Source: Bacteroidota bacterium (lineage in GTDB: Bacteria; Bacteroidota; Bacteroidia; JAHEXY01). From it: DNA of 64,000 bases. Below the pieces are notes generated by a model that saw nothing but the letters and a program-made list of their open reading frames with translations, had not been told where the DNA came from and did not search any database. How positions within the stretch are numbered: position 1 is the stretch's first letter; the number at the start of each line of letters is the position of its first letter. Where the stretch lies: assembly GCA_023251875.1 (NCBI GenBank), contig JAHEXY010000005.1, positions 1 through 64,000 on the forward strand, in the 5' to 3' direction. This document shows, in pieces, positions 1-64,000 of the stretch. Both the position numbers and the translations under genes were made by a program.

Positions 1-51
1 TGCTTTTTGCTTGATTGACTCGTAGTCAAATTTCTTTTCGGTTGATTCCAT
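1..51 (-). CDS. Probable IS256-family transposase, N-terminal fragment (runs off window)
   Basis: Reading leftward from an ATG at 49-51 gives 17 codons, beginning MESTEKKFDYESIKQKA, open to the window edge. The short acidic/basic start with FDYESIKQKA resembles the first residues of Bacteroidota IS256-family transposases, but 17 residues cannot prove it. Support comes from the bases at 97-119, which read GACACAG and then GTAAA/GTGTC-type signals on the other strand, like IS256 terminal repeats. If correct, a complete element lies mostly to the left and inserted just past the end of the M1 peptidase gene. It could also be an unrelated gene start. Confidence 0.4.
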   Translation of the reverse strand, partial: MESTEKKFDYESIKQKA

Positions 52-96
52 TTTACTGTGTGTTTAAGGTTTATTAATTTAATAAATTTTCCTTTT

Positions 97-119
97 GACA
101 CAGTTTACTTTACACTCTC
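97..119. repeat. Candidate terminal inverted repeat of an IS256-like element
   Basis: The bases 97-119 read outward as a GAGAGTGTAAAGT then AACTGTGTC pattern typical of IS256-family ends. They sit about 45 bp upstream of the putative transposase start and 15 bp from the stop codon of the aminopeptidase gene. The matching right end is outside the window, so this is an inference from pattern. Confidence 0.35.
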
Positions 120-134
120 GGTTGTACTTTAACA

Positions 135-2798
135 TTATTGTTCTTCCCCATAATAAGCTTTCACTTTTTTATTCGTTTCTTCTGTTCTAATGGATGTTAA
201 TACTTCATCGAGCTTGCTTCTTTGTTCAATAGTGTTTTGCAACTCAGTTGATAATTTTGCAATTGCTTCAGTAGGTGTTCTTTTATTTTTCTTCAATTGC
301 GCCAATTGTTCTCCTAGCATTTTTTCTTTGTTTTGCATGCCATCTTTTATGATAGTAAGAGAATAATAACTGTACAATTTAACCCACCATATAGGGTCTG
401 TTTTAGCTTCATTTGCTAATGTATGAATGCCTGTATTTATAATTTGAGTTCCAATTTGTCGACTCAAATAAATGCCATACATATTTGCTAGGTTTACTTT
501 ATCGCCATGATCTGTACAACGTTTAATAGCAGATTCGAAGAACATATAATAAGTAGAATCTGCAAATTTAGAATACACATAAGCTACGCTTATATCATTA
601 AATTTATCGTTTTCTTTTTCCAATTCTTTTGCCATGCTCAATCCCTTTAAGCTGTCTATGGTAGAAATAGCAATAAGGGCCTCGCTTGATACTAAATACG
701 ATTGATCCTTTGATGCTATTATATAAAGGGCCATTAATGATGTGTCTTGAGGGAAAAGCTCTTCAAGTTTACTAAGAGCGGCATTTCTCACTTCTGATTT
801 TTCATCTGTTATAGCAATATGAGAAAGAATTGCTTCAAGTTCATTTTTACGTTTAGTAAGTAAGGGAGCACAATATTTAACAGCCAGTTCTCTTATATAC
901 CAATACTTATCTGTTAAGCCGCTATGAATTACTTTTTCACTTAAAGAATCTACTCCCATCTCTTCTCCCAAAATATAAATAGCCTCATATCTATCAAAAT
1001 AAAGCGGGGCATTGTAATATTGAAAAATCCATTCTTGTTCTTTTTTGTCGTCTTGTTTAGTACAGAGTAACATTTTGTCTGCATCAACATTTACCAAATC
1101 AGGCTTTGAGTTTACCGAAAAAGTAAAATTTTGATGTGCCTGATCAATGGTTATTTTATGTCTCTCCGTTTTGCCGTTGGCATAAATATCAATGGCTATG
1201 GGTAATTTATAAACAGGAAATTTTTTAGTGTCTTGAGTTTGATGAATACTAAGGGTTTCTTCTTTCTCACTTTCATTATAAGAATAAGAAATGGCTAGTT
1301 CAGGATGGCCGGGGCTAAAAAACCATTGGTTAAAAAACCAATTGAGGTCTTCTCCGGTTACTTCTTCAAAAGCTAATCGAAGATTAGCCGCCTCAGCAGA
1401 TTTGAATTTATTTTGTGTTAAGTATAAATTTAAGGCTTTAAAAAATGCTTCATCACCCACATAATTACGGAGCATGTGTAAAATTCTGCCACCTTTTTCG
1501 TACGTATGATTATCAAATAAATCTTCTCGATCGTCATACGTGTAACGAATGAGTGGGAATTTTTTTTCTTTAGCTTCTCTTAAATAACTAAATAAATCTC
1601 CTTGAATATGATGGTCAGCCTCTTCTTTACCATATTTATATTCTTCCCAAAGGTATTCTCCGTAAGTAGCAAATGATTCGTTTAACGGAATATTTGACCA
1701 TGACTCGCACGTAACCAAATCTCCAAACCAATGGTGAAACAATTCATGAGCAATTACATCTTCGTTGCTTTCGTCAAGGTATTTTCTATCGGTGAGCAAT
1801 AACATGTCTCCATGTAAAACAGCAGATGTATTTTCCATTGCGCCTGAAACATAATCGTGGACAACAATTTGAGAAAATTTTTCCCAAGGATAATCCACTC
1901 CTAATTTGGTAGAAAAAAATTCAAGCATTTCGGGAGTATGTCCAAAAATTAATTTCGCATATTTTTCATATTCAGGATCAACGTAATAGTTTACATCAAT
2001 GTCGCGCCAGCTATCTTTTACAATAGCAAAATCTCCAACAGCCATCATGCTTAAATAAGGTGCGGCAGGTAAGTTTTGTTTCCAGTAATCGGTTCGGGTT
2101 CCATCTGCATTTTCTTTAGAGTATATAAGCAAGCCATTGGAAAGCGTAACGTATTTTTTATCAACAGTCAGATAAATTTCTTGTGTCATTCTTTCATTTG
2201 GAGAATCAATAGTAGGAAACCAGCACGAATTCGATTGGGTTTCTCCTTGTGTCCATAGTTGTTTGGGTTTATTTGGGTCAGATCCATCGGGGTTAATAAA
2301 ATACAAGCCTTTTCTATCTGTAATAGCTTTACTTCCATTTGCTAAAATTGCATTAGGATTGGCGGTGTATGAAATAAAGATTTGAAGAGTATCCGTTTTC
2401 TTATATTCTTTATCCAGCGTAAGCGTAATTTTTTTTCTATCGTAAACATAATTGATTTTTTTCTTTTCAGATTTAGTTAGTAATGCTACCTCATGAATAT
2501 CAAATTCTTGTGCATCTAAAATCAATTGATTACTAGCATAAAAAAAAGGATGTAAAGTAAGTGTCGCATTTCCATTCATTTGACATTTGGTCCAATCAAA
2601 ATTTACTTCAAGTTTGGTATGAATGAGATCAAAAGCTCTTGTATTGGATGCTTGATAAGAGGTGTTATGCACAGAACTTAATGAATCGGTACTTGTTTGA
2701 GAACTTTGCGTTGCAAGATGAGCAGTAGTTTTTTTTGTGGTATGGCATGAATATAGAGCCGTTATTATAACAATGATTGCAGCAAAGCGTAGCCTCAT
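135..2798 (-). CDS. M1 family zinc aminopeptidase (lipoprotein)
   Basis: This 887-residue protein is a gluzincin aminopeptidase that removes N-terminal residues from peptides. It has the M1 substrate motif GAMEN at 319-323, the zinc site HELFHH at 351-356 (H351, H355) and the third ligand E374 in NESFA. The N-terminus is a signal peptide with a C18 in a lipobox-like context (ALYSC), so it is probably an outer- or inner-membrane lipoprotein facing the periplasm. The M1 N-terminal beta domain spans about 50-260, the catalytic domain 260-500, and a helical HEAT-like tail runs to 887. Length fits the family. It stands alone; the next gene rightward is 140 bp away. Family call is firm, substrate unknown. 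Confidence 0.93.
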   Translation of the reverse strand: MRLRFAAIIVIITALYSCHTTKKTTAHLATQSSQTSTDSLSSVHNTSYQASNTRAFDLIHTKLEVNFDWTKCQMNGNATLTLHPFFYASNQLILDAQEFDIHEVALLTKSEKKKINYVYDRKKITLTLDKEYKKTDTLQIFISYTANPNAILANGSKAITDRKGLYFINPDGSDPNKPKQLWTQGETQSNSCWFPTIDSPNERMTQEIYLTVDKKYVTLSNGLLIYSKENADGTRTDYWKQNLPAAPYLSMMAVGDFAIVKDSWRDIDVNYYVDPEYEKYAKLIFGHTPEMLEFFSTKLGVDYPWEKFSQIVVHDYVSGAMENTSAVLHGDMLLLTDRKYLDESNEDVIAHELFHHWFGDLVTCESWSNIPLNESFATYGEYLWEEYKYGKEEADHHIQGDLFSYLREAKEKKFPLIRYTYDDREDLFDNHTYEKGGRILHMLRNYVGDEAFFKALNLYLTQNKFKSAEAANLRLAFEEVTGEDLNWFFNQWFFSPGHPELAISYSYNESEKEETLSIHQTQDTKKFPVYKLPIAIDIYANGKTERHKITIDQAHQNFTFSVNSKPDLVNVDADKMLLCTKQDDKKEQEWIFQYYNAPLYFDRYEAIYILGEEMGVDSLSEKVIHSGLTDKYWYIRELAVKYCAPLLTKRKNELEAILSHIAITDEKSEVRNAALSKLEELFPQDTSLMALYIIASKDQSYLVSSEALIAISTIDSLKGLSMAKELEKENDKFNDISVAYVYSKFADSTYYMFFESAIKRCTDHGDKVNLANMYGIYLSRQIGTQIINTGIHTLANEAKTDPIWWVKLYSYYSLTIIKDGMQNKEKMLGEQLAQLKKNKRTPTEAIAKLSTELQNTIEQRSKLDEVLTSIRTEETNKKVKAYYGEEQ

Positions 2799-2830
2799 GG
2801 TATCGATTTTAAAAATGAAAAAAGTAAAAA

Positions 2831-2909
2831 CTTTCTAAAAATTGTATTGTTAATTTCCTCTCCCTGCCCTCTCAAAGAGAGGGATATAAATTGAACAATT
2901 TTTAGAAAG
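2831..2909. repeat. Nested palindromic MITE-like element, copy A
   Basis: A 79-bp unit is bounded by a perfect 15-bp inverted repeat, CTTTCTAAAAATTGT at 2831-2845 and its complement at 2895-2909. Inside lies a second hairpin with CCCTCTC and GAGAGGG arms. A related unit lies at 60509-60591 with the same order of parts. It sits between two genes transcribed in the same direction and could form a hairpin in the transcript. Confidence 0.75.
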
Positions 2910-2941
2910 GCTATAAAGATAAATAAAGTGAAGAAGTAATG

Positions 2942-5848
2942 CTATTTAATAAGATTAACCAATCCTTTTTTATTTGCAGAATAAATGCGGCCATCAAATA
3001 TGCCTGTGTAATTAATATTCCAGATGTATGAATTATCACTGGCATTATCCCCATTCCATCCCAATTTATCATTAGTAGTATTTGCAATTTGATCGGTTGT
3101 ATAAATCGTATTGCCCCATCTGTTCACAATATCCATGTGAAATGAAATAATATTTTGACCAATAGGATTAAAATAATCATTTAAGCCATCTCCATTGGGT
3201 GTAAAACTATTTGGAATATAAATAGAACTACAATTACTTGGACTAACCTTGATGGTATCAGAAGCTATACAACCAAATTGATTGCTAACACTAACAAAAT
3301 AGTTGCCGGTGTCTACTATATTGTATATTGAATTGGAGGACCCATCTTGCCATTGATAGGAAGAAAAATTTCCCGGGCTTATAATTACATGCTCATCAGT
3401 ACACAATAGAATATTTTCTCCCAATTCGGGCTGGGGAATTTCATTTACAATAAGGGAAATGTTTTTAGAAGAGGAACAATTGTTTTGATCTGTGGCTATT
3501 ACATTTATTATTGAACTTTGCATTGGAGAATAGGTAGCGGTATTTTGTGTTTCTCCATTATCCCATTTATAGGTAAGTCCACCACTTGCAGAAAGAAGGG
3601 TTGTTTCTCCTTGGCAAATAACAGAATCTCCAGTAAGGGAGATAATTGGATTCGGATTTACTTTAAGATATACCGTATCAGAATTAGAACAATTATTAGC
3701 ATCTGTTGTGGTAACAAAATAGGAGGTATCTGTTTGTGGATTTACAGTTAGGGTATTTCCTAAAGCTCCATTGCACCAAGAATAAAGTAAACCTCCATTT
3801 GCTGTAAGTAAGGTGGGTTCTCCTTCGCAAATAGTAAGTGTTCCAATTATAGAAACAGCCGGTAATGGATTTACAATAATGGCAGTCTCAATTGTATTAG
3901 TACATCCGTAAATATCAGTAGCTGTTAATTGAAGATTCTCACTAGCATTTGGCGTTAGTGTAATTTGAGAAGTTTGATTTCCTGTACTCCAAACATACGC
4001 AGTACCGCCACTTGCTGTAAGTAAAGTTGATTCGCCTTCACATAAAGTTGTATTACCGGAAATTATGGGTTGTGGTAGTGGATGAACAGTAATATCAATA
4101 GAAATTTGATCCGTGCATCCATTTAAATCGGTTGCTGTAACAGAGCATGATGTATCAGAAGCCGGTTGTATTGAAATGGAGGAGTTGGTATTACCATTGC
4201 CCCATAAATAGGTATTGCCTCCAGAAACAGTTAATGTTGTGGTGTTTCCTTCACACATTGTAATAGCTCCACTAATAGATGCTGTAATGGCTGGATTTAC
4301 ACTTAATCCAAAAGCAGAAGAATCATAACATCCATTATTATCAGTACCAATTACTTTATAGGTAGTTGAAGCATTGGGCGCAACGGTGATGCTATTTCCC
4401 TTTGAGCCATTACTCCATAAATAGGTACTGGCTCCAATTGCAGTTAATGTAGCTGAATTTCCGATACAAATAGATGAAATACCATTAATACTAATTGCGG
4501 GAGGAGGTAAAACTTTTATGGTAGAAGAGGCCGTATTGCTACATCCATTTACATCTGTTCCTATAACATTTAAACTTGAATCTGTATTGGGATAAATGGT
4601 TAGAGGATTGGACGTAATCGTATTTCCCCAATTATAGGTTAACGCACCAGAAGCTGTGATTACTGCGGCAAGGCCTTTACATGTTGTAGTAGGAGAGGAG
4701 ATGCTAATAGAAGGTAATGAATTTATGGTAAGTAATGTTGTTGCCGAATCTATAGAACAAATATCAGATGCAATAATTTTGTAAGATGTATTTGTTTTAG
4801 GAGAGACCGTAATTGCATTTGTATTTCCCAATCCATTGCTCCATGCATAAGATAAAGAATTAGCATCTCCTCCATTTAGGATTGCACTAAGCGTAATAGA
4901 ATTATTCATACACATTTCCGTATCCGTTGGCAAGGCAATAGCAACAGGTTGGATAACCGTAATGGTTACAGAATCTTCTTGCGTACTACCACAAGCATCT
5001 TGAATATATATATGATAAGTTGTAGTGCTATCCGGTGTTGCAATTGGATTTTGAATAGTTGGATCACTTAAATAGGTGGATGGCGACCAAGTATAACTTG
5101 CCCCAACTCTTGTATTTAATTGAACTGAGCTTCCTTTGCAAACAGTAGTATCTTTAAGTGAATCAACAAAAGAGATATAACTAAAACAAATTTCATGTTG
5201 ATTAGATAAAGAACCTGTAGAGGAAGTAAAGCCCCAATAAACACTCGAATTTCCGCTGAAAATATTTTTTGCAATATCTCCACTGTATGTTAATCGAAGT
5301 GCGCAATCAAAGTATACTGAAAATGTTTTGGTCTTTGCAATCCATATTACTTTAACAACATGCCAATTGCCATCTTCAATATTGATGTTTGTTGCACTTG
5401 CTTGCACAGGTCCGCTCAAGGTATTTGTAGCATTATGCGCAGCATTACCGTTTGCTTGTAATGCAATATGATCATAAGTAGGATCAGCATTAGGGCTGTT
5501 ATAATATGTATCAAATTCTAAACAAAGCGATGGTGTAATACCGGTATAGCCAATTCCAACACCCGAGCCTCCTGCAATTTTAGATTGCGTGCTAAATACT
5601 AAGGCCATGCCGTCTGCTCCTGTTCCATCTTTTATGCCCCAGTACCCAACAAATTCAATGGTAAAATCTTTGTTTAAATCGAGTGTATTTAAAAACCATG
5701 CAGTGCCTACTTTCCAAGTAACATCGGGTGTAAGTTCAAAACAATTGTTTCCCAAAGAAGTGGTTGAGCCTGTTAGGTCAAAACTCAATTGAGAGTATGA
5801 TGATAAACTTAAAAACGACAAAACGACTATCGTAAAATTTTTTCTCAA
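2942..5848 (-). CDS. T9SS type B secreted protein: L-type lectin-like domain plus nine Ig-like modules
   Basis: This is a 968-residue exported protein. Residues 1-19 form a signal peptide ending SSYSQ. Residues 20 to about 230 resemble a bacterial legume-lectin-like sandwich (GADGMALVF, then LEFDTYYN and HIALQANG). About nine modules of 70-75 residues follow, each with C-x-G...LxAxG...YxWSxG and a closing V-x-P/V-N-P, the Ig-like repeats common in Bacteroidota adhesins. The last 85 residues (IPNSFTPNGDGLND, NRWGNTIY) match the gliding-motility-associated C-terminal domain, the type B T9SS signal. It is probably displayed on the cell surface or released and may bind glycans. The carbohydrate target cannot be read from sequence. 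Confidence 0.85.
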   Translation of the reverse strand: MRKNFTIVVLSFLSLSSYSQLSFDLTGSTTSLGNNCFELTPDVTWKVGTAWFLNTLDLNKDFTIEFVGYWGIKDGTGADGMALVFSTQSKIAGGSGVGIGYTGITPSLCLEFDTYYNSPNADPTYDHIALQANGNAAHNATNTLSGPVQASATNINIEDGNWHVVKVIWIAKTKTFSVYFDCALRLTYSGDIAKNIFSGNSSVYWGFTSSTGSLSNQHEICFSYISFVDSLKDTTVCKGSSVQLNTRVGASYTWSPSTYLSDPTIQNPIATPDSTTTYHIYIQDACGSTQEDSVTITVIQPVAIALPTDTEMCMNNSITLSAILNGGDANSLSYAWSNGLGNTNAITVSPKTNTSYKIIASDICSIDSATTLLTINSLPSISISSPTTTCKGLAAVITASGALTYNWGNTITSNPLTIYPNTDSSLNVIGTDVNGCSNTASSTIKVLPPPAISINGISSICIGNSATLTAIGASTYLWSNGSKGNSITVAPNASTTYKVIGTDNNGCYDSSAFGLSVNPAITASISGAITMCEGNTTTLTVSGGNTYLWGNGNTNSSISIQPASDTSCSVTATDLNGCTDQISIDITVHPLPQPIISGNTTLCEGESTLLTASGGTAYVWSTGNQTSQITLTPNASENLQLTATDIYGCTNTIETAIIVNPLPAVSIIGTLTICEGEPTLLTANGGLLYSWCNGALGNTLTVNPQTDTSYFVTTTDANNCSNSDTVYLKVNPNPIISLTGDSVICQGETTLLSASGGLTYKWDNGETQNTATYSPMQSSIINVIATDQNNCSSSKNISLIVNEIPQPELGENILLCTDEHVIISPGNFSSYQWQDGSSNSIYNIVDTGNYFVSVSNQFGCIASDTIKVSPSNCSSIYIPNSFTPNGDGLNDYFNPIGQNIISFHMDIVNRWGNTIYTTDQIANTTNDKLGWNGDNASDNSYIWNINYTGIFDGRIYSANKKGLVNLIK

Positions 5849-6023
5849 ATTAATTTATTGGGTATTGAGGGTATTACTTAATATGTTATAAAATAGAAAA
5901 TTGGTTATTAATAAATACCTACACTTTTTGATAAAAATAGGAAAATTATTATTTGTGGCATTGAATTACATGCATAATAATGAGATTGTTGCACATGTAT
6001 TATTAGCTACACATATCATGAAG

Positions 6024-6118
6024 CAGTTCAAAGTTCAAGGTTGAGGAGTTCAAAGCAATATCACACACGTTGAACGTTTTTGAACTTTAAACTTTCAAAC
6101 CTTGAACTTTTAAACTTT
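6024..6118. repeat. TTGAACTTT-type inverted repeat block
   Basis: AAAGTTCAAGGTT at 6030-6042 is exactly complementary to AACCTTGAACTTT at 6098-6110, with further degenerate copies between. Related blocks occur at 35905-35940, 42405-42497 and inside the coding region near 49307-49340. They look like one dispersed repeat family. Confidence 0.65.
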
Positions 6119-6130
6119 CTCTTACCTTTA
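6102..6130 (+). promoter_or_regulatory. Candidate Bacteroidota-type promoter for the biotin carrier gene
   Basis: TTG at 6102-6104 and TACCTTTA at 6123-6130 are 18 bases apart, close to the Bacteroidota -33/-7 pattern (TTTG, about 19-21 bases, TAnnTTTG). The ATG follows 22 bases downstream. The -33 box is part of the TTGAACTTT repeat, so the repeat may supply it. The last -7 base is A instead of G, so confidence is modest. Confidence 0.4.
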
Positions 6131-6152
6131 TAGGTCTTAAAAAAAGAAAGCA

Positions 6153-6650
6153 ATGGGTTCGCTCAAAATAAAAATAGAAAACGACAAAGAATATACTTTA
6201 AATAATCTATCAGAGATAGATGGGCAACTATTTAAATGCGATTGGATTTGTGTGAGTGAAAATAGGTATCACGTTATATGTAATCATAAATCGTATACTG
6301 TTGAAGTGCTAGAGGCGGATTATAACAACAAAGAATTTTTATTGAAAATAAACGGAGCATTAGTAAAAGCAAATGCCAAAGACGAGTATGATCAATTACT
6401 AAAATCTTTAGGTATGGATGCCGGCTCATCTCTAAAATTAAATGAAATTAAAGCTCCCATGCCGGGTATGGTTTTAGAGATAATTGCTAAAGATGGCACT
6501 AATGTAAATAAAGGAGATTCATTACTTGTTTTAGAAGCCATGAAAATGGAAAATGTGATTAAATCTCCTGGTGATGGTTGGGTTAAACAAATAAAAATTA
6601 AAAAAGGAGATAAAGTAGAGAAAAATCAAATTTTAATAACTTTTGCTTAA
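6153..6650 (+). CDS. Biotin carboxyl carrier protein (biotinyl-domain protein)
   Basis: This 165-residue cytoplasmic protein carries the carboxylated biotin of a biotin-dependent acyl-CoA carboxylase. Residues 96-165 form a biotinyl domain with APMPGMV at 101-107 and the biotinylation motif EAMKMEN, K131 being the expected site. The N-terminal half is a small variable region with a repeated IKIEN/YTVEV beta pattern, as in Bacteroidota acyl-CoA carboxylase carriers. No carboxylase or carboxyltransferase gene adjoins it, so its partner is encoded elsewhere. A lipoyl carrier is less likely because the hydrophobic M flanks of the lysine are kept on both sides. Confidence 0.87.
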   Translation: MGSLKIKIENDKEYTLNNLSEIDGQLFKCDWICVSENRYHVICNHKSYTVEVLEADYNNKEFLLKINGALVKANAKDEYDQLLKSLGMDAGSSLKLNEIKAPMPGMVLEIIAKDGTNVNKGDSLLVLEAMKMENVIKSPGDGWVKQIKIKKGDKVEKNQILITFA

Positions 6651-6667
6651 ACACACATATTTGTATT

Positions 6668-7510
6668 ATGAAAAAAATCTTATTAATCATGCATGTTGTT
6701 GTTTTAGCATCATGCTCAATGAATACAAAAAACAATATACAAGTTGTTGAAGCAAATATGAATGGTAGTACCTCTTCATTTTCTCAAACTAAAAATGGAA
6801 TAACCCTAAGTGCTTTTGCTAGCACCTATGAATATAATGAAGCAGAGATTAAGCTAAAAAATCCTGATATAAAAATACCACAAACGGCAGGCAAAGTAAG
6901 TTTTTCTTTTCAGGTAGATCATTATGCTTTAGGAAATCAAACGCCTGATGCAGAAAGTAAGTTATGTGCTAATTCTGCAAAAGGACAACACATCCATTAT
7001 ATTATAGACAATCAGCCATACAAGGCATTTTACATTTCTGATTTTGATGATGCATTAACTGAAGGACATCATACCATACTCGCTTTTTTATCGCGTTCAT
7101 ATCATGAAAGTATAAAAACAAAAAAAGCTTACATTTTATTTAATATGGATGTTATTGGAAAAGCAGAAATCACAGGAACTTTAACTAATTTAAAAGCCCA
7201 ACATTTATTTTATAGTAGGCCTAAAGGAGAATATGTAGGTAATGATACAAAAAAAATTATGTTGGATTTTTATTTGGTGAATACAACCATAGCTGAAAAT
7301 GGCAATAAAGTGAAAGCAATTATTAATGGAACAGAGTTTATTTTAGCTGATTGGAAGCCATATACCATTGAAGGTTTGCCATTAGGAGAAAATACCATTC
7401 AGTTGCAATTGATTGATAAAAATGGAAAATTAATTCCAGGACCCTTTAATGATTCCGGTTTGAGAAAGATCATTTTAAAAACAGAAGAACCTATTGTTCC
7501 AAAAAATTAA
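6668..7510 (+). CDS. Lipoprotein of unknown function (phosphopeptide-binding-protein-like annotation class)
   Basis: This 280-residue protein has a signal peptide with lipobox VLASC (C16), so it is expected to be lipid-anchored. The rest is beta-rich, with two similar halves (FYISDFDDALTEGHHTILAFL near 120 and FILADWKPYTIEGLPLGEN near 230) that look like an internal duplication with a G-x-HTI/GENTI turn. Proteins of this type in Flavobacteria are often labelled phosphopeptide-binding, without experimental basis that I know of. It starts 17 bases after the biotin carrier gene and 40 bases before the cytochrome gene, so it is probably co-transcribed. Confidence 0.6.
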   Translation: MKKILLIMHVVVLASCSMNTKNNIQVVEANMNGSTSSFSQTKNGITLSAFASTYEYNEAEIKLKNPDIKIPQTAGKVSFSFQVDHYALGNQTPDAESKLCANSAKGQHIHYIIDNQPYKAFYISDFDDALTEGHHTILAFLSRSYHESIKTKKAYILFNMDVIGKAEITGTLTNLKAQHLFYSRPKGEYVGNDTKKIMLDFYLVNTTIAENGNKVKAIINGTEFILADWKPYTIEGLPLGENTIQLQLIDKNGKLIPGPFNDSGLRKIILKTEEPIVPKN

Positions 7511-7550
7511 TAATGGTACATTTGCAGGCATATAATACTCACTATTAATT

Positions 7551-7910
7551 ATGAGAAACATTTTATCCCTTTCTTTTTTTGTAATTCTACTATTTGCTGG
7601 CTTTTTTAATTTGGCTTCATGTACGTATGATAAAGGCGAAATTGCAGTAACAACGGTTTGCGATACTACGCAAGTTACCTATGATGCAAATGTAAGTGAG
7701 ATTATTACCAATTCATGTATTAGTTGCCATGCTTCCGGCTCTTCTCTTGGAGATTTGTCTGACTATAGTAATGTAATGGTTGCTGTTAATTCAGGAGAGT
7801 TTAAAGAAAGAGTAATTACAAATAAAAATATGCCTCCCTCAGGAGCCTTACCCGATGACCAGTTACAGTTGATTAGTTGTTGGTTGCAAAATGGAACTCT
7901 TCAAAATTAA
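7551..7910 (+). CDS. Mono-haem c-type cytochrome lipoprotein
   Basis: This 119-residue protein has a signal peptide and lipobox LASC (C24). One haem-binding CxxCH lies at C56-C59-H60 (CISCH), and M94 in NKNMPPSG is a plausible sixth ligand. The size and the closing DQLQLISCWLQNG helix fit the small class I cytochromes of Bacteroidota that act in periplasmic electron transfer. Two more cysteines, C37 and one in the last helix (SCW), could form a disulphide. It opens a same-strand run with a YceI-BamE fusion and a DUF5777 barrel. Confidence 0.83.
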   Translation: MRNILSLSFFVILLFAGFFNLASCTYDKGEIAVTTVCDTTQVTYDANVSEIITNSCISCHASGSSLGDLSDYSNVMVAVNSGEFKERVITNKNMPPSGALPDDQLQLISCWLQNGTLQN

Positions 7911-7938
7911 ATTTAAGTATCTCATAAATATTTTTTAA

Positions 7939-8034
7939 ATGAAAAGCATAATTATTTCTATTGGATTAGTAGTAAGTGCCATTTGCCTTATTAATAATTT
8001 AGGATCTTGTAATAAGATCCCTTTCAAGCATTGA
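7939..8034 (+). CDS. Tiny lipoprotein-like ORF, 31 residues (possibly a remnant)
   Basis: ATG at 7939 opens 31 codons ending at TGA 8032-8034. The peptide is a complete lipoprotein signal sequence (positive K2, hydrophobic core, lipobox NLGSC at about residue 23-25) followed by only about eight residues. It starts 29 bases after the cytochrome gene, in the same direction. It may be a genuine small lipoprotein or the surviving N-terminus of a longer gene. Nothing after the stop continues the reading frame for more than a few codons. Confidence 0.4.
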   Translation: MKSIIISIGLVVSAICLINNLGSCNKIPFKH

Positions 8035-8093
8035 AATTGTAGTTTGCATTTTTTGGAATGAAGTTTGTAATTTACACGGGTAAAAAACGGATT

Positions 8094-8822
8094 ATGAAAA
8101 AACTAATTATTATTACCGCTCTTATCTTATTTAAAGTGGGAGCCTATGCACAAATTTACAAATCGAAAGAAGATGCCTGTAAAGTGCATTTTTTTTCTGC
8201 TACATCTATAAGAAATATTGAAGCCAATAATAAAATAGCGGTTTCTATTTTAAATACATCTACAGGAGATGTTGTTTTCCAAATCCCCAACATTGGTTTT
8301 AAATTTGAAATTCCTTTAATGGAAGAACATTTTAATGAAAACTACATGGAAACAGACAAGTTTCCAAAATCATCCTTTAAAGGAAAAATAAATGAGAAAA
8401 TAGATTACAGCAAAGATGGAGAATACAAAGCTACTGCAACTGGTACTTTTAGTATACATGGACAAGCTCAGCAAAAAACTATTGAAGGGACAGTTATCGT
8501 AAAAAATGGAGAGATAAGTTTAAAGGCTGAATTTAATATTCATATTGCCGATTACAAAATCGAAATTCCAAGCGTAGTTACACAAGATATTGCCGAAGAT
8601 GTAAAAGTGAATATTGATTGTGACTATGTTGCTTATGTTTCGAAACCTTCTGTTAAAGTTGGCATGACAGAGGATGAAGTTGTAAAACTACTTGGTGAGC
8701 CAGAAGATAGAACTGTAACAACAACTAAAGGAGGAACAACCAGGATGCTTTTTTATAATAACAGAAAAACAACTATAAATATTGGTACTGACGGAAAAGT
8801 AGATTACATTAATAACTATTAA
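8094..8822 (+). CDS. YceI-like domain fused to a BamE/SmpA-like domain
   Basis: The start at 8094 (MKKLIIITALILF) gives a clean signal peptide ending AYAQ; an upstream in-frame ATG at 8058 would add 12 residues ahead of it. Residues about 20-178 show the YceI lipocalin-like fold pattern (SIRNIEANNKIAVSIL, KFPKSSFKGKI, GTFSIHG, EIPSVV). YceI proteins bind long-chain isoprenoid or lipid ligands. The last 55 residues (VKVGMTEDEVVKLLGEPED then INIGTDGKVDYI) match the BamE/SmpA/OmlA signature. The fusion suggests a periplasmic lipid-handling protein docking to the envelope. It lies 12 bases ahead of the DUF5777 start. Confidence 0.78.
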   Translation: MKKLIIITALILFKVGAYAQIYKSKEDACKVHFFSATSIRNIEANNKIAVSILNTSTGDVVFQIPNIGFKFEIPLMEEHFNENYMETDKFPKSSFKGKINEKIDYSKDGEYKATATGTFSIHGQAQQKTIEGTVIVKNGEISLKAEFNIHIADYKIEIPSVVTQDIAEDVKVNIDCDYVAYVSKPSVKVGMTEDEVVKLLGEPEDRTVTTTKGGTTRMLFYNNRKTTINIGTDGKVDYINNY

Positions 8823-8834
8823 AGGATGCCTATT

Positions 8835-9776
8835 ATGAAATATTTTTATTTGATTTTTAATGTCGTTTTACTTTTTTCCATTTTTCCATTTTCAGTATAT
8901 TCACAAGACGACCTAATGAAAATGTTAGACGATTCGGCTCCTCAAAAAAACGAAAAAGTATTTGCCACCTTTAAAGATTTTAAAATCATTAATGCACATA
9001 CTACTGAAACTGTAAAGAAAAAAACACTTTCATTTTGTATCTCTCACCGATTTGGGAATGTGAATACCGGTATTCATGGATTTTATGGATTTGATTCAGC
9101 AGATAACATTCGTTTTTCTTTTGATTATGGTATTACCGATAAATTAATGGTAGGTATTGGCAGAAGCAAAGTGCATGAGTTGCTTGATGGATCGGTAAAA
9201 TATCGTTTATTAGATCAAACCACCAATAATCATGTTCCCGTTTCTGTTGCTCTATTTGGTTGTGGAACATTAACGCCAATAAAAAATGACGGCACTTTGG
9301 ATAATTTCTCACACCGACTTTCTTATGCTTCGCAATTAATTATTGCGAGAAAATTTGGATCGAAATTTTCGTTTGAGTTATTGCCAACCTATGTTCATAG
9401 AAATTACGTAGCAGGTTTGGTTAATGATTATAACGGAGCACAAGAAACAAATGATTTATTTGCATTAGGAGCCGGAGGAAGAGTGAAAATCACAAAACGC
9501 TCTGCCATTATATTTGATTTCTTCTATACTTTTTCTGATTACCGTGTAAAAAATACCGTTGACCCTTATTACATGCCACTTTCAATTGGTTATGAAATTG
9601 AAACAGGCGGCCATGTTTTTCATATTAATTTTACCAATTCTTCAGGTATTGTAGAAAATGACTACATACCCTATACCAATGACAATTGGCTAAAAGGAGG
9701 ATTTAAATTAGGCTTTAATATTTCTAGGGTATTTAATATTGGCAAACACGAAGCTAAAAAGCCGGAAAAGTCTTAA
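8835..9776 (+). CDS. DUF5777 family outer-membrane beta-barrel protein
   Basis: ATG at 8835 is preferred to 8826 because an AAAGGA stretch at 8821-8826 then lies at ribosome-binding distance. The 313-residue product has a signal peptide (ending VYSQ), a short charged segment, then alternating strands with aromatic ends (FCISHRFG, DNIRFSFDYGITDKLMVGIG, FSFELLPTYVH) typical of an outer-membrane barrel. The HRFG and KYRLLDQ segments are those of DUF5777, a Bacteroidota family of unknown role. It follows the cytochrome and YceI genes on one strand, which suggests a shared envelope redox or lipid function. Confidence 0.75.
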   Translation: MKYFYLIFNVVLLFSIFPFSVYSQDDLMKMLDDSAPQKNEKVFATFKDFKIINAHTTETVKKKTLSFCISHRFGNVNTGIHGFYGFDSADNIRFSFDYGITDKLMVGIGRSKVHELLDGSVKYRLLDQTTNNHVPVSVALFGCGTLTPIKNDGTLDNFSHRLSYASQLIIARKFGSKFSFELLPTYVHRNYVAGLVNDYNGAQETNDLFALGAGGRVKITKRSAIIFDFFYTFSDYRVKNTVDPYYMPLSIGYEIETGGHVFHINFTNSSGIVENDYIPYTNDNWLKGGFKLGFNISRVFNIGKHEAKKPEKS

Positions 9777-9824
9777 AAAATAGTAGACACGAATTTCTCG
9801 GATGAGTATTAATTTTTCTTGCAA

Positions 9825-10130
9825 TTAAACACTAGGTATTGTTTTTAATATTTCGTGTAATATTGAAACTGCATACAAAGGAATATTAATAAATTCTTTA
9901 TCCTGCATAAAATTTCTTGGCGATAATCTATATATAATACCGGGATGATATTTTTCTTGGTAACTTCTAAGGCTTTTAATATTTCTGTTTAATCCACTTT
10001 TTACTTCAACAGGAATAATTTGATTGTTTATATTTAAAATAAAATCAACCTCAGCATCATTTTTTGAAGTCCAGTAAAATAACTCACCAATATTAAGTGC
10101 AGTTAGTTCAGATGCAACAAAATTAATCAT
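9825..10130 (-). pseudogene. C-terminal fragment of a DUF4143-type AAA ATPase
   Basis: Only 101 codons remain. They match the C-terminal nuclease-like DUF4143 domain (NFVASEL, then LFYWTSKNDAEVDFIL, then IIPVEVKSG with the E and K of a PD-(D/E)xK-like core, then SLRSYQEKY). Full proteins are about 380-420 residues with an N-terminal Walker ATPase, which is absent here. Upstream on this strand the sequence runs straight into the start of the lipocalin-like gene, so the 5' three quarters were deleted. Probably inactive. Confidence 0.75.
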
Positions 10131-10158
10131 TAAAAACCATTATCTAAAACTTATTATT

Positions 10159-10587
10159 ATGAAAAACAAATTTTTAATCAAGGCATTATGTTTAGCTTGT
10201 GTAATGCTCAGTTTATTTAGTATTGAAAGCTGCGGAAAATATGAAGAAGGCCCATCTTTTACTTTACGTTCAAAAAAAGCAAGGGCAGTAAATAACTGGA
10301 AACTTGATAAAGTATATGACGCTAATGGCACAGATATTACTCAAGCCACGACTTATGGATTGGAATTCGATATGGATATTGCGGATGACAATACATACGT
10401 ATTTTTATTGGATGGAGCTACATTTGACACCGGTACTTGGGATTTCTCTGATGATAAAATGCAAATCATATTTACTTCAAATGATCCGAACACTACCATT
10501 ACGCCAACAACTATTATCAAATTAGAAAACAATGAATATTGGGATAGAGATGATACTGGAGTGGAATATCATTATGTTACGAAATAA
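10159..10587 (+). CDS. Lipocalin-like lipoprotein
   Basis: This 142-residue protein has a lipoprotein signal (SIESC, C25) followed by KYEEGPSFTLRSKKAR, a stretch common in a Bacteroidota group of small lipoproteins. A lipocalin-type small barrel follows, with strands NNWKLDKVY, YVFLLDGATFDTGTWDFSDDKMQIIF and EYWDRDD. The function is not known, and a ligand cannot be predicted. The gene is isolated, with a strong hairpin terminator 40 bases after its stop. Confidence 0.68.
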   Translation: MKNKFLIKALCLACVMLSLFSIESCGKYEEGPSFTLRSKKARAVNNWKLDKVYDANGTDITQATTYGLEFDMDIADDNTYVFLLDGATFDTGTWDFSDDKMQIIFTSNDPNTTITPTTIIKLENNEYWDRDDTGVEYHYVTK

Positions 10588-10625
10588 GATAATGACAATT
10601 AGACGAAGGTTTATTTGAGTAAATA

Positions 10626-10664
10626 ATCTGCTTTGCCAAAGTTTAAAGCTTTGGCAAAGCAGAT
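10626..10664. terminator. Perfect 16-bp hairpin between convergent genes
   Basis: ATCTGCTTTGCCAAAG at 10626-10641 is exactly complementary to 10649-10664 with a 7-base loop. It lies between the lipocalin-like gene (+) and the S9 peptidase (-), which converge here, so it can end transcription from either side. Confidence 0.75.
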
Positions 10665-10676
10665 AGTATTGCAGTC

Positions 10677-12626
10677 CTATTCCAACAAATATTTTTTCAC
10701 AAACATAATCCAAACTTGGTAAAAATAATCTTTGTTTGATTTTTTGTTGAAGCCATGTCCTTCATCTTTAAATAACAAATACCAAACATCTCCACCTTTA
10801 TCTCTAACGGCTTTAACCATTTGTTCAGCTTCGTTTGCAGGAACTCTTGGATCGTTCACGCCCTGAGCAATAAAAAGTGGTTTAATAATTTTGTCGACAT
10901 GATTGTACGGAGAAATTTCTCTTAAAAATTTATTCATGGTCGAATCCCTTTCATCACCATATTCTTCTCTTCTTAAATCAACTCTATACGATTCTGTTTT
11001 GGCCATGTAAGAAATAAAATTTGAGATGCCATACTGAGCTGCTCCAGCCCTTAATTTATTGCCATAAGCAACCATTGTTGCTAATACCATATAGCCACCA
11101 TACGATCCACCAGAAACCATAATTCTATCCGCATTTAAATCGGGTTGTGTCGCTATCCAATCTATTAATGCTCCAATATCTTTTACGGAGTTTAATCTGT
11201 TAAAACCATTATCGAGTGTTTGAAATGTTTTGCCATATCCGGTAGAACCTCTAACATTCGGATTAATGATTACAATGCCTAATTCGTTTACCAAATATTG
11301 CATGCTTGCGCTAAACATAGGAGTAGCTTGAGATGCAGGCCCACCATGAATATTAATAATTACAGGGAAAGGACCATTTTTATTATTGGGTTTAAAAATG
11401 AGTGCAGGTATTTCTCTTCTTTTTCCATTAATAGAATCAAATGTTGGGTAATAAAAACTTTCTGATTTTACAGTATTGGCGTATGATAATCCTTCGCCTA
11501 GTTCACTATACGTCCACCGTACTAACTTTTTCTTTTTCAGGCTGTATACGTAAATGTCTTTGCCCATATCTTGAGAATTATAGCTAATAGAAAGATCTTT
11601 GCCATTAGGAGAAAAATACAATGAACTTATTTCTCCTTTAGGAAGATTTTCTGCCCTTTTATAGGTGAGTTTTTGAGTATTTAAAAAATATACACAAGCC
11701 ATTCCGTTTTCATTGGCTGTGAAAGCAATGGTTTTTCTATCAGCAGTAGGGATAATATGGGTAATATCCCAAGAAATAGATTTACTGAGTATACTGTCTT
11801 TTTTAGTTGTAAAATTATAATATCTTAAATACGCAAATTCCGAACCTTGGTTTGAAATATAAAATAAACCTTTTCCGTTTGCAGAAAAACAAGCGCTAAC
11901 AGCTGTAGCAAACCGTTCGGTAGAGAAATTAATTGGTTCAATTTTTTTACTTGCAACATCAAGGCGATATAAATAAGATTGTTCTGATGAAAGATATTTC
12001 ATCAAGCACAAATGGTTGTCATCTGGAGACCAATCTAAAACATACCAATAACCTTCAGCTTGGTAAATAAGTTCTGGAGTTTTTTTATTATCAATATCTG
12101 ATATATAAATATCCATATCTTTTTTATTTCTTTTGTTGGATATAAAAGCAAACTGAGTTCCTTTATTATTCCAAACAGGATTATCATTTTTTGATGTGCC
12201 ATCCGTTAGCATCCTCGATTTACTTTGATTAACATCATAATAGTAAATCTGGTAATTTTCATTACCGCCAACATCTTTTAAAAAAGTAAAGCCTTGCTGT
12301 GTAGTATTTGGGCAAACTTCTAGTTCTTTAATAGGCTCTTTAAAGAAAGTTAATTGTGCCCTATCCCCCTCTGCTTGTTTAACATAATGTATTTGTGGGC
12401 TATCTCCAAAGCGGGTAAGAATATACATGCCCTTTCCATCTGCTCTCCAGCAGTAGCCGGTTGCAGAACGTGCATTTTGATATTGGCTAATTTTTTCTAC
12501 CAAACTATCGGGCAATTGAGGAATGCCTTCGGTAATAATGTTTCCTTTTTCAATACGTTCAGTTTGAGAAAAGGAATAAGTGATAGAAAAAATAAGAATA
12601 AGAAATAATGTGAATTTTTTAGTCAT
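10677..12626 (-). CDS. S9 family prolyl-oligopeptidase-type serine peptidase
   Basis: This 649-residue secreted peptidase starts with a signal peptide (ending YSFSQ). Residues about 40-380 form a beta-propeller with TolB/WD-like repeats (GKGMYILTRFGDS, GTQFAFISNKR, SPDDNHLCLMK). Residues 390-649 are the alpha/beta-hydrolase catalytic domain with nucleophile S508 in GGSYGG, acid D592 in GVNDPRVP and H624 in DEGHGF. The family cuts short peptides, often after proline or releasing dipeptides. It shares no operon; the gene upstream diverges 92 bp away. Confidence 0.92.
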   Translation of the reverse strand: MTKKFTLFLILIFSITYSFSQTERIEKGNIITEGIPQLPDSLVEKISQYQNARSATGYCWRADGKGMYILTRFGDSPQIHYVKQAEGDRAQLTFFKEPIKELEVCPNTTQQGFTFLKDVGGNENYQIYYYDVNQSKSRMLTDGTSKNDNPVWNNKGTQFAFISNKRNKKDMDIYISDIDNKKTPELIYQAEGYWYVLDWSPDDNHLCLMKYLSSEQSYLYRLDVASKKIEPINFSTERFATAVSACFSANGKGLFYISNQGSEFAYLRYYNFTTKKDSILSKSISWDITHIIPTADRKTIAFTANENGMACVYFLNTQKLTYKRAENLPKGEISSLYFSPNGKDLSISYNSQDMGKDIYVYSLKKKKLVRWTYSELGEGLSYANTVKSESFYYPTFDSINGKRREIPALIFKPNNKNGPFPVIINIHGGPASQATPMFSASMQYLVNELGIVIINPNVRGSTGYGKTFQTLDNGFNRLNSVKDIGALIDWIATQPDLNADRIMVSGGSYGGYMVLATMVAYGNKLRAGAAQYGISNFISYMAKTESYRVDLRREEYGDERDSTMNKFLREISPYNHVDKIIKPLFIAQGVNDPRVPANEAEQMVKAVRDKGGDVWYLLFKDEGHGFNKKSNKDYFYQVWIMFVKKYLLE

Positions 12627-12717
12627 GAGTATAAAATAAAAAATATGTTAACAAATTTATATGTAAAACTGAAACCTTGTAAGTAAATATTCGTAAACAA
12701 AAATAAATTATTTTATT

Positions 12718-13017
12718 ATGCACTTCATTCAAACCAATTTTACAAAAGCAAGTGTTCTTCAACCAAGCTATATCAAAGAATATATTAATAGAGAACTGCC
12801 CTGTCAATTTAAATTGAAATCAGGAAAAGTAATATACGGAATCATCTTAAAAAGAGAAGATATTGAAAATAGAAAAACGGAATATTATTTTGTTTCGGTT
12901 GCCGATCATTTATCTAAGCAAGAAAGATTAAACGATATTAACTATTGTAGAAAATATGCGCAAATTATTAGAATAGAGGAAATCGTTTTTGCAGAGACCT
13001 TAAAGCTAGTTGCCTAA
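12718..13017 (+). CDS. Conserved-looking small protein, function unknown
   Basis: This is a 99-residue cytoplasmic protein without signal or membrane segment. The middle (LPCQFKLKSGKVIYGIILKRED then TEYYFVSVADHL) has the alternating pattern of a small beta-barrel like the Sm, PilZ or KOW folds, and the end is an amphipathic IIRIEEIVFAETLKL. I do not recognise a family. Codon use is like the neighbours and the stop is only 5 bases from the convergent SDR gene, which favours a real gene. Confidence 0.6.
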   Translation: MHFIQTNFTKASVLQPSYIKEYINRELPCQFKLKSGKVIYGIILKREDIENRKTEYYFVSVADHLSKQERLNDINYCRKYAQIIRIEEIVFAETLKLVA

Positions 13018-13022
13018 TTGAA

Positions 13023-13811
13023 TTATAAATTTAAGGTTCTTCCTCCATCAACCGGAACATTAATGCCATTTATATAAGCGGCAGCAGGAGAAGCTAAAAA
13101 TGCAATGGCAGCAGCAATTTCTTCAGGAGCTGCAAAGCGATGTAAGGGAATTTCATGAAGCATTTCATCTTCAATCGTTTTTATCTCAACCTTATTCTTA
13201 TTTGCTTTATTTTCTATTATTGATTGTAGTCTTATTGTTTTTGTAGCTCCGGGTAAAACATTATTTACAGTAATTCCGAATTGGCCCACTTCTCCTGCCA
13301 ATGTTTTTGACCAATTGGCAACAGCAGCACGTATTGTATTTGAAACGCCTAATCCGGGAATAGGTTGTTTTACTGAAGTAGAAATGACATTAATAATTCT
13401 TCCGAAAGCAGTTTGTTTCATGCCGGGCAATAGAGCTTGTACTAAGAGGTGGTTACAAAGTAAATGATTAGAAAAAGTTTGTTTGAACTCTTCTATTGTA
13501 GCATTTGTAATAGGACCTCCTGCAGGCCCGCCTGTATTATTTACAAGAATATTAATGGATCCGTTTTTACTAATGTATTCCTTTACCTTTTCTGATAAAG
13601 ATTCCGGTTGAGTAAAATCTACGCTAATATAATCATGGTTTTGTTGGTGTTCTATAGAAAGATCCTGAATCGTTTTTTTTAGCGATTCTTCATTTCTTGC
13701 AATAAGAGTAATGTGTGCGCCAAGCAAAGCGAGTTCTATTGCAGCGGCTTTGCCAATCCCCTGGGTGCTTCCGCATACGAGGGCTCTTTTACCAATTAAA
13801 CGTAGATTCAT
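13023..13811 (-). CDS. Short-chain dehydrogenase/reductase with altered catalytic residues
   Basis: This 262-residue Rossmann-fold protein shows the cofactor motif GSTQGIGKAA near residues 14-23, the NNTGG structural motif and the closing NGINVPVDGG. The usual active-site YxxxK is replaced: the region after the STS triad residue reads LGVSNTIRAAV, so serine and arginine occupy the tyrosine and lysine positions. The same substitution is seen in a subgroup of SDRs annotated as 3-oxoacyl reductases. It probably binds NAD(P) but its reaction is uncertain. It converges with the small gene at 12718. Confidence 0.85.
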   Translation of the reverse strand: MNLRLIGKRALVCGSTQGIGKAAAIELALLGAHITLIARNEESLKKTIQDLSIEHQQNHDYISVDFTQPESLSEKVKEYISKNGSINILVNNTGGPAGGPITNATIEEFKQTFSNHLLCNHLLVQALLPGMKQTAFGRIINVISTSVKQPIPGLGVSNTIRAAVANWSKTLAGEVGQFGITVNNVLPGATKTIRLQSIIENKANKNKVEIKTIEDEMLHEIPLHRFAAPEEIAAAIAFLASPAAAYINGINVPVDGGRTLNL

Positions 13812-13827
13812 AAATTAAATTTATTTT

Positions 13828-14015
13828 TTAACCACATAGGTTACTTTTAAATATTTTTGCAATTTTTTGGTTTGTAAAGCTACTGCCAAATATAGCTTAA
13901 GAAGCTTCGCTTTACATAGATCATTCATTGAATTATGGCAATTCAGAAATTCAATCCGATGTTAAAAATTTATTTTCCTATCGCTTTTTCATCAAACTAT
14001 GTTTCTATGTGGTTT
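13828..14015. repeat. MITE-like element with AACCACATAG ends, copy A
   Basis: TTAACCACATAGG at 13828 is mirrored by CTATGTGGTTT ending at 14015. Between them is a small inner palindrome (AAGCTTCGCTT). A shorter relative with perfect 17-bp ends lies at 59950-60085. No coding capacity is visible in this 188-bp unit, which fills the gap between the SDR and PhnA-like genes. Confidence 0.6.
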
Positions 14016-14045
14016 GAGATATTTCTTCGTTAACGGATTAGTTTA

Positions 14046-14255
14046 TTAAGCTTTTTTCAAAAAACAAGTCTTCAATACAATTTGTACTTTATCAACTCGA
14101 CAATCTACTTCTTCAGCACTGTCGGTTAGTTTAATGTTTTTTACAAGTGTTCCTCTTTTTAAAGTTGATGAGGTGCCTTTAACTTTTAAATCTTTAATTA
14201 AGGTTACAGAATCTCCATCTTTAAGAAGGGTTCCGTTGCTGTCTTTTACATCCAT
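14046..14255 (-). CDS. PhnA-like (YjdM C-terminal domain) small protein
   Basis: This 69-residue protein matches the C-terminal domain of the PhnA/YjdM family ([25 protein letters not shown], then [12 protein letters not shown], then [14 protein letters not shown] with FLKK at the end). Full-length members have an extra N-terminal zinc ribbon, missing here; short versions are common in Bacteroidota. Despite the old phosphonate label the role is unknown. It starts 3 bases after the DUF1697 gene and is surely co-transcribed with it. Confidence 0.8.
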
Positions 14256-14258
14256 TTT

Positions 14259-14804
14259 TTAGTTATTTGAAATTTCTACTAATTTATTAATCGTTTTCCA
14301 ATTTCGTGTGGTTGCAGCAACTTTAAGTTTGGTTTCAAAAAATTTATTCGATAATTTGGTTTCTCCATAATTATCCGGGCAATACAAAAATACTTCTTTA
14401 TCTATAACAATAAATTTATCAGGAGGATAATTGATATTTTTTAAACTGTCTAAATTTATTTGAGTGGGTGTTTCTGCAAGAAAAGTAACGTGTAATTTTT
14501 CAATATTTATATTTTTCTCTTTAAGAAAAGGATTTATTGCAATTGTATTTTCTATTTCTTCAATGCTTCTAACAATAACAGGTACATCAAATTTGTATTG
14601 CTTAAGAATGGCTTTTTCTATTAATAAAGATAGGCTCTGGTTAGATGATTTTTCGCTGGTTTTAAAAATTACGTTGCCACTTTGAATATAGGTAATTACA
14701 TCTTTAAACTTTAAATTTTCATAAAGGGCTTTTAGATCAGCCATTAAAATTTTTCTTTGGCCGCTAACATTTATGCCTCTCAGAATAGATATAAATGTAT
14801 GCAT
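14259..14804 (-). CDS. DUF1697 domain protein
   Basis: The 181-residue protein matches DUF1697 along its length: start ISILRGINVSGQRKILMADLK, then YIQSGNVIFKT, then the closing ATTRNWKTINKLVE. The family is cytoplasmic and widespread but has no assigned reaction. It is followed at once by the PhnA-like gene in the same transcript, and nothing in the context points to a pathway. Confidence 0.88.
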   Translation of the reverse strand: MHTFISILRGINVSGQRKILMADLKALYENLKFKDVITYIQSGNVIFKTSEKSSNQSLSLLIEKAILKQYKFDVPVIVRSIEEIENTIAINPFLKEKNINIEKLHVTFLAETPTQINLDSLKNINYPPDKFIVIDKEVFLYCPDNYGETKLSNKFFETKLKVAATTRNWKTINKLVEISNN

Positions 14805-14830
14805 AGTATCCTTTACTTAATTCGTAAGAA

Positions 14831-16270
14831 TTATTTTCTACTTGCTTTATTTTTTAGAAAGTCAAAAAGCAATCTTACGCCAACCCCTGTTCCTCCAAGT
14901 CCGGTATAAGAGCCATTGGTTTCGAGAAAAGCAGGACCTGCAATATCCAAGTGAATCCAAGGATAGTTAACAAAATGCTGTAGAAATTTACCGGCAGTAA
15001 TGGCTCCGCCATCAGCTCCACCAATATTTTTTATATCTCCCACTTCTGATTTTATTAATTCATCGTATTCATCCCATAATGGAAATTCAACCAAACGTTC
15101 GTGAACAGCATTGCCGCTTTTCTTGAGTTTGTTCATTTCAGCATCGGTAGTTCCCATAGCAACAATACCATATTTACCAATGGCTTTAGCAGCCGCTCCT
15201 GTTAAGGTTGCTAAATCTATAACCAATTGTGGATTGTATTTTTGTGCATAAATCAATGCATCTGCTAAAATGAGCCTGCCTTCTGCATCTGTATTTAATA
15301 TTTCAATATTTACACCGTTGGGCATAGTAATAATATCTCCGGGTAGCATGGCATCTTCGCCTGTGCGGTTATCTGTTGATGGTACTAAGCCCAATACATA
15401 AACCTGTAATTTTGATTTAGCAAGTGCATAAAATGTTCCTACTACAGCAGCAGCACCGCCCATATCACATTTCATATCTACCATGCCGGCATAACTTTTT
15501 ATATTTACACCACCCGTATCAAATACTACCCCTTTGCCTACTAAAACAATGGGCTGTTTGTTTACTGCATTTCTAGGTTTCCATTCCATCACTGTAAAAG
15601 TAGGAGGCTCCATACTTCCGCGGTTTACAGCCAATAGGCCTTCCATTTTAAGCGTTTCTATTTTTGCTTCATTAAATACTTCAACTTTAAATCCAAGTTC
15701 TTTTCCTAAATTTTCTATATCTGCTGCAAAGCGAGATGCAGTTAAGTAGGAGTGAGGTTCATTTACCAATGTACGGGCAAGATAAGTACCGGAAATGCTA
15801 TTGTTAAGATGCAACAGATCTTTAGCATTTATTTTTTTACTTAATATGTTAATGGTTTTAAGCGGAGAACCTTCTTTCTTTTTTTTGTATTTGAGGAAAG
15901 AATAATTGCTAAGTGCAATTCCTTCTGCTAAGGCTAAAGCAAATGCAGGATTTCCAATTTCATCAACAATAGTTATCTCGGAAATTTTATTTCTTTTTAT
16001 AGAACTTAGTAGAGAATATCCTTTGTTACGATATTGCTCAGCTGCTTTATTGATATCTTTTTTAGCTTCAGTATCAAGCACGAAATAATGTATCCAACGT
16101 TTAAATTGATTTACATCAACTCTTCTGGTTTTGTTTTCTTTTAACTGTTCTACAACATATTTTCTTTGCTCATCAGTAAATACAATATGTTTGGCATTTA
16201 CATCAGTAGTTAAAATAATGAGAGATTGGGTGTCGTTGTGCTTTGAAACTAGCTTGATTTCTGTGTTCAT
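14831..16270 (-). CDS. pepA: Leucyl aminopeptidase, M17 family
   Basis: The start at 16270 (MNTEIKLVSK) gives 479 residues. A longer frame to 16444 would overlap the divergent mqnC and has a non-M17-like leader, so it is rejected. The C-terminal catalytic domain has VGKGVVFDTGG (244-254) and the M17 signature NTDAEGRL (326-333), with the two-metal ligands D251, D329 and E331 expected by family rules. It is a cytoplasmic, usually hexameric, peptidase that trims N-terminal residues. Its promoter region (61 bp) is shared with the divergent mqnC. Confidence 0.93.
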   Translation of the reverse strand: MNTEIKLVSKHNDTQSLIILTTDVNAKHIVFTDEQRKYVVEQLKENKTRRVDVNQFKRWIHYFVLDTEAKKDINKAAEQYRNKGYSLLSSIKRNKISEITIVDEIGNPAFALALAEGIALSNYSFLKYKKKKEGSPLKTINILSKKINAKDLLHLNNSISGTYLARTLVNEPHSYLTASRFAADIENLGKELGFKVEVFNEAKIETLKMEGLLAVNRGSMEPPTFTVMEWKPRNAVNKQPIVLVGKGVVFDTGGVNIKSYAGMVDMKCDMGGAAAVVGTFYALAKSKLQVYVLGLVPSTDNRTGEDAMLPGDIITMPNGVNIEILNTDAEGRLILADALIYAQKYNPQLVIDLATLTGAAAKAIGKYGIVAMGTTDAEMNKLKKSGNAVHERLVEFPLWDEYDELIKSEVGDIKNIGGADGGAITAGKFLQHFVNYPWIHLDIAGPAFLETNGSYTGLGGTGVGVRLLFDFLKNKASRK

Positions 16271-16331
16271 ATCTAAAAATATATCGTAATTTTGTTGAAA
16301 CTTAAAAGTAGTATTTTTTTCCAGATTACAA

Positions 16332-17456
16332 ATGAACAGCGCATTTCTATTACAAAAAGCATTACAATTTGAATTTCTTTCGGCCGAAGAAGGGTTGTTT
16401 CTTTTTGAGCATGCGCCATTAACTGAACTTATGTTTGTGGCCAATGAGCTCAGAAAGATTCAAAAACCGGATGGAAAAGTTACTTGGATTATAGACCGAA
16501 ATGTAAATACTACCAATGTTTGCGTAGCTAATTGTAAGTTTTGTAATTTCTATCGCATACCGGGTCATAAAGATGCCTACATAACAAATATAGAGCAATA
16601 CAAAAAGAAAATTGAAGAAACCATTCGTTATGGGGGCGACCAATTGTTATTGCAAGGAGGCCACCATCCTGAATTGGGCTTGCAATTTTATACTGATCTT
16701 TTTAAAGAATTAAAATCGTTGTATCCTACAATAAAATTACATGCTTTAGGCCCTCCTGAAGTTGCGCATATTTGCAAATTGGAAAATAAATCGCATACAG
16801 AAGTACTTACTGCTTTAAAACAAGCGGGTATGGATAGTTTGCCAGGGGCAGGAGCCGAAATTTTAGTTGATCGCGTAAGAAGGTTAATTGCCAAAGGAAA
16901 ATGTACTGCACGAGAATGGTTAGATGTAATGCGAGTTGCGCACCAACTTGATTTAACTACTTCTGCTACCATGATGTTTGGCCATGTGGAAACAGTGTTG
17001 GAACGATTTGAGCATTTGGTTGCTCTTAGAGAAGTACAATCTGAAAAGCCAAAAGATGCCAATGGATTTCTAGCATTTATTCCATGGCCTTACCAAGATG
17101 AAGGAACAATTCTACAAAGGGTAAAGGGGATTAAAAATAAAGTTACTGCTAATGAATACATCCGCATGATTGCGATGAGCCGCATTATGTTGCCCAATAT
17201 CAAAAATATTCAAGCATCGTGGCTTACAATAGGTAAAGAGGTTGCTCAAATATGTTTGCATGCCGGAGCAAATGATTTTGGCTCTATTATGATAGAAGAA
17301 AATGTTGTATCTGCAGCGGGTGCTAAACATCGGTTTACGGCAGAAGGTATTCAACAATCCATTAAAGAAGCAGGTTTTGAACCGCAATTGCGCACTCAAA
17401 AATATGAGTATCGGAAATTGCCGGATGCAATAGAACAGCAAGCAGTTAGTTATTAA
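16332..17456 (+). CDS. mqnC: Cyclic dehypoxanthinyl futalosine synthase
   Basis: This 374-residue radical-SAM enzyme of the futalosine menaquinone pathway cyclises dehypoxanthinyl futalosine. The cluster cysteines are C64, C68 and C71 in NVCVANCKFCNFYR. Other MqnC-type segments are GGDQLLLQGGHHPELGL, SLPGAGAEILVDRVRR and GANDFGSIMIEENVVSAAGA. The closely related MqnE differs in these, so MqnC is preferred. No other mqn gene is in the window. The gene converges with the membrane-protein gene at 17485, 28 bases away. Confidence 0.9.
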   Translation: MNSAFLLQKALQFEFLSAEEGLFLFEHAPLTELMFVANELRKIQKPDGKVTWIIDRNVNTTNVCVANCKFCNFYRIPGHKDAYITNIEQYKKKIEETIRYGGDQLLLQGGHHPELGLQFYTDLFKELKSLYPTIKLHALGPPEVAHICKLENKSHTEVLTALKQAGMDSLPGAGAEILVDRVRRLIAKGKCTAREWLDVMRVAHQLDLTTSATMMFGHVETVLERFEHLVALREVQSEKPKDANGFLAFIPWPYQDEGTILQRVKGIKNKVTANEYIRMIAMSRIMLPNIKNIQASWLTIGKEVAQICLHAGANDFGSIMIEENVVSAAGAKHRFTAEGIQQSIKEAGFEPQLRTQKYEYRKLPDAIEQQAVSY

Positions 17457-17484
17457 CTAATTTCTTTAAAAGTACAGAGAAGAA

Positions 17485-17898
17485 TTATAATTTATTTTGA
17501 CTGTTTGAAGCACTACTCGCTTTTAAAACCTTAAGCACCGAACGAATTTCGGTTATTGTAAAAACGATATAAAAAATAAAAAAGGATATAACAAAAGGAG
17601 CTACCTCTATTTTAGAAATTTTAAACGCAACTACTCCCAAAACAATAAAATACAAAACGAGTTTACCTCCGGTAAGCATCATAAAAAGGCGTACGAATTT
17701 TTGTGGTTTTACATTAGCAGCCGAAGTAAGTAAATAATGTATGCTTATTGTTGAAACAACAAAAAAAACAATCAAATAAGGAAATAGAGAAAAATAATAT
17801 TGAGGATTGAAATAGAAAAAAAATCTCAATAAAACAGAAACAATTGCCGCAACAATAATTACTTGAGATAAATAGGATTTAAAAGTTGATGAAGCCAT
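17485..17898 (-). CDS. Four-helix membrane protein beside AtpZ (DUF6168-like)
   Basis: This is a 137-residue inner-membrane protein with four hydrophobic helices (around 10-27, 35-53, 72-92 and 98-115) and a short polar tail. Its start codon shares one base with the atpZ stop (TAATG), so the two are translationally coupled. In related genomes a similar small protein sits between atpZ and the ATP synthase subunits, and some annotations call it DUF6168. Here the synthase genes do not follow. The role is unknown; help in F0 assembly is a guess from context. Confidence 0.6.
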   Translation of the reverse strand: MASSTFKSYLSQVIIVAAIVSVLLRFFFYFNPQYYFSLFPYLIVFFVVSTISIHYLLTSAANVKPQKFVRLFMMLTGGKLVLYFIVLGVVAFKISKIEVAPFVISFFIFYIVFTITEIRSVLKVLKASSASNSQNKL

Positions 17899-18131
17899 TA
17901 GGAAGAAAATTCCTTAATAATAACGTACATGGATAAAAAAACGCCAATGACAGAAAACACAAGTGTACAAATAGGTATTTTATACTTTACATAAGTATCA
18001 AAAAAGTGTCCGATTAAAGCACCTGCTATAACAATACCCAACATTTTAGATGCAATACCGGTATAACGGCCAATACTAAAGGGCTGTTGCTTCTTTGATG
18101 AATTTTCTTTCTGATTCTTCTGCGTGACCAT
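17898..18131 (-). CDS. atpZ: AtpZ/AtpI family protein
   Basis: The start at 18131 (MVTQKNQKENSS) gives 77 residues. The longer frame to 18197 reads a bactofilin-overlapping leader and is not credible. Two membrane helices (IASKMLGIVIAGALIGHFFD and VFSVIGVFLSMYVIIK) with a GHFFD turn match the AtpZ/AtpI class, which in other bacteria has been linked to Mg2+/Ca2+ handling and c-ring assembly for ATP synthase. It overlaps the bactofilin gene's end by 56 bases and abuts the four-helix gene. Confidence 0.78.
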   Translation of the reverse strand: MVTQKNQKENSSKKQQPFSIGRYTGIASKMLGIVIAGALIGHFFDTYVKYKIPICTLVFSVIGVFLSMYVIIKEFSS

Positions 18132-18519
18132 TTTGTTTAAAGTCTTTAATAACAGCTCCCATACTACAGGTTCCGGTAAAAGTAGCACCTGGTTCAATTG
18201 CTAATTTATTGCTTATTATATCTCCCGAAAGTTTAGCTGTTGCAGTAAGGCTTAATAATTCAGCTACTGATGTCTTCCCTTTTACTGTTCCCGATACATC
18301 TGCATTTTTACAAGTTATCTCTCCTTTTACCACACCGGTTACTCCAATTACTAATTTACCCTTAGTAACTACCGAACCGTTAACAGTTCCGTCAACTCTA
18401 ATATCTCCTTCTGATTTAATATCTCCTTCAATAACTGTACCTGCGCTAATCAAGTTAATAGATGCTGAAGAAGCTAACTCCGTTAGTTTCTTATTTTCAA
18501 GATTGGTTTTAAAGATCAT
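18076..18519 (-). CDS. Bactofilin (polymer-forming cytoskeletal protein)
   Basis: The 147-residue protein has the right-handed beta-helix of bactofilins: repeated GDIKSEGDIRVDGTVNGSV, KGKLVIGVTGVVKGEI and GDIISNKLAIEPGATF rungs, each six to seven residues per strand. Bactofilins polymerise into filaments or patches under the inner membrane, organising cell shape and surface structures. The polar tail (EESERKF) overlaps the atpZ start. It lies 100 bases downstream of porW/sprE in the same direction. Confidence 0.9.
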   Translation of the reverse strand: MIFKTNLENKKLTELASSASINLISAGTVIEGDIKSEGDIRVDGTVNGSVVTKGKLVIGVTGVVKGEITCKNADVSGTVKGKTSVAELLSLTATAKLSGDIISNKLAIEPGATFTGTCSMGAVIKDFKQNGHAEESERKFIKEATAL

Positions 18520-18619
18520 AATAAATAAGTTTTAAAGGTTAGTAAATAAAGGACTCAAATGATTTGAGAAAAATCAGCAAATCAATTAATAATAACTTGA
18601 TCTTAAAGTTAAGGTTTAT

Positions 18620-21277
18620 TTACTGGCTAACATAGCTTTTGTTGAAGAAATCACGGTAAGTGTTAATTTCTTTTTTAGCGCTAAGAATTGAGTAATTGCT
18701 TGTTGTGATAATAAATTGATCAAATTTATTAGGCTGAATAATAGAGAATAAATCATCTTGGCCTTTAATAGCATTAAAATAATTCATAGTCGCATCTTTT
18801 CCTTTAAAATTTTTAATCGTGATCATTTGTGTTTCAGGATTTAGAAATGCACTTGTTACTATTAAACTATCTGAAGCATACTTAACTGAGTTGTAGATAG
18901 AAATTGTGTCCGTTAATTTTTTAATATTTACATAAGTATTGGGAACCACTAATATATAGTAATGATCGCCTTGAATATTTGAATCATAACTTTTGCTTGC
19001 TAATAGCAATTCAGGATTATTGAGATAGGCTAATAACGTTTTAGCTTCTTTGGCCACAGCATTTTTAGGATATTGAGTAATTACATCGGTAAGAGCTGTT
19101 CTAAATTCATCATTTGGTTTTAAGTGACCGGTTGAGAGGGCTTTTAAATAAAGAAATTTAGGGCTAAGCGCAGTATCTTGAATTTGACTTAAGGCACTTA
19201 TTGAGCTGTTTAGAGCTAAAGTATAATTACCATTTTTAAAAGCAGTATACGCATCGAGGTACAATTGGTTGTTATGATCTTTTTCAGCCATTTTTTGCTT
19301 ATAATAATCAGGATCTAGAATTACTTTTGCATACTCACTTTCCGGATAAGTACCAAGAATGAGGCTTCTGTATTTATTGGCATTTGCATCATCTCCCATT
19401 GCTAAATAGGTTCGGTAAAGTTGGTAGTAGGAAGGAAGCAAATATTTATTGCTAGGGTATTTTTGAATCAAGGTTTCAAAAGCTTGAACAGATCTCTTAT
19501 TATCAGAAAATTGTTCTTTATAAATAGTACCAATATTATAATAGGCTTCAATTATTTTATCATTAGATACTTTTAATTGATCATCACTTGTTGGAATATT
19601 GGCTAAGTATTTTTCCTTTAATTTATCGGCTGCCTTCGGATCTAGTTTTCCATCTACAACTAAATTGGTGCTATCAGTAGTAGTTGTATTATCTGAATTA
19701 TCGTCAAAAGCTTCAACGGAATTTTTATTACTTCTTCTCCAATTATCTTCAAGTTTTCTAGTGCCCCAGGTTTTAGCAAATTGTGTTTTACCATAGCTGA
19801 TCATATTCGTATTGTAAAAATACCAAGCTGCCGGAGCATTGGGGTTTGTATTCACATCTACTGAAGCATCGGATGAGCTTGGTGGAGCATTAGCAAGGGC
19901 AAGTTTATCAACTGCTTTTTGCATGTCTTGTTTTACTAAAGCATCAACAAATTTTTGTCTTTGTCCCTCATTCATATGAGCAAGTCCTTGCAAGCTATCT
20001 TCCGTTTCTATTATATTTAAATTTTTTACTAAATCGGTTAAATTGGTTTTTCGTTCCGAAATTTCATCATAACCCGGATAATTTGTAGTGATAAGACCAA
20101 TACTTGAATCGTAATAAGCATAAGCAAGTTTGTATTCGGGTTGTGTATAATAGATGTCGGCTAATTTAATACACGATTTTGCTTTTTGTTTTTTATTGGC
20201 TGAGCTTGCTTTTATTGAAGCTTGATAATTTTTAATTGCTTGAGGTGTATTGCCTTCTTTTTGGTCCATATTGGCCAAAGCAAAATATATTTGATCTTTA
20301 TAATCCTCATTCTTTTTATCCTTTAACATTTTCTCTAATTCTTTTCGTATTTGGTCTCTTCCTCCCTCTTGTCCGCCATATAAAAGAGCACGATTAATTC
20401 GTGCGGTAAATTCCATTTCGTAAGAAATAGAATTAATTTTTAGTAGTTGGGTATATTTTTCTATGGCTTTAACGTTGTTATTAAGCTCAGTATAAATTTG
20501 AGCAGTTGCAAACAGAATGCGAGCACGAACAGCTTTCTTTTTTGTATTAGATATGGCTTCTTCTAAATTAACAAGAGCTGGAGAATAGTTATCTTGTTTT
20601 ATATAATAATCAGCATATAATGCACTTTCGGTGCCTTGTAGTTTTTTAGGAAAATGCTCGTCAAACTCCAAAAGATCGAGTACTGTTTGGGCTTTATCGT
20701 ATTGTTTATTTTCAATATAGCTTCTGGTTAGCCATAAATAAGCTTCCCATTTATGGGGATTATTTTTTAAGGCTTTAGAGAGGTAAAGCAAGTATTTTTT
20801 TAATTTTTTCTTTTCTTCTTTTGGGTCAATTTCCTTTTGATTTTTTCCCATCTTGGCAACATACTCAAATGTTTGTATAGATGATTTATAATCCATTTTA
20901 TAAAATTGGGCTTTGCCAAGCAGCATGTAATTCTCATCTATCCAACTGTTGTATTCTTTCCCCTTAATATTAATAGAATGTTTGTTGATTACTTTTGATG
21001 CTTTTTTAATGGCAACATCAGCACCTGCCGACATACCTGAAACGGTTGATGGTGTACTATAAACAAATAAAGGAATTACTTTGTCGTAATCATCGGTATG
21101 AGATTTTCCAAGCTGTGCAATACCTGATTTTAAGCTTTCATTACCATTAAAATAAGCATTGTAACGAGCTGTAGTAGTATGGTAAGAGCGACTGAATATG
21201 TTTTTGCTTTCTTTGGAACAGGAAGCAATAAATAAAGCCAAAAGAAGTATATATATGTAAAGTAATTTTTTGCTCAC
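18620..21277 (-). CDS. porW: PorW/SprE-family TPR lipoprotein of the type IX secretion system
   Basis: This 885-residue lipoprotein (LLLALFIASC, C20) starts like SprE/PorW proteins with NIFSRSYHTTTARYNAYFNG. TPR-type helical repeats cover about 75-720, including WEAYLWLTRSYIENKQYDKA and EYKLAYAYYDSS. PorW (Porphyromonas) and SprE (Flavobacterium) are needed for T9SS function and gliding. Seven or more T9SS cargo genes in this window fit. No other T9SS core gene (porK, L, M, N, sov) is adjacent. The bactofilin and atpZ genes follow in the same direction. Confidence 0.85.
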   Translation of the reverse strand: MSKKLLYIYILLLALFIASCSKESKNIFSRSYHTTTARYNAYFNGNESLKSGIAQLGKSHTDDYDKVIPLFVYSTPSTVSGMSAGADVAIKKASKVINKHSINIKGKEYNSWIDENYMLLGKAQFYKMDYKSSIQTFEYVAKMGKNQKEIDPKEEKKKLKKYLLYLSKALKNNPHKWEAYLWLTRSYIENKQYDKAQTVLDLLEFDEHFPKKLQGTESALYADYYIKQDNYSPALVNLEEAISNTKKKAVRARILFATAQIYTELNNNVKAIEKYTQLLKINSISYEMEFTARINRALLYGGQEGGRDQIRKELEKMLKDKKNEDYKDQIYFALANMDQKEGNTPQAIKNYQASIKASSANKKQKAKSCIKLADIYYTQPEYKLAYAYYDSSIGLITTNYPGYDEISERKTNLTDLVKNLNIIETEDSLQGLAHMNEGQRQKFVDALVKQDMQKAVDKLALANAPPSSSDASVDVNTNPNAPAAWYFYNTNMISYGKTQFAKTWGTRKLEDNWRRSNKNSVEAFDDNSDNTTTTDSTNLVVDGKLDPKAADKLKEKYLANIPTSDDQLKVSNDKIIEAYYNIGTIYKEQFSDNKRSVQAFETLIQKYPSNKYLLPSYYQLYRTYLAMGDDANANKYRSLILGTYPESEYAKVILDPDYYKQKMAEKDHNNQLYLDAYTAFKNGNYTLALNSSISALSQIQDTALSPKFLYLKALSTGHLKPNDEFRTALTDVITQYPKNAVAKEAKTLLAYLNNPELLLASKSYDSNIQGDHYYILVVPNTYVNIKKLTDTISIYNSVKYASDSLIVTSAFLNPETQMITIKNFKGKDATMNYFNAIKGQDDLFSIIQPNKFDQFIITTSNYSILSAKKEINTYRDFFNKSYVSQ

Positions 21278-21338
21278 TCCAACCTTTAGTAAATGATGTA
21301 AAAAAGTAATTAACTCAAAATAAGAGATTTTATTTTAT

Positions 21339-22133
21339 CTACACAGCCACTTCTGCTTTTATATGCGGATGCGGTTCATAATTAATCAATTGAAAATCAT
21401 CAAATTTAAAATCGAAAATTGATTTTATAGCAGGATTAATAATCATTTTGGGCAAAGGCCTAACCTCTCGTTGCAATTGTATTTTAGCTTGTTCAATATG
21501 ATTAGAATACAAATGGGTATCACCTAAAGTATGAATAAACTCCCCGGGTTGTAAATCGCAGACCTGAGCAATCATGAGTGTTAGCAAGGCATAAGAAGCA
21601 ATATTAAAGGGCACTCCTAAAAATGTATCGGCAGAGCGTTGGTAGAGTTGGCATGAAAGTTTGCCATCGGCTACATAAAACTGAAACAAGCAATGGCATG
21701 GAGGCAAGGCCATTTTATTTACATCAGCCACATTCCAAGCACTTACAATTAACCTTCGAGAATTAGGGTTTTTCTTAATCTGTTCAATTAATTGGCTTAT
21801 TTGATCTATTTTTTTGCCATCAGGTGTAGGCCATGAACGCCATTGGTAGCCATATACAGGTCCAAGATTTCCATTTTCATCAGCCCATTCATCCCAAATA
21901 GAAACGTTATTATCTTTTAAATATTTAATATTGGTATCTCCTTGTAAAAACCAAAGCAATTCATGAATAATAGAACGAATATGAAGTTTTTTGGTAGTTA
22001 ATAAGGGAAAGCCTTCATTTAAATCAAAACGCATTTGATAGCCAAAAACACTATAGGTTCCGGTTCCGGTTCTATCATCTTTGTAAACACCTTTGTTTAA
22101 GAGATGTTCAAGTAAGTTAAGATATACTTTCAT
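21339..22133 (-). CDS. thyA: Thymidylate synthase
   Basis: The 264-residue enzyme makes dTMP from dUMP using methylene-THF. It has the Escherichia coli ThyA length and the catalytic cysteine at C146 in [10 protein letters not shown]. Other sites are [18 protein letters not shown] near 21-38, [19 protein letters not shown] and the R-S-D-F dUMP-site segment [18 protein letters not shown]. Its folate partner folA is 20 kb away in this window. The DUF4468 gene lies 46 bases upstream in the same direction. Confidence 0.97.
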
Positions 22134-22179
22134 TTTTCATTTTTTTAATTATCTCATTAACGAATTACCTCATTAATTT

Positions 22180-22755
22180 TTACCAATTATCGTCTTTTTT
22201 AGGTTGGGGCTTTTTTACAGCAGCCGAAAGGGCCTTTATAACAGCTTTTGCTTCATCGTCTGTTTGAATCAAATAATAATCAAAAAACGGAGTATAGTAT
22301 TTGTCATTTTTATCCATCCATTTTTCAATAGCATAATAAGACGTTTGTTTCCAATTTATATTCGTAATAGAATACCTAAACTTACCGTCTTTAAAATCTA
22401 GTAATAAGGAGTATTGTACTACACCGCCTTCTGTTTTAAGACCATCTTTATTTTCAGGATTATAAATTTTAAACCGAATAAAACCTTCTATTTTGTAATT
22501 AACAGAATCGGCACTTCTCAATTTTTCAGATGGATTTTTGTAATAGGAGTTAAACCAAGATAAGGCTCTGGTATATAACTCTTTTTGAGTTCCGGAGGCT
22601 TCTGCAATTCCTTGGTAATTAATTAATTTAGTTTCATTATCAATTGGCATTTTGGGTACAGTAAAACTGGTTTGCTGGCCTGTTTTAGTTTGAGCAATTG
22701 AGAGCAAACCTGACCCAAAAAAGAACAATAAAAATGCATAGCGAACAGTCTTCAT
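22180..22755 (-). CDS. DUF4468 domain protein (secreted)
   Basis: This 191-residue protein has a signal peptide (ending SIAQ) and the DUF4468 pattern: INYQGIAEASGTQKELYTRALSWF, then EGFIRFKI, then YSLLLDFKDGKFRYSITNI. The fold is TBP-like and the function is unknown. It lies in the same direction as thyA, 46 bases apart, but a shared role is not evident. Confidence 0.85.
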   Translation of the reverse strand: MKTVRYAFLLFFFGSGLLSIAQTKTGQQTSFTVPKMPIDNETKLINYQGIAEASGTQKELYTRALSWFNSYYKNPSEKLRSADSVNYKIEGFIRFKIYNPENKDGLKTEGGVVQYSLLLDFKDGKFRYSITNINWKQTSYYAIEKWMDKNDKYYTPFFDYYLIQTDDEAKAVIKALSAAVKKPQPKKDDNW

Positions 22756-23000
22756 ATGATAAATGTTTTTTTATTAGGCAAAAATAAGGCATTAATTTTA
22801 TGAATAAGGTTCTTTTCTCAATTATTTTGTCAACTCTACTTAAATAATACCGCCCAAGGGCTTGATTTGTTGGTTAGGCATTCTGTTTGCATTGGCTGAT
22901 ATTCCTTAAATTTTGTATTGATAACAAAGATCAAATTCAAATAAATTAAATGTAAGCCCTATTGTGTATATTGGTAAATAAATATTTACCTTATTGACAG

Positions 23001-24638
23001 ATGATTAAATCAGATAAAACATATAGAACAATTGCCTATTTTTTACTATTTACTATTGGCTTTGTTTCATGCAGCATATTAACAATTGCCGGCAATGGAA
23101 ATAGTCAAAGTAAGTCTGATTATTCAATAGAATACAGCCATTGGTCTGTGGGAATAACCATGGGGCCTAATTTATCTTATAGGTGGTTATACGATAATCC
23201 CCGTTATATTAGCGGAGAGCCGCCCAATGGCATTATTTATACCAACCCTCCTCTTAACTTTGACGATAAAAAATTTATTGAATACCGTAATAAATATGAT
23301 AAAGTGCGTTTTGGAAGTTTGTGGGGAATTAATTTAGAATATAAGATAAACAATACTTTCTCTTTGCAATTTGGCTCTAACATTTACGGAATGGGAGAAA
23401 AAGTATATGTACCTACCATTGCAGAGCAAGAATTTAAGGATGTTTTTGGAGGCGTTAATGATACAATTAGAAATAATTTTATTGTTAGAGAATTTCCATT
23501 GCTGTTAAAATTTAACATTGCCCCACATAGCAAATATGATTTAAAGCTAAAACAAGGATTTTTGAATTACAAACGCCATTTAATAGGCATGGCAGGAGTT
23601 GGATTAGCCAAACCTGTTTTAAATGATAGCTACTACAAAACATACATTCATTTTGGCGAAGGCAATACAATGGTAAATGCCATTGTTGGATTAGGCATTG
23701 CACAACAACTTTCCAATCATTTTAACTTAACGCTTTCATCTGTTTTTCGTTATTCCTTTACCCCTGCAATAGAATATTCAAGTATTAATGAGTTTTATTA
23801 CACTTTTGGCCTTGAAGCCAATCTTAGGTACCAATTTTCGAGAAGGATAAAAAGAAATCTTTTTGCAGGAAAAACATTTGATTGTTTCGATCCAAGAAAA
23901 AAACCTGAGAAAAAAATACAAGGACCCAGAATATTAATGGGAATTATTTCAGGATTAAATATTTCAACCTATTGGGGTGCCGATGCCACAAATGAAGCCA
24001 TGGGCATGTTTGACCCTCTTAGCTCAATCTATGGAGATTATTCAACGGCTAAAGGGCATTGGTGGCCAAGACTAGGGCCTCACTTGGGTTTGCACATTGA
24101 ATATGATTTTGCAGGAAATGCTTTTGCGGTGGCAACAGATTTAATGTATTCTCAAAAAGGAATGGTAAATAAATACACTTATTCATGGACTGGAGATCCT
24201 AATAACAATGAGTATATGAATACCATTGTTAAAACCAGATTTGATTATTTTGATGCTCCTCTCTTTTTTAAATTTCGTATAGCGCCCCAAAATTATATAT
24301 TAGCCGGAGGTATGTTTTCTCTGTTTTTAGGCGATAAAATTATGACCTATTACCAATATTTTAATGATAAAAGTCCTATAATAGGTACTTCCGGAACAAA
24401 CTATAATTATGGATCAAGCTCCTTTAGCGCCTATTTCCATTCTAACCCCAATATTTTTGTAAAGGGCTTTATGTTAGGATATGAATTAAATATTGACGAA
24501 AATGTTGATCTCGATTTCAGGGTACAACAAACGGATAATGTAACGGTTGATCATTACCAGTTGTTTAACATTACAGGGCAAGTTTCATTGATTTATATGT
24601 TTAAGAGACGTGATAAAGAAATTATTGATAACAAATAA
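23001..24638 (+). CDS. Outer-membrane protein with two PorT-like beta-barrel halves
   Basis: This 545-residue exported protein repeats a PorT-type barrel pattern twice: HWSVGITMGPNLSYRW with later NTFSLQFGSNIYGMGE, and RILMGIISGLNISTYW with AFAVATDLMYSQKGM. The motif of a GxxxGxN start strand followed by ...QKG is that of PorT/OMP_b-brl_2. A linker rich in K and R (RRIKRNLFAGK, KKPEKK) joins them near residue 285-310. The N-terminus has a hydrophobic segment with FVSC, so lipid anchoring is possible but odd for a barrel. It precedes a single-barrel relative by 53 bases. Confidence 0.7.
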   Translation: MIKSDKTYRTIAYFLLFTIGFVSCSILTIAGNGNSQSKSDYSIEYSHWSVGITMGPNLSYRWLYDNPRYISGEPPNGIIYTNPPLNFDDKKFIEYRNKYDKVRFGSLWGINLEYKINNTFSLQFGSNIYGMGEKVYVPTIAEQEFKDVFGGVNDTIRNNFIVREFPLLLKFNIAPHSKYDLKLKQGFLNYKRHLIGMAGVGLAKPVLNDSYYKTYIHFGEGNTMVNAIVGLGIAQQLSNHFNLTLSSVFRYSFTPAIEYSSINEFYYTFGLEANLRYQFSRRIKRNLFAGKTFDCFDPRKKPEKKIQGPRILMGIISGLNISTYWGADATNEAMGMFDPLSSIYGDYSTAKGHWWPRLGPHLGLHIEYDFAGNAFAVATDLMYSQKGMVNKYTYSWTGDPNNNEYMNTIVKTRFDYFDAPLFFKFRIAPQNYILAGGMFSLFLGDKIMTYYQYFNDKSPIIGTSGTNYNYGSSSFSAYFHSNPNIFVKGFMLGYELNIDENVDLDFRVQQTDNVTVDHYQLFNITGQVSLIYMFKRRDKEIIDNK

Positions 24639-24691
24639 TTACACTTTATAAATGGGTTATTTAGATCCTTTAACTAGTTAATGCAAAATAA

Positions 24692-25510
24692 TTGAAAAAA
24701 ATACAAACCATATTACTGCTTTTTATAGTTAGTCTTACTTTTTTGTCCTTTGATTCAATGGCTCAAAAAGAAAAGAAAAATAGCGATCGCCCCGATTTAT
24801 TTTATTATGGCTTTACGGGGGGGGGCAATGTTTCTATTTTACAAGGCGCTTCCGGATCATTGCGAGCTGCATACATTCGCGATTTTGTATCGTACATGAA
24901 TGATAGAGGCTATTCTGCATCAGGAGGTCTTTCTCCGCGTATTGGTATTAATGCAGGTGTAATGGGAGGATATAATTTTGCAAAAAGATTTTCATTGGAA
25001 AGTTCATTAACTTTTACTCAAAAAGGTTTTCGTGAGGCCGTAAATTATGAATATAGCGATACTGCATATACGGTAAAATACAATTCATCTGTTAAAGCAA
25101 ATTTAGATTACATAGATTTTACACTTGGCATTCGATATAAACATTCTTCCGGCATTACTGTATTTATGGGTTTTATATCCGGCCTAAATGTTAATGACCG
25201 AGTTTATCAAACTTCTGATTATTCTATTACCTATACCAATTTTTCTTCTTCAAACTTAGTGGTAAATCAAGATTCAATGTTGTTTATTCATCAATACTAT
25301 GGCGTAAACAGAAAAATATATTTACCTGCTTATGTATGGCGTATTGGATACAGCACAAAAAGATTTCTTGATATGGATTTAAGTATAGAAAAGAGTAGCA
25401 ATATTTTTGTAAATGATCAAAACGTTGATCCAAACTTCTTAACTGTAAAATTTAATGTAGCCTGTCGTTTAGATTATTTTCAAAGAAGAAAAAAAGGATA
25501 TAGTCATTAA
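24692..25510 (+). CDS. PorT family outer-membrane beta-barrel protein with G9 tract
   Basis: The frame starts with TTG at 24692 (no in-frame ATG fits the signal peptide MKKIQTILLLFIVSLTFLS). The 272-residue product has PorT-like strands (YGFTGGGNVSILQG, GINAGVMGGYNFAKRFSLESSLTFTQKGF). Nine consecutive Gs at 24817-24825 encode its G-G-G turn; in this AT-rich genome such a tract in the 5' part of a surface gene suggests phase variation, currently in the on frame. It ends overlapping the convergent zinc-finger/TonB gene by three bases. Confidence 0.72.
   Translation: MKKIQTILLLFIVSLTFLSFDSMAQKEKKNSDRPDLFYYGFTGGGNVSILQGASGSLRAAYIRDFVSYMNDRGYSASGGLSPRIGINAGVMGGYNFAKRFSLESSLTFTQKGFREAVNYEYSDTAYTVKYNSSVKANLDYIDFTLGIRYKHSSGITVFMGFISGLNVNDRVYQTSDYSITYTNFSSSNLVVNQDSMLFIHQYYGVNRKIYLPAYVWRIGYSTKRFLDMDLSIEKSSNIFVNDQNVDPNFLTVKFNVACRLDYFQRRKKGYSH
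24817..24825 (+). repeat. Nine-base G homopolymer inside a surface-protein gene
   Basis: Nine Gs lie in the first sixth of the barrel gene. Loss or gain of one base would shift the frame and stop the product. This is the only such G run noticed in the window. Confidence 0.85.
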
Positions 25511-26412
25511 AATTCTACGTCCCAAACATACTCACCGCCAATATTTTTAGTGCCGTCATTAGCAGGAAACCAATTGGGCATACTCATAAACAATCTAGAA
25601 GCTTCTTCGTCACATCCACCACCAATACCTTTAATTATTCTGGTTTTTATCACCTTTCCATTCTCGTCAAGCGTAAAAGCTATTTTTACAAATCCATGAA
25701 TATTTTTTTCTTTAGCCTCTTGAGGGTATCTTTTATTGGCATTAATGTATCCTATTGTTTGGGTATCTCCACCTTGAAATTTAGGAGATTTTCTCGGGCC
25801 ATGAACTTCAGTAATAGGAATAGCACCGGTAGGTGCATTAGTTGTAATTTGTACAGATTGATTAACGGCTCCGGTAGAGTCACTTGAAGCAGTTAGAGGC
25901 ATTCCACTACTTCCGGTAGCTGTTGCCATTGTATGTAATAAAGAATCGGTATGCTGCAAAGAATCAACTTTAGCAATTGTATCCTCTTGGTTTATTACCA
26001 TTGTTGAACTATCGCCAATGGTTTGCGAATTTACTTGATTTAAATTTTGAGAAGCATTATCATTTGTAGATAATAAATATCTTACCCCACAGAACAATCC
26101 AATCAATACAACTGCTCCTATTCCAATAGCAATTCCAATCCTGTAATCTGTTTTAATAATAACTTCATTTTCTTCAACACCTGCTTTTTGTTGTATTTTT
26201 TTATTAATATCTGCAATTGCAGTTCTAATTGCATTTTTATCATTTGCTTTTTTAAATCCGGCAACAGCATCAGCACATAAGTCACATATTTCGATATGGC
26301 TTTCGAGCTGAGAAGCTTTATCCTCACTCAAACTTTTATCTGCATACAGCAGCAATTGTTCTAATAAAAAACAGTTTGTATGTATTTCGTCTATTTTAGT
26401 TGTTTTACTCAT
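25507..26412 (-). CDS. Anti-sigma-type zinc-finger protein fused to a TonB C-terminal domain
   Basis: This 301-residue protein has an N-terminal zinc-finger-like motif (HIEICDLC, about residues 39-46), one membrane helix near 90-112 (IGIAIGIGAVVLIGLFCGV), a long S/T-rich spacer, and a TonB C-terminal domain from about 215 (RYPQEAKEKNIHGFVKIAFTLDENGKV, ending ANDGTKNIGGEYVWDVEF). It follows the ECF sigma gene by 10 bases in the same transcript, as anti-sigma factors do. The TonB-like end would reach through the periplasm. The stop shares bases with the convergent barrel gene. Confidence 0.82.
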   Translation of the reverse strand: MSKTTKIDEIHTNCFLLEQLLLYADKSLSEDKASQLESHIEICDLCADAVAGFKKANDKNAIRTAIADINKKIQQKAGVEENEVIIKTDYRIGIAIGIGAVVLIGLFCGVRYLLSTNDNASQNLNQVNSQTIGDSSTMVINQEDTIAKVDSLQHTDSLLHTMATATGSSGMPLTASSDSTGAVNQSVQITTNAPTGAIPITEVHGPRKSPKFQGGDTQTIGYINANKRYPQEAKEKNIHGFVKIAFTLDENGKVIKTRIIKGIGGGCDEEASRLFMSMPNWFPANDGTKNIGGEYVWDVEF

Positions 26413-26422
26413 GCCTTAAAAA

Positions 26423-27010
26423 TCAACCCTTAGCATTATCTTTTTTTTCAGATATGTATTTCTTAATGTTTCGTTTTCCGTTTTGAAGATAGCTCATTAC
26501 TGCCATCATATCAAAACCACTTAGTTTCACAATTTCTTCGTTCTCTTTTGCCTCTAAATAAAACAATTCAACACATTGTTTTTGTTTGGGGGGAAGTGAT
26601 TCAATAGCCTCTTTAAGCAGTTGGATATCACTGGACTTACTCCTATCTATATTTATAAATTTTTCAAAGGTTGATTGTTCCTCTGTAATTTTATTTAGCT
26701 CCGTTACTTTTACCTGGTCAGAATGATCTTTTCTTGCTTTTATCAAGCAATGATTTTTAACAACTGCATAAAGCCAAGTTTTAAAATTTTTAACCTCATG
26801 CTTTTTTAGGTCTACAATCAATTTTTCATAAATTTCCAACACAGCCTCTTTACTTGCATCATCATTTCCCACATATTTTATACAAATTCCATATACGAGA
26901 TAAGTATATCGCAAGTATAACTCGCCTATATATTTTGCATCGTGAGAAAAACGATAACGATGCACCAATTCAAGATCGCTAAATTTATTATTGTCTTTTT
27001 TTCCGAACAA
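26423..27010 (-). CDS. ECF-type RNA polymerase sigma factor
   Basis: This 195-residue protein has sigma region 2 (YLRYTYLVYGICIKYVGND...AVLEIYEKLIVDL, then FKTWLYAVVKNHCLIKARK) and region 4 (IESLPPKQKQCVELFYLEAKENEEIVKLSG, with the YLQNGKRNIKKYI recognition helix). The gap between them fits ECF. It is encoded immediately ahead of the zinc-finger/TonB protein, its likely regulator. Target promoters cannot be read from this window; the two barrel genes are candidates only by position. Confidence 0.9.
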   Translation of the reverse strand: MFGKKDNNKFSDLELVHRYRFSHDAKYIGELYLRYTYLVYGICIKYVGNDDASKEAVLEIYEKLIVDLKKHEVKNFKTWLYAVVKNHCLIKARKDHSDQVKVTELNKITEEQSTFEKFINIDRSKSSDIQLLKEAIESLPPKQKQCVELFYLEAKENEEIVKLSGFDMMAVMSYLQNGKRNIKKYISEKKDNAKG

Positions 27011-27071
27011 AATTTAATCTTTAAAATGTAAGCCTATAAATATATAAATTATCTCGAACTAGCAATAAGGC

Positions 27072-27692
27072 TTATAAATATTGTTGAATATTTCCTGCCC
27101 CTTCTCTTAACACATAAGGAAAATTTTCTGTGCAATCAATAACGGTTGATGATAGATTATTGCCATAACCGCTATCAATTACAAGATCAACTTTGTTTTT
27201 ATATTCTTCATGAATTTCTTCGGGATTGGTAGGGTATTGAAGAATATCATCAGCAAGGTGCAAAGAAGTTGTCATAATAGGATTGCCTAATTCTAACACT
27301 ATTTCACGAGCAATACTATTATTAGGAACACGAATTCCCACTGTTTGTTTTCTACTTTGAAATAATTTTGGAACCTTATTATTGGCATTCAATATAAATG
27401 TAAAAGGGCCCGGCAATGCTTTTTTCATCAATTTATAAACCCACGTATCAAACTGACGCGTATAATCTGATATATGCTTTAAATCATAACAAATAAAAGA
27501 GAAGTTGGCTTTTTCAGGTTTTATATTTTTTAAACGGGCTATTTTTTCAACTGCCTTGGGTTTATGAATATCACAACCCAAGCCATAAATGGTATCAGTA
27601 GGATAAATAATTACGCCACCATCACGCAAGCAATCAACCACCATTTTAATTTTACGCAATTCAGGATTATCAGGATGTATTTTTAAAAGCAT
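27072..27692 (-). CDS. L-threonylcarbamoyladenylate synthase family protein (YciO/Sua5-type)
   Basis: This 206-residue protein has the YrdC/Sua5 domain: GGVIIYPTDTIYGLGCDIHKPKAVEKIARLK near 28-60, PGPFTFIL and VGIRVPNN. The short length without a Sua5 C-terminal domain fits the YciO/TsaC group, which makes threonylcarbamoyl-AMP for tRNA t6A. YciO is a paralogue with weaker activity, so the exact role is open. It diverges from the CoA-binding gene 62 bp away. Confidence 0.85.
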   Translation of the reverse strand: MLLKIHPDNPELRKIKMVVDCLRDGGVIIYPTDTIYGLGCDIHKPKAVEKIARLKNIKPEKANFSFICYDLKHISDYTRQFDTWVYKLMKKALPGPFTFILNANNKVPKLFQSRKQTVGIRVPNNSIAREIVLELGNPIMTTSLHLADDILQYPTNPEEIHEEYKNKVDLVIDSGYGNNLSSTVIDCTENFPYVLREGAGNIQQYL

Positions 27693-27754
27693 TTTGTAAA
27701 AGTAACAAATGAGAATAAATCTTTTATATTGCCAATATTAAAAAGTAGAATATT

Positions 27755-28111
27755 ATGAAAACACTTGTTTTAGGTGCCAGTTCAGATACTACAAGATACT
27801 CTAATATGGCAGTAAAAAAATTAAAAAGATTTGGTCATGAAGTAGTAGCTGTAGGAAAAAAAGAAGATACGATTGATGATACCCCCATACTATCCAATCA
27901 GCCTCGTATTGATGCTATTCACACGGTTACTCTCTATATGAATCCCTTCAATCAAAAAAATTATTACGATTATATTTTAAATTTAAATCCTAAACGAATT
28001 ATTTTTAATCCCGGAACTGAAAATGCAGAATTAGCACAATTGGCTAGAGAAAAAAATATTGAAACAATTGAAGCTTGTACATTAGTAATGTTATCAACCG
28101 GGATGTATTAG
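27755..28111 (+). CDS. CoA-binding domain protein
   Basis: This 118-residue protein is a single CoA-binding (Rossmann-like) domain: VLGASSDTTRYSNMAVKKLKRFGHEVVAVG, then ...FNPGTENAELAQLAREKNIETIEACTLVML at the end, with the NPG/E-A-C pattern of the family. Such short proteins bind CoA or acyl-CoA and have unknown roles. Its stop lies 2 bases ahead of a palindromic repeat, and the next gene is on the other strand. Confidence 0.85.
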   Translation: MKTLVLGASSDTTRYSNMAVKKLKRFGHEVVAVGKKEDTIDDTPILSNQPRIDAIHTVTLYMNPFNQKNYYDYILNLNPKRIIFNPGTENAELAQLAREKNIETIEACTLVMLSTGMY

Positions 28112-28112
28112 A

Positions 28113-28156
28113 ACCTCTCCCCAACCCTCCCGAAAAATCGGGACAGGTACTCCAAA
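28113..28156. repeat. REP-like palindrome with a second hairpin inside it
   Basis: CCTCTCCCCAACCCTCC begins the family's left arm and CCAAAGGAGAGGGAG its right arm, but a separate hairpin of TCCCGA-AAAA-TCGGGA type sits between them. This looks like one repeat inserted in another. It separates the CoA-binding gene and the convergent T9SS gene. Confidence 0.65.
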
Positions 28157-28177
28157 GGAGAGGGAGTGTTTGGAAGA

Positions 28178-29530
28178 TTATTTATTATTTAAAATCAATA
28201 AAGGCTGAACCGCTAAAACTTCATTATCATTCATTATCCTACACATGTACATACCATTACGATAATGCGATAAATCTATTGTAGTTAGATCTTGAATAGT
28301 ATTTTTTGATAGTATTTTATTCCCTAAAACATTATATACTTCAATTTTTAATTTTTTAATTGCCAAAACATTGTTTAACTGCAGAGAAAACATTCCATTT
28401 GATGGGTTTGGAAAAACTCGAAAATCAATTTTATTATCTGAATTTATGTTTTCAATACGTGTAGTAGCCGCAGTTCCACAAGCAAGTTGATTGGTATCTT
28501 TATTAAAAACGGTAGTCCATATTTGTTTCTTTTCAGATAAAAGATCCCATTCCATTTTTTCCGGATTTTTTGAGATATATGCATTTAAACTATCTACTAA
28601 TTGTGATAGTTCATTAACGTAAGCTTGATTGTATTCGCTTTGTTTCATTTGAATGGTTGCTGAATAAAATTTACCTGAAGGATAGCCTCCATTATTGATA
28701 TTTTCTGCCATTGCTTTAAGATCATTATAAATACCAACCGCATTATGTGTAGTAGCATCAATGATATGGGTTTGCGAATCATTGCCTCCTGAGCAACCAT
28801 TCCCAATAAAAACTAGTTCATTAGGATCATCAACATAAAAAGAATCCTTAGGGGCCACAAAATCCATATACTTAGGCCTCCAAACTCCATAATCTCGAAC
28901 ATCATCAACATGATTAGCGGCAGCTGCGCCCCATAATACATTGGGAGTATAGGTATAATTGGTTGATGAAAAAGAATAATATTCTGTTTTAATTCCATTT
29001 TTCATGTTTCTCCAATCGGCACTGAGCATAGTACCTGAAATAGCATCGTAAACAAAGCCTCCCACATTAAGAGAAGGTTCTATGCCATTTAATTTATACA
29101 GCCAAGCCACATCTGCAATATTATGAGTACTGCCATGAAAATGCGGATCCAATTCAATAAGATCAAACGTACTATCACTTAGCCATTTTAGTATTGTTAC
29201 ACCGGAAGTATTACTTGTCATACTCCCTTTATCATAATTGAGACAACCTTGCAAAAAAGTCCAGTCAGATTGAAAATTCCATTTTATATTTTTACTTACT
29301 ACTGTATCTGCAATTACTTTTACCCAATTTCGATAAGTTTGGTAGGTAGCAGAAACATTGTTATATCCAAAATTTGAATTTTCGGAACCGGAAGAATTTC
29401 CTCCTATTCCTTCAAAATCGGTTTCCTCATTATGAGAATTTAAATTGATATACAATTTAGTTTGAGAAAAAGAATAATTTGAAACGATAAGTCCCAAACA
29501 GAAAGTGAGAATATATTTACACATAAGCAT
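28178..29530 (-). CDS. T9SS type A secreted protein of unknown function
   Basis: This 450-residue protein begins with a signal peptide (best start MCKYILTFCLG at residue 3, ending YSFSQ) and ends with a type A sorting domain: FRVFPNPSNGMFSLQL near 375, then KIEVYNVLGNKIL and a closing HYRNGMYMCRI. The middle (about 25-360) has few hydrophobic repeats and no recognised motif; segments include IELDPHFHGSTHNIADVAWL and YIGNGCSGGNDSQT. I do not recognise the domain, so the substrate is unknown. It is likely exported across the outer membrane. Confidence 0.65.
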   Translation of the reverse strand: MLMCKYILTFCLGLIVSNYSFSQTKLYINLNSHNEETDFEGIGGNSSGSENSNFGYNNVSATYQTYRNWVKVIADTVVSKNIKWNFQSDWTFLQGCLNYDKGSMTSNTSGVTILKWLSDSTFDLIELDPHFHGSTHNIADVAWLYKLNGIEPSLNVGGFVYDAISGTMLSADWRNMKNGIKTEYYSFSSTNYTYTPNVLWGAAAANHVDDVRDYGVWRPKYMDFVAPKDSFYVDDPNELVFIGNGCSGGNDSQTHIIDATTHNAVGIYNDLKAMAENINNGGYPSGKFYSATIQMKQSEYNQAYVNELSQLVDSLNAYISKNPEKMEWDLLSEKKQIWTTVFNKDTNQLACGTAATTRIENINSDNKIDFRVFPNPSNGMFSLQLNNVLAIKKLKIEVYNVLGNKILSKNTIQDLTTIDLSHYRNGMYMCRIMNDNEVLAVQPLLILNNK

Positions 29531-29896
29531 TATTTTTTTGAAATATATGTAGGATTTTTATTTTTTACAGATACATCTATTATTTTATTTCCCTTTATAA
29601 AACCAAGTGGGAGATATTATATTTCATTTTTTATGCTTGCAGATCAATGCAAAGTAAAAATCATAAGGGTCTATCTCCTTCAAATTCCTCACATAAAAAG
29701 CTATTTCACCAATCTTTATACAATTAGTTAAAATATTAAATATTAATACAATACTATTAAAAATGGACATAAATTCATAATGTTTAATCAGACAAACACC
29801 ACATTTTATTTTAGTAGCCCATCTCAATTTAAAATAAATTCCATTTAGAAATGAATTAAAAAACTAATAATTATTAAAACTAAACCCCCAAACACT
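29531..29896. other. AT-rich intergenic region, no clear feature
   Basis: These 366 bases separate two divergently arranged T9SS genes. They are AT-rich with no strong palindrome. A 67-codon open frame on the minus strand (29624-29827) is not supported by any motif or start context, so I list no gene here. Confidence 0.6.
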
Positions 29897-31570
29897 ATGC
29901 GTTACTTTATTTACTTATTTATTGCATTACATCTACTAACATTAGATACTAAAGCTCAATTTAGCGGAACAAGGTCTTCTACCACATCAACTTATGTTGA
30001 TACTTATGTGCCTTCCTCATCGGCTGGAACAACAGGGTTGGCTGTACGCGTTTACAAAGCGAGTGCTGCAAGATTTGGAACTTGTGGGGCTCCGATTGTT
30101 TTATGTTTAGCCGGAGGTGATGCTTCTGAGCAAATTAGCTCAAGTGATTTTAGTGCAATTGATTTTTCGAGCCAAGGAATTATAAAAATTGTTTTTAATT
30201 ATCCAGGAGGAGGAAGTGGTACTAGATTAAGTGGAGGAACTTATGATAACAGAGGCGCTAATTGCATTCAGGCTACTTATGATGTATTAAAGTTTGCTAC
30301 AGGACAAATAGCAGATAAATCAGGAAAATACATTACTAATTCAACATATGGAGCTAATGCCCTAACCAGTAGTGTGCAAATGTGTGGAAACTCAAATGGG
30401 GGCAATATGGCATTAATTGTAATGGGTTTATATGGTTCAACATTAAGTGGAGTAAAAGGCATCAGTAATTGGGAGTCTCCTGTAGGTGATGGGCATTATG
30501 TAGCTGACAAAGGCAATATTTTAAGTGGAGATAATGCTGCTTATACTATCGGATCAGGCAGTACTGTCGGAACATTTGATTGGTCGAAATTAAAATACAG
30601 TTCAAGCTCAAGCCTTGTTCCGGTTACAGATCCATTTTCAACTATTACAGGAGGCCTTTATTTTGATAATGATAATGATGGTGCCTACACAAGCGGCTCT
30701 AGTGATTACGTTGTAAGAGGTTGGTTGGCGAATCAGGGAACTTCAACATCTAAAGTATATTATTCTGAAGAAGTAATTAATAACGGATACAGTTTAATAC
30801 CAAGTTCAAGTACAAATTTTGCTTCTGCAACAGATGTACATAATTTTTGGGCCAGTAGAAATGGAGCTTATTACCTAAGTAATATTACATCAGCTAGACC
30901 CGATTTATATTTCATATTAATGGCAACGCAAACTGACCATATTCAAACAGCTGATGATAGACCCCATTTAATTACACAATATGAAGGATTAAGAACCGGA
31001 GGACTTTCATTTGTGAGATTAAATCCAGACAATACATACATAACTGCAATTAATGGTTCTAGCGTAAGCGGAACAAGTGATAACAATGCTAATATTGCAT
31101 TTGATTACACTAGCATTCAAGGTTCAAGTGTTTTAGAAACTGAAAGTTTAAATTACAATACCCTTGTTAAAGCAAGCGTTTGTGAACTTGCCGACAGGAT
31201 AAAAAATAGCAATGTGAGTTCAAATTTAACAGCAGTATTATCAAAATCATGTTCACATAAAACAAGTGGCATTATTGATGAAACTACCAAATCAATCAAT
31301 AGCTTACATGTATTCCCAAATCCGGTAAAAAATGGAGAAAATTTGCATATTCAAATTTCTGAAAATATTTCAGGAGATGTGGATGCTGATAAGATTTCTA
31401 TAATTATGTTCGATATGTATGGTAGAATAACAAAAGAAATAAGCACTTATTCTATCAGTGAAAATGGAGAAATTACAATAGCCATGAATGGCATTGCCAA
31501 GGGAGTTTATATTTTAAACATACAACATTATGATCAAATTGAAAACAGCAGAATAGTTATAACTGAATAA
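29897..31570 (+). CDS. Secreted alpha/beta-hydrolase-like protein with T9SS type A domain
   Basis: This 557-residue protein has a signal peptide (ending KAQ) and a hydrolase-like core with the nucleophile elbow GNSNGGN (S166) after an oxyanion-type segment GAPIVLCLAGGDAS near 64-77. A histidine in MATQTDHIQTADD near 345 could complete the triad. The last 90 residues (LHVFPNPVKNGENLHIQI, VYILNIQHY) form a type A T9SS domain. The catalytic assignment rests on pattern; the substrate is unknown. A hairpin terminator follows at 31594-31632. Confidence 0.68.
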   Translation: MRYFIYLFIALHLLTLDTKAQFSGTRSSTTSTYVDTYVPSSSAGTTGLAVRVYKASAARFGTCGAPIVLCLAGGDASEQISSSDFSAIDFSSQGIIKIVFNYPGGGSGTRLSGGTYDNRGANCIQATYDVLKFATGQIADKSGKYITNSTYGANALTSSVQMCGNSNGGNMALIVMGLYGSTLSGVKGISNWESPVGDGHYVADKGNILSGDNAAYTIGSGSTVGTFDWSKLKYSSSSSLVPVTDPFSTITGGLYFDNDNDGAYTSGSSDYVVRGWLANQGTSTSKVYYSEEVINNGYSLIPSSSTNFASATDVHNFWASRNGAYYLSNITSARPDLYFILMATQTDHIQTADDRPHLITQYEGLRTGGLSFVRLNPDNTYITAINGSSVSGTSDNNANIAFDYTSIQGSSVLETESLNYNTLVKASVCELADRIKNSNVSSNLTAVLSKSCSHKTSGIIDETTKSINSLHVFPNPVKNGENLHIQISENISGDVDADKISIIMFDMYGRITKEISTYSISENGEITIAMNGIAKGVYILNIQHYDQIENSRIVITE

Positions 31571-31593
31571 ATAAAGGGGAAATTATTCAGGTA

Positions 31594-31632
31594 AAAAAAG
31601 TCTGGCAAGTTATACACTTGCCAAGCTTTTTT
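31594..31632. terminator. Bidirectional hairpin terminator between convergent genes
   Basis: TGGCAAGT at 31603-31610 pairs with ACTTGCCA at 31616-31623 over a 5-base loop. A-rich bases precede and T-rich bases follow, so it can end either gene's transcript. It sits between the hydrolase (+) and the nuclease gene (-). Confidence 0.7.
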
Positions 31633-31649
31633 GTTATTAGAAATGATGC

Positions 31650-32279
31650 TTATTTAATAGATCGTTTTTTTATTTCATCTCTAAGATTTGAAGCACGTTC
31701 ATAAGCTTCTTGATCTATTGCTTCATTTAGTAATTGATGAAGCTCTTGTAAATTAAAATGCGAAAATTCTCCCGCAGTACCTTCTTCCTTTTCAACTTTT
31801 ACTTTTTTTGATTTGTCAGTTTTCTCTACTTTTTCAGCTCCAATTTTTTCTTCCATTTCCTCCTCTTCAATAGTAATTCCTGCAGAAGAAAGAATCGTAT
31901 CATAGGTGTAAATATTGCAATTAAACCTTACTGCAAGAGCAATAGCATCAGATGTTCGAGCATCAATATCAACTTCTTTATCATTATTATGACAAATTAT
32001 TTTTGCAAAAAATATGCCTTCAACCAATTTATAAATAACAACCTCTTTAACTTGTATGCCAAATGAAGTAGCAAAACTTTTAAAAAGATCATGTGTAAGC
32101 GGACGTTGTGGTGTCATTTTTTCGAGCTCAATGGCTATTGCCTGAGCTTCAAAACCGCCAATTATTATGGGCAAACGTCTTTTACCTTTTTCTTCACCTA
32201 ATACTAATGCATAGGCTCCTGATTGCGTTTGGCTGTATGATAAACCTATTACTTCTAATCTTACTTTTTTAAGAGACAT
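31650..32279 (-). CDS. Bifunctional nuclease (DUF151) with C-terminal UVR motif
   Basis: This 209-residue protein starts with the BFN/DUF151 domain (VIGLSYSQTQSGAYALVLGEEKGKRRLPIIIGGFEAQAIAIELE, then EVDIDARTSDAIALAVRF). A charged linker with repeated KEE/VEK follows, then a UVR-type helical hairpin (LHQLLNEAIDQEAYERASNLRDEIKKR), which in UvrB and UvrC mediates protein contacts. In Bacteroidota this pairing is common; DNase and RNase activity has been shown for relatives. It lies 39 bases after etfA in the same direction. Confidence 0.88.
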   Translation of the reverse strand: MSLKKVRLEVIGLSYSQTQSGAYALVLGEEKGKRRLPIIIGGFEAQAIAIELEKMTPQRPLTHDLFKSFATSFGIQVKEVVIYKLVEGIFFAKIICHNNDKEVDIDARTSDAIALAVRFNCNIYTYDTILSSAGITIEEEEMEEKIGAEKVEKTDKSKKVKVEKEEGTAGEFSHFNLQELHQLLNEAIDQEAYERASNLRDEIKKRSIK

Positions 32280-32318
32280 TTTGAGCCCTCCAAATAGTTT
32301 TATTTTTTGTGTAATATA

Positions 32319-33296
32319 CTAATTTAATGAAGATTTATATTCTTTAAATGCCTCAATTAATTTTGGAACTATTTCAAATGCATCTCCTACTATTCCATAA
32401 TCGGCAGCTTTAAAAAAGGGAGCTTCCGGATCGTTATTTATTGCTACCATTACTTTTGATGAGTTAACACCAGCTAAATGCTGTATAGCCCCAGAAATAC
32501 CAATAGCAATATATAAATTGGGAGCAATTGCAATCCCTGTTTGGCCTACGTGTTCATGATGAGGTCTCCATCCCATATCAGCAACTGGTTTTGAACAAGC
32601 CGTTCCTGCACTCAGTATTTTTGCTAAATCTTCAACCATTCCCCAATTTTCCGGACCTTTTAATCCACGTCCACCTGAAATAACTACTTCTGCTTCCGTA
32701 ATAGAAATAGCACCACCCGCTTTTTTAAATTCTTTATGTTGAGAAACAAAATCTGCATCATTAAAGCTTGGAGTAAAATTTTCTATTGTTGCACTCGCAT
32801 TGGCTTCTACCAAATGAAAAGAGTTTGGGGCTAATGCCAATATCTTAACAGCAGTAGTTAATTCAACATTTGAAAAAGCTTTTCCTGAAAATATTTTTCT
32901 TCTTACCACAAACGGACTTACCGATGAAGGCAATGCAATAGCATCAGTAACCAATCCTGCTTGTAATTTCATAGCCACTCTTGGTGAAAGAGATTTTCCT
33001 GCAAAAGTATTAGAAAGAATAATTAATTGCGATCCTTCTTTTTTTGCTGCTTCAGCAATAACAGATGCATATACTTGGACATTAAAGTTATTCAATTTAT
33101 CATGTTGTGCATGGAGTACTTTTGTAGCTCCGTATTTTCCTAAACTCTGTAAGGTTTCATTTGAAACATTACCAATAGAAAGAGCAGTTGTACTTGTGCC
33201 CATTTGCTTTGCTATTTCATTTGCATAAGAAACAGCTTCATATGTTGATTTTTTAAAATTCCCGCCCCAGTTTTCTGATACTACTAGTATTGCCAT
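32319..33296 (-). CDS. etfA: Electron transfer flavoprotein, alpha subunit
   Basis: The 325-residue alpha subunit carries the FAD-binding C-terminal domain. Its signature GRGLKGPENWGMVEDLAKILSAGTACSKPVADMGWRPHHEHVGQTG near 209-255 and GISGAIQHLAGV near 268-279 match EtfA. EtfAB passes electrons from acyl-CoA dehydrogenases to the quinone pool. It lies downstream of etfB, with a four-helix-bundle gene and repeat block between them. Confidence 0.95.
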   Translation of the reverse strand: MAILVVSENWGGNFKKSTYEAVSYANEIAKQMGTSTTALSIGNVSNETLQSLGKYGATKVLHAQHDKLNNFNVQVYASVIAEAAKKEGSQLIILSNTFAGKSLSPRVAMKLQAGLVTDAIALPSSVSPFVVRRKIFSGKAFSNVELTTAVKILALAPNSFHLVEANASATIENFTPSFNDADFVSQHKEFKKAGGAISITEAEVVISGGRGLKGPENWGMVEDLAKILSAGTACSKPVADMGWRPHHEHVGQTGIAIAPNLYIAIGISGAIQHLAGVNSSKVMVAINNDPEAPFFKAADYGIVGDAFEIVPKLIEAFKEYKSSLN

Positions 33297-33300
33297 ATTA

Positions 33301-33414
33301 TTATTTTATTAGTTATTAGTTACTCGTTATTAGTTATTAGTTATTAGTTATTAGTTATTAGTTATTAGTTGTTAGTTGTTAGTTACTCGTTATTAGTTAT
33401 TAGTTTTTACTTTT
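33301..33414. repeat. Tandem TTATTAG-type repeat block
   Basis: This 114-bp stretch is a run of 7-base GTTATTA units with a few GTTACTC and GTTGTTA variants. An inverted, shorter set (ACTAATAACGAACAACTAATAAC-like) lies at 33794-33827 on the other side of the four-helix-bundle gene. The two blocks bracket that gene, as if they were the ends of an insertion. Confidence 0.8.
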
Positions 33415-33788
33415 TCCATATTAATTAAATCCTGATAATAACGTATAAATCCATTTAAGAGTTTTTTACAATCTTCTATTTTTATCAAAAAATCATTTAA
33501 ACAATTTTCAGTAATAAAGTCTAAATCGTGCGAAAGATACAACTGAGTTTCTAATTCATATAAAGATCCTCTTGAAATATGAAAAAAATGAATTGATTCT
33601 TTTGGATATTGTCTGCCACAACCTTCTGCTATATTTGAGGGAATAGAAATGGCTGATCTCCTAATTTGAGAAACTAGTCCGTATAATTCTTCTTTCGGAA
33701 AATTTTTAGTTGCTATATAAACCATTTTAGTTAGCTCCCTTGATTTAAGCCACACATCTAAATCAGTATATTGCTTATAATTTGCCAT
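33393..33788 (-). CDS. Four-helix-bundle protein of the S23/TIGR02436 group
   Basis: This 131-residue protein matches the 23S rRNA intervening-sequence-type four-helix-bundle family: YKQYTDLDVWLKSRELTKMVY, then FPKEELYGLVSQIRRSAISIPSNIAEGCGR, then HFFHISRGSLYELETQLYLS. The family is also related to the Avd accessory protein of diversity-generating retroelements. It sits between etfB and etfA, which are normally adjacent, flanked by inverted TTATTAG repeats, so it looks inserted. The C-terminal codons lie inside the repeat block. Confidence 0.88.
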   Translation of the reverse strand: MANYKQYTDLDVWLKSRELTKMVYIATKNFPKEELYGLVSQIRRSAISIPSNIAEGCGRQYPKESIHFFHISRGSLYELETQLYLSHDLDFITENCLNDFLIKIEDCKKLLNGFIRYYQDLINMEKVKTNN

Positions 33789-33793
33789 GTATT

Positions 33794-33827
33794 TCCTAGA
33801 AACTAATAACGAACAACTAATAACTAA
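33794..33827. repeat. Right-hand inverted TTATTAG-type repeat
   Basis: ACTAATAAC and ACAACTAATAACT units run in the opposite sense to the block at 33301-33414, bracketing the four-helix-bundle gene. Confidence 0.7.
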
Positions 33828-34567
33828 ATAACTTTTGCTTCTTTATGAAGAAGATTTACCAATTCCTTAACATCGTCTTTAGAAACCATTTTGCATCCTG
33901 CTTTAGCAGGTGGCAATTCAAATCCTTTGTATAATTCATGATGTGCAGATGCACTGGGTTGTACTACCTGTAAAGGTTTTGTACGTGCCGACATAATACC
34001 ACGCATATTAGGAATACGAAGATCTTTTTCTTCAACCAATCCTTTTTGACCTCCTACTACCACAGGTAATTTAGAAGTTTGTACTTCTTTACCACCGTCT
34101 ACTAAACACTCAACAGTTACAGAAGTTGCTTGCAATTCCATTCCTACACATGGGGTATAAGAAGGAACACTAAGCAATTCCCCTAACATTCCCGCAACCA
34201 TACCTCCATTGTAATCGATTGATTCTTTTCCGGCAAAAATGATATCGTAATTGTTTTGTTTTGCAATTGCAGCAATTTCAGTAGCCACAAAAAATGCATC
34301 TGTTGGTTGTGCATTTATTCTTATTGCATCATCAGCTCCAATAGCCAATGCTTTACGAATAACAGGCTCTGTATCTGCTAAACCAACATTAATAACGGTA
34401 ATGGTAGCAGCTCCAGCTTCTTTTATGTGAAGGGCTTTTGTTAAACCAAATTCATCATTCGGATTAATGATAAACTGAATTCCATCGGCATTAAATGTTG
34501 AACTATCTTTAAAACTAATTTTTGATGTTGTGTCGGGCACACTGCTAATGCATACAAGTATCTTCAT
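33824..34567 (-). CDS. etfB: Electron transfer flavoprotein, beta subunit
   Basis: This 247-residue beta subunit has the EtfB segments IINPNDEFGLTKALHIKEAG near 35-54, GADDAIRINAQPTDAFFVATEIAAIAKQ, FAGKESIDYNGGMVAGMLGELL and LPVVVGGQKGLVEEKDLRIPNMRGIM. It forms the EtfAB dimer with the product of 32319-33296 and binds AMP. It is the first gene of that split operon. An IS1380 remnant lies upstream. Confidence 0.95.
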   Translation of the reverse strand: MKILVCISSVPDTTSKISFKDSSTFNADGIQFIINPNDEFGLTKALHIKEAGAATITVINVGLADTEPVIRKALAIGADDAIRINAQPTDAFFVATEIAAIAKQNNYDIIFAGKESIDYNGGMVAGMLGELLSVPSYTPCVGMELQATSVTVECLVDGGKEVQTSKLPVVVGGQKGLVEEKDLRIPNMRGIMSARTKPLQVVQPSASAHHELYKGFELPPAKAGCKMVSKDDVKELVNLLHKEAKVI

Positions 34568-34654
34568 GGTGATTTTTATTATTAGTGGGCAAATTTAATT
34601 AAAAGCATGTAAACACCAAAGTAATAATAAAGGTTTGAAGTATTCTTGAATTAT

Positions 34655-34720
34655 ATCCCCAAAAGTCGCAAACAAAAATAAAAAAGTTCCCCAAGCCTAA
34701 TAAAATAAAGTTTTGGGGAT
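34655..34720. repeat. Inverted repeat at the edge of the IS1380-like remnant
   Basis: ATCCCCAAAA at 34655-34664 is exactly complementary to TTTTGGGGAT at 34711-34720. It lies just ahead of the transposase fragment and may be part of an IS end or an outward terminator. Confidence 0.55.
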
Positions 34721-35150
34721 TTCTTTTTTTGGACCCCCAAAGGTGAATATAGTAGTCGCAAAACCAAACTATATGGATAAAGTTACACAAAGCGACAAAA
34801 ATACCACACCTTATGGAGGATTAAATTTCATTTATGAAGCTGTAAGTTGCGCAGGGCTTGATAAATTTCTTGATGCGCAAATTGGCTGTAGAAGTCTAAT
34901 AGCAAAATATTCCTATTCAGATGTTGTATTGTCATTGTTGGGCAATAGCTTGGTACAAGGTAGTTTCATTTCAGATTTACAAACATTAGAAAGATGCTTT
35001 GATAATTTAAATAAGCACGAAGTAAATTTCCCAATTTTAGAGCTGATGCGGCTTCTTACCAATAAAAGGAATTTATTTTGTGAAGATTGGAAATTATATA
35101 GAGAAAGTTATTGTTCAACACTAGAATCATCAATAGTTTTAACATCTTGA
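34713..35150 (+). pseudogene. IS1380-family transposase, N-terminal fragment
   Basis: About 145 codons remain of a protein normally about 430 long. Residues from about 20 on match the start of IS1380 transposases (YGGLNFIYEAVSCAGLDKFLD, then IAKYSYSDVVLSLLGNSLVQG, then ISDLQTLERCFD). The best start is the ATG at 34773 (MDKVTQSDKN); the preceding codons overlap the inverted repeat. The catalytic DDE part is gone and the frame ends in unrelated sequence, so the element is dead. Confidence 0.8.
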
Positions 35151-35566
35151 AGGTGTAATTTTTTTCCTTAAAAATTTTCATCTCTAAAAATTGGCCAAAT
35201 ACTTTTTTCAAAAAAATTTATTTTTTCAACAGAAATATTTGATTTTTGTTTATTTCTAGGTTTAGAGCTTGACTCAGGTTTAATAGCTTTAGACTTGGTT
35301 GGTTTAGTTGGTTTCATAATAGAATTTAACGATATATTTTTTCACGTCTACATTTTTATTGTTGCTAATAGCAAATAGATTCCACTACAAAACTATCTTG
35401 TTCCTGCATCTAGGACAAACTCAATTTTAGCAATAAAAGCAATGAAAAAATTAATGAGAAGGAGGCGGTTTAATGTAAATGCAAGAAAATCAATTAAAAA
35501 CAAATAACAGTGAAGAATTTATTCGGAGAAACTAAATTGGCATATTTGTTTTTAGAAGCAAAAAAT
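35151..35566. other. AT-rich stretch between IS1380 remnant and sufT
   Basis: Apart from the 49-residue open frame at 35168-35317, this 416-bp stretch shows no gene, RNA or strong palindrome. It is probably degraded element sequence. Confidence 0.5.
35168..35317 (-). CDS. Small basic ORF, 49 residues, function unknown
   Basis: ATG at 35315-35317 opens 49 codons ending at 35168. The peptide begins KPTKPTKSK and ends IWPIFRDENF, with a lysine/serine-rich front half. No family is recognised and the nearest genes are the dead IS1380 fragment and sufT. Codon use resembles the region. It may be a real small protein or a leftover of the degraded element. Confidence 0.3.
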   Translation of the reverse strand: MKPTKPTKSKAIKPESSSKPRNKQKSNISVEKINFFEKSIWPIFRDENF

Positions 35567-35899
35567 TTACATAAAACCCAATTCCACTTTTGCTACTTCA
35601 CTCATCATATCCTGAGTCCAAGTAGGTTCAAAAACAATTTCGACATCGGCAGCGTTTACTCCTTCTACAAGTAAAAGTTTATCTCTTACTTCTATGGGTA
35701 AGGTTTCTGCAACAGGGCAAGCTGGAGAAGTAAGTGTCATGATAATTTTAATATCATTAGTAGTAGAGATATTAATTTCATAGATCAATCCCAGTTCATA
35801 AATATCAACCGGAATTTCAGGATCGTAAACTGAATGTAAAAGATTAATTATCTTTTCTTCTAATTCAGGAGTAGAGTGGTTATTTATTATGGTGCCCAT
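35567..35899 (-). CDS. sufT: SUF-system Fe-S assembly protein SufT (DUF59/MIP18 domain)
   Basis: ATG at 35899 (MGTIINNHST) gives 110 residues. An upstream in-frame ATG at 35929 would add 10 residues encoded by a dispersed TTGAACTTT repeat, so it is not used. The DUF59 domain shows VYDPEIPVDIYELGLIYEI, then MTLTSPACPVAETLP with the conserved cysteine, then FEPTWTQDMMSEVAKVELGF. SufT assists Fe-S cluster maturation. It is the last gene of the SUF operon, 40 bases after sufE. Confidence 0.9.
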   Translation of the reverse strand: MGTIINNHSTPELEEKIINLLHSVYDPEIPVDIYELGLIYEINISTTNDIKIIMTLTSPACPVAETLPIEVRDKLLLVEGVNAADVEIVFEPTWTQDMMSEVAKVELGFM

Positions 35900-35904
35900 T
35901 AATT

Positions 35905-35940
35905 TAGTTTCAAGGTTTGAAAGTTTCAAAGTTCAAAGGT
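35905..35940. repeat. TTGAACTTT-family repeat before sufT
   Basis: A short block of CAAGGTTTGAAAGTTTCAAAGTT-type units lies between sufE and sufT. It belongs to the same family as 6024-6118 and 42405-42497. Confidence 0.6.
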
Positions 35941-36359
35941 TATTGTTTTATATTAAGAGCCACTGCGTAATATTTCATTTGTTTAATCATTGCTACTAAT
36001 CCGTTTGATCGGTTAGGAGATAGATGTTGTTTTAATCCAATCTTTTCAATAAATTCTAATTCATTTTTTATAATATCTTCAGGCTTTTCATCTGAGAGTA
36101 CCCTTACTAATAAACCAATTAGCCCTTTGGTAATAATAGCATCACTATCGGCTTCATATATTACTTTTCCATCTTTTAAATAAGAGTGCAGCCATACTTT
36201 CGATTGGCAACCTTTTACCTCATGCTCAGGATTTCTATATTTTTCGTCTATGCTTTTTAGCTCTTTTCCAATCTCAATAATATGCTCATACTTATCCATC
36301 CAGTTATCAAACAAACTGAATTCTTCAACAATTTCTATTTCCTTTTCTGCTATGCTCAT
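35940..36359 (-). CDS. sufE: SufE family sulfur-acceptor protein
   Basis: This 139-residue protein receives persulfide sulfur from SufS. The acceptor cysteine lies in EVKGCQSKVW near residue 50, and other family segments are IEEFSLFDNWMDKYEHIIEIGKEL-like at the start and KQHLSPNRSNGL near 113. It is encoded 8 bases after the small unknown gene and ahead of sufT, all on one strand. The assignment is firm. Confidence 0.93.
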   Translation of the reverse strand: MSIAEKEIEIVEEFSLFDNWMDKYEHIIEIGKELKSIDEKYRNPEHEVKGCQSKVWLHSYLKDGKVIYEADSDAIITKGLIGLLVRVLSDEKPEDIIKNELEFIEKIGLKQHLSPNRSNGLVAMIKQMKYYAVALNIKQ

Positions 36360-36366
36360 TGTTATT

Positions 36367-36669
36367 TTAAATCAATCGCATATCAATTAATTTTTTAGAA
36401 TAATGGGTATCGATATAAAGAACAGCATCATTAAACGTTCTAAATTTTTTAACTTTTTCAGAGTCGTGTTTTGAATGCGGCAATTCAGAATCAGATTTAT
36501 CAATGGTTATTTTATATTCTCCATCTCTCGCTTTTTTTAAATACAATCCAATACACAATACCGTAGTTAAAACACCTTTAATTTTTTCTTGAATATCAAT
36601 ACTGGTATATAAGGTTTTACCCTGCTCTAATTGACTTTCTAATTCTAACTCTTTCTTCTTATTCTTCAT
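36367..36669 (-). CDS. Small protein inside the SUF operon, function unknown
   Basis: This 100-residue cytoplasmic protein is rich in K, E and D. It has a short hydrophobic segment (IKGVLTTVLCIGLYLKK), a two-stranded section (GEYKITIDK) and a C-terminal FRTFNDAVLYIDTHY helix. No Fe-S ligand motif is visible (one cysteine, in VLCIG). It lies between sufS (13 bases) and sufE (7 bases) and is co-transcribed, so a role in Fe-S assembly is possible but unproven. Confidence 0.65.
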   Translation of the reverse strand: MKNKKKELELESQLEQGKTLYTSIDIQEKIKGVLTTVLCIGLYLKKARDGEYKITIDKSDSELPHSKHDSEKVKKFRTFNDAVLYIDTHYSKKLIDMRLI

Positions 36670-36682
36670 ACTTTCACTTTCA

Positions 36683-37936
36683 TTAAATCATTTTTTTTAT
36701 TCGTTTTAACCCATCAACCAATCTATCTATTTCAGAGAAAGTATTATAAAATGCAAAAGAAGCTCTAACAGTACTGCTAATATTAAATCTTTCATGCAAA
36801 GGTTGAGTACAATGATGCCCTGTACGTACTGCTATTCCCATTTGATCGAGCAAAGTACCAATATCAAATGCATGAATGCCTTCAATAACAAAAGAAATTA
36901 CACTGGCTTTTTCTTTTGCCGTGCCAATAATTTTTAAACCTTCTATTTCTAGTAAGTGTTTTGTTGCATAAGCCAATAATTCGTGTTCATACTCCTGAAT
37001 ATTTTCAATACCAATACCATTTATAAACTCAATTGCTTTGGCTAAACCCAATACGCCTTCTATATGGGGAGTACCCGCTTCAAACTTATAGGGTAAATCA
37101 TTATAAGTTGTTTTTTCAAATGAAACAGATTTTATCATTGACCCACCACCTTGATAGGGCGGCATGGCATTTAACCATTTTTCTTTGCCGTATAAAATAC
37201 CTATACCTGTTGGTCCAACCATTTTATGAGCAGAAAAACAATAAAAATCGGCATCTAAATCTTGTACATTAACTTTCATGTGAGGTACCGCTTGAGCTCC
37301 ATCAATTAAAACGGGAATATTTTTTTTATGAGCCTCATCAATCATTTTCTTTATGGGATTAATAGTTCCCAACGTATTTGACACATGTGTGATGGCAACA
37401 ATTTTTGTTTTATTAGAAAGCAATTTTAAATATTCTTCCCAAATTATTTCGCCTTGATCATTAATAGGAATTACTTTTAACAAAGCACCTGTTTCTTCAC
37501 ATAACATTTGCCAGGGAACAATGTTAGAGTGGTGTTCCATAGTGGAAATAAGCACCTCTCCCCCTTCCCCTCTCCAAAGGAGAGGGGCGTGTGCTATACA
37601 TGAACTGATAAGATTAATTGAGTCGGTTGTGCCTTTGGTGAAAATTATTTCGTTAGAACTTTTAGCATTAATAAATTTTTGTACCGTAATTCTTGCTTCT
37701 TCAAATAAATCTGTTGCTTTTTGGCTTAATGTATGCACACCACGATGTACATTGCTATTTTGCTGGGAATAAAATTGAGTGACAGCTTCAATTACAACAT
37801 CAGGCTTTTGTGATGTGGCACCATTATCAAAATAAACCAATGGATAGCCATTTACCTTCTGATGTAAAGAAGGAAAGTGAGAACGGATTTCATCTATATT
37901 AATTGTCACGCTGAGCGGAGTCGAAGCGTAGTTCAT
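36683..37936 (-). CDS. sufS: Cysteine desulfurase SufS with repeat-derived insertions
   Basis: This 417-residue PLP enzyme takes sulfur from cysteine for SUF assembly. PLP lysine is K238 (FSAHKMVGPTG) and the catalytic cysteine is C376 (RTGHHCTQP). Two foreign-looking segments are encoded by dispersed repeats: residues 3-10 (the TGTCACGCTGAG-type repeat read backward) and 117-127 (a CCCCTCTCC/GGAGAGGGG palindrome, giving APLLWRGEGGE). Both keep the frame. The second falls in a loop next to the STMEHHSN helix. The start overlaps the sufD stop by four bases (ATGA). Confidence 0.93.
   Translation of the reverse strand: MNYASTPLSVTINIDEIRSHFPSLHQKVNGYPLVYFDNGATSQKPDVVIEAVTQFYSQQNSNVHRGVHTLSQKATDLFEEARITVQKFINAKSSNEIIFTKGTTDSINLISSCIAHAPLLWRGEGGEVLISTMEHHSNIVPWQMLCEETGALLKVIPINDQGEIIWEEYLKLLSNKTKIVAITHVSNTLGTINPIKKMIDEAHKKNIPVLIDGAQAVPHMKVNVQDLDADFYCFSAHKMVGPTGIGILYGKEKWLNAMPPYQGGGSMIKSVSFEKTTYNDLPYKFEAGTPHIEGVLGLAKAIEFINGIGIENIQEYEHELLAYATKHLLEIEGLKIIGTAKEKASVISFVIEGIHAFDIGTLLDQMGIAVRTGHHCTQPLHERFNISSTVRASFAFYNTFSEIDRLVDGLKRIKKMI
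37567..37587. repeat. REP-like palindrome inside sufS
   Basis: CCCCTCTCC and GGAGAGGGG flank an AAA loop. The element lies in frame within the coding sequence and is translated as APLLWRGEGGE. Confidence 0.85.
37904..37928. repeat. TGTCACGCTGAGCGGAGTCGAAGCG repeat at the sufS start
   Basis: This 25-base repeat is known across Bacteroidota; one reading frame gives the common CHAERSRS peptide. Here it lies on the minus strand at codons 3-10 of sufS. A partial relative, in a hairpin, lies at 49753-49787. Confidence 0.8.
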
Positions 37937-39258
37937 AATTTATTTATTAATTCTTCTAAGTGTTTTTTCAAAGCATCTAGTTTTATTGTATTCAACACAT
38001 CACCCATAAATGCTTTTAACAAAAGGGCTCTTGCATTTTCTTCACTAATACCTCTTGCTCTTAAATAAAACAATGCTTCCTGATCTAATTGCCCTGTTGT
38101 AGCACCATGACTGCATTTTACATCATCGGCATAAATTTCCAATTCAGGCTTGGTATAAATTTTTGCTTCGTCTGTTAATACAATGTTTTTGTTCGACTGA
38201 TATGCATTGGTTTTTTGAGCATCTTTATGCACAAAAACTTTTCCATTGAATACTGCTGTTGACTGATCATTCATAATGCCTTTGTACAATTCATTACTGT
38301 AACAATTCGGCATCTTATGATCAACCAAACTATGGTTATCTACAAATTCATTTCCTTTTGTTAAATACAATCCATTTAAATGGGTTTCTGTATGTTCTCC
38401 CTCTAATAAAAAATGTAAATTATTTCTTACCCATTGAGCATTCATAGTATATGTTCCTGTATGAACAAAACTTTTTTGAGCTTGAGAAATAGTAGTATGA
38501 GTTATTTGTTTTAATAATGGCAAATCATTTTGCAATTTATGATAAGTAAGTTGCGCTTCTTGAGCAACTGATATTTCATTTACTTCAGACCAAATTCCAG
38601 GAGAAGAAGAGTGATATGTTTCAATAATATTGGCCTGCGCCCTTGCATCTAAAACAACAATATTCCTTTGGAAATAGTAAACACCTTCCTTATTGTCCAC
38701 TATATTTTGTATGTGAATTGGTTTTTCTATACTTACATTTTTTGGTATGTATATAAATAAACCATTTTGCACAAAAGCAGTATTTAAAGCAAGCACAGCA
38801 TCTTTTTCAAAGGAAGCTATTTTAGAAAAATATTTTTGTAGGAGCTCCGCATGATTTTCACAAGCCTTAGAAAAACCACATACAATAGCACTTTTAGGTA
38901 ATTGATCTGTTGATGAAAGTGAAGCAACATAATTTCCATTATACGTTACAATATGGATACTTTCTAAATATTGAATTGCCCTCACCCCATCCCTCTCCCA
39001 AGGGAGAGGGTGAGTTTGGATTGTTCTGTTACAAACTCCATTATGTGAATATTCTTGAGCAACTATTTTTTCAAGCGAAGTGTATTTCCACAATTCATTT
39101 TTGCGAGTGGGTATTCCTAATTGTTTAAAATTTTGAATGGCTTCATTTCTTATTTTAAAAACCCAATCAGGATTTTGCTCCTGCAATTGAAATTTTAATA
39201 CCTCAAACTCACGTAAAAAACGTTCTGTAGTAGTTGTTGTAGGAAGCGTAGTTGTCAT
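37933..39258 (-). CDS. sufD: Fe-S assembly protein SufD with a repeat-derived insertion
   Basis: This 441-residue scaffold protein of the SufBCD complex shows the SufD closing pattern YTKPELEIYADDVKCSHGATTGQLDQEALFYLRARGI near 375-410. Residues near 79-94 (THPLPWERDGVRA) come from a CTCACCCC/GGGTGAG palindrome at 38981-39014, inserted in frame. The rest aligns with SufD logic (QKTNAYQSNKNIVLTDEAKI). It ends overlapping the sufS start by four bases and follows sufC. Confidence 0.92.
   Translation of the reverse strand: MTTTLPTTTTTERFLREFEVLKFQLQEQNPDWVFKIRNEAIQNFKQLGIPTRKNELWKYTSLEKIVAQEYSHNGVCNRTIQTHPLPWERDGVRAIQYLESIHIVTYNGNYVASLSSTDQLPKSAIVCGFSKACENHAELLQKYFSKIASFEKDAVLALNTAFVQNGLFIYIPKNVSIEKPIHIQNIVDNKEGVYYFQRNIVVLDARAQANIIETYHSSSPGIWSEVNEISVAQEAQLTYHKLQNDLPLLKQITHTTISQAQKSFVHTGTYTMNAQWVRNNLHFLLEGEHTETHLNGLYLTKGNEFVDNHSLVDHKMPNCYSNELYKGIMNDQSTAVFNGKVFVHKDAQKTNAYQSNKNIVLTDEAKIYTKPELEIYADDVKCSHGATTGQLDQEALFYLRARGISEENARALLLKAFMGDVLNTIKLDALKKHLEELINKL
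38981..39014. repeat. REP-like palindrome inside sufD
   Basis: CTCACCCC, CCCTCTCCC and GGGAGAGGG form a nested hairpin. It is translated in frame within sufD as THPLPWERDGVRA. Confidence 0.85.
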
Positions 39259-39298
39259 TTTTTTATCATTTTAATTAGCTAATTATCATATCAGCTAA

Positions 39299-40063
39299 TT
39301 AGCCAATTACTTTTTCATTGAACTCTTCTTTAACCCAATCATACCCTCTTGCTTCAAGTTCCAGAGCTAATTCTTTTCCACCGGTTTTTATAATTTGTCC
39401 GTTGTATAAAACATGAACCACATCCGGAATAATATAATCTAGCAAACGTTGGTAATGCGTTATTACAACAAAAGCCCTTTCTTTTGAACGCAATAAGTTT
39501 ACGCCATTGGCAACTACTTTAAGCGCATCAATATCAAGACCCGAATCCGTTTCATCCAATATTCCTAAAGTTGGTTCAAGCATGGCCATTTGAAAAATTT
39601 CAAAACGTTTTTTTTCTCCGCCTGAAAAACCTTCATTAACCGAACGATTGGTAAGAGTAGTATCCATCTCAACCATTTTTTGTTTTTCTTTCATCAATTT
39701 TAAAAAATCAGCGCCTCCTAAAGCCGGCAAATTTTTATGCTTGCGGACTTCATTTACTGCTGTTTTTAAAAAATTAATGGAACTCACTCCCGGAATTTCA
39801 ACCGGATATTGAAAGGCAAGAAAAACACCTTCTCTTGCGCGTACTTCAGGATCCATTTCCAACAAGTTTTGCCCTTTAAAAAAGATTTCTCCTTTCGTAA
39901 TTTCATATTCTTCTCTGCCCGCCAATACTGATGCAAGCGTACTTTTGCCAGAACCATTAGGACCCATAATAGTATGTACCTCGCCTGGTTTTACTTCTAG
40001 GTTGAGGCCTTTTAAGATTTCTTTGCCATCGATTGAGGCGTGTATGTTTTTTATTTTCAGCAT
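39299..40063 (-). CDS. sufC: Fe-S assembly ATPase SufC
   Basis: This 254-residue ABC-type ATPase drives the SufBCD scaffold. It has Walker A GPNGSGKST at residues 34-42, signature FSGGEKKR near 157, Walker B LGILDETDSGLD near 178, and the H of VITHYQRLLDYI near 213. The length is typical. It lies between sufD (40 bases) and a lipoprotein gene (3 bases) that interrupts the usual sufB-sufC order. Confidence 0.96.
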   Translation of the reverse strand: MLKIKNIHASIDGKEILKGLNLEVKPGEVHTIMGPNGSGKSTLASVLAGREEYEITKGEIFFKGQNLLEMDPEVRAREGVFLAFQYPVEIPGVSSINFLKTAVNEVRKHKNLPALGGADFLKLMKEKQKMVEMDTTLTNRSVNEGFSGGEKKRFEIFQMAMLEPTLGILDETDSGLDIDALKVVANGVNLLRSKERAFVVITHYQRLLDYIIPDVVHVLYNGQIIKTGGKELALELEARGYDWVKEEFNEKVIG

Positions 40064-40066
40064 ATT

Positions 40067-40852
40067 TTAAAATAATGAATCCACTTGTTGGGTATTAATT
40101 CTTACAATTTCAAATTTCGAATCCTGAACAATATATTTACTTTCTAAAGTGTCCATACAAACTAAGTTAATTGAATGCCATCCTGTAATTTGTATTGAAT
40201 CTTTAATTGAATCATACCACGCTTTTTTAAAACTCCATTTGAAAATAGTTGAATCAGTCAAAAATTCACTCGCTTCCAAAGATGGATCAGAACATGTCAT
40301 TAGAATTGGTTTAAAAATAGACCCGCTTTTCTGATTCAATCTATGTAAAAATGTTTCTTTTATTTGATGCGTAGAATTTTTTGTATTTAAAAATGATACG
40401 AAAAGAAGATTGTCTTTTATTTTAAAATATTCATAGAAATAAGCATGTTCAAAATCAAGCTTGTTTCTTTGAAAAAAAACTTCAAATTGTTTCTTATTCA
40501 TTTCATGAAGTGAATCAAAAGAAATTTTCGAGATATCAATCAACTTATTTAAGTCGGCAGCAGATATATTTTGAACACATTTAGTATATTTTATAATAGT
40601 ATCCCAATTACGGTTAGAGATTAATTCTGTTTCATTTTTATTGTTCGTTTGCTTTGTAAGGTTAGAATTGCAAGATGTTATAAAAATAATGCCTGCAATA
40701 AATAATGGAAATAATATTACAGATTGTGATCTGCAAAAAATCCTGAAAGGATTTAATAACAATAGCCTTGTATGAAATACGGGGTTATTGAAGAACCCTG
40801 CATTTTTACAACCACGAAGTGGTTGAATGTAATCATAGCATTTGTTTTTCAT
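40067..40852 (-). CDS. Lipoprotein of unknown function inserted in the SUF operon
   Basis: The protein body has a lipoprotein signal (FIAGIIFITSC) then about 200 residues without recognised motif (beta-rich, with SLHEMNKKQFEVFFQR and SFLNTKNSTHQIKETFLHRL). The 5' part of the open frame (about 40 codons, ending in RIFCRSQSV) is repeat sequence, and no in-frame ATG lies near the signal. The native start was probably lost or replaced by an alternative start, or the gene is not translated. It lies 3 bases before sufC. Confidence 0.55.
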   Translation of the reverse strand: MKNKCYDYIQPLRGCKNAGFFNNPVFHTRLLLLNPFRIFCRSQSVILFPLFIAGIIFITSCNSNLTKQTNNKNETELISNRNWDTIIKYTKCVQNISAADLNKLIDISKISFDSLHEMNKKQFEVFFQRNKLDFEHAYFYEYFKIKDNLLFVSFLNTKNSTHQIKETFLHRLNQKSGSIFKPILMTCSDPSLEASEFLTDSTIFKWSFKKAWYDSIKDSIQITGWHSINLVCMDTLESKYIVQDSKFEIVRINTQQVDSLF

Positions 40853-40951
40853 CCTAGTTTTCGTTCAACCCTTTCAGGGTTGTGCTCTATTTATTTATTC
40901 TTGTTCCCGAATTACATTCGGGTTTATTAATATTAAAGCCTTTCAGGCTTT
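40735..40951. repeat. Cluster of short palindromes between sufB and the lipoprotein gene
   Basis: At least four hairpins with 3-base loops occur here: CAACCAC-gaa-GTGGTTG (40809-40825), CAACCCT-ttc-AGGGTTG (40866-40882), CCCGAAT-tac-ATTCGGG (40906-40922) and AAAGCCT-ttc-AGGCTTT (40935-40951). They resemble REP-type repeats also found at 49583-49735, including a shared TATTAAAGCCTTTCAGGCTT. Confidence 0.75.
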
Positions 40952-42396
40952 TACCCAACACTTCCTTCTAAGCTTACCGCTAAAAGCTTTTGCGCTTCCA
41001 CCGCAAACTCCATCGGCAATTGTTTTAATACTTCTTTACAATATCCATTTACAATTAATGCAACGGCTTCTTCTGTTCCTATTCCTCTTTGATTGCAATA
41101 AAAAATTTGATCTTCACTTACTTTTGAAGTTGTAGCTTCATGTTCTACAATGGCCGATTTATTTTCTACCTCTATATAAGGAAAAGTATGTGCCCCACAT
41201 TTGTCGCCCAACAACAATGAATCGCATTGAGAAAAATTACGGGAATTTTCAGCTTTCTTATTAATTTTTACCAAACCCCGATAACTGTTATTGCTTTTGC
41301 CTGCTGAAATTCCTTTTGAAATAATGGTGCTTCTTGTATTTTTTCCAAGATGAATCATTTTTGTTCCTGTATCAGCTTGCTGAAAATTATTGGTTACAGC
41401 AACAGAATAAAATTCTCCTACTGAATGATGACCTTTTAAAATTACCGAAGGATATTTCCAAGTAATGGCAGAACCAGTTTCGACTTGTGTCCAAGAAATT
41501 TTTGAATATTCAGCTAAACAAATGCCACGCTTGGTAACAAAATTATAAATGCCACCTTTTCCATTTTTATCACCGGGATACCAATTTTGTACCGTTGAAT
41601 ATTTTATTTCAGCATTTTTATGAGCCACCAATTCTACAACGGCAGCATGCAATTGATTTTCATCACGCATGGGCGCTGTACAACCCTCTAAATAACTTAC
41701 ATAACTGCCTTCATCAGCAATTAAAAGTGTACGCTCAAATTGTCCGGTATTGGCTTCGTTAATTCTAAAATAAGTGGAGAGTTCCATTGGACAGCGTACT
41801 CCTTTAGGAATGTAGCAGAACGAACCATCAGAAAATACTGCCGCATTTAATGCGGCATAAAAATTATCTGTGTAAGGCACTACAGAACCCATGTATTGTT
41901 TTACCAATTCAGGATGCTCTTTTACTGCTTCGCTAAAGGAGCAAAAAATAATTCCCAGTTCTGCTAATTTTTCTTTGAAAGTAGTTTTAACAGAAACACT
42001 ATCCATAACAATATCTACAGCCACACCACTCAGTCGTTTTTGTTCTTCTAAAGAAATACCCAATTTCTCAAATGTTTTCAAGAGCTCCGGATCTACTTCA
42101 TCTAAACTTTGTAATTCCTTTTTTTGCTTTGGCGCAGCATAATAAATAATATCTTGAAACTGGGGCGTTGGATAATTTACATGTGCCCATTTGGGTTCCG
42201 TCATTTTAAGCCAATGGCGAAATGCTTTTAACCTATATTCAAGCATCCATTCCGGCTCATTTTTTTTTGCAGAAATAAAACGAACAATGTCTTCACTGAG
42301 TCCTTTCGGGGCATTATCAGATTCAATATTGGTTACAAAGCCATATTTGTATTCTGAATTTGTAACTTCTTCTATTATATCTTTAGTTTCAGTCAT
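40951..42396 (-). CDS. sufB: Fe-S assembly scaffold SufB
   Basis: This 481-residue protein is the main scaffold of SufBCD. Family segments include [50 protein letters not shown] near 196-245, [27 protein letters not shown] and [35 protein letters not shown] near 385-420. Length is normal and no insertion is visible. It is transcribed from the sufA side. Confidence 0.96.
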
Positions 42397-42404
42397 TCGT
42401 TATA

Positions 42405-42497
42405 AGTTCAATGTTCAATGTTTGAAAGTTCAATGTTATGAGCTCAACTTAGATAAATTGCTAACCTTGAACCTTGAACTTTTTAACCTTGAACTAA
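42405..42497. repeat. TTGAACTTT-family repeat block between sufA and sufB
   Basis: Six or more TTCAATGTT and CCTTGAAC units fill the 103-bp gap between sufB and sufA. Same family as 6024-6118. Confidence 0.65.
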
Positions 42498-42499
42498 TT

Positions 42500-42826
42500 T
42501 TATACTGCAAAACTCTCCCCACAACCACAAGTTCTGGTAGCATTAGGATTGGAAAATGAAAATCCTGTTCCATTTAATCCACCTGAATAATTAAGTTCAG
42601 TACCTACTACATACAAGAAGCTTTTTTTGTCTACCACAATTTTTACACCTTTATCAACAAAAACTTGATCTTCGGGTTTCATTTCCGAATCAAATTTTAG
42701 ATCATATTTTAAGCCTGAACAACCTCCTCCTTGAACAGAAACCCTAACAAACCCTTTTTCACCCAAGTTTTCCTGATTCATTAGTGTAATAAGTTGACTT
42801 TTAGCATTTTCAGATACTGTTATCAT
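42500..42826 (-). CDS. sufA: A-type Fe-S carrier protein (SufA/HesB family)
   Basis: This 108-residue protein binds or hands over Fe-S clusters. The ligand cysteines are in GGGCSGLKY near residue 36 and TRTCGCGESF near 101-103. Length and the SVQGGGCSGLKYDLKFD and FSFSNPNATRTCGCGESF segments match the SufA/HesB group. It is the first gene of the SUF operon, 43 bases after its promoter. Confidence 0.92.
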   Translation of the reverse strand: MITVSENAKSQLITLMNQENLGEKGFVRVSVQGGGCSGLKYDLKFDSEMKPEDQVFVDKGVKIVVDKKSFLYVVGTELNYSGGLNGTGFSFSNPNATRTCGCGESFAV

Positions 42827-42868
42827 ACAATTTTAATTTAGATTAATTCTAAATAAGGGAATTACATA

Positions 42869-42899
42869 CAAAGATACCTATTTTTAGGTATCGTACAAA
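42869..42899 (-). promoter_or_regulatory. SUF operon promoter with internal palindrome
   Basis: On the minus strand TTTG (42899-42896) and TATCTTTG (42876-42869) are 19 bases apart, an exact match to the Bacteroidota -33/-7 consensus. Between them the palindrome GATACCTA-N4-TAGGTATC (42873-42892) overlaps the -7 box start. It could be an operator for a regulator of the suf genes. The sufA ATG is 43 bases downstream. Confidence 0.7.
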
Positions 42900-42953
42900 G
42901 CATCGTTAAAGAAAGTCTACTGGGATTTTAAAATACGAAGAGCGTATTTACTT

Positions 42954-43445
42954 TTAATTTCGTTCGTATACTAAGAAGCTATAAGGATATTTGTTTTTTT
43001 CATCTGTATCGTATTCTTTACAAGAAATCAATTTCCATTGATTCAGATTAATGGATGGGAAGAAAGTATCTCCATTAAAGTCATGGTGAATCTTTGTAAG
43101 ATATAGCTTATCAGCCAATTCAAGGCCTTGTTTAAAAATTTCGGCACCGCCTATTATAAAAGCTTCTGCATCGTGTTTTGAGCAATTAATAGCTTCTTGT
43201 AAAGAATGCACTACCGTACAACCTTCAGCCTTATATCCTAATTGATGGGTGATAATTATTGAAGTTCTTCCCGGCAAGGGTTTTCCGCCCCCAATGGATT
43301 CAAAAGTTTTTCTACCCATTATAATAGGATGGCCAATGGTAATCGATTTAAAATATTTTAAATCGGCCGGCAAATGCCAAGGAAGTTGATTGTTATTTCC
43401 GATAACACGATTATTAGCAATAGCAACAATAAGAGAAAGCGACAT
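42954..43445 (-). CDS. folA: Dihydrofolate reductase
   Basis: This 163-residue enzyme reduces dihydrofolate to tetrahydrofolate using NADPH. It starts SLSLIVAIANNRVIGNNNQLPWHLPADLKYFK with the catalytic acid D28, then IIMGRKTFESIGGGKPLPGRTSIIIT, and ends with DTDEKNKYPYSFLVYERN. Its folate partner thyA is about 21 kb away. It is upstream of the suf promoter in the same direction, 8 bases from the T9SS gene at its 5' end. Confidence 0.96.
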   Translation of the reverse strand: MSLSLIVAIANNRVIGNNNQLPWHLPADLKYFKSITIGHPIIMGRKTFESIGGGKPLPGRTSIIITHQLGYKAEGCTVVHSLQEAINCSKHDAEAFIIGGAEIFKQGLELADKLYLTKIHHDFNGDTFFPSINLNQWKLISCKEYDTDEKNKYPYSFLVYERN

Positions 43446-43452
43446 ATAAAAT

Positions 43453-44145
43453 TTATTGCTTAATAATTTTCTTAATTACATTTTCACCATTACTCAATCT
43501 TATTTCGAGCATATAAATGCCTTGTGATAAATTGTGAATATCTATAGGCGTATTTTTCTTATATAAGCTTTCATATTCAAGATTACCCAACACATCATAA
43601 ATTCTTACTTTTTCAATAATATTGTTATATTTATTTTGTAATAGGAAATTAATAACATTTGTTACCGGATTCGGATAAAGTATAATATTGTCTATTTGCA
43701 TTGTATGTTCAATAATTGCAGAAGTACTGAGCACTTTTATAGTATGTGAAATTGTATCTCCTACTCCGGCAAAATTAGACTTAGGCCAAATAAGAATAGC
43801 ATTATCTCCAGTTCTAAACTGAGCAGGACTTACTGTAAAACCACCAATATGTATAGTATCAACAGAACTTGGCTGAATAGTATCTGCAAAAGAATACATA
43901 CTAGTGTCACCTACGAATAATGAATCCATCATGTAATCTGTAATGAATCGAATATCTATATTACCAGTAAAGCCACTATTGGGATCATCATTTCTAATAA
44001 CTATATCAAAACCCATGGTATCATTCATAGTAACAATACTAGGGAAATTAACAAGCCCAACTGCGGATAGGGTTTGTTGCGCATGAAGCCCAATAGAAAC
44101 AAACAGCAAACAAAAAGTGATCAATATTTTTGAAAATAATTTCAT
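43453..44145 (-). CDS. T9SS type A secreted protein, small, unknown function
   Basis: This 230-residue protein has a signal peptide (ending LHAQ), a beta-sandwich-like front half (SIVTMNDTMGFDIVIRNDDPNSGFTG, then VDTIHIGGFTV), and a type A sorting domain from about 157 (NIILYPNPVTNVINFLL, NIIEKVRIYDVLGNLE, QGIYMLEI). The front half may be a DUF11-like or Ig-like module, but I see no catalytic residues. It lies 7 bases ahead of folA on the same strand. Confidence 0.7.
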   Translation of the reverse strand: MKLFSKILITFCLLFVSIGLHAQQTLSAVGLVNFPSIVTMNDTMGFDIVIRNDDPNSGFTGNIDIRFITDYMMDSLFVGDTSMYSFADTIQPSSVDTIHIGGFTVSPAQFRTGDNAILIWPKSNFAGVGDTISHTIKVLSTSAIIEHTMQIDNIILYPNPVTNVINFLLQNKYNNIIEKVRIYDVLGNLEYESLYKKNTPIDIHNLSQGIYMLEIRLSNGENVIKKIIKQ

Positions 44146-44241
44146 CGAAATAGATTTTAGATAATTACGGAAAAGATCAACAATAAATTGTGCATTTCAA
44201 AGTTTATTATGTAAATTCCTTACTCGCTCAAAGTAAAACAT

Positions 44242-45699
44242 ATGGATGTATTGAATGCAATGGTAGATTCGCTTAGTAAAGATGAAATTCGATTTTATAA
44301 ACTTTTTGCAGCTTGGGTTCAAAAGCAGGAAGAAAGAAAAGACATTGCCCTATTTGATTATATTAAACAAGCGGGCGAAAAATATGATGAGAAAAAAATT
44401 GTAGAAAAATTATATGGTAATACTAAAGACAAAAATTCCTTTTATCGTTTAAAAAATCGCTTAATCAATGATATCACATCAAGCATTGTGCTCCAACATT
44501 TTTCCGATGACGAAATCCTACTCATTCATCAATTGCTTTCTGTAGTAAAATTATTTGCAGATAAAATGCAATACAAAGTAGCCTTCAATTTTTTAAACAA
44601 AGCCGAACTAAAGGCGTTAAAGATTGAAAACTATGAACTATTAGATATTATTTATGGTGAATACATTAGACTTTCACAAGAAGCTGTATGGAAAGATCCC
44701 GAAGAATACATTAACAAGAGAAAAGAAAACATGGAACGCTTACGTTCCTTGCGTCAAATTGATGATGTATTGGCGGTTGTTACTTATCGATTAAAATTGA
44801 GCCAGAATATTTCAAAAGGAGATGACTATGTACTTGATATTTTAAGAAAAACAATAGATGAATTTTCTTCCGATATTCAGATAAAAGAAAGTGCAAAATT
44901 ACGTTTTAAAATTTACAATTCAGTAAGCCAAATACTTATTCAAAAGCGTGATTATATTAATCTTGAAGTTTATTTACTAGAAACTTATTTAGCGTTTCAA
45001 CGTGATCATTTATTCAGCAAGAGCAATCATCAAACCAAACTACAAATGCTTACTTATTTGGTAAATTCGTTTAACAAAAATGATAAAATCAAAGAAGTAT
45101 TTGAATACTTAGATATTTTAAAAAAGGCAATGGATGAATTTGATGGTCTTTATCGAGATAAATTTCAAGTATTTTATTTTAATAATTTATACTACTATTA
45201 TTTAAAAATTGATTCTAATAAAGCATTAGACATACTTGAAGAATTAAAAATAAATAAGAAAATAAGAAATACATCTTCATTTTATGATATGTTTATTTTC
45301 TTGAACCTTGCAATTGGCTGGTGGAGAAAAGATGATTACAAAAAAGCCATTAAGAATCTTGTGCAATTATACAAGCATGATGCCTATAAAACAGCCAATG
45401 AACAATTACAATTTAAAATTAGCATGTTTGAACTAATCTTGAGATACGAGCTCAATGATTTTGATTTTTTAGAACATCGCATACAGCAAATTGAAAAAGA
45501 TTTTCAGAAACCATTAAAAGATTCTGACCTAGAATCGGAACTTCTTGAAATTATTAAAGCAATGATCTATACTACCTCTTTTAGAAGTGATAAAAAACTT
45601 AGAACAAGAATAGATAAGTTTATTACGCTAACCGCAAGTCGTAAACAAGGAGATGATGATATTATTCATTATGGAAATTGGTTACAAAAAAAGCTATAG
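44242..45699 (+). CDS. Large helical protein, unknown function (relative of 49844-51265)
   Basis: This 485-residue protein has no signal or membrane segment and is almost entirely alpha-helical, with TPR/HEAT-like helical pairs (FYRLKNRLINDITSSI, KVAFNFLNKAELKALKIENYELLD, KKAIKNLVQLYKHDAYKTANEQLQFKISMFELILRYEL). The opening SKDEIRFYKLF and the N-terminal helix order resemble the protein at 49844-51265, which points to a paralogous pair. No family is recognised; a scaffold role is possible. Confidence 0.55.
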   Translation: MDVLNAMVDSLSKDEIRFYKLFAAWVQKQEERKDIALFDYIKQAGEKYDEKKIVEKLYGNTKDKNSFYRLKNRLINDITSSIVLQHFSDDEILLIHQLLSVVKLFADKMQYKVAFNFLNKAELKALKIENYELLDIIYGEYIRLSQEAVWKDPEEYINKRKENMERLRSLRQIDDVLAVVTYRLKLSQNISKGDDYVLDILRKTIDEFSSDIQIKESAKLRFKIYNSVSQILIQKRDYINLEVYLLETYLAFQRDHLFSKSNHQTKLQMLTYLVNSFNKNDKIKEVFEYLDILKKAMDEFDGLYRDKFQVFYFNNLYYYYLKIDSNKALDILEELKINKKIRNTSSFYDMFIFLNLAIGWWRKDDYKKAIKNLVQLYKHDAYKTANEQLQFKISMFELILRYELNDFDFLEHRIQQIEKDFQKPLKDSDLESELLEIIKAMIYTTSFRSDKKLRTRIDKFITLTASRKQGDDDIIHYGNWLQKKL

Positions 45700-45729
45700 C
45701 ACTTCTAGCCTCAAATAAAAATTAGAATT

Positions 45730-46839
45730 TTATTTACTTAACAACCAAGCAGATTTCTTCTGGCTCAATTTAATTTCAGCAAGAGAATTTTCAGCCGAAC
45801 TTTGTTCCTCAAAAGAATCAAATGCAACACGATAATGTCCTTTTTTATTTTTATCTACAATTAACGCATTAGCAAAACCTTCTGTATTAAGAATACGCAC
45901 CATCTTTTCTGCATTTTCTTTTTGAGCAAAAACCCCTGCTATAATATAGTAATGTTGGTTTGCTGATAAAGTTACAACGGGATTATTAGCCCTTAGGGTG
46001 GAGGCTATTTTTTCTTTATTAATTTCTTGCGGTACTTCTGCAACAGCATCCGCAATTTTTGTATCTGTTACATTAGTCATTATTACAGTTTCTTCTGAAT
46101 GCAGGGATGCTTCTGCTAATTCGACCACATGCACAGATAATTTTGAGGCAGAATCAATATTTTCTTGTTTTGCAAAGGGATTATACTCTGTAAACAAAGC
46201 CTCTGCTTTAATAATAGGCTTTTGAATTTGACCAAATGTATTAAGGTTAGAATAATCAATATGGCGCGATTCTATTTTATTATTATTAAAAGGCAGCCAT
46301 ACACTAGCAAAAAGCGCAATAGATGCAGCAAAGGCCAAATGATAGCTTTTTACTCTTGTAGGAAATAATCTTCTAACAATCCCATTTGAACGTTTATTTT
46401 CTTTTTGAATTTCTTCTTCTCTATTTATGGGCGAAGCATAAAAATTAGATAAGCCAAAAGAAGCTGTTAAGTAATTCATTTGATCATCAGGTGTAAATAA
46501 AATATTTTTCTCTTTATCCGTATGAAAAATACCAATATTTGCTAACACAACCTTTTTGCCCTTTTGCAATTGACTCGTAATAGATTTTGCAAATTGATCA
46601 ATTTGAGAAACAGATTCTAAATAAGATATTTTCTCCTTTTCAGAAATATAATTTGCTAATAAACCATCTTGTTTATTGAGATTTTTATTAAATGCAATAA
46701 ATTTTGATGGCGGATAAAACAGATGTTCATCATTTTGCATCATCGCAGAGCAGTGACTGGTAATTAAACCTCCAAATCCTGGAATAATTACACACTCATA
46801 CCGAAAAAGTAAATCGCAAATATGTTTTTCTATATTCAT
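45730..46839 (-). CDS. HU-CCDC81 and SPOR domain membrane protein
   Basis: This 369-residue protein starts with the HU-CCDC81 domain (HICDLLFRYECVIIPGFGGLITSH at 5-28, then FNKNLNKQDGLLANYISEKE and KVVLANIGIFH), then has a membrane helix near 171-190 (LAFAASIALFASVWLPF) and a linker, and ends with a SPOR domain (HYYIIAGVFAQKENAEKMVRIL, then HYRVAFDSFEEQ) that binds peptidoglycan at division sites. It probably acts at the cell-division or envelope interface. It converges with the helical-protein gene, 30 bases away. Confidence 0.85.
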   Translation of the reverse strand: MNIEKHICDLLFRYECVIIPGFGGLITSHCSAMMQNDEHLFYPPSKFIAFNKNLNKQDGLLANYISEKEKISYLESVSQIDQFAKSITSQLQKGKKVVLANIGIFHTDKEKNILFTPDDQMNYLTASFGLSNFYASPINREEEIQKENKRSNGIVRRLFPTRVKSYHLAFAASIALFASVWLPFNNNKIESRHIDYSNLNTFGQIQKPIIKAEALFTEYNPFAKQENIDSASKLSVHVVELAEASLHSEETVIMTNVTDTKIADAVAEVPQEINKEKIASTLRANNPVVTLSANQHYYIIAGVFAQKENAEKMVRILNTEGFANALIVDKNKKGHYRVAFDSFEEQSSAENSLAEIKLSQKKSAWLLSK

Positions 46840-46899
46840 AGGCTATTAGAGGGTAGATTCACATCCAAATTACTATACTAAAGTAGAGAAAAATCAGAA

Positions 46900-47655
46900 T
46901 TATTCTTTAATAGTTAATAACTTTTTCAAATCATCAGGCGTATCCACCGCTTTGCTATCGAATTCGGTTTCTACCACTTTTATTTTATAGCCATTTTCTA
47001 TCCAACGCATTTGCTCCAATGCTTCAGCATTTTCTATTGCAGAAGTAGGTAGTTGTGTTATTTTTTTTAATACGGCTGTTCTATAACCATAAATGCCAAT
47101 GTGCTTATAAAAAGCAAAGTGATTGAGCCAGTCATTTTCAGCAATTTGCCTAATATGTGGTATGGCTTGTCGGCTAAAGCAAATAGCCTCTTTATTTTTA
47201 TTTAATAAAACCTTTGCAATGCTTGCACTAAAAAGATCTTGAGTGGAGTTTATTCTCTTTACTAATGTAGCAATCTGAGTTTCTGTATTTTTAAAACACG
47301 CTGCCAATACATCAATTTGTTCAGGCTTTATGTAGGGTTCATCTCCTTGTACATTAATTACCACATCGTATTTTACAGCTGTAATTTCTTTTTGAATAAT
47401 TTGCAAGGCTTCATTGCACCTATCACTTCCACTGGGATGTTGATCAGAAGTTATAACAACATTGCCTCCAAAATTTTTCACATGATCATAAATTCGTTTA
47501 TCGTCAGTAGCTACAAAAACTTTTGAAAGTAAAGATGCTTTTAAGGCTTGTTCATAGGTTCGCTGAATCATGCTTTTTCCATGAATATCAACTAAAGGCT
47601 TTCCAGGAAAACGAGATGATTGGTAACGGGCTGGAATAATGGCAATACTATTCAT
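46900..47655 (-). CDS. kdsB: 3-deoxy-manno-octulosonate cytidylyltransferase
   Basis: This 251-residue enzyme activates Kdo as CMP-Kdo for lipopolysaccharide synthesis. It has the KdsB start IPARYQSSRFPGKPLVDIHGKSMIQRTYEQA, then FVATDDKRIYDHV, then VINVQGDEPYIKPEQID near 96-113, and the C-terminal ENAEALEQMRWIENGYKIKVVETE. It shows that the organism makes a Gram-negative outer membrane. It follows the HU-CCDC81/SPOR gene in the same direction after 60 bases. Confidence 0.95.
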   Translation of the reverse strand: MNSIAIIPARYQSSRFPGKPLVDIHGKSMIQRTYEQALKASLLSKVFVATDDKRIYDHVKNFGGNVVITSDQHPSGSDRCNEALQIIQKEITAVKYDVVINVQGDEPYIKPEQIDVLAACFKNTETQIATLVKRINSTQDLFSASIAKVLLNKNKEAICFSRQAIPHIRQIAENDWLNHFAFYKHIGIYGYRTAVLKKITQLPTSAIENAEALEQMRWIENGYKIKVVETEFDSKAVDTPDDLKKLLTIKE

Positions 47656-47807
47656 AAGGTTATCAAAGTTTGAATTTGTAAAAATACCAAATCATCAGCA
47701 AGTAGCCAATTATGAGAATCTAAAGCAATTTTAAATAACACAAAAAAAGTATTGAATGTGGTAATAGGCTTAAAATCTAATATCTTTAAGATTCAAATTT
47801 CTATCCT

Positions 47808-49508
47808 ATGAAAAGAAACTACAAAATTCAATTCACGTTATTCTTCTTTGTTATTATTAGTACCAATACTATTTACGCCCAAGCTCCCGATTTTATTTGG
47901 GCAAAAACTGCAGGAGGCAATGATAAAGAAGCTGGCTTATCGGTAGCTACAGATGCTAATGGCAATATTATTGTTACAGGAGCTTTTTCAAGTGATAGCA
48001 TTGTATTTGGGTCTCTCGTCTTACATAATACGCAGTCAGGAAATTTTGATTTATTTCTTGTAAAATATTCGGCAAGTGGCAATCCTCTCTGGGCAAAAAA
48101 TGCAGGAGGTATAGATGTTGGAGGGGGACTATCTGTTGCTACTGATAGAAACAGCAATATTTTTGTAACAGGTACTTTTATTACATCTACCATTAGTTTT
48201 GATACCATTACTTTAACAAATTCTAATTCAGGTTCCCTTGATATGTTTATAGCAAAATATAATGAAGATGGTAATGCAATTTGGGCAAATAACGCAGAAG
48301 GAGTTTCTGAAGCACGTTCCATTGCTACCGATAAAGATGGAAATGCTTTTGTGACAGGATCTTTTTATAGTGTAACCACCAATTTTGATATAAAGAGTGT
48401 AACAAATATTGATAATACAGGCTCTACCAATGACATTTTTCTTGTTAAATACAATGATGATGGTAAAGTACAATGGGCAAATAGTGCTGCCGGAATTTAC
48501 GAAGATGTTGCTTATTCGGTAGCTACAGATACTTTAGGCAATGCTTTTGTATGTGGATATTTCAATAGTGATACCATGAAATTTGACCCTTATTATATAA
48601 TAAATGCACAGCCGGGTTATGATTATGTATTTCTTGTAAAATATGATACGGATGGAAATGCGCTTTGGGCAAATGGTGCCGGTGGTGGTGTTGATTATGA
48701 TGACGCTTATTCTGTTGCAACAGATGTAAACGGAAATGTATTTATTACTGGTCGTTTTAACAGCCCTACTATTACGTTCGATACTATTGTTTTAAATAAC
48801 AATGCCAATTGGTGGTTAGGAGATCTATTTCTTACAAAATACAATTCGGCAGGAGATGTTGTGTGGGCAAAAAGTACTGGGGGAAGCAATACCGATATGG
48901 GATGGTCTCTTACAACTGATGCAAGCGGAAACATTTTTGTAACGGGAGATTTTTGGAGTTCTACTATTATTTTTGGCAGCACAACATTAAACAACACCAA
49001 TTCGAGAAGTAATGTATTTCTTACAAAATACGATGAAAGTGGCAATATACTTTGGGCAAAAAGCACAGGAGGAATTTATGATGATTACGGAGTTTCTGTA
49101 GCCACAGACAAAAGTGGAGATCTTTTTTTAACAGGAAACTATTTTAGCCCGACTATTGATTTTGGTCTTACTACTCTTACCAATTCAAATAATACTGGCA
49201 AGTACGGAGAAATGTATTTAACAAAACTTGAGGATGTAGTAACAGGAATTAGTCCATTAAACAATAATGAAAATTTTATTGTTTATCCCAACCCATCAAA
49301 TGGGAAGTTTAATGTTGAATGTTCAAAGTTTAAGGTTGAACAAATTGAAGTGTATAATATGTTGGGAGAAAAAATTTATTCTTGTATGAATGCGAACTAC
49401 TTTTCAGCGTTTGAACTTAATCTTTCTAAAGAATGCAATGGCATGTATGCTATCATTATAAAAACTGAGCAAGAAACCATTATAGGGAAACTTATTCTTC
49501 AAAAATAA
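47808..49508 (+). CDS. SBBP-repeat beta-propeller protein with T9SS type A domain
   Basis: This 566-residue exported protein (signal peptide ending IYAQ) has eight or nine repeats of about 52 residues, each with a consensus of WAKxxGG, then VATDxxGNxFVTGxF, then TxxFGxxTLxN, then the FLxKYxxxGN run typical of SBBP/beta-propeller repeats. The last 85 residues are a type A sorting domain (FIVYPNPSNGKFNV, EVYNMLGEKI, NGMYAIII). In the middle of that domain, codons near 49307-49340 read ECSKFKVEQ, from a TTGAACTTT-family repeat. Function unknown; probably surface-exposed. Confidence 0.75.
   Translation: MKRNYKIQFTLFFFVIISTNTIYAQAPDFIWAKTAGGNDKEAGLSVATDANGNIIVTGAFSSDSIVFGSLVLHNTQSGNFDLFLVKYSASGNPLWAKNAGGIDVGGGLSVATDRNSNIFVTGTFITSTISFDTITLTNSNSGSLDMFIAKYNEDGNAIWANNAEGVSEARSIATDKDGNAFVTGSFYSVTTNFDIKSVTNIDNTGSTNDIFLVKYNDDGKVQWANSAAGIYEDVAYSVATDTLGNAFVCGYFNSDTMKFDPYYIINAQPGYDYVFLVKYDTDGNALWANGAGGGVDYDDAYSVATDVNGNVFITGRFNSPTITFDTIVLNNNANWWLGDLFLTKYNSAGDVVWAKSTGGSNTDMGWSLTTDASGNIFVTGDFWSSTIIFGSTTLNNTNSRSNVFLTKYDESGNILWAKSTGGIYDDYGVSVATDKSGDLFLTGNYFSPTIDFGLTTLTNSNNTGKYGEMYLTKLEDVVTGISPLNNNENFIVYPNPSNGKFNVECSKFKVEQIEVYNMLGEKIYSCMNANYFSAFELNLSKECNGMYAIIIKTEQETIIGKLILQK
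49307..49340. repeat. TTGAACTTT-family repeat inside a T9SS gene
   Basis: TTTAATGTTGAATGTTC and AAAGTTTAAGGTTGAAC units match the intergenic blocks at 6024-6118 and 42405-42497. They are translated here within the sorting domain without a frame break. Confidence 0.6.
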
Positions 49509-49843
49509 AAGACCTTTTTGCAAGTCTTCAACTTCGCTCAGTCAATGTCGTTTACTTAAGGAGTAATGCTTTGTTGATCAGCTAATCCCGAAGGGATTAA
49601 ATTTGAATAACCTCTGATAAAATCAGGGGAAAATGCAAATAAATTAGTTGAACCCCGCAGGGGTTCAATAATCAACAATCAAACTCTTACCTCCGATTTT
49701 ATCGAAGGCTATTGATATTAAAGCCTTTCAGGCTTAAAAAACGACATTGTTCGCTCAGTGTGACAATACGTGCTTGTCACACTGAGCAAAGTCGAAGTGA
49801 GGGTGCAGCCTTTATTTCTAAAATAGAAAATCGAAATAGGCTC
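49509..49843. repeat. Intergenic palindrome cluster between convergent genes
   Basis: This 335-bp gap holds several hairpins: TAATCCC-gaa-GGGATTA (49583-49599), TTGAACCCC-gca-GGGGTTCAA (49648-49668), AAGCCT-ttc-AGGCTT (49721-49735) and the 13-bp hairpin at 49753-49787. The same unit TATTAAAGCCTTTCAGGCTT also occurs at 40931-40950. No gene is visible. It lies between the SBBP gene and a convergent helical-protein gene. Confidence 0.7.
49753..49787. terminator. Hairpin of the CTGAG-repeat family, likely terminator
   Basis: GCTCAGTGTGACA (49753-49765) pairs exactly with TGTCACACTGAGC (49775-49787) over a 9-base loop. It is related to the repeat at 37904-37928. Lying between convergent genes, it could terminate either. 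Confidence 0.6.
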
Positions 49844-51265
49844 TTAAAATTTAAGTGCGGATTTCTTTTTATTCCCTATCATTTCTAACAACCAAGTTTT
49901 ATTGGTTACATCTTTTGCATTAACAATTGCCATTTCAATTTTTTCAATTTGTTTTGGCAAGACGTATTTTTTAATCTTCATCAATTTTTTTAAATAAAAC
50001 ATGAAATTTAAATAGTTTGTTTTGTGAATAGCAGAAATAAGTTTATTGCGTTTAATAAACATATAAAAGCTGTATAAAAAGCTATCGAGTGATTCATAAT
50101 CTCCTTTTTCGAAATAGGTTTTAATCAATAAAATTTTTGCATCAAAGCCGTAAAACATATTTTTAAAATTTACTTCTTGCAGATGGTGTAAACATTTCTT
50201 GTAATCTTTTTTGTAGTAATAAAGGTTTGCAATATTATAATCATAGGCATTTTGCCGATGTTCTTCTACAATCATTTTATAATAGGTTTTTATAAAATCT
50301 TCCACCCATTTAATTTTTTTTAATCTCAGCGCAACCGCTACAATATTTTTAAATGATTGAGGAGAAAAAATTCCATTATTCATTACCAACTTATTTTCTA
50401 CTGAAATTGAATAAAATTTAAAAAGCTTATCCAAATAGTTTAAATCTCCTTTATTCGATTGCTTTATGCAATAGTTTTGTGCAAATACAAACATGTCGTT
50501 TGCTTCTTTATCTGTAAACAGATTAAAATTCTTTATCAGTGTTTTTTCAAACCTTAAAAAATTATTTTCATCTTCCGGTTTAGTTAAGGTTAGCAAAATG
50601 TAGTAATAAATTAATATGCCAGGATTGTGTTTATACTGCTCTACTTTAAATTGTTTTAACAAGGCATCAATTGAAATGATTTCATTTTTAGTTTGAATAA
50701 TATTTTTTTGATTGATGGCAATACAATAATACTTTAGTTTGTTATACAAGTAAAATTCTTCTAATGAATTTGAAAGATCTTTTAAAACCTCTTCTCCTTG
50801 TTTGATGTTATTATTTAAATTAAATAAATAAGCTTCGGTATAATAATGGAATGTTTTATAATAAAAATCTGAATCTCTTTGTTCGTGAGCATTTAATTGA
50901 TCAGAAACTTTCTTAAGCGTTTCTTCTTGCATCGCAATTAAATTCGATTTTTTGTATCTATTCAATTCATAAAATTTAGCATCTAATGTATCATGCTGAA
51001 ATTCTTGATTGGCAATAAATTTTTTCAGCAATTGCAATAAATTATTTTCCAGCTGGCGAAATAACAAATCATTATAAATTCTGTATTTACCATATACTCG
51101 CTTAAATGCTTCTTCTTTATTTTGATTTTTATTTACTAGCCAATATTCTCCCAACTTTGTAAGTCTCGCACTGCTATTAAATGAAGTGTGAGATAATTCT
51201 GCAATAAATTGTTTTTGTTCTTGTTCAGATAAAGCTTGAAAAAGAAGAATCAATTTCGTTTTCAT
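49844..51265 (-). CDS. Large helical protein, unknown function (relative of 44242-45699)
   Basis: The start at 51265 (MKTKLILLFQAL) gives 473 residues. It is helical throughout, with no signal or membrane segment. Helices such as LSEQEQKQFIAELSH, YNDLLFRQLENNLLQLLKKFIAN and YDYNIANLYYYKKDYKKCLHHLQEVNF recall the 44242 protein's SKDEIRFYKLF and YRLKNRLINDITSS. Both run about 480 residues and lie a few kilobases apart. No known domain is recognised; TPR-like repeats are likely. Confidence 0.5.
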   Translation of the reverse strand: MKTKLILLFQALSEQEQKQFIAELSHTSFNSSARLTKLGEYWLVNKNQNKEEAFKRVYGKYRIYNDLLFRQLENNLLQLLKKFIANQEFQHDTLDAKFYELNRYKKSNLIAMQEETLKKVSDQLNAHEQRDSDFYYKTFHYYTEAYLFNLNNNIKQGEEVLKDLSNSLEEFYLYNKLKYYCIAINQKNIIQTKNEIISIDALLKQFKVEQYKHNPGILIYYYILLTLTKPEDENNFLRFEKTLIKNFNLFTDKEANDMFVFAQNYCIKQSNKGDLNYLDKLFKFYSISVENKLVMNNGIFSPQSFKNIVAVALRLKKIKWVEDFIKTYYKMIVEEHRQNAYDYNIANLYYYKKDYKKCLHHLQEVNFKNMFYGFDAKILLIKTYFEKGDYESLDSFLYSFYMFIKRNKLISAIHKTNYLNFMFYLKKLMKIKKYVLPKQIEKIEMAIVNAKDVTNKTWLLEMIGNKKKSALKF

Positions 51266-51280
51266 AATATAACAATACAA

Positions 51281-51608
51281 TTATTATGTACTACAAATAT
51301 ATTTATAATTATGTGATTATATAGATATTATACTTATTTATGATGTATATATATTATATTTATTTATAACATATATGAAAAAAAGTATGTTGATGGAAAT
51401 ATAAATATTATAGACTTTTGACTTCAAGAATAATACTAATGAGCATTTAATACTAGCATTATTTGAATTAATAATTTAATAAAACAACATAAGTTCTTAT
51501 TTATCTAGTATTTAAAATTAAAAGAATATGTGTACCTTTGCATCCCCTAACCTTTCTGATTTGTCGATCTTTTTTAAACAATTATCTGCAATCAAAATTT
51601 TACAATTC
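51281..51608. other. Intergenic region with AT-rich stretch and a -7-like box
   Basis: These 328 bases before the large T9SS gene are about 80 percent AT from 51290 to 51420, with long ATATAT-type runs that may bend. A TACCTTTG box lies at 51533-51540. No RNA gene or palindrome of note is visible. Confidence 0.5.
51533..51540 (+). promoter_or_regulatory. Candidate -7 box (TACCTTTG) ahead of the large T9SS gene
   Basis: TACCTTTG matches the Bacteroidota -7 box TAnnTTTG. A clear -33 TTTG was not seen at the usual spacing. It lies inside a longer open frame from 51528, which supports using the ATG at 51609 instead. Confidence 0.45.
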
Positions 51609-54600
51609 ATGAAAAAGCCCCTTTCAAAAACAATTCAATTAGCTGTGCTGCTATTCTTCTTAATAAATAATATATTATTTAGTGAGAATACCGAAATCTT
51701 TCAAAAAAGCTTTACATCTCAGTATGGCTTTATTGAGAATAAAGGCCAAATTATTGATCAGGAAAATAAATTAAATCCCAAGTGTTTGTTTTTATATAAT
51801 GGTAATGGATTAAAAATTCAATTGCGAAAAGATGGATTTAGTTATGAAGTAACAGCCCCATCCCAGCCATCCCCAAAGGGGAGGGAGTATCAACACCTTG
51901 ATCTAAGAATTAGAGAAAACGATTTAGATCAGAGTTCTAATAACCTAAATAATATGCAAGAAAATTTACTACAAGGCACCAGCTCTCTCCCCTTTGGGGA
52001 GAGTTGGAGAGGGGTGCACCGCATCGATATCTCTTTTGAAAACATGAATACTGATGTTGTTATAGAAAAACAAAACGAAAGTTCCAACTATATTAATTAC
52101 TATACAGCCGTAACTCCTGAACAAGGCATAACGAATGTGCATCGATATGAAAAAATAATCTACAAAAATGTATATGAAAATATTGATGTAGAATTTAAGG
52201 TTGATGCAAATGGGAAAATAGAATACGATTGGATTGTTAAACCTGGAGGAAAAATTGAAGATATAAAATTAAGATACGAAGGAGCAAATAAGGCAAGATT
52301 AGAAGATGGGAAAATTGTTTTAGAAACTTCTTATGGAAATTTAGCAGAAGATATTCCCGCCAGTTATTATCTGGATAATAAAAATGAATTACTTCAGGTA
52401 ATGTATCAACAAATTACCTCATCAGATAATCAGCAAATCAAGCAATCTTCCAATTTTTCAATTTTCCAATTTCAAATTTTCTCTTATGACCATTCACGCA
52501 CATTAATTATCGATCCTACACCCACAGTTAGCTGGGCAACTTATTTTGGAGGTACTTCTGATGATTACATCCTCGATGTTATTACTGATTCACAAAATAA
52601 TGTAATCATATCAGGATACACAAAGTCGTCAGCATCAATAGCCACTAGTGGAACTTATCAAACAAGTTATGGGGGTAGTGGGGATGCTTTTACCGCTAAG
52701 TTTAATAGTAGTGGGCAACTACTATGGTCGACATATTATGGAGGCTCACTTGAAGATGTTGGACAAAGCCTAGTAGTGGATGGAAATGATAACATTATTT
52801 GTGCAGGCTACACTGCAAGTACATCCGGAATAAGTACAACAGGATCTAATCAATCTAGTTTTGGAGGAGGAACTTATGATGGTTATATAGTTAAGTTTGA
52901 TAAAAATGGAACGATACAATGGGCAACTTATCTTGGTGATAGCGGCTCCGATCAAATTAATGATATTGCTGTAGATAGTCAAAATAATTTATTTGTAGTC
53001 GGTACTACATCCTCAGCATCTGCCATTGCAACTACAGGCATACATCAATTTACTTATAGCGGAAGCAATGATGCTTTTTGTGTAAAATTCAATTCAAGTG
53101 GCGTATTCGAATGGGGCGCTTACCTTGGTGGATCATCTGCAGAAGTGGGAAATGCAATAGAAGTTGACCCTACTGATAATGTGATTATAGGGGGCACAAC
53201 ATCTTCCAGCACAATGATTGCAACCGTTGGCTCATTTCTATCTACTTATGCCGGTAGTGGAGATGGCTTTGTAAGCATGTTTGATAATGCCGGCAACGAA
53301 GTATGGAGTACCTATTATGGAGGAAGCTCAAATGATGAAATAAACGCAATTGATTCTGATTCAAATGGAGATATTGTTATTGCGGGATATACTAACTCTT
53401 CTTCAGGAATTGCTACTTCAGGATCTTACCTTTCTGTTCCATCGTATTACAACACAACTTTTATTGCAAGGTTTGACCAAAACGCTAATAGGCAATGGGG
53501 AACATATATTGCCTCTGGTGCATCGCTGACTTCTGTGGGGGATGTTAGAATCACGTTCAACACAGCAGGTGGAATTTTATATTTATATGAACAAGATAAA
53601 TATACGTATGATATTATGATAGGAGAAATAAGCAGTGATGGTACATCTAAAACATGGGCGGAAATGCTTTACAGTAGTAGTTATGCACTAGGGGCCATCT
53701 TCACCAATTCAATATGTGAAGATAAAAATCATGATATCTATATAGTAGGCAGTTCAAAAGCCTTATATGCTCCAACCGCAACCAGTGGGGCTTATCAAAC
53801 TACATCTGGTGGTGGATATGATGGGTTTTTAACCAAATTAACAGGATTGTTATCCAGTCCACAGGCTAGTTTTACTGCCTCCTCAGATACTATTTGCGAA
53901 GGTTCATGTATAACATTTACAGATAATAGTACATCGGCAACAAGCTGGAACTGGACGTTTCAGGGAGCTACAACAACCAGTTCCTCTTCTCAAAATCCAA
54001 CAAATATTTGCTACGCCACTAGTGGAACTTATCAAGTAACATTAGTTGCATCTAATAGCAATGGTTCTGATACATCTATACAATACATTACTGTTAATCC
54101 ATTACCACAAGTACAATTTGCTGCATTAGATACTGTTTACACCAATACATTTCCCTTTGCCTTAAGCGGTGGCACTCCTACTGGTGGCACTTATTCCGGA
54201 AATGGAGTAAGTGGAGGATACTTTTATCCCTACTTGGTTAGTGCCGGAACTTACACAATTACATACTCCTATTCCGATTCTAATTCCTGTTCTAGTTCTG
54301 CTAATCAAAATATTGTTGTAAATACATACGTTGCCGGTAGTAATGTATGGCCAGGTGACGCAAATGATGATTTAATTGCAAACAATTTCGATTTATTAAA
54401 TGTTGGCCTTGCTTATAACGCAACCGGTACTGCACGAATAAGTGCATCTAATACATGGGCAGCACAAGTAAGTACCGACTGGGGAAAAACATTTGTCAAC
54501 AATGTAAATTACAAACATGCAGATTGCAATGGTGATGGAAGTATTAATGATGATGATACATTGGCCATCTATCTTAATTATGGTGCAACACATAACAAAA

Positions 54601-55373
54601 CTGTTCTTGTAAATAATACCAGTGCTACTAATCCTAAATTGTATTTAGTAACTACTCAAGATACCGTTAGCGCAACAAAAACTGCTACCATAGAAATTTA
54701 TTTAGGTACATCCAATGCTCCGGCAGATAGTGTATATGGTTTTGCATTTAGCATCAATTACGATGCTATAAATATTGATAGTGGTTCGGTAAAATTAGAT
54801 TATTCAAATTCTTGGTTGGGAAACAAAACAAATTCTCTATCGCTCTATAAAGATTTTTATGATAATGGAAAAGTAGATGTAGCCTTTGTTCGCAAAGATC
54901 AACAAACCATTTCGAGCTTCGGAAAAGTTGGAGAAATGTCGTGCGTGTTAGAGGATAATCTATCAGGCAAGGATACAATTTTTAAAACCATGCATTTTAC
55001 CATTAGTGATGTAAAAGTAATTTCAAACAATGAATCAGAAATTGCGGTATCTACTTTAAATGATAGTATTGTTGCAGTAGGGCCGTCATCAGGAACAACA
55101 ACAGAAATTTTTGAAGAAAATTTATCTGAAAAAACATTTCAATTATTTCCTAACCCTGCCACTGAAATGCTGCAAATCAGATTTTCTACAGCTGAATCTT
55201 ATTCTGTTAGTATACGAAATTATTTGGGGCAAAAACTTATAGAAGCACATACACAAAACGAATCAAGCATACAGATCAATACACAAAACTTGGCAGCCGG
55301 AACTTATTTTGTAGAAGTTTTTTCAAACGATTATAAAATGAGAGAAGTAAAAAAACTTTTAATACAACATTAA
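51609..55373 (+). CDS. Large T9SS protein: N-terminal domain, SBBP repeats, PKD, dockerin-like, cohesin-like
   Basis: The start at 51609 (MKKPLSKTIQ) gives a signal peptide; an earlier ATG at 51528 lies before the promoter box. In order along about 1,254 residues: a DUF7948-like N-terminal domain (YGFIENKGQI, YDWIVKPGG), SBBP beta-propeller repeats (SWATYFGGTSDDYI and relatives) to about residue 760, a PKD domain (ASFTASSDTICEG, NWTFQGA), a dockerin-like pair of Ca loops (GDANDDLIANNFD, DCNGDGSINDDD), a cohesin-like sandwich (DSVYGFAFSINYD), and a type A sorting domain (FQLFPNPATEML). Two REP-like palindromes are translated within the N-terminal domain (51857-51887, 51983-52016). Confidence 0.78.
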   Translation: MKKPLSKTIQLAVLLFFLINNILFSENTEIFQKSFTSQYGFIENKGQIIDQENKLNPKCLFLYNGNGLKIQLRKDGFSYEVTAPSQPSPKGREYQHLDLRIRENDLDQSSNNLNNMQENLLQGTSSLPFGESWRGVHRIDISFENMNTDVVIEKQNESSNYINYYTAVTPEQGITNVHRYEKIIYKNVYENIDVEFKVDANGKIEYDWIVKPGGKIEDIKLRYEGANKARLEDGKIVLETSYGNLAEDIPASYYLDNKNELLQVMYQQITSSDNQQIKQSSNFSIFQFQIFSYDHSRTLIIDPTPTVSWATYFGGTSDDYILDVITDSQNNVIISGYTKSSASIATSGTYQTSYGGSGDAFTAKFNSSGQLLWSTYYGGSLEDVGQSLVVDGNDNIICAGYTASTSGISTTGSNQSSFGGGTYDGYIVKFDKNGTIQWATYLGDSGSDQINDIAVDSQNNLFVVGTTSSASAIATTGIHQFTYSGSNDAFCVKFNSSGVFEWGAYLGGSSAEVGNAIEVDPTDNVIIGGTTSSSTMIATVGSFLSTYAGSGDGFVSMFDNAGNEVWSTYYGGSSNDEINAIDSDSNGDIVIAGYTNSSSGIATSGSYLSVPSYYNTTFIARFDQNANRQWGTYIASGASLTSVGDVRITFNTAGGILYLYEQDKYTYDIMIGEISSDGTSKTWAEMLYSSSYALGAIFTNSICEDKNHDIYIVGSSKALYAPTATSGAYQTTSGGGYDGFLTKLTGLLSSPQASFTASSDTICEGSCITFTDNSTSATSWNWTFQGATTTSSSSQNPTNICYATSGTYQVTLVASNSNGSDTSIQYITVNPLPQVQFAALDTVYTNTFPFALSGGTPTGGTYSGNGVSGGYFYPYLVSAGTYTITYSYSDSNSCSSSANQNIVVNTYVAGSNVWPGDANDDLIANNFDLLNVGLAYNATGTARISASNTWAAQVSTDWGKTFVNNVNYKHADCNGDGSINDDDTLAIYLNYGATHNKTVLVNNTSATNPKLYLVTTQDTVSATKTATIEIYLGTSNAPADSVYGFAFSINYDAINIDSGSVKLDYSNSWLGNKTNSLSLYKDFYDNGKVDVAFVRKDQQTISSFGKVGEMSCVLEDNLSGKDTIFKTMHFTISDVKVISNNESEIAVSTLNDSIVAVGPSSGTTTEIFEENLSEKTFQLFPNPATEMLQIRFSTAESYSVSIRNYLGQKLIEAHTQNESSIQINTQNLAAGTYFVEVFSNDYKMREVKKLLIQH
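51857..51887. repeat. REP-like palindrome inside the large T9SS gene, copy 1
   Basis: Core CCCC-aaa-GGGG with flanking CATCC and GAGGGAG. Translated in frame as APSQPSPKGREY. Confidence 0.8.
51983..52016. repeat. REP-like palindrome inside the large T9SS gene, copy 2
   Basis: CTCTCCCC-ttt-GGGGAGAG with an outer GGAGAGGGG arm. It is in the opposite orientation to copy 1, 95 bases away. Translated in frame as SLPFGESWRGV. Confidence 0.8.
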
Positions 55374-55379
55374 ACCTAT

Positions 55380-56006
55380 TTAAATAATCAATTCTAAAAA
55401 CTCTTTTTGCAAATTTACAATGGATATGCCAGTAGATTGATCTTGATTTTCAAATGCGCTTACTATTTCAAAAGCAGCTATGTTATTTATTTTACATTCT
55501 TCGCCAAGAGTATGGGTAAGCACGTAATTTCCGGCTGAATCTTTTGTATTATCATCTACATTAGCAATATTTTTAGCCTCAATAATTAACTTCACTTTAT
55601 TACCGGGATAAGGCAATAAGATAAATTTCCATTCCGAAGCATCAATGTTATGCTCGTTTGCATAATCATCAAATACATTAAATTGAAAATTCCAATTCTT
55701 TGCCGGTTTGGCATAATTAAATTTCCAGGTATTTAAACCGGGAGCTTTTGTCATTATTTTTTTACTCATTTGGAGCAATTCACTATTTCCGTTGGGAGAA
55801 ATAGTAAAGAAAAACAGATCATTACTTTCTTGTCCAATTTCCCAAGTAAACATACCAAAATCGAGCACATGGTTATCCATTGCATTGATTAAAAAATCTC
55901 TATCATCATGTAAATCATCATTTACAACATCTTTCATTAATATTTCGTTTTCTACAAACCACTCCCAAAACAGTTTAATTTTTTCTTTTAGTGCTTCTTT
56001 TTGCAT
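55380..56006 (-). CDS. Unknown soluble protein, 208 residues
   Basis: This protein has no signal or membrane segment. The start (MQKEALKEKIKLFWEWFVENE) is a charged helix, and the middle (MFTWEIGQESNDLFFFTISPNGN, WKFNYAKPAKNWNFQFNVFDDYANEHN) is a mixed alpha/beta domain with many aromatic residues. I do not recognise the family, though the pattern looks conserved. It lies in the gap between the large T9SS gene and korA; its stop is 6 bases from the former's stop. Confidence 0.5.
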   Translation of the reverse strand: MQKEALKEKIKLFWEWFVENEILMKDVVNDDLHDDRDFLINAMDNHVLDFGMFTWEIGQESNDLFFFTISPNGNSELLQMSKKIMTKAPGLNTWKFNYAKPAKNWNFQFNVFDDYANEHNIDASEWKFILLPYPGNKVKLIIEAKNIANVDDNTKDSAGNYVLTHTLGEECKINNIAAFEIVSAFENQDQSTGISIVNLQKEFLELII

Positions 56007-56053
56007 ACCAATTTTATATAATTACCAATATAAGCATGAATTAATATTTTGCC

Positions 56054-56061
56054 TACCTTTG
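56054..56061 (+). promoter_or_regulatory. Candidate -7 box (TACCTTTG) of the korAB-metF operon
   Basis: TACCTTTG matches the Bacteroidota -7 box and lies 22 bases ahead of the korA ATG. No clear -33 TTTG is seen at 19-21 bases, so this is only a candidate. Confidence 0.45.
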
Positions 56062-56082
56062 TGCCGAGAAATCTACAAAAAA

Positions 56083-57912
56083 ATGGTTCAGGAATTAGAA
56101 AAAGTAGTAGTAAAATTTGCGGGAGATTCTGGCGATGGAATGCAATTAACAGGCTCTCAGTTTACCAATACTTCTGCATTGATGGGAAATGACCTTTCTA
56201 CATTTCCTGATTTTCCGGCTGAAATACGTGCCCCTGCAGGTACTTATGCAGGTGTTTCAGGCTTTCAAGTTCAAATTGGTAATACAGAAATCAATACTCC
56301 GGGTGACGAAGTAGATGTTTTAGTAGCCATGAACCCGGCTGCTTTAAAAGTAAATTTACACTCCTTAAAAAAAGGCGGAATTATTATTGCCGATTCTGAC
56401 GGTTTTGACCCAAAAAATCTCAACAAAATAAATTTGAGTTCAAACCCTATTGAAGATGATACTTTATCAGAATACAAACTCATAAAAGCACCTATCACCT
56501 CTCTTACTAAAAAAAGTATTGAAGGTTTGGGACTCGATACCAAAAGCCAAGCACGTTGTAAAAACATGTTTTCATTGGGGGTGATGTATTGGTTGTTTAA
56601 TAGAAATATTGATTCAACTGTAGCATTTATAGATCAAAAATTTAAAAAAGATTTACAATTGGGCGATGCCAATAAAAAAGCCCTTTTTGCAGGATATCAT
56701 TTTGGAGAAACCATTGAAGCCACTCCTTCTTATACTGTTAAACCTGCAAAAATTGCTGCGGGAAAATACCGTCAAATTACAGGTAATACAGCTTTAGCAT
56801 GGGGCTTATTAGCTGCCTCAGAAAAAACAGCAAAACATTTATTTTTTGGCTCCTACCCTATTACTCCTGCATCTGATATTTTACACGAATTATCAAAATA
56901 TAAATATTGGGATGTAAAAACATTTCAGGCCGAAGATGAAATAGCAGCTATTTGCTCTGCCATTGGAGCAAGCTATGCAGGAGATATTGGTGTTACCTGT
57001 ACCGCAGGCCCCGGACTTTCGCTTAAAGCAGAAGCTATGGGATTGGCAATAATGACCGAACTACCTCTTGTCATTATTGACGTACAAAGAGGAGGGCCAT
57101 CAACAGGCTTGCCAACAAAAACAGAACAAGCCGATTTATTACAGGCTTTGTATGGTAGACATGCCGAAAGCCCATTGATTGTTATTGCGCCTAATACGGC
57201 CTCTAATTGTTTTGATTTTGCTTACATGGCTGTAAAGCTTTCTATCGAACACATGACTCCGGTTATCATTTTGTCTGATGCCTATTTAGCTAATGGTTCT
57301 GAACCATGGAAAATACCATCAGTAAATAATCTACCGGCAATTCAAATTCCTATTGCAAAATTTGATGCTGAAAATAAATATTTTCCTTACGAACGCAATG
57401 TTGAAAAACTTTCTCGCTATTGGGCAGTTCCCGGCACAAAAGGATTAGAACATAGAATCGGAGGATTAGAAAAAGAAGATAAAACCGGAAGCGTTTCTTA
57501 CGACCCGGTTAACCACGAAAAAATGATTCATATACGTGCCGAAAAAGTTGCGCGTGTTGCTCAATATATTCCTGAACAAACTGTAATAGGAAAAGAAAAA
57601 AGCGAGTTATTAGTGGTGGGCTGGGGTGGCACGTATGGCGCTTTATTAACAGCCGTTAAAGAACTGCAATTAGAAAATGAATCTATAAGTCTTGCACATT
57701 TTAATTATTTAAATCCATTGCCTAAAAACACGGCAGAGGTGTTGGGTAATTTTAAAAAGATTTTAGTTTGTGAATTAAATACCGGGCAATTTGCACATTA
57801 TTTAAGAGCTTCCTTTCCTCAATTTAAATATGAGCAATACAATAAAATTCAAGGTTTGCCATTTGGCGTAAGAGAATTAAAAGAGCAGATAAAAAAATAT
57901 TTGATCAAATGA
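56083..57912 (+). CDS. korA: 2-oxoacid:ferredoxin oxidoreductase, alpha subunit
   Basis: ATG at 56083 (MVQELEKVVV) gives 609 residues; a longer frame to 55792 reads a non-family leader that overlaps the convergent gene and is rejected. The N-terminal gamma-type domain has KFAGDSGDGMQLTG at 10-23 and GVSGFQVQIG. The alpha part has GSYPITPASDILHEL, TAGPGLSLKAEAMGLA and RGGPSTGLPTKTEQADL. It oxidises a 2-oxoacid, probably 2-oxoglutarate, to acyl-CoA and reduces ferredoxin. Its stop overlaps the korB start by four bases (ATGA). Confidence 0.92.
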   Translation: MVQELEKVVVKFAGDSGDGMQLTGSQFTNTSALMGNDLSTFPDFPAEIRAPAGTYAGVSGFQVQIGNTEINTPGDEVDVLVAMNPAALKVNLHSLKKGGIIIADSDGFDPKNLNKINLSSNPIEDDTLSEYKLIKAPITSLTKKSIEGLGLDTKSQARCKNMFSLGVMYWLFNRNIDSTVAFIDQKFKKDLQLGDANKKALFAGYHFGETIEATPSYTVKPAKIAAGKYRQITGNTALAWGLLAASEKTAKHLFFGSYPITPASDILHELSKYKYWDVKTFQAEDEIAAICSAIGASYAGDIGVTCTAGPGLSLKAEAMGLAIMTELPLVIIDVQRGGPSTGLPTKTEQADLLQALYGRHAESPLIVIAPNTASNCFDFAYMAVKLSIEHMTPVIILSDAYLANGSEPWKIPSVNNLPAIQIPIAKFDAENKYFPYERNVEKLSRYWAVPGTKGLEHRIGGLEKEDKTGSVSYDPVNHEKMIHIRAEKVARVAQYIPEQTVIGKEKSELLVVGWGGTYGALLTAVKELQLENESISLAHFNYLNPLPKNTAEVLGNFKKILVCELNTGQFAHYLRASFPQFKYEQYNKIQGLPFGVRELKEQIKKYLIK

Positions 57913-58952
57913 TGGCTGAAGCAGAAACGATAAATATTAAAGCGCCTGTAAAACTTACAAAAAAAGATTTTACAAGTGATCAGGTAGTGCGCTGGTGTCC
58001 GGGTTGTGGAGATTATGCCATACTTGCCGCCATGCAAACCGCTTTACCAATGCTTGATATTCCTAGAGAAAATCATGTTTTTGTTTCAGGTATTGGATGT
58101 GCTGCAAGATTTCCATACTATATGGAAACGTATGGCTTTCATACTTTACATGGAAGAGCGCCTTCTATTGCTACAGGTGTGAAATTAGCCAATCCTCATT
58201 TAACGGTTTGGGAAATGACAGGCGATGGAGATTCGCTTTCTATTGGCGGTAATCATTTTATTCACACCCTAAGAAGAAATATCGACATCAATATTATTTT
58301 ATTTAACAATGAAATTTACGGCTTAACAAAAGGACAATATTCTCCAACATCAAAAAAAGGTTTGGTAACCAAATCTACTCCTTATGGTTCTGTTGAAACG
58401 CCATTTAGTCCGGGAGAATTAGTAATTGGAGCATTAGGTAGTTTTTTTGCACGTACAATAGACACTAATCCCAAACACATGGCCGATACTTTTATTAAAT
58501 CAGTAGGCCATAAAGGAACATCAGTAGTTGAAATTCTACAGAACTGTGTTATTTTTAACGATGGCACACACGATTTAATTACTTCAAAAGATACTAAAGA
58601 TGATTACCAATTGCTTTTAGAACATGGCAAGCCCATGATTTTTGGTAAAGAAAAAAATAAAGGAATTAAATTAAACGGATTAAAATTAGAAGTCGTAAAA
58701 TTAGGAGAGAATGGCATTACTGAAAAAGACCTTTTGGTGCATGATGCCTATGAAGCAGATCCCACTTTACATAGCATGCTTGCTCGTATGCAAGCTCCGG
58801 CATTTCCTGTTGCAATAGGTGTTATTAGAGCGGTAAAACAACCTACCTATAACGATTTGGTATTTGAACAAATAGAAAACAGTAAACAAAAACAAAAATT
58901 TAAAACTGTTAACGACCTTTTAAACAGTGGAGAAACTTGGATAGTAGAATAA
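57909..58952 (+). CDS. korB: 2-oxoacid:ferredoxin oxidoreductase, beta subunit
   Basis: This 347-residue subunit carries thiamine diphosphate: RWCPGCGDYAILAAMQ near 30-45, SGIGCAARFPYYMETYGFHTLHGRAP, and the TPP loop GDGDSLSIGGNHFIHTLRRN near 103-122 with LFNNEIYGLTKGQYSPT. With KorA it forms the oxidoreductase. Fe-S binding cysteines are in WCPGC. The start may be the ATG at 57909 or 57912. metF follows 17 bases after its stop. Confidence 0.93.
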   Translation: MMAEAETINIKAPVKLTKKDFTSDQVVRWCPGCGDYAILAAMQTALPMLDIPRENHVFVSGIGCAARFPYYMETYGFHTLHGRAPSIATGVKLANPHLTVWEMTGDGDSLSIGGNHFIHTLRRNIDINIILFNNEIYGLTKGQYSPTSKKGLVTKSTPYGSVETPFSPGELVIGALGSFFARTIDTNPKHMADTFIKSVGHKGTSVVEILQNCVIFNDGTHDLITSKDTKDDYQLLLEHGKPMIFGKEKNKGIKLNGLKLEVVKLGENGITEKDLLVHDAYEADPTLHSMLARMQAPAFPVAIGVIRAVKQPTYNDLVFEQIENSKQKQKFKTVNDLLNSGETWIVE

Positions 58953-58969
58953 AAACAATTTAATTTTCA

Positions 58970-59923
58970 ATGAAAGTTACAGAACACATAAAAAACGCCA
59001 AATCAACTATTTTTTCGATAGAAATTTTGCCGCCTTTAAAAGGAAAAAGTATTAAAGAAATTTTTGATTGTATTGACCCCTTAATGGAATTTAAGCCTCC
59101 ATTTGTTGATGTAACCTATCACAGAGAGGAATTTGTTTACAGAAAACGTGCTAGCGGATACCTTGAAAAAGTATCCATTCGCAAACGCCCCGGAACAGTT
59201 GGTATTTGTGCAGGAATTATTAGTCGTTATAAAGTAGATCCCGTTCCACATTTAATTTGTGGCGGTTTTACTCGCCATGAAACTGAAAATGCATTAATTG
59301 ATTTAAGTTTTTTAGGTATAGAAAACATTCTTGTATTGAGAGGGGATGCCAGAAAAAATGAAGGCTCTTTTATTCCCGAACCTGAAGGACATCATTATGC
59401 CATTGATTTGATGGCCCAAGTAACGGCCATGAATCATGGAAAATATTTAGATCCTGATTTGAATCATGCTGATCAAACCAATTTTTGTATTGGTGTTGCC
59501 GGCTATCCTGAAAAACATTTCGAAGCCCCTAATTTAAAAGTAGATCTTCATCATTTAAAAAGAAAAGTTGAAGAAGGAGCAGATTATATTGTTACACAAA
59601 TGTTTTTCGACAATCAAAAATATATTGAATTTGTAAAAGCTTGTCGCGATTTAAATATTACAGTTCCCATTATTCCGGGCTTAAAACCCATTACTACAAG
59701 AAGTCAAATTGCTAATATTCCAAAATCATTTTATTTAGATATTCCGGAACAACTCACCGATGAAATTATGAAATGTAAAAACGATGAGGAAGCCAAACAA
59801 GTAGGTATTGAATGGTGCATACAACAATCAAAAGAATTGATTAAATACGGAGTGCCTTGTTTGCATTATTATACCATGAGCAAACCAGAACCTGTTGTTA
59901 AAATTGCAAGGGCAGTATTTTAG
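58970..59923 (+). CDS. metF: Methylenetetrahydrofolate reductase
   Basis: This 317-residue TIM-barrel flavoenzyme reduces methylene-THF to methyl-THF for methionine synthesis. It has FSIEILPPLKGKSI near 16-29 (catalytic E18), VDVTYHREEFV, GGFTRHETENALIDLSFLGIENILVLRGDA near 97-126 and ADYIVTQMFFDNQKYIEFVKACR. It is co-transcribed with korAB. The folate neighbours thyA and folA are elsewhere in the window. Confidence 0.95.
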   Translation: MKVTEHIKNAKSTIFSIEILPPLKGKSIKEIFDCIDPLMEFKPPFVDVTYHREEFVYRKRASGYLEKVSIRKRPGTVGICAGIISRYKVDPVPHLICGGFTRHETENALIDLSFLGIENILVLRGDARKNEGSFIPEPEGHHYAIDLMAQVTAMNHGKYLDPDLNHADQTNFCIGVAGYPEKHFEAPNLKVDLHHLKRKVEEGADYIVTQMFFDNQKYIEFVKACRDLNITVPIIPGLKPITTRSQIANIPKSFYLDIPEQLTDEIMKCKNDEEAKQVGIEWCIQQSKELIKYGVPCLHYYTMSKPEPVVKIARAVF

Positions 59924-59949
59924 TAAAACTGAGTCATCGCGAAAAATTC

Positions 59950-60085
59950 TTAACCACAAACATAGGTTTTTATTTTTGGGTATTAAAGTTTCATATAGCT
60001 GAAGCGCAGCTTCAGCTATTACTCTATGTTAAAAAAATTATTTTTTTATATATTCCTTATTTTATCAACCTATGTTTGTGGTTAA
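59950..60085. repeat. MITE-like element with AACCACAAACATAGG ends, copy B
   Basis: A perfect 17-bp inverted repeat, TTAACCACAAACATAGG and CCTATGTTTGTGGTTAA, bounds 136 bp. The middle holds TAGCTGAAGC-gca-GCTTCAGCTA, a perfect hairpin. Related to 13828-14015. It fills the gap between metF and the convergent DUF2007 gene. Confidence 0.75.
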
Positions 60086-60094
60086 AAAATATTT

Positions 60095-60478
60095 TTATTT
60101 CTTCAGAAAAACCCAAACAATAACTACTACCCCAATTATCCCCACAATAATAAAACCCCATTTGCCACTTTCTGCTGTTTTAGCTTCTTGAAGGCGATTT
60201 TCTTCTTCCCATTTTTTATCCTCCTCCTCATCTTTAAAAATTTCTTGCTCTTCAGCTTCGTATGTTACTTGCATGGTTTTAATCAATTCAGTTGCTTTTT
60301 CTGAATCTTCAGCTTTAACAGCCAATTTAACATTGCCCACATTTTCTCCTCCTAAAAGATCAACGGAGGTATGTTTATCATCAACAAAAGCATCAATACC
60401 TTGTTCTTTTAATTGAGTTTTAACAAGTACAGCATCATAATGATTAGAATAAACTGCTATAGTAACAAAATCGGCCAT
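60095..60478 (-). CDS. DUF2007-type protein with a C-terminal membrane helix
   Basis: The start at 60478 (MADFVTIAVYSNHYDAV) gives 127 residues. The N-terminal domain (IAVYSNHYDAVLVKTQLKEQGIDAFVDDKHTS, then NVKLAVKAEDSEKATELIKTMQ) matches DUF2007, a putative signal-transducing domain. An acidic linker and a membrane helix (WGFIIVGIIGVVVIVWVFL) follow, so it is a tail-anchored protein. It converges with metF. Confidence 0.8.
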   Translation of the reverse strand: MADFVTIAVYSNHYDAVLVKTQLKEQGIDAFVDDKHTSVDLLGGENVGNVKLAVKAEDSEKATELIKTMQVTYEAEEQEIFKDEEEDKKWEEENRLQEAKTAESGKWGFIIVGIIGVVVIVWVFLKK

Positions 60479-60508
60479 GTAATTGATTTTTTTTAAGTTT
60501 CTCAAGTG

Positions 60509-60591
60509 GAGCTCTAAAAATTATATCTTTTTGTTTCCTCTCCCTTAATCCCTCTCAAAGAGAGGAACATAAATTGTAATTTTTAGAACTC
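60509..60591. repeat. Nested palindromic MITE-like element, copy B
   Basis: GAGCTCTAAAAATTA (60509-60523) is matched with one mismatch by the complement of TAATTTTTAGAACTC (60577-60591). Inside are CCTCTC and GAGAGG arms. Same layout as 2831-2909. Confidence 0.7.
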
Positions 60592-60812
60592 TCCTAAAGT
60601 ACTAAAGGATTTTAATATGAGAAAACATACCATTGGTTAATCTGGTAGATGAGTACAAATCAAAACCATTAAAACACTGAATATCTTATAATTGAAATTA
60701 ATCTCACGCAATAAGCATGTAAGAAAACGGCAATTGCAACTTATTAATGTATTGGTTCTAGTTGATATTTGTATAGATAAAATTCTTATAAACTTTAATT
60801 TCTTAAACAGCT
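60592..60812. other. Intergenic region ahead of a T9SS gene
   Basis: Between the palindromic element and the start at 60813 the 221 bases are AT-rich with no palindrome or open frame of note. They probably hold the promoter of the T9SS gene. Confidence 0.5.
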
Positions 60813-62471
60813 ATGAAAAAAATCCTCAAACCTAAACTACTCTTTGCATTTATAATATGCATGGTAGTTTATTTGGGTAGTTATGCACAAACATGCAGTG
60901 CTAGCTACACACTAATCAAAGACACTTCTAATTATTGTGTCAAATTTAAAAGTACAAGTATTGCAACTTCAAATGCCACTTATACATGGTCATTTGGAGA
61001 CGGCACTTACTCTTCAAAGAAAAACCCCAATCATTGTTTTTCATCGGGTACAACAACTACTGTTTGTTTAACAATTGTTGATTCATTTATGGGTTGTTCA
61101 TCCACTTATTGTGATTCTATTGTATTTGGGTATTCCAATAATAGTTTAGACTCTAATAATAATTGGGTAGATACTACCTATACAAGTTTAGATTCCAATT
61201 ATTACAATTGGGATTCAACCTATACAAGTTTAGATTCTACCAACTATAACTTAGACTCTAACAATACAAATTTAGATTCAACTATAAATTCAGGATGCCA
61301 AGCCGCATTTAGTTACGATGATTCGTGCTATTTTCATTTTTACAGTAATAGTTTAGGCGTAAGTAGTCAAACATTATATGTATGGAATTTTGGCGATGGG
61401 GGATCTTCTTTTGATCAAAATCCAACTCATTCTTATGCAATCAATGGTTCTTACACAGTATGCTTATCAATATTAGATTCTGTTAGTTTATGCGCAAGCA
61501 CAGCTTGTGACAGTGTAGTTGTTACTTGTGCCGGACTTGATACTGTATTTAATTTATCCGGTTATGTAATGACCGACTCAACAGGCTTAGATACTAATTC
61601 AGCTGATTTTGCTAAAGTTTATTTAATAAAATACAATGCTGTCAAAAAATCATTAAAAGCTGTTGCAAAAATTGATGCTGACTACGGAGGTCATTATAAA
61701 TTTTCAAATATTCCGGCAGGTGATTATTTAGTAAAAGGATGGTTGAAAAAAGGATCATACTATTACAAATATTTCATGCCAACTTATTTAGGAGATCAAT
61801 TATACTGGAGTAAAGCAACTACTGTAAATTTATCAGCTGATTCATATGGAAATGACATTCATTTAATTATTGGCAAAAATCCTGGAGGGCCTGGTTTTGT
61901 TGGCGGTAAAGTAAGTAAAGGTGCCAATAAAACGGAATCTGATGATATCTCCATTGAAGATGTTGCCATACTTGTTTTAGATATCAATAACAATCCTGTT
62001 ATGGCCGATGTTACAGATGATCAAGGGCTGTTTTCTTTAGATGGTTTAGCTTATGGAACATATCAAATTTATACTGAAGTAGAAGGAAGATTAACTACTC
62101 CAATAATTGTAACACTTGATCAAAACAATGCTTCTGTTGCAGATATTGATATTGTAATCAATAGTGGTGATGTGGTAGCAAGTATAGCAGCACTAGAGTT
62201 AACCGATGAAGTATCAACTGTTGGTGAAATTTATCCTAATCCAACAAGCTCCAATGCACAAATTGATATTGCATTAAAAGACAATACTGTTATAGATGTA
62301 ATCATTTGTGATGCATTGGGAAAAATAGTATCGTCACAAAAAAGTGAATTACAAAGTGGCAGTCAAAAATTAATTTTAAATACGGCAAGCTTGAAAAAGG
62401 GAATCTATACCCTTCAAGTAAGAAGTAATGAAACAGCAATTACTCATAAACAATTGGTGGTATTAAAATAA
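60813..62471 (+). CDS. PKD-domain T9SS type A secreted protein with low-complexity DS-rich linker
   Basis: This 552-residue protein has a signal peptide (ending SYAQ), two PKD domains (WSFGDGTYSSKKNPNHCF near 65-85, WNFGDGGSSFDQNPTHSY near 192-210), separated by a repetitive segment of NYNLDSNNTNLDST-like units. A carboxypeptidase-regulatory-like domain follows (AKIDADYGGHYKFSNIPAGDYLVKGW, then DDQGLFSLDGLAYGTYQIY), and a type A sorting domain ends it (GEIYPNPTSSNAQIDI, GIYTLQVRS). It has no enzyme motif and is likely a surface or matrix protein. Confidence 0.75.
   Translation: MKKILKPKLLFAFIICMVVYLGSYAQTCSASYTLIKDTSNYCVKFKSTSIATSNATYTWSFGDGTYSSKKNPNHCFSSGTTTTVCLTIVDSFMGCSSTYCDSIVFGYSNNSLDSNNNWVDTTYTSLDSNYYNWDSTYTSLDSTNYNLDSNNTNLDSTINSGCQAAFSYDDSCYFHFYSNSLGVSSQTLYVWNFGDGGSSFDQNPTHSYAINGSYTVCLSILDSVSLCASTACDSVVVTCAGLDTVFNLSGYVMTDSTGLDTNSADFAKVYLIKYNAVKKSLKAVAKIDADYGGHYKFSNIPAGDYLVKGWLKKGSYYYKYFMPTYLGDQLYWSKATTVNLSADSYGNDIHLIIGKNPGGPGFVGGKVSKGANKTESDDISIEDVAILVLDINNNPVMADVTDDQGLFSLDGLAYGTYQIYTEVEGRLTTPIIVTLDQNNASVADIDIVINSGDVVASIAALELTDEVSTVGEIYPNPTSSNAQIDIALKDNTVIDVIICDALGKIVSSQKSELQSGSQKLILNTASLKKGIYTLQVRSNETAITHKQLVVLK
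61144..61284 (+). repeat. Low-complexity DNA repeat encoding LDS-rich linker
   Basis: Several near-identical units of TTTAGATTC/TAATAT type (about 15-21 bases each) encode repeated S/T-L-D-S-N motifs. Unit number could vary between strains. Confidence 0.6.
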
Positions 62472-62491
62472 AAAGGAAGTAGGTTGATTTT

Positions 62492-62526
62492 AAAACTCCA
62501 AAGGAGCATTGCTCCTTTGGAGTTTT
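62492..62526. terminator. Perfect 16-bp hairpin terminator
   Basis: AAAACTCCAAAGGAGC (62492-62507) is complementary to GCTCCTTTGGAGTTTT (62511-62526) over a 3-base loop, with A/T runs on both sides. It lies between the T9SS gene (+) and a convergent small lipoprotein gene (-). Confidence 0.8.
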
Positions 62527-62529
62527 AAT

Positions 62530-62685
62530 TCATTTATAATGATGCTTTATTTTTGTTGATTCAATATGGGGGCAATCGCAATCTTCTTTTTTAAAAACTT
62601 TACAGCTTGAAAGAAATAAAATAATAATTCCAATCAATAATCGAAGACATCTGATTTTTGAAATATTATTTTTCTCCTTTGACAT
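62530..62685 (-). CDS. Small lipoprotein, 51 residues, unknown function
   Basis: ATG at 62683-62685 opens 51 codons with stop at 62530-62532. The product is a lipoprotein signal (IIILFLSSC, cysteine at about residue 28) followed by KVFKKEDCDCPHIESTK. The CDCP motif is shared by small Bacteroidota lipoproteins of unknown role. It lies beside the T9SS metalloprotease gene on the same strand, about 60 bases downstream of its end. Confidence 0.55.
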   Translation of the reverse strand: MSKEKNNISKIRCLRLLIGIIILFLSSCKVFKKEDCDCPHIESTKIKHHYK

Positions 62686-62723
62686 TTTGGCTAAAGCCAG
62701 TTTTTATTTTCTACTTACCTATC

Positions 62724-62743
62724 CCACGATCTAAAGATCGTGG
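62724..62743. repeat. Short REP-like palindrome beside the metalloprotease gene
   Basis: CCACGATCT and AGATCGTGG flank an AA loop, ending 4 bases before the stop codon of the metalloprotease gene. It could act as its terminator. Confidence 0.6.
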
Positions 62744-62746
62744 CTA

Positions 62747-64000
62747 CTATTTCACAACCACTTTTATTTTATCCATTAATTTATTTTGATAATAAAATTG
62801 TCCAAAATAAATTCCTGAAGGCAATTGATTTTTATGTAGAATAATATTTCCATTTTCATAAGTAGTATTCATTTCAATTTCCCTACCCAATACATCATGC
62901 CAATTTAGCCGAATATTAGTACTAGAATAAAAACTATTTTCGAAACTAATTATTGCATAATCAGAGAACGGATTTGGATTAATTTTTATTACTTGTGAAT
63001 TATCCCCAACATTAACCAAACCGGTTGGAGTACTAATTACTATATAATTTGATTTGGTTAATGTATCTGCACAAAAATTTGCATCTACAACCGATAATGT
63101 GACAGATTTATTACCTGCATAAGAATAGGAATGGGTAGGATTTTGCAAATAACTAACATTACTAGTATCACCAAAATCCCAATACCATGCATTTATTGTT
63201 GATCCTGTTGATAAATCGGTAAATTGAATGCTTGTTGCTGTTGTAGTACTTGTTGGGTTGGCTTGAAAATCCACAACCGGTTTAGCAAAAACGGTAATAT
63301 AGGATGCTTGCGTTTCTATATCTGAACCTGAAGAATTGGTAGCCGTTAATTTTACTGTATATGTACCAGCAGAGTTATAAGTATGAGAAGGATTTTGTGA
63401 AGTTGCATCTGTTGTTCCATCATTGTCAAAATCCCATGCCCATGAGGTTGGAGTATTTGTACTAGCATCGGTAAAACTTGCTGTTAATGGTGCACAGCCC
63501 GATGTTATATCAGCAGAGAAATCTGCAACAGGCGCACTACCGCAGCCACTTACTGTTTTTAGGGTCATTGCAGTTGGTCCGCATGAGTTTGAAATCACAC
63601 TTCTCGTCATAACATCATCGCCTCCGGCAACATCACTGCTGTCATTTAAACTTCTCACATCATCGCCATTATACAAGGCATAGTTCATTAATTTTCCGGT
63701 TGCAATAATATGGCTGAGTTGATGAGAATGTCCCATTTCATGCGTCATTACTGATTGTATATCATACTGTGTAAGGGTTGATGCTGCAGGGCCATAATTC
63801 CAAGTATAACTTGTACCCGGACTAACCGCAAACAAAATATCATTTCCTTTTACATACCATTTCCATGTGCCATTGTTGCAGCCGGAATAAAAACTAAATG
63901 ATGTTCCTAATACACCCGTGGGTAGGGGGCAATTAGCATCAAAAGAAATAATGTTTTCACTATCATCAGCATCACAAGAAGTAGAAGTAGTACCCGATGT
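62747..64000 (-). CDS. Secreted metzincin-type metalloprotease with PKD domains and T9SS type A domain (5' end outside window)
   Basis: 417 codons are visible; the frame is open to the window edge, so the start lies further right. The zinc site HEMGHSHQLSH (HExxHxxxxxH, metzincin type) follows YDIQSVMT. Two PKD domains (SWAWDFDNDGTTDATSQNPSHTY, AWYWDFGDTSNVSYLQNPTHSY) and a type A sorting domain (INPNPFSDYAIISF, GIYFGQFYY) complete it. Upstream segments (SFYSGCNNGTWKWYVKGND) belong to the protease part. It probably digests extracellular protein. A 20-base palindrome lies 4 bases after its stop. Confidence 0.85.
   Translation of the reverse strand, partial: TSGTTSTSCDADDSENIISFDANCPLPTGVLGTSFSFYSGCNNGTWKWYVKGNDILFAVSPGTSYTWNYGPAASTLTQYDIQSVMTHEMGHSHQLSHIIATGKLMNYALYNGDDVRSLNDSSDVAGGDDVMTRSVISNSCGPTAMTLKTVSGCGSAPVADFSADITSGCAPLTASFTDASTNTPTSWAWDFDNDGTTDATSQNPSHTYNSAGTYTVKLTATNSSGSDIETQASYITVFAKPVVDFQANPTSTTTATSIQFTDLSTGSTINAWYWDFGDTSNVSYLQNPTHSYSYAGNKSVTLSVVDANFCADTLTKSNYIVISTPTGLVNVGDNSQVIKINPNPFSDYAIISFENSFYSSTNIRLNWHDVLGREIEMNTTYENGNIILHKNQLPSGIYFGQFYYQNKLMDKIKVVVK

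Follow-up and report, generated by a model that had tools for sequence, protein, structure and literature searches.

A candidate mobile S23 element with inverted heptamer arrays at the etfB–etfA junction of a Bacteroidota genome

Intervening sequences, heptamer repeats and the etfB–etfA locus

Intervening sequences (IVS) that carry one ORF of the PF05635 family are found in the 23S rRNA of Coxiella, Leptospira and Brucella (PMC4990558). The Coxiella IVS is 428 nt long, with 28-bp terminal inverted repeats and an S23p ORF; tandem GACAGAT heptamers, whose number varies between strains, lie upstream of the ORF, and the IVS is cut from pre-23S rRNA by RNase III (PMC4990558). A mobile origin of the IVS is listed by the authors of that study as an unproven hypothesis, and the S23 protein of Xanthomonas is cited there as a toroidal homopentamer (PMC4990558). 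TAACTGA heptamers have been reported from intergenic regions of Bacteroidetes and cyanobacteria without an element, and a role in translational regulation was proposed for arrays that precede start codons (MacGregor 2015, PMC4679880).

The window is the whole stretch of DNA that was analysed, 64,000 nt of contig JAHEXY010000005.1 from a Bacteroidota bacterium. On the minus strand it displays the order etfB, a 131-aa PF05635 gene, etfA, at a site outside of 23S rRNA (Table 1). The first-pass annotation had placed an S23/Avd-like gene between etfB and etfA, flanked by a 114-bp tandem repeat and an inverted short copy, and both descriptions were borne out. The translated sequence matches the PF05635 (E=9.5e-39) and TIGR02436 ('four helix bundle protein', E=4.9e-37) profiles, and the neighbouring genes have ETF domains. 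TRF gives the array a period of 7, a match of 88% and the consensus TTATTAG, and lag-7 autocorrelation puts it at 33306-33419, i.e., 114 bp. The final codons of the PF05635 gene fall within this array, and the first unit of the short arm is the etfB stop codon (TAG). The inverted flanks are not a chance occurrence, since their inverted-repeat score has a z of 11.5 against dinucleotide shuffles and a search of the genome with a 25-mer from the array gives 126 near matches, versus 0 with a backwards control.

Table 1. Coordinates of the features between and around etfB and etfA in the window
Feature	Position	Strand	Basis and remarks
Whole inserted unit, arm-gene-arm	33297..33827	-	etfA start to etfB stop; not present between etfB and etfA of 29 relatives; closing stem joins both ends in the predicted fold
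Long arm, TTATTAG tandem array, 14.9 copies	33306..33409	+	TRF; on the downstream side of the gene, abuts the etfA start region
Short arm, inverted array, 4-5 heptamers	33796..33827	-	32 nt from the etfB stop codon on; complementarity to the long arm 88%
Four-helix-bundle gene, PF05635 23S_rRNA_IVP / TIGR02436, 131 aa	33393..33788	-	profile matches; AF2 model
etfB, host gene upstream of the insert	33824..34567	-	PF01012
etfA, host gene downstream of the insert	32319..33296	-	PF01012 and PF00766

The AF2 model of the protein has four helices (pLDDT 95.5) and in structure comparison resembles the S23 proteins 2gsc and 2rld, and also Avd (4dwl). With the DGR protein Avd (4dwl, 8ub7) it shares the fold and presumably the same pentamer. 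However, sequence identity is about 10%, bAvd/DGR-Avd profiles match only weakly, and the window unit has neither a template/variable repeat nor a reverse transcriptase. Profile and structure searches found no transposase or nuclease gene within the unit, the four-helix-bundle protein being its sole product, and no HUH Y1 transposase between its inverted repeats. Rfam gave no significant match within window positions 32000-35500. Two further features of the window are a short orphan ORF beside etfB (34713-35150), transposase-start-like by impression, without a Pfam match and probably an IS remnant, and a 21-bp tandem repeat in 6 copies at 61168-61290.

The unit is similar to several described systems. 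Terminal inverted repeats are shared with insertion sequences and DNA transposons, but the S23 element encodes no transposase. REP/RAYT (TnpA-REP) systems and REPINs likewise have a single gene between inverted extragenic repeats that are also dispersed as gene-less hairpins. However, their repeats are 20-40 bp palindromes with a GTAG tag, whereas those of the S23 element are 7-bp tandem arrays and an HUH/Y1 transposase is lacking. The TAACTGA repeats (PMC4679880) and the cyanobacterial STRR heptamers are also 7-bp tandem intergenic arrays beside start codons, of related sequence, but the descriptions are of direct repeats that lack an inverted partner, and connect them neither with an element nor with S23/four-helix-bundle genes.

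The closest likeness is to the 23S rRNA IVS: one PF05635 ORF in sense orientation within a transcribed unit, a terminal inverted-repeat stem around it and tandem heptamers beside it. The 428 nt of the Coxiella IVS compare with 428 bp for a plasmid insert described below. The host differs, however, being helix 45 of 23S rRNA there and a protein-gene operon junction here. In addition, heptamers here make up both arms, the arrays are element-specific, and empty/filled pairs and solo copies are documented. From these sequence comparisons the window insert is probably a mobile IVS/S23 element, of a branch of IVS elements that occupies protein-gene junctions, and intergenic S23 elements seem to be the same thing as the rRNA-gene intervening sequences. 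The open-access full-text literature (subscription papers were not covered) has no paper that connects inverted heptamer arrays with PF05635 genes at sites other than rRNA. In view of this and of the likeness to the Coxiella IVS, these are regarded as IVS elements at protein-gene junctions, with evidence of mobility. Heptamers and terminal inverted repeats were already displayed by the Coxiella IVS.

Inverted arrays and operon junctions across the PF05635 family

The genome of the window has five PF05635 genes, all with inverted flanking arrays. The repeats of the other four are AATTGAA, AATTGAC, AATTTGA and AATTAGC, one each, and at least two of these genes are also at operon junctions, scoA–scoB and hmgA–hppD. 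To extend the comparison, an inverted-repeat score between 220-bp flanks was computed for 67 PF05635 genes, i.e., 60 loci from 60 genomes and those of the window genome. The median score is 33, with 66% at 28 or above, versus a median of 19 and 4.5% for 714 control genes; the threshold of 28 was set by eye, genes were taken from a simple ORF finder, and related genomes in the sample are not independent. About one third of the PF05635 genes are without a strong score. Scores of at least 28 are also found in 22 of 31 PF05635 loci from further named Bacteroidota and in 35 of 46 from other phyla, including the candidate phyla radiation, Atribacterota, Omnitrophota, Fibrobacterota and cyanobacteria. 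A PF05635 gene is present in 119 of 148 members of the class, with a maximum of 23 copies. No rRNA match was detected in the 12 loci from other phyla that were checked, and no match to the element was found among 50,697 phage records. In one contig (L223:1040-4849) three PF05635 elements each follow one of consecutive ABC-permease-like genes.

The same gene does recur elsewhere with flanks of the same kind, a check that the first-pass annotation had named: inverted period-7 arrays are general, although each element has a heptamer sequence of its own. Simple-sequence slippage beside an unrelated gene might be proposed for an AT-rich genome that has about 10 period-7 arrays per 400 kb. The family-wide statistics relative to control genes refute this reading, and its probability is negligible.

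The elements are co-directional with both neighbours in 60 of 66 cases, versus 223 of 339 control genes. From the preceding stop codon to the upstream arm the median distance is 2 nt, and from the end of the other arm to the next start it is 8 nt. Recurrent junctions, with gene names read from the neighbour sequences and not from annotation, are fadJ–fadI, fadI–acyl-CoA dehydrogenase, sufB–sufC, sufS–sufE, groES–groEL and mraY–murD. Antisense copies are present in cyanobacteria. Most of the IVP proteins from fad and suf operons group in clades that extend over adjacent junctions. Such clades at single operons indicate that many copies are long resident; thus long residence and short hops both occur. 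In a plasmid of Picosynechococcus PCC 7003 (L450), an S23 element separates cmr2 from cmr3 of a type III-B CRISPR operon, and none is found in PCC 7002 (L456).

Empty sites, filled sites and gene-less copies

Empty etfBA sites had been proposed as a check on mobility, and such sites were found. In 29 of 29 relatives tested, none of them close to the window genome, etfB and etfA are adjacent without a PF05635 gene (gap 1-123 bp), and several of these relatives have array hairpins instead of the gene. The gene without repeats at a syntenic etf locus was not encountered; a single further locus with the order etfB–gene–etfA was seen (L309), and inverted arrays are present there, of a sequence other than that of the window.

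Other junctions show a similar alternation. Within one genus, sufB–sufC is occupied by the element, is empty (23 bp), or contains a DUF4062 gene, two unrelated hairpins, or a GIY-YIG gene in an inverted hairpin. Across 33 Chryseobacterium records, the occupant of groES–groEL is one of three IVP types or one of two solo hairpin kinds, and it switches 17 times along the groEL tree. The base-level structure of an insertion is seen in conjugative plasmids of Nostocales, whose flanks have an identity of 96-99%. At the empty junction the sequence is AAAAAGTAATTAACAAATAAATATG; the filled one, in a comparison at 98% flank identity, has a precise gain of 428 bp with GTAAT on both sides. In a second filled plasmid one array is shorter by exactly 14 bp, i.e., two heptamers. 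Related plasmids at the AAAAAGTAATTAACAAATAAATATG-type junction have a truncated remnant or a gene-less hairpin with the same heptamers. A second plasmid pair, with 92% flank identity, shows a clean 417-bp insertion without clear duplication. It should be noted that a clean 5-bp target-site duplication is found in one empty/filled pair only, the others having none or small replacements. The same plasmid element is also present at two further plasmid loci, which makes three unrelated loci in all, with DNA 78-82% identical. Thus the unit recurs as a whole, and appears and disappears at fixed junctions among close species and plasmids. Together with the family-wide flanks, the empty sites support the mobile repeat-gene-repeat unit suggested by the first-pass annotation, as far as sequence comparison can.

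Genes of other kinds were seen in comparable positions. The GIY-YIG nuclease gene (L237, G058 sufB–sufC) lies within an inverted TGTCATTCTGAGCGAAGCGAAGAATCT hairpin, where a sister species has an S23 element, and possibly represents a parallel family of nuclease-carrying junction elements. The DUF4062 gene (395 aa) is, in one species of that genus (L234), the sole insert at sufB–sufC. PDDEXK_3 (GxxExxY) and DUF559 genes are likewise found within inverted repeats of other kinds (L200:6654-7073, L223:6126-6518 and L223:7342-7671).

An exchange of junction alleles between species should also be considered, whereby homologous recombination acts via the conserved flanking genes and the element itself hardly transposes. 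The switching at Chryseobacterium junctions could be of this type: near-identical GTAC solo hairpins are present at groES–groEL of species distant on the tree, and the divergence of IVP type A tracks that of groEL (r 0.66). However, unrelated loci whose flanks differ carry the same element, IVPs that are related and share an array occupy different junctions, and the plasmid insert carries a 5-bp direct repeat. As an account of the elements in general, allele exchange is therefore unlikely. Still less likely is an ordinary operon gene that serves the host, with arrays that tune translation of the neighbour as proposed for the TAACTGA repeats. Some junctions are indeed occupied in many families, and the proposal for arrays before start codons (PMC4679880) would fit. 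But the gene is missing from the same junction in close relatives and is scattered across unrelated operons, and the array sequence is not conserved.

Array sequences are also found without the gene. Genomic matches to the window 25-mer that were inspected are mostly intergenic, and several are inverted pairs; this survey covered 864 kb of genome stretches, 464 kb of which were partly chosen around known arrays. TAACTAA/TAACTGA heptamers also occur in the window genome. One Chryseobacterium genome has a GTAC-type solo hairpin at groES–groEL and an IVP gene with a GTACATT arm at fadJ–fadI. In another (L426-L430), the tRNA-Ile and tRNA-Ala genes flank a type-A heptamer hairpin in each of five near-identical copies, apparently in rRNA operon spacers. 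The gene-less copies, the family-wide occurrence and the match to the Coxiella 23S rRNA IVS go beyond the first-pass annotation. In another contig (L167:8094-9386), heptamer-like arrays of several motifs occur within 1.3 kb, partly inside reading frames.

Maintenance of the arms, possible mechanism and meaning

The heptamer sequence varies among elements, and a period of 7 is shared by the arrays. The arms have a lag-7 match of 0.56-0.60, with 0.56-0.58 at lag 14 and 0.49-0.51 at lag 21, whereas shuffled sequences give 0.32. Of 42 loci, 31 have their best lag at 7 and 9 at 8. With 8% C on the sense strand, the upstream arm is poor in this base. Within a copy, the two arms have an identity of 0.87 in register and of 0.56-0.59 when shifted by one unit. 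Since the units match in order, the possibility that the arms merely share a binding motif was rejected. Arm complementarity is 40 within one locus, versus 18.5 between homologous copies.

Among proteins 60-70% identical, array similarity is 0.42 at different junctions and 0.45 at the same junction, relative to a baseline of 0.12-0.13. The TTATTAG array of the window, for example, matches those of Pontibacter mraY–murD elements, whose proteins are 61-62% identical to it. Thus the arrays travel with the gene to new sites, and seeding of arrays by the host stop codon is unsupported. A deep co-evolution of protein clade and heptamer is also unsupported below about 50% identity, arrays being common to close relatives only.

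A functional role of the arms at the RNA level was considered. A transcript stem would keep the arms complementary, RNase III would excise the insert from operon mRNA as with the IVS, and any movement would be by reverse transcription. A 27-bp stem is predicted to close around the window gene (z -2.0), the RNase III-excised Coxiella IVS has the same anatomy, and 60 of 66 elements are in sense orientation. However, G.U-compatible changes are not in excess among arm mismatches (94 versus 109; fraction 0.46, CI 0.39-0.53), so the G.U bias that would mark RNA selection was not found; the wobble test, which had no positive control, thus weighs against the sense transcript being selected to form an RNA stem. 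Antisense copies also exist, and in many genomes rich in IVP genes, among them G058 (23 copies) and G024 (11), no reverse transcriptase was detected. An RNA-level element is therefore rather improbable. The absence of PF00078 from IVP-rich genomes indicates that a reverse transcriptase is not needed for mobility, and RT-driven movement was rejected as a requirement. That the arms are unit-by-unit copies without a G.U bias suggests maintenance at the DNA level.

For the mobile S23 element, the following scheme may be considered. The outer ends are the inverted arrays of an element-specific heptamer, with one PF05635 four-helix-bundle gene inside. An Avd-like pentameric protein may bind the heptamers, probably as single-stranded DNA or as a hairpin, and so mark the ends, while an enzyme of the host, or one acting in trans, would cut and join. 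The arms would be kept alike, and altered in length, by slippage during replication and by template switching from one to the other. Stop-to-start placement would persist because the neighbours stay intact, the gene rides on operon transcription and stop codons adjoin the upstream gene. Solo hairpins would be non-autonomous derivatives.

A broader proposal can be offered tentatively, as a possibility that is somewhat less than even. PF05635 proteins may act as the mobility factor in a transposable-element class of their own, in which a pentamer recognises element-specific inverted heptamer arrays and mobilises gene-less hairpins as well as itself into stop-to-start gaps across many bacterial phyla, a class that would be ancestral to the 23S rRNA IVS. 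If this is true, PF05635 elements would be a transposition system without a known transposase fold.

PF05635, 'S23' or 'four helix bundle' genes rank among the commonest small unexplained genes of Bacteroidota. The origin and mobility of IVS have been debated since 1990 (PMC4990558), and the present work unites IVS and junction elements in what is probably one mobile family with recognisable ends. With filled and empty sites at base resolution, the movement of the elements, the recognition of their ends and the role of the protein become directly testable. A possible origin is also offered for the scattered intergenic heptamer arrays that were reported without explanation in cyanobacteria and Bacteroidetes.
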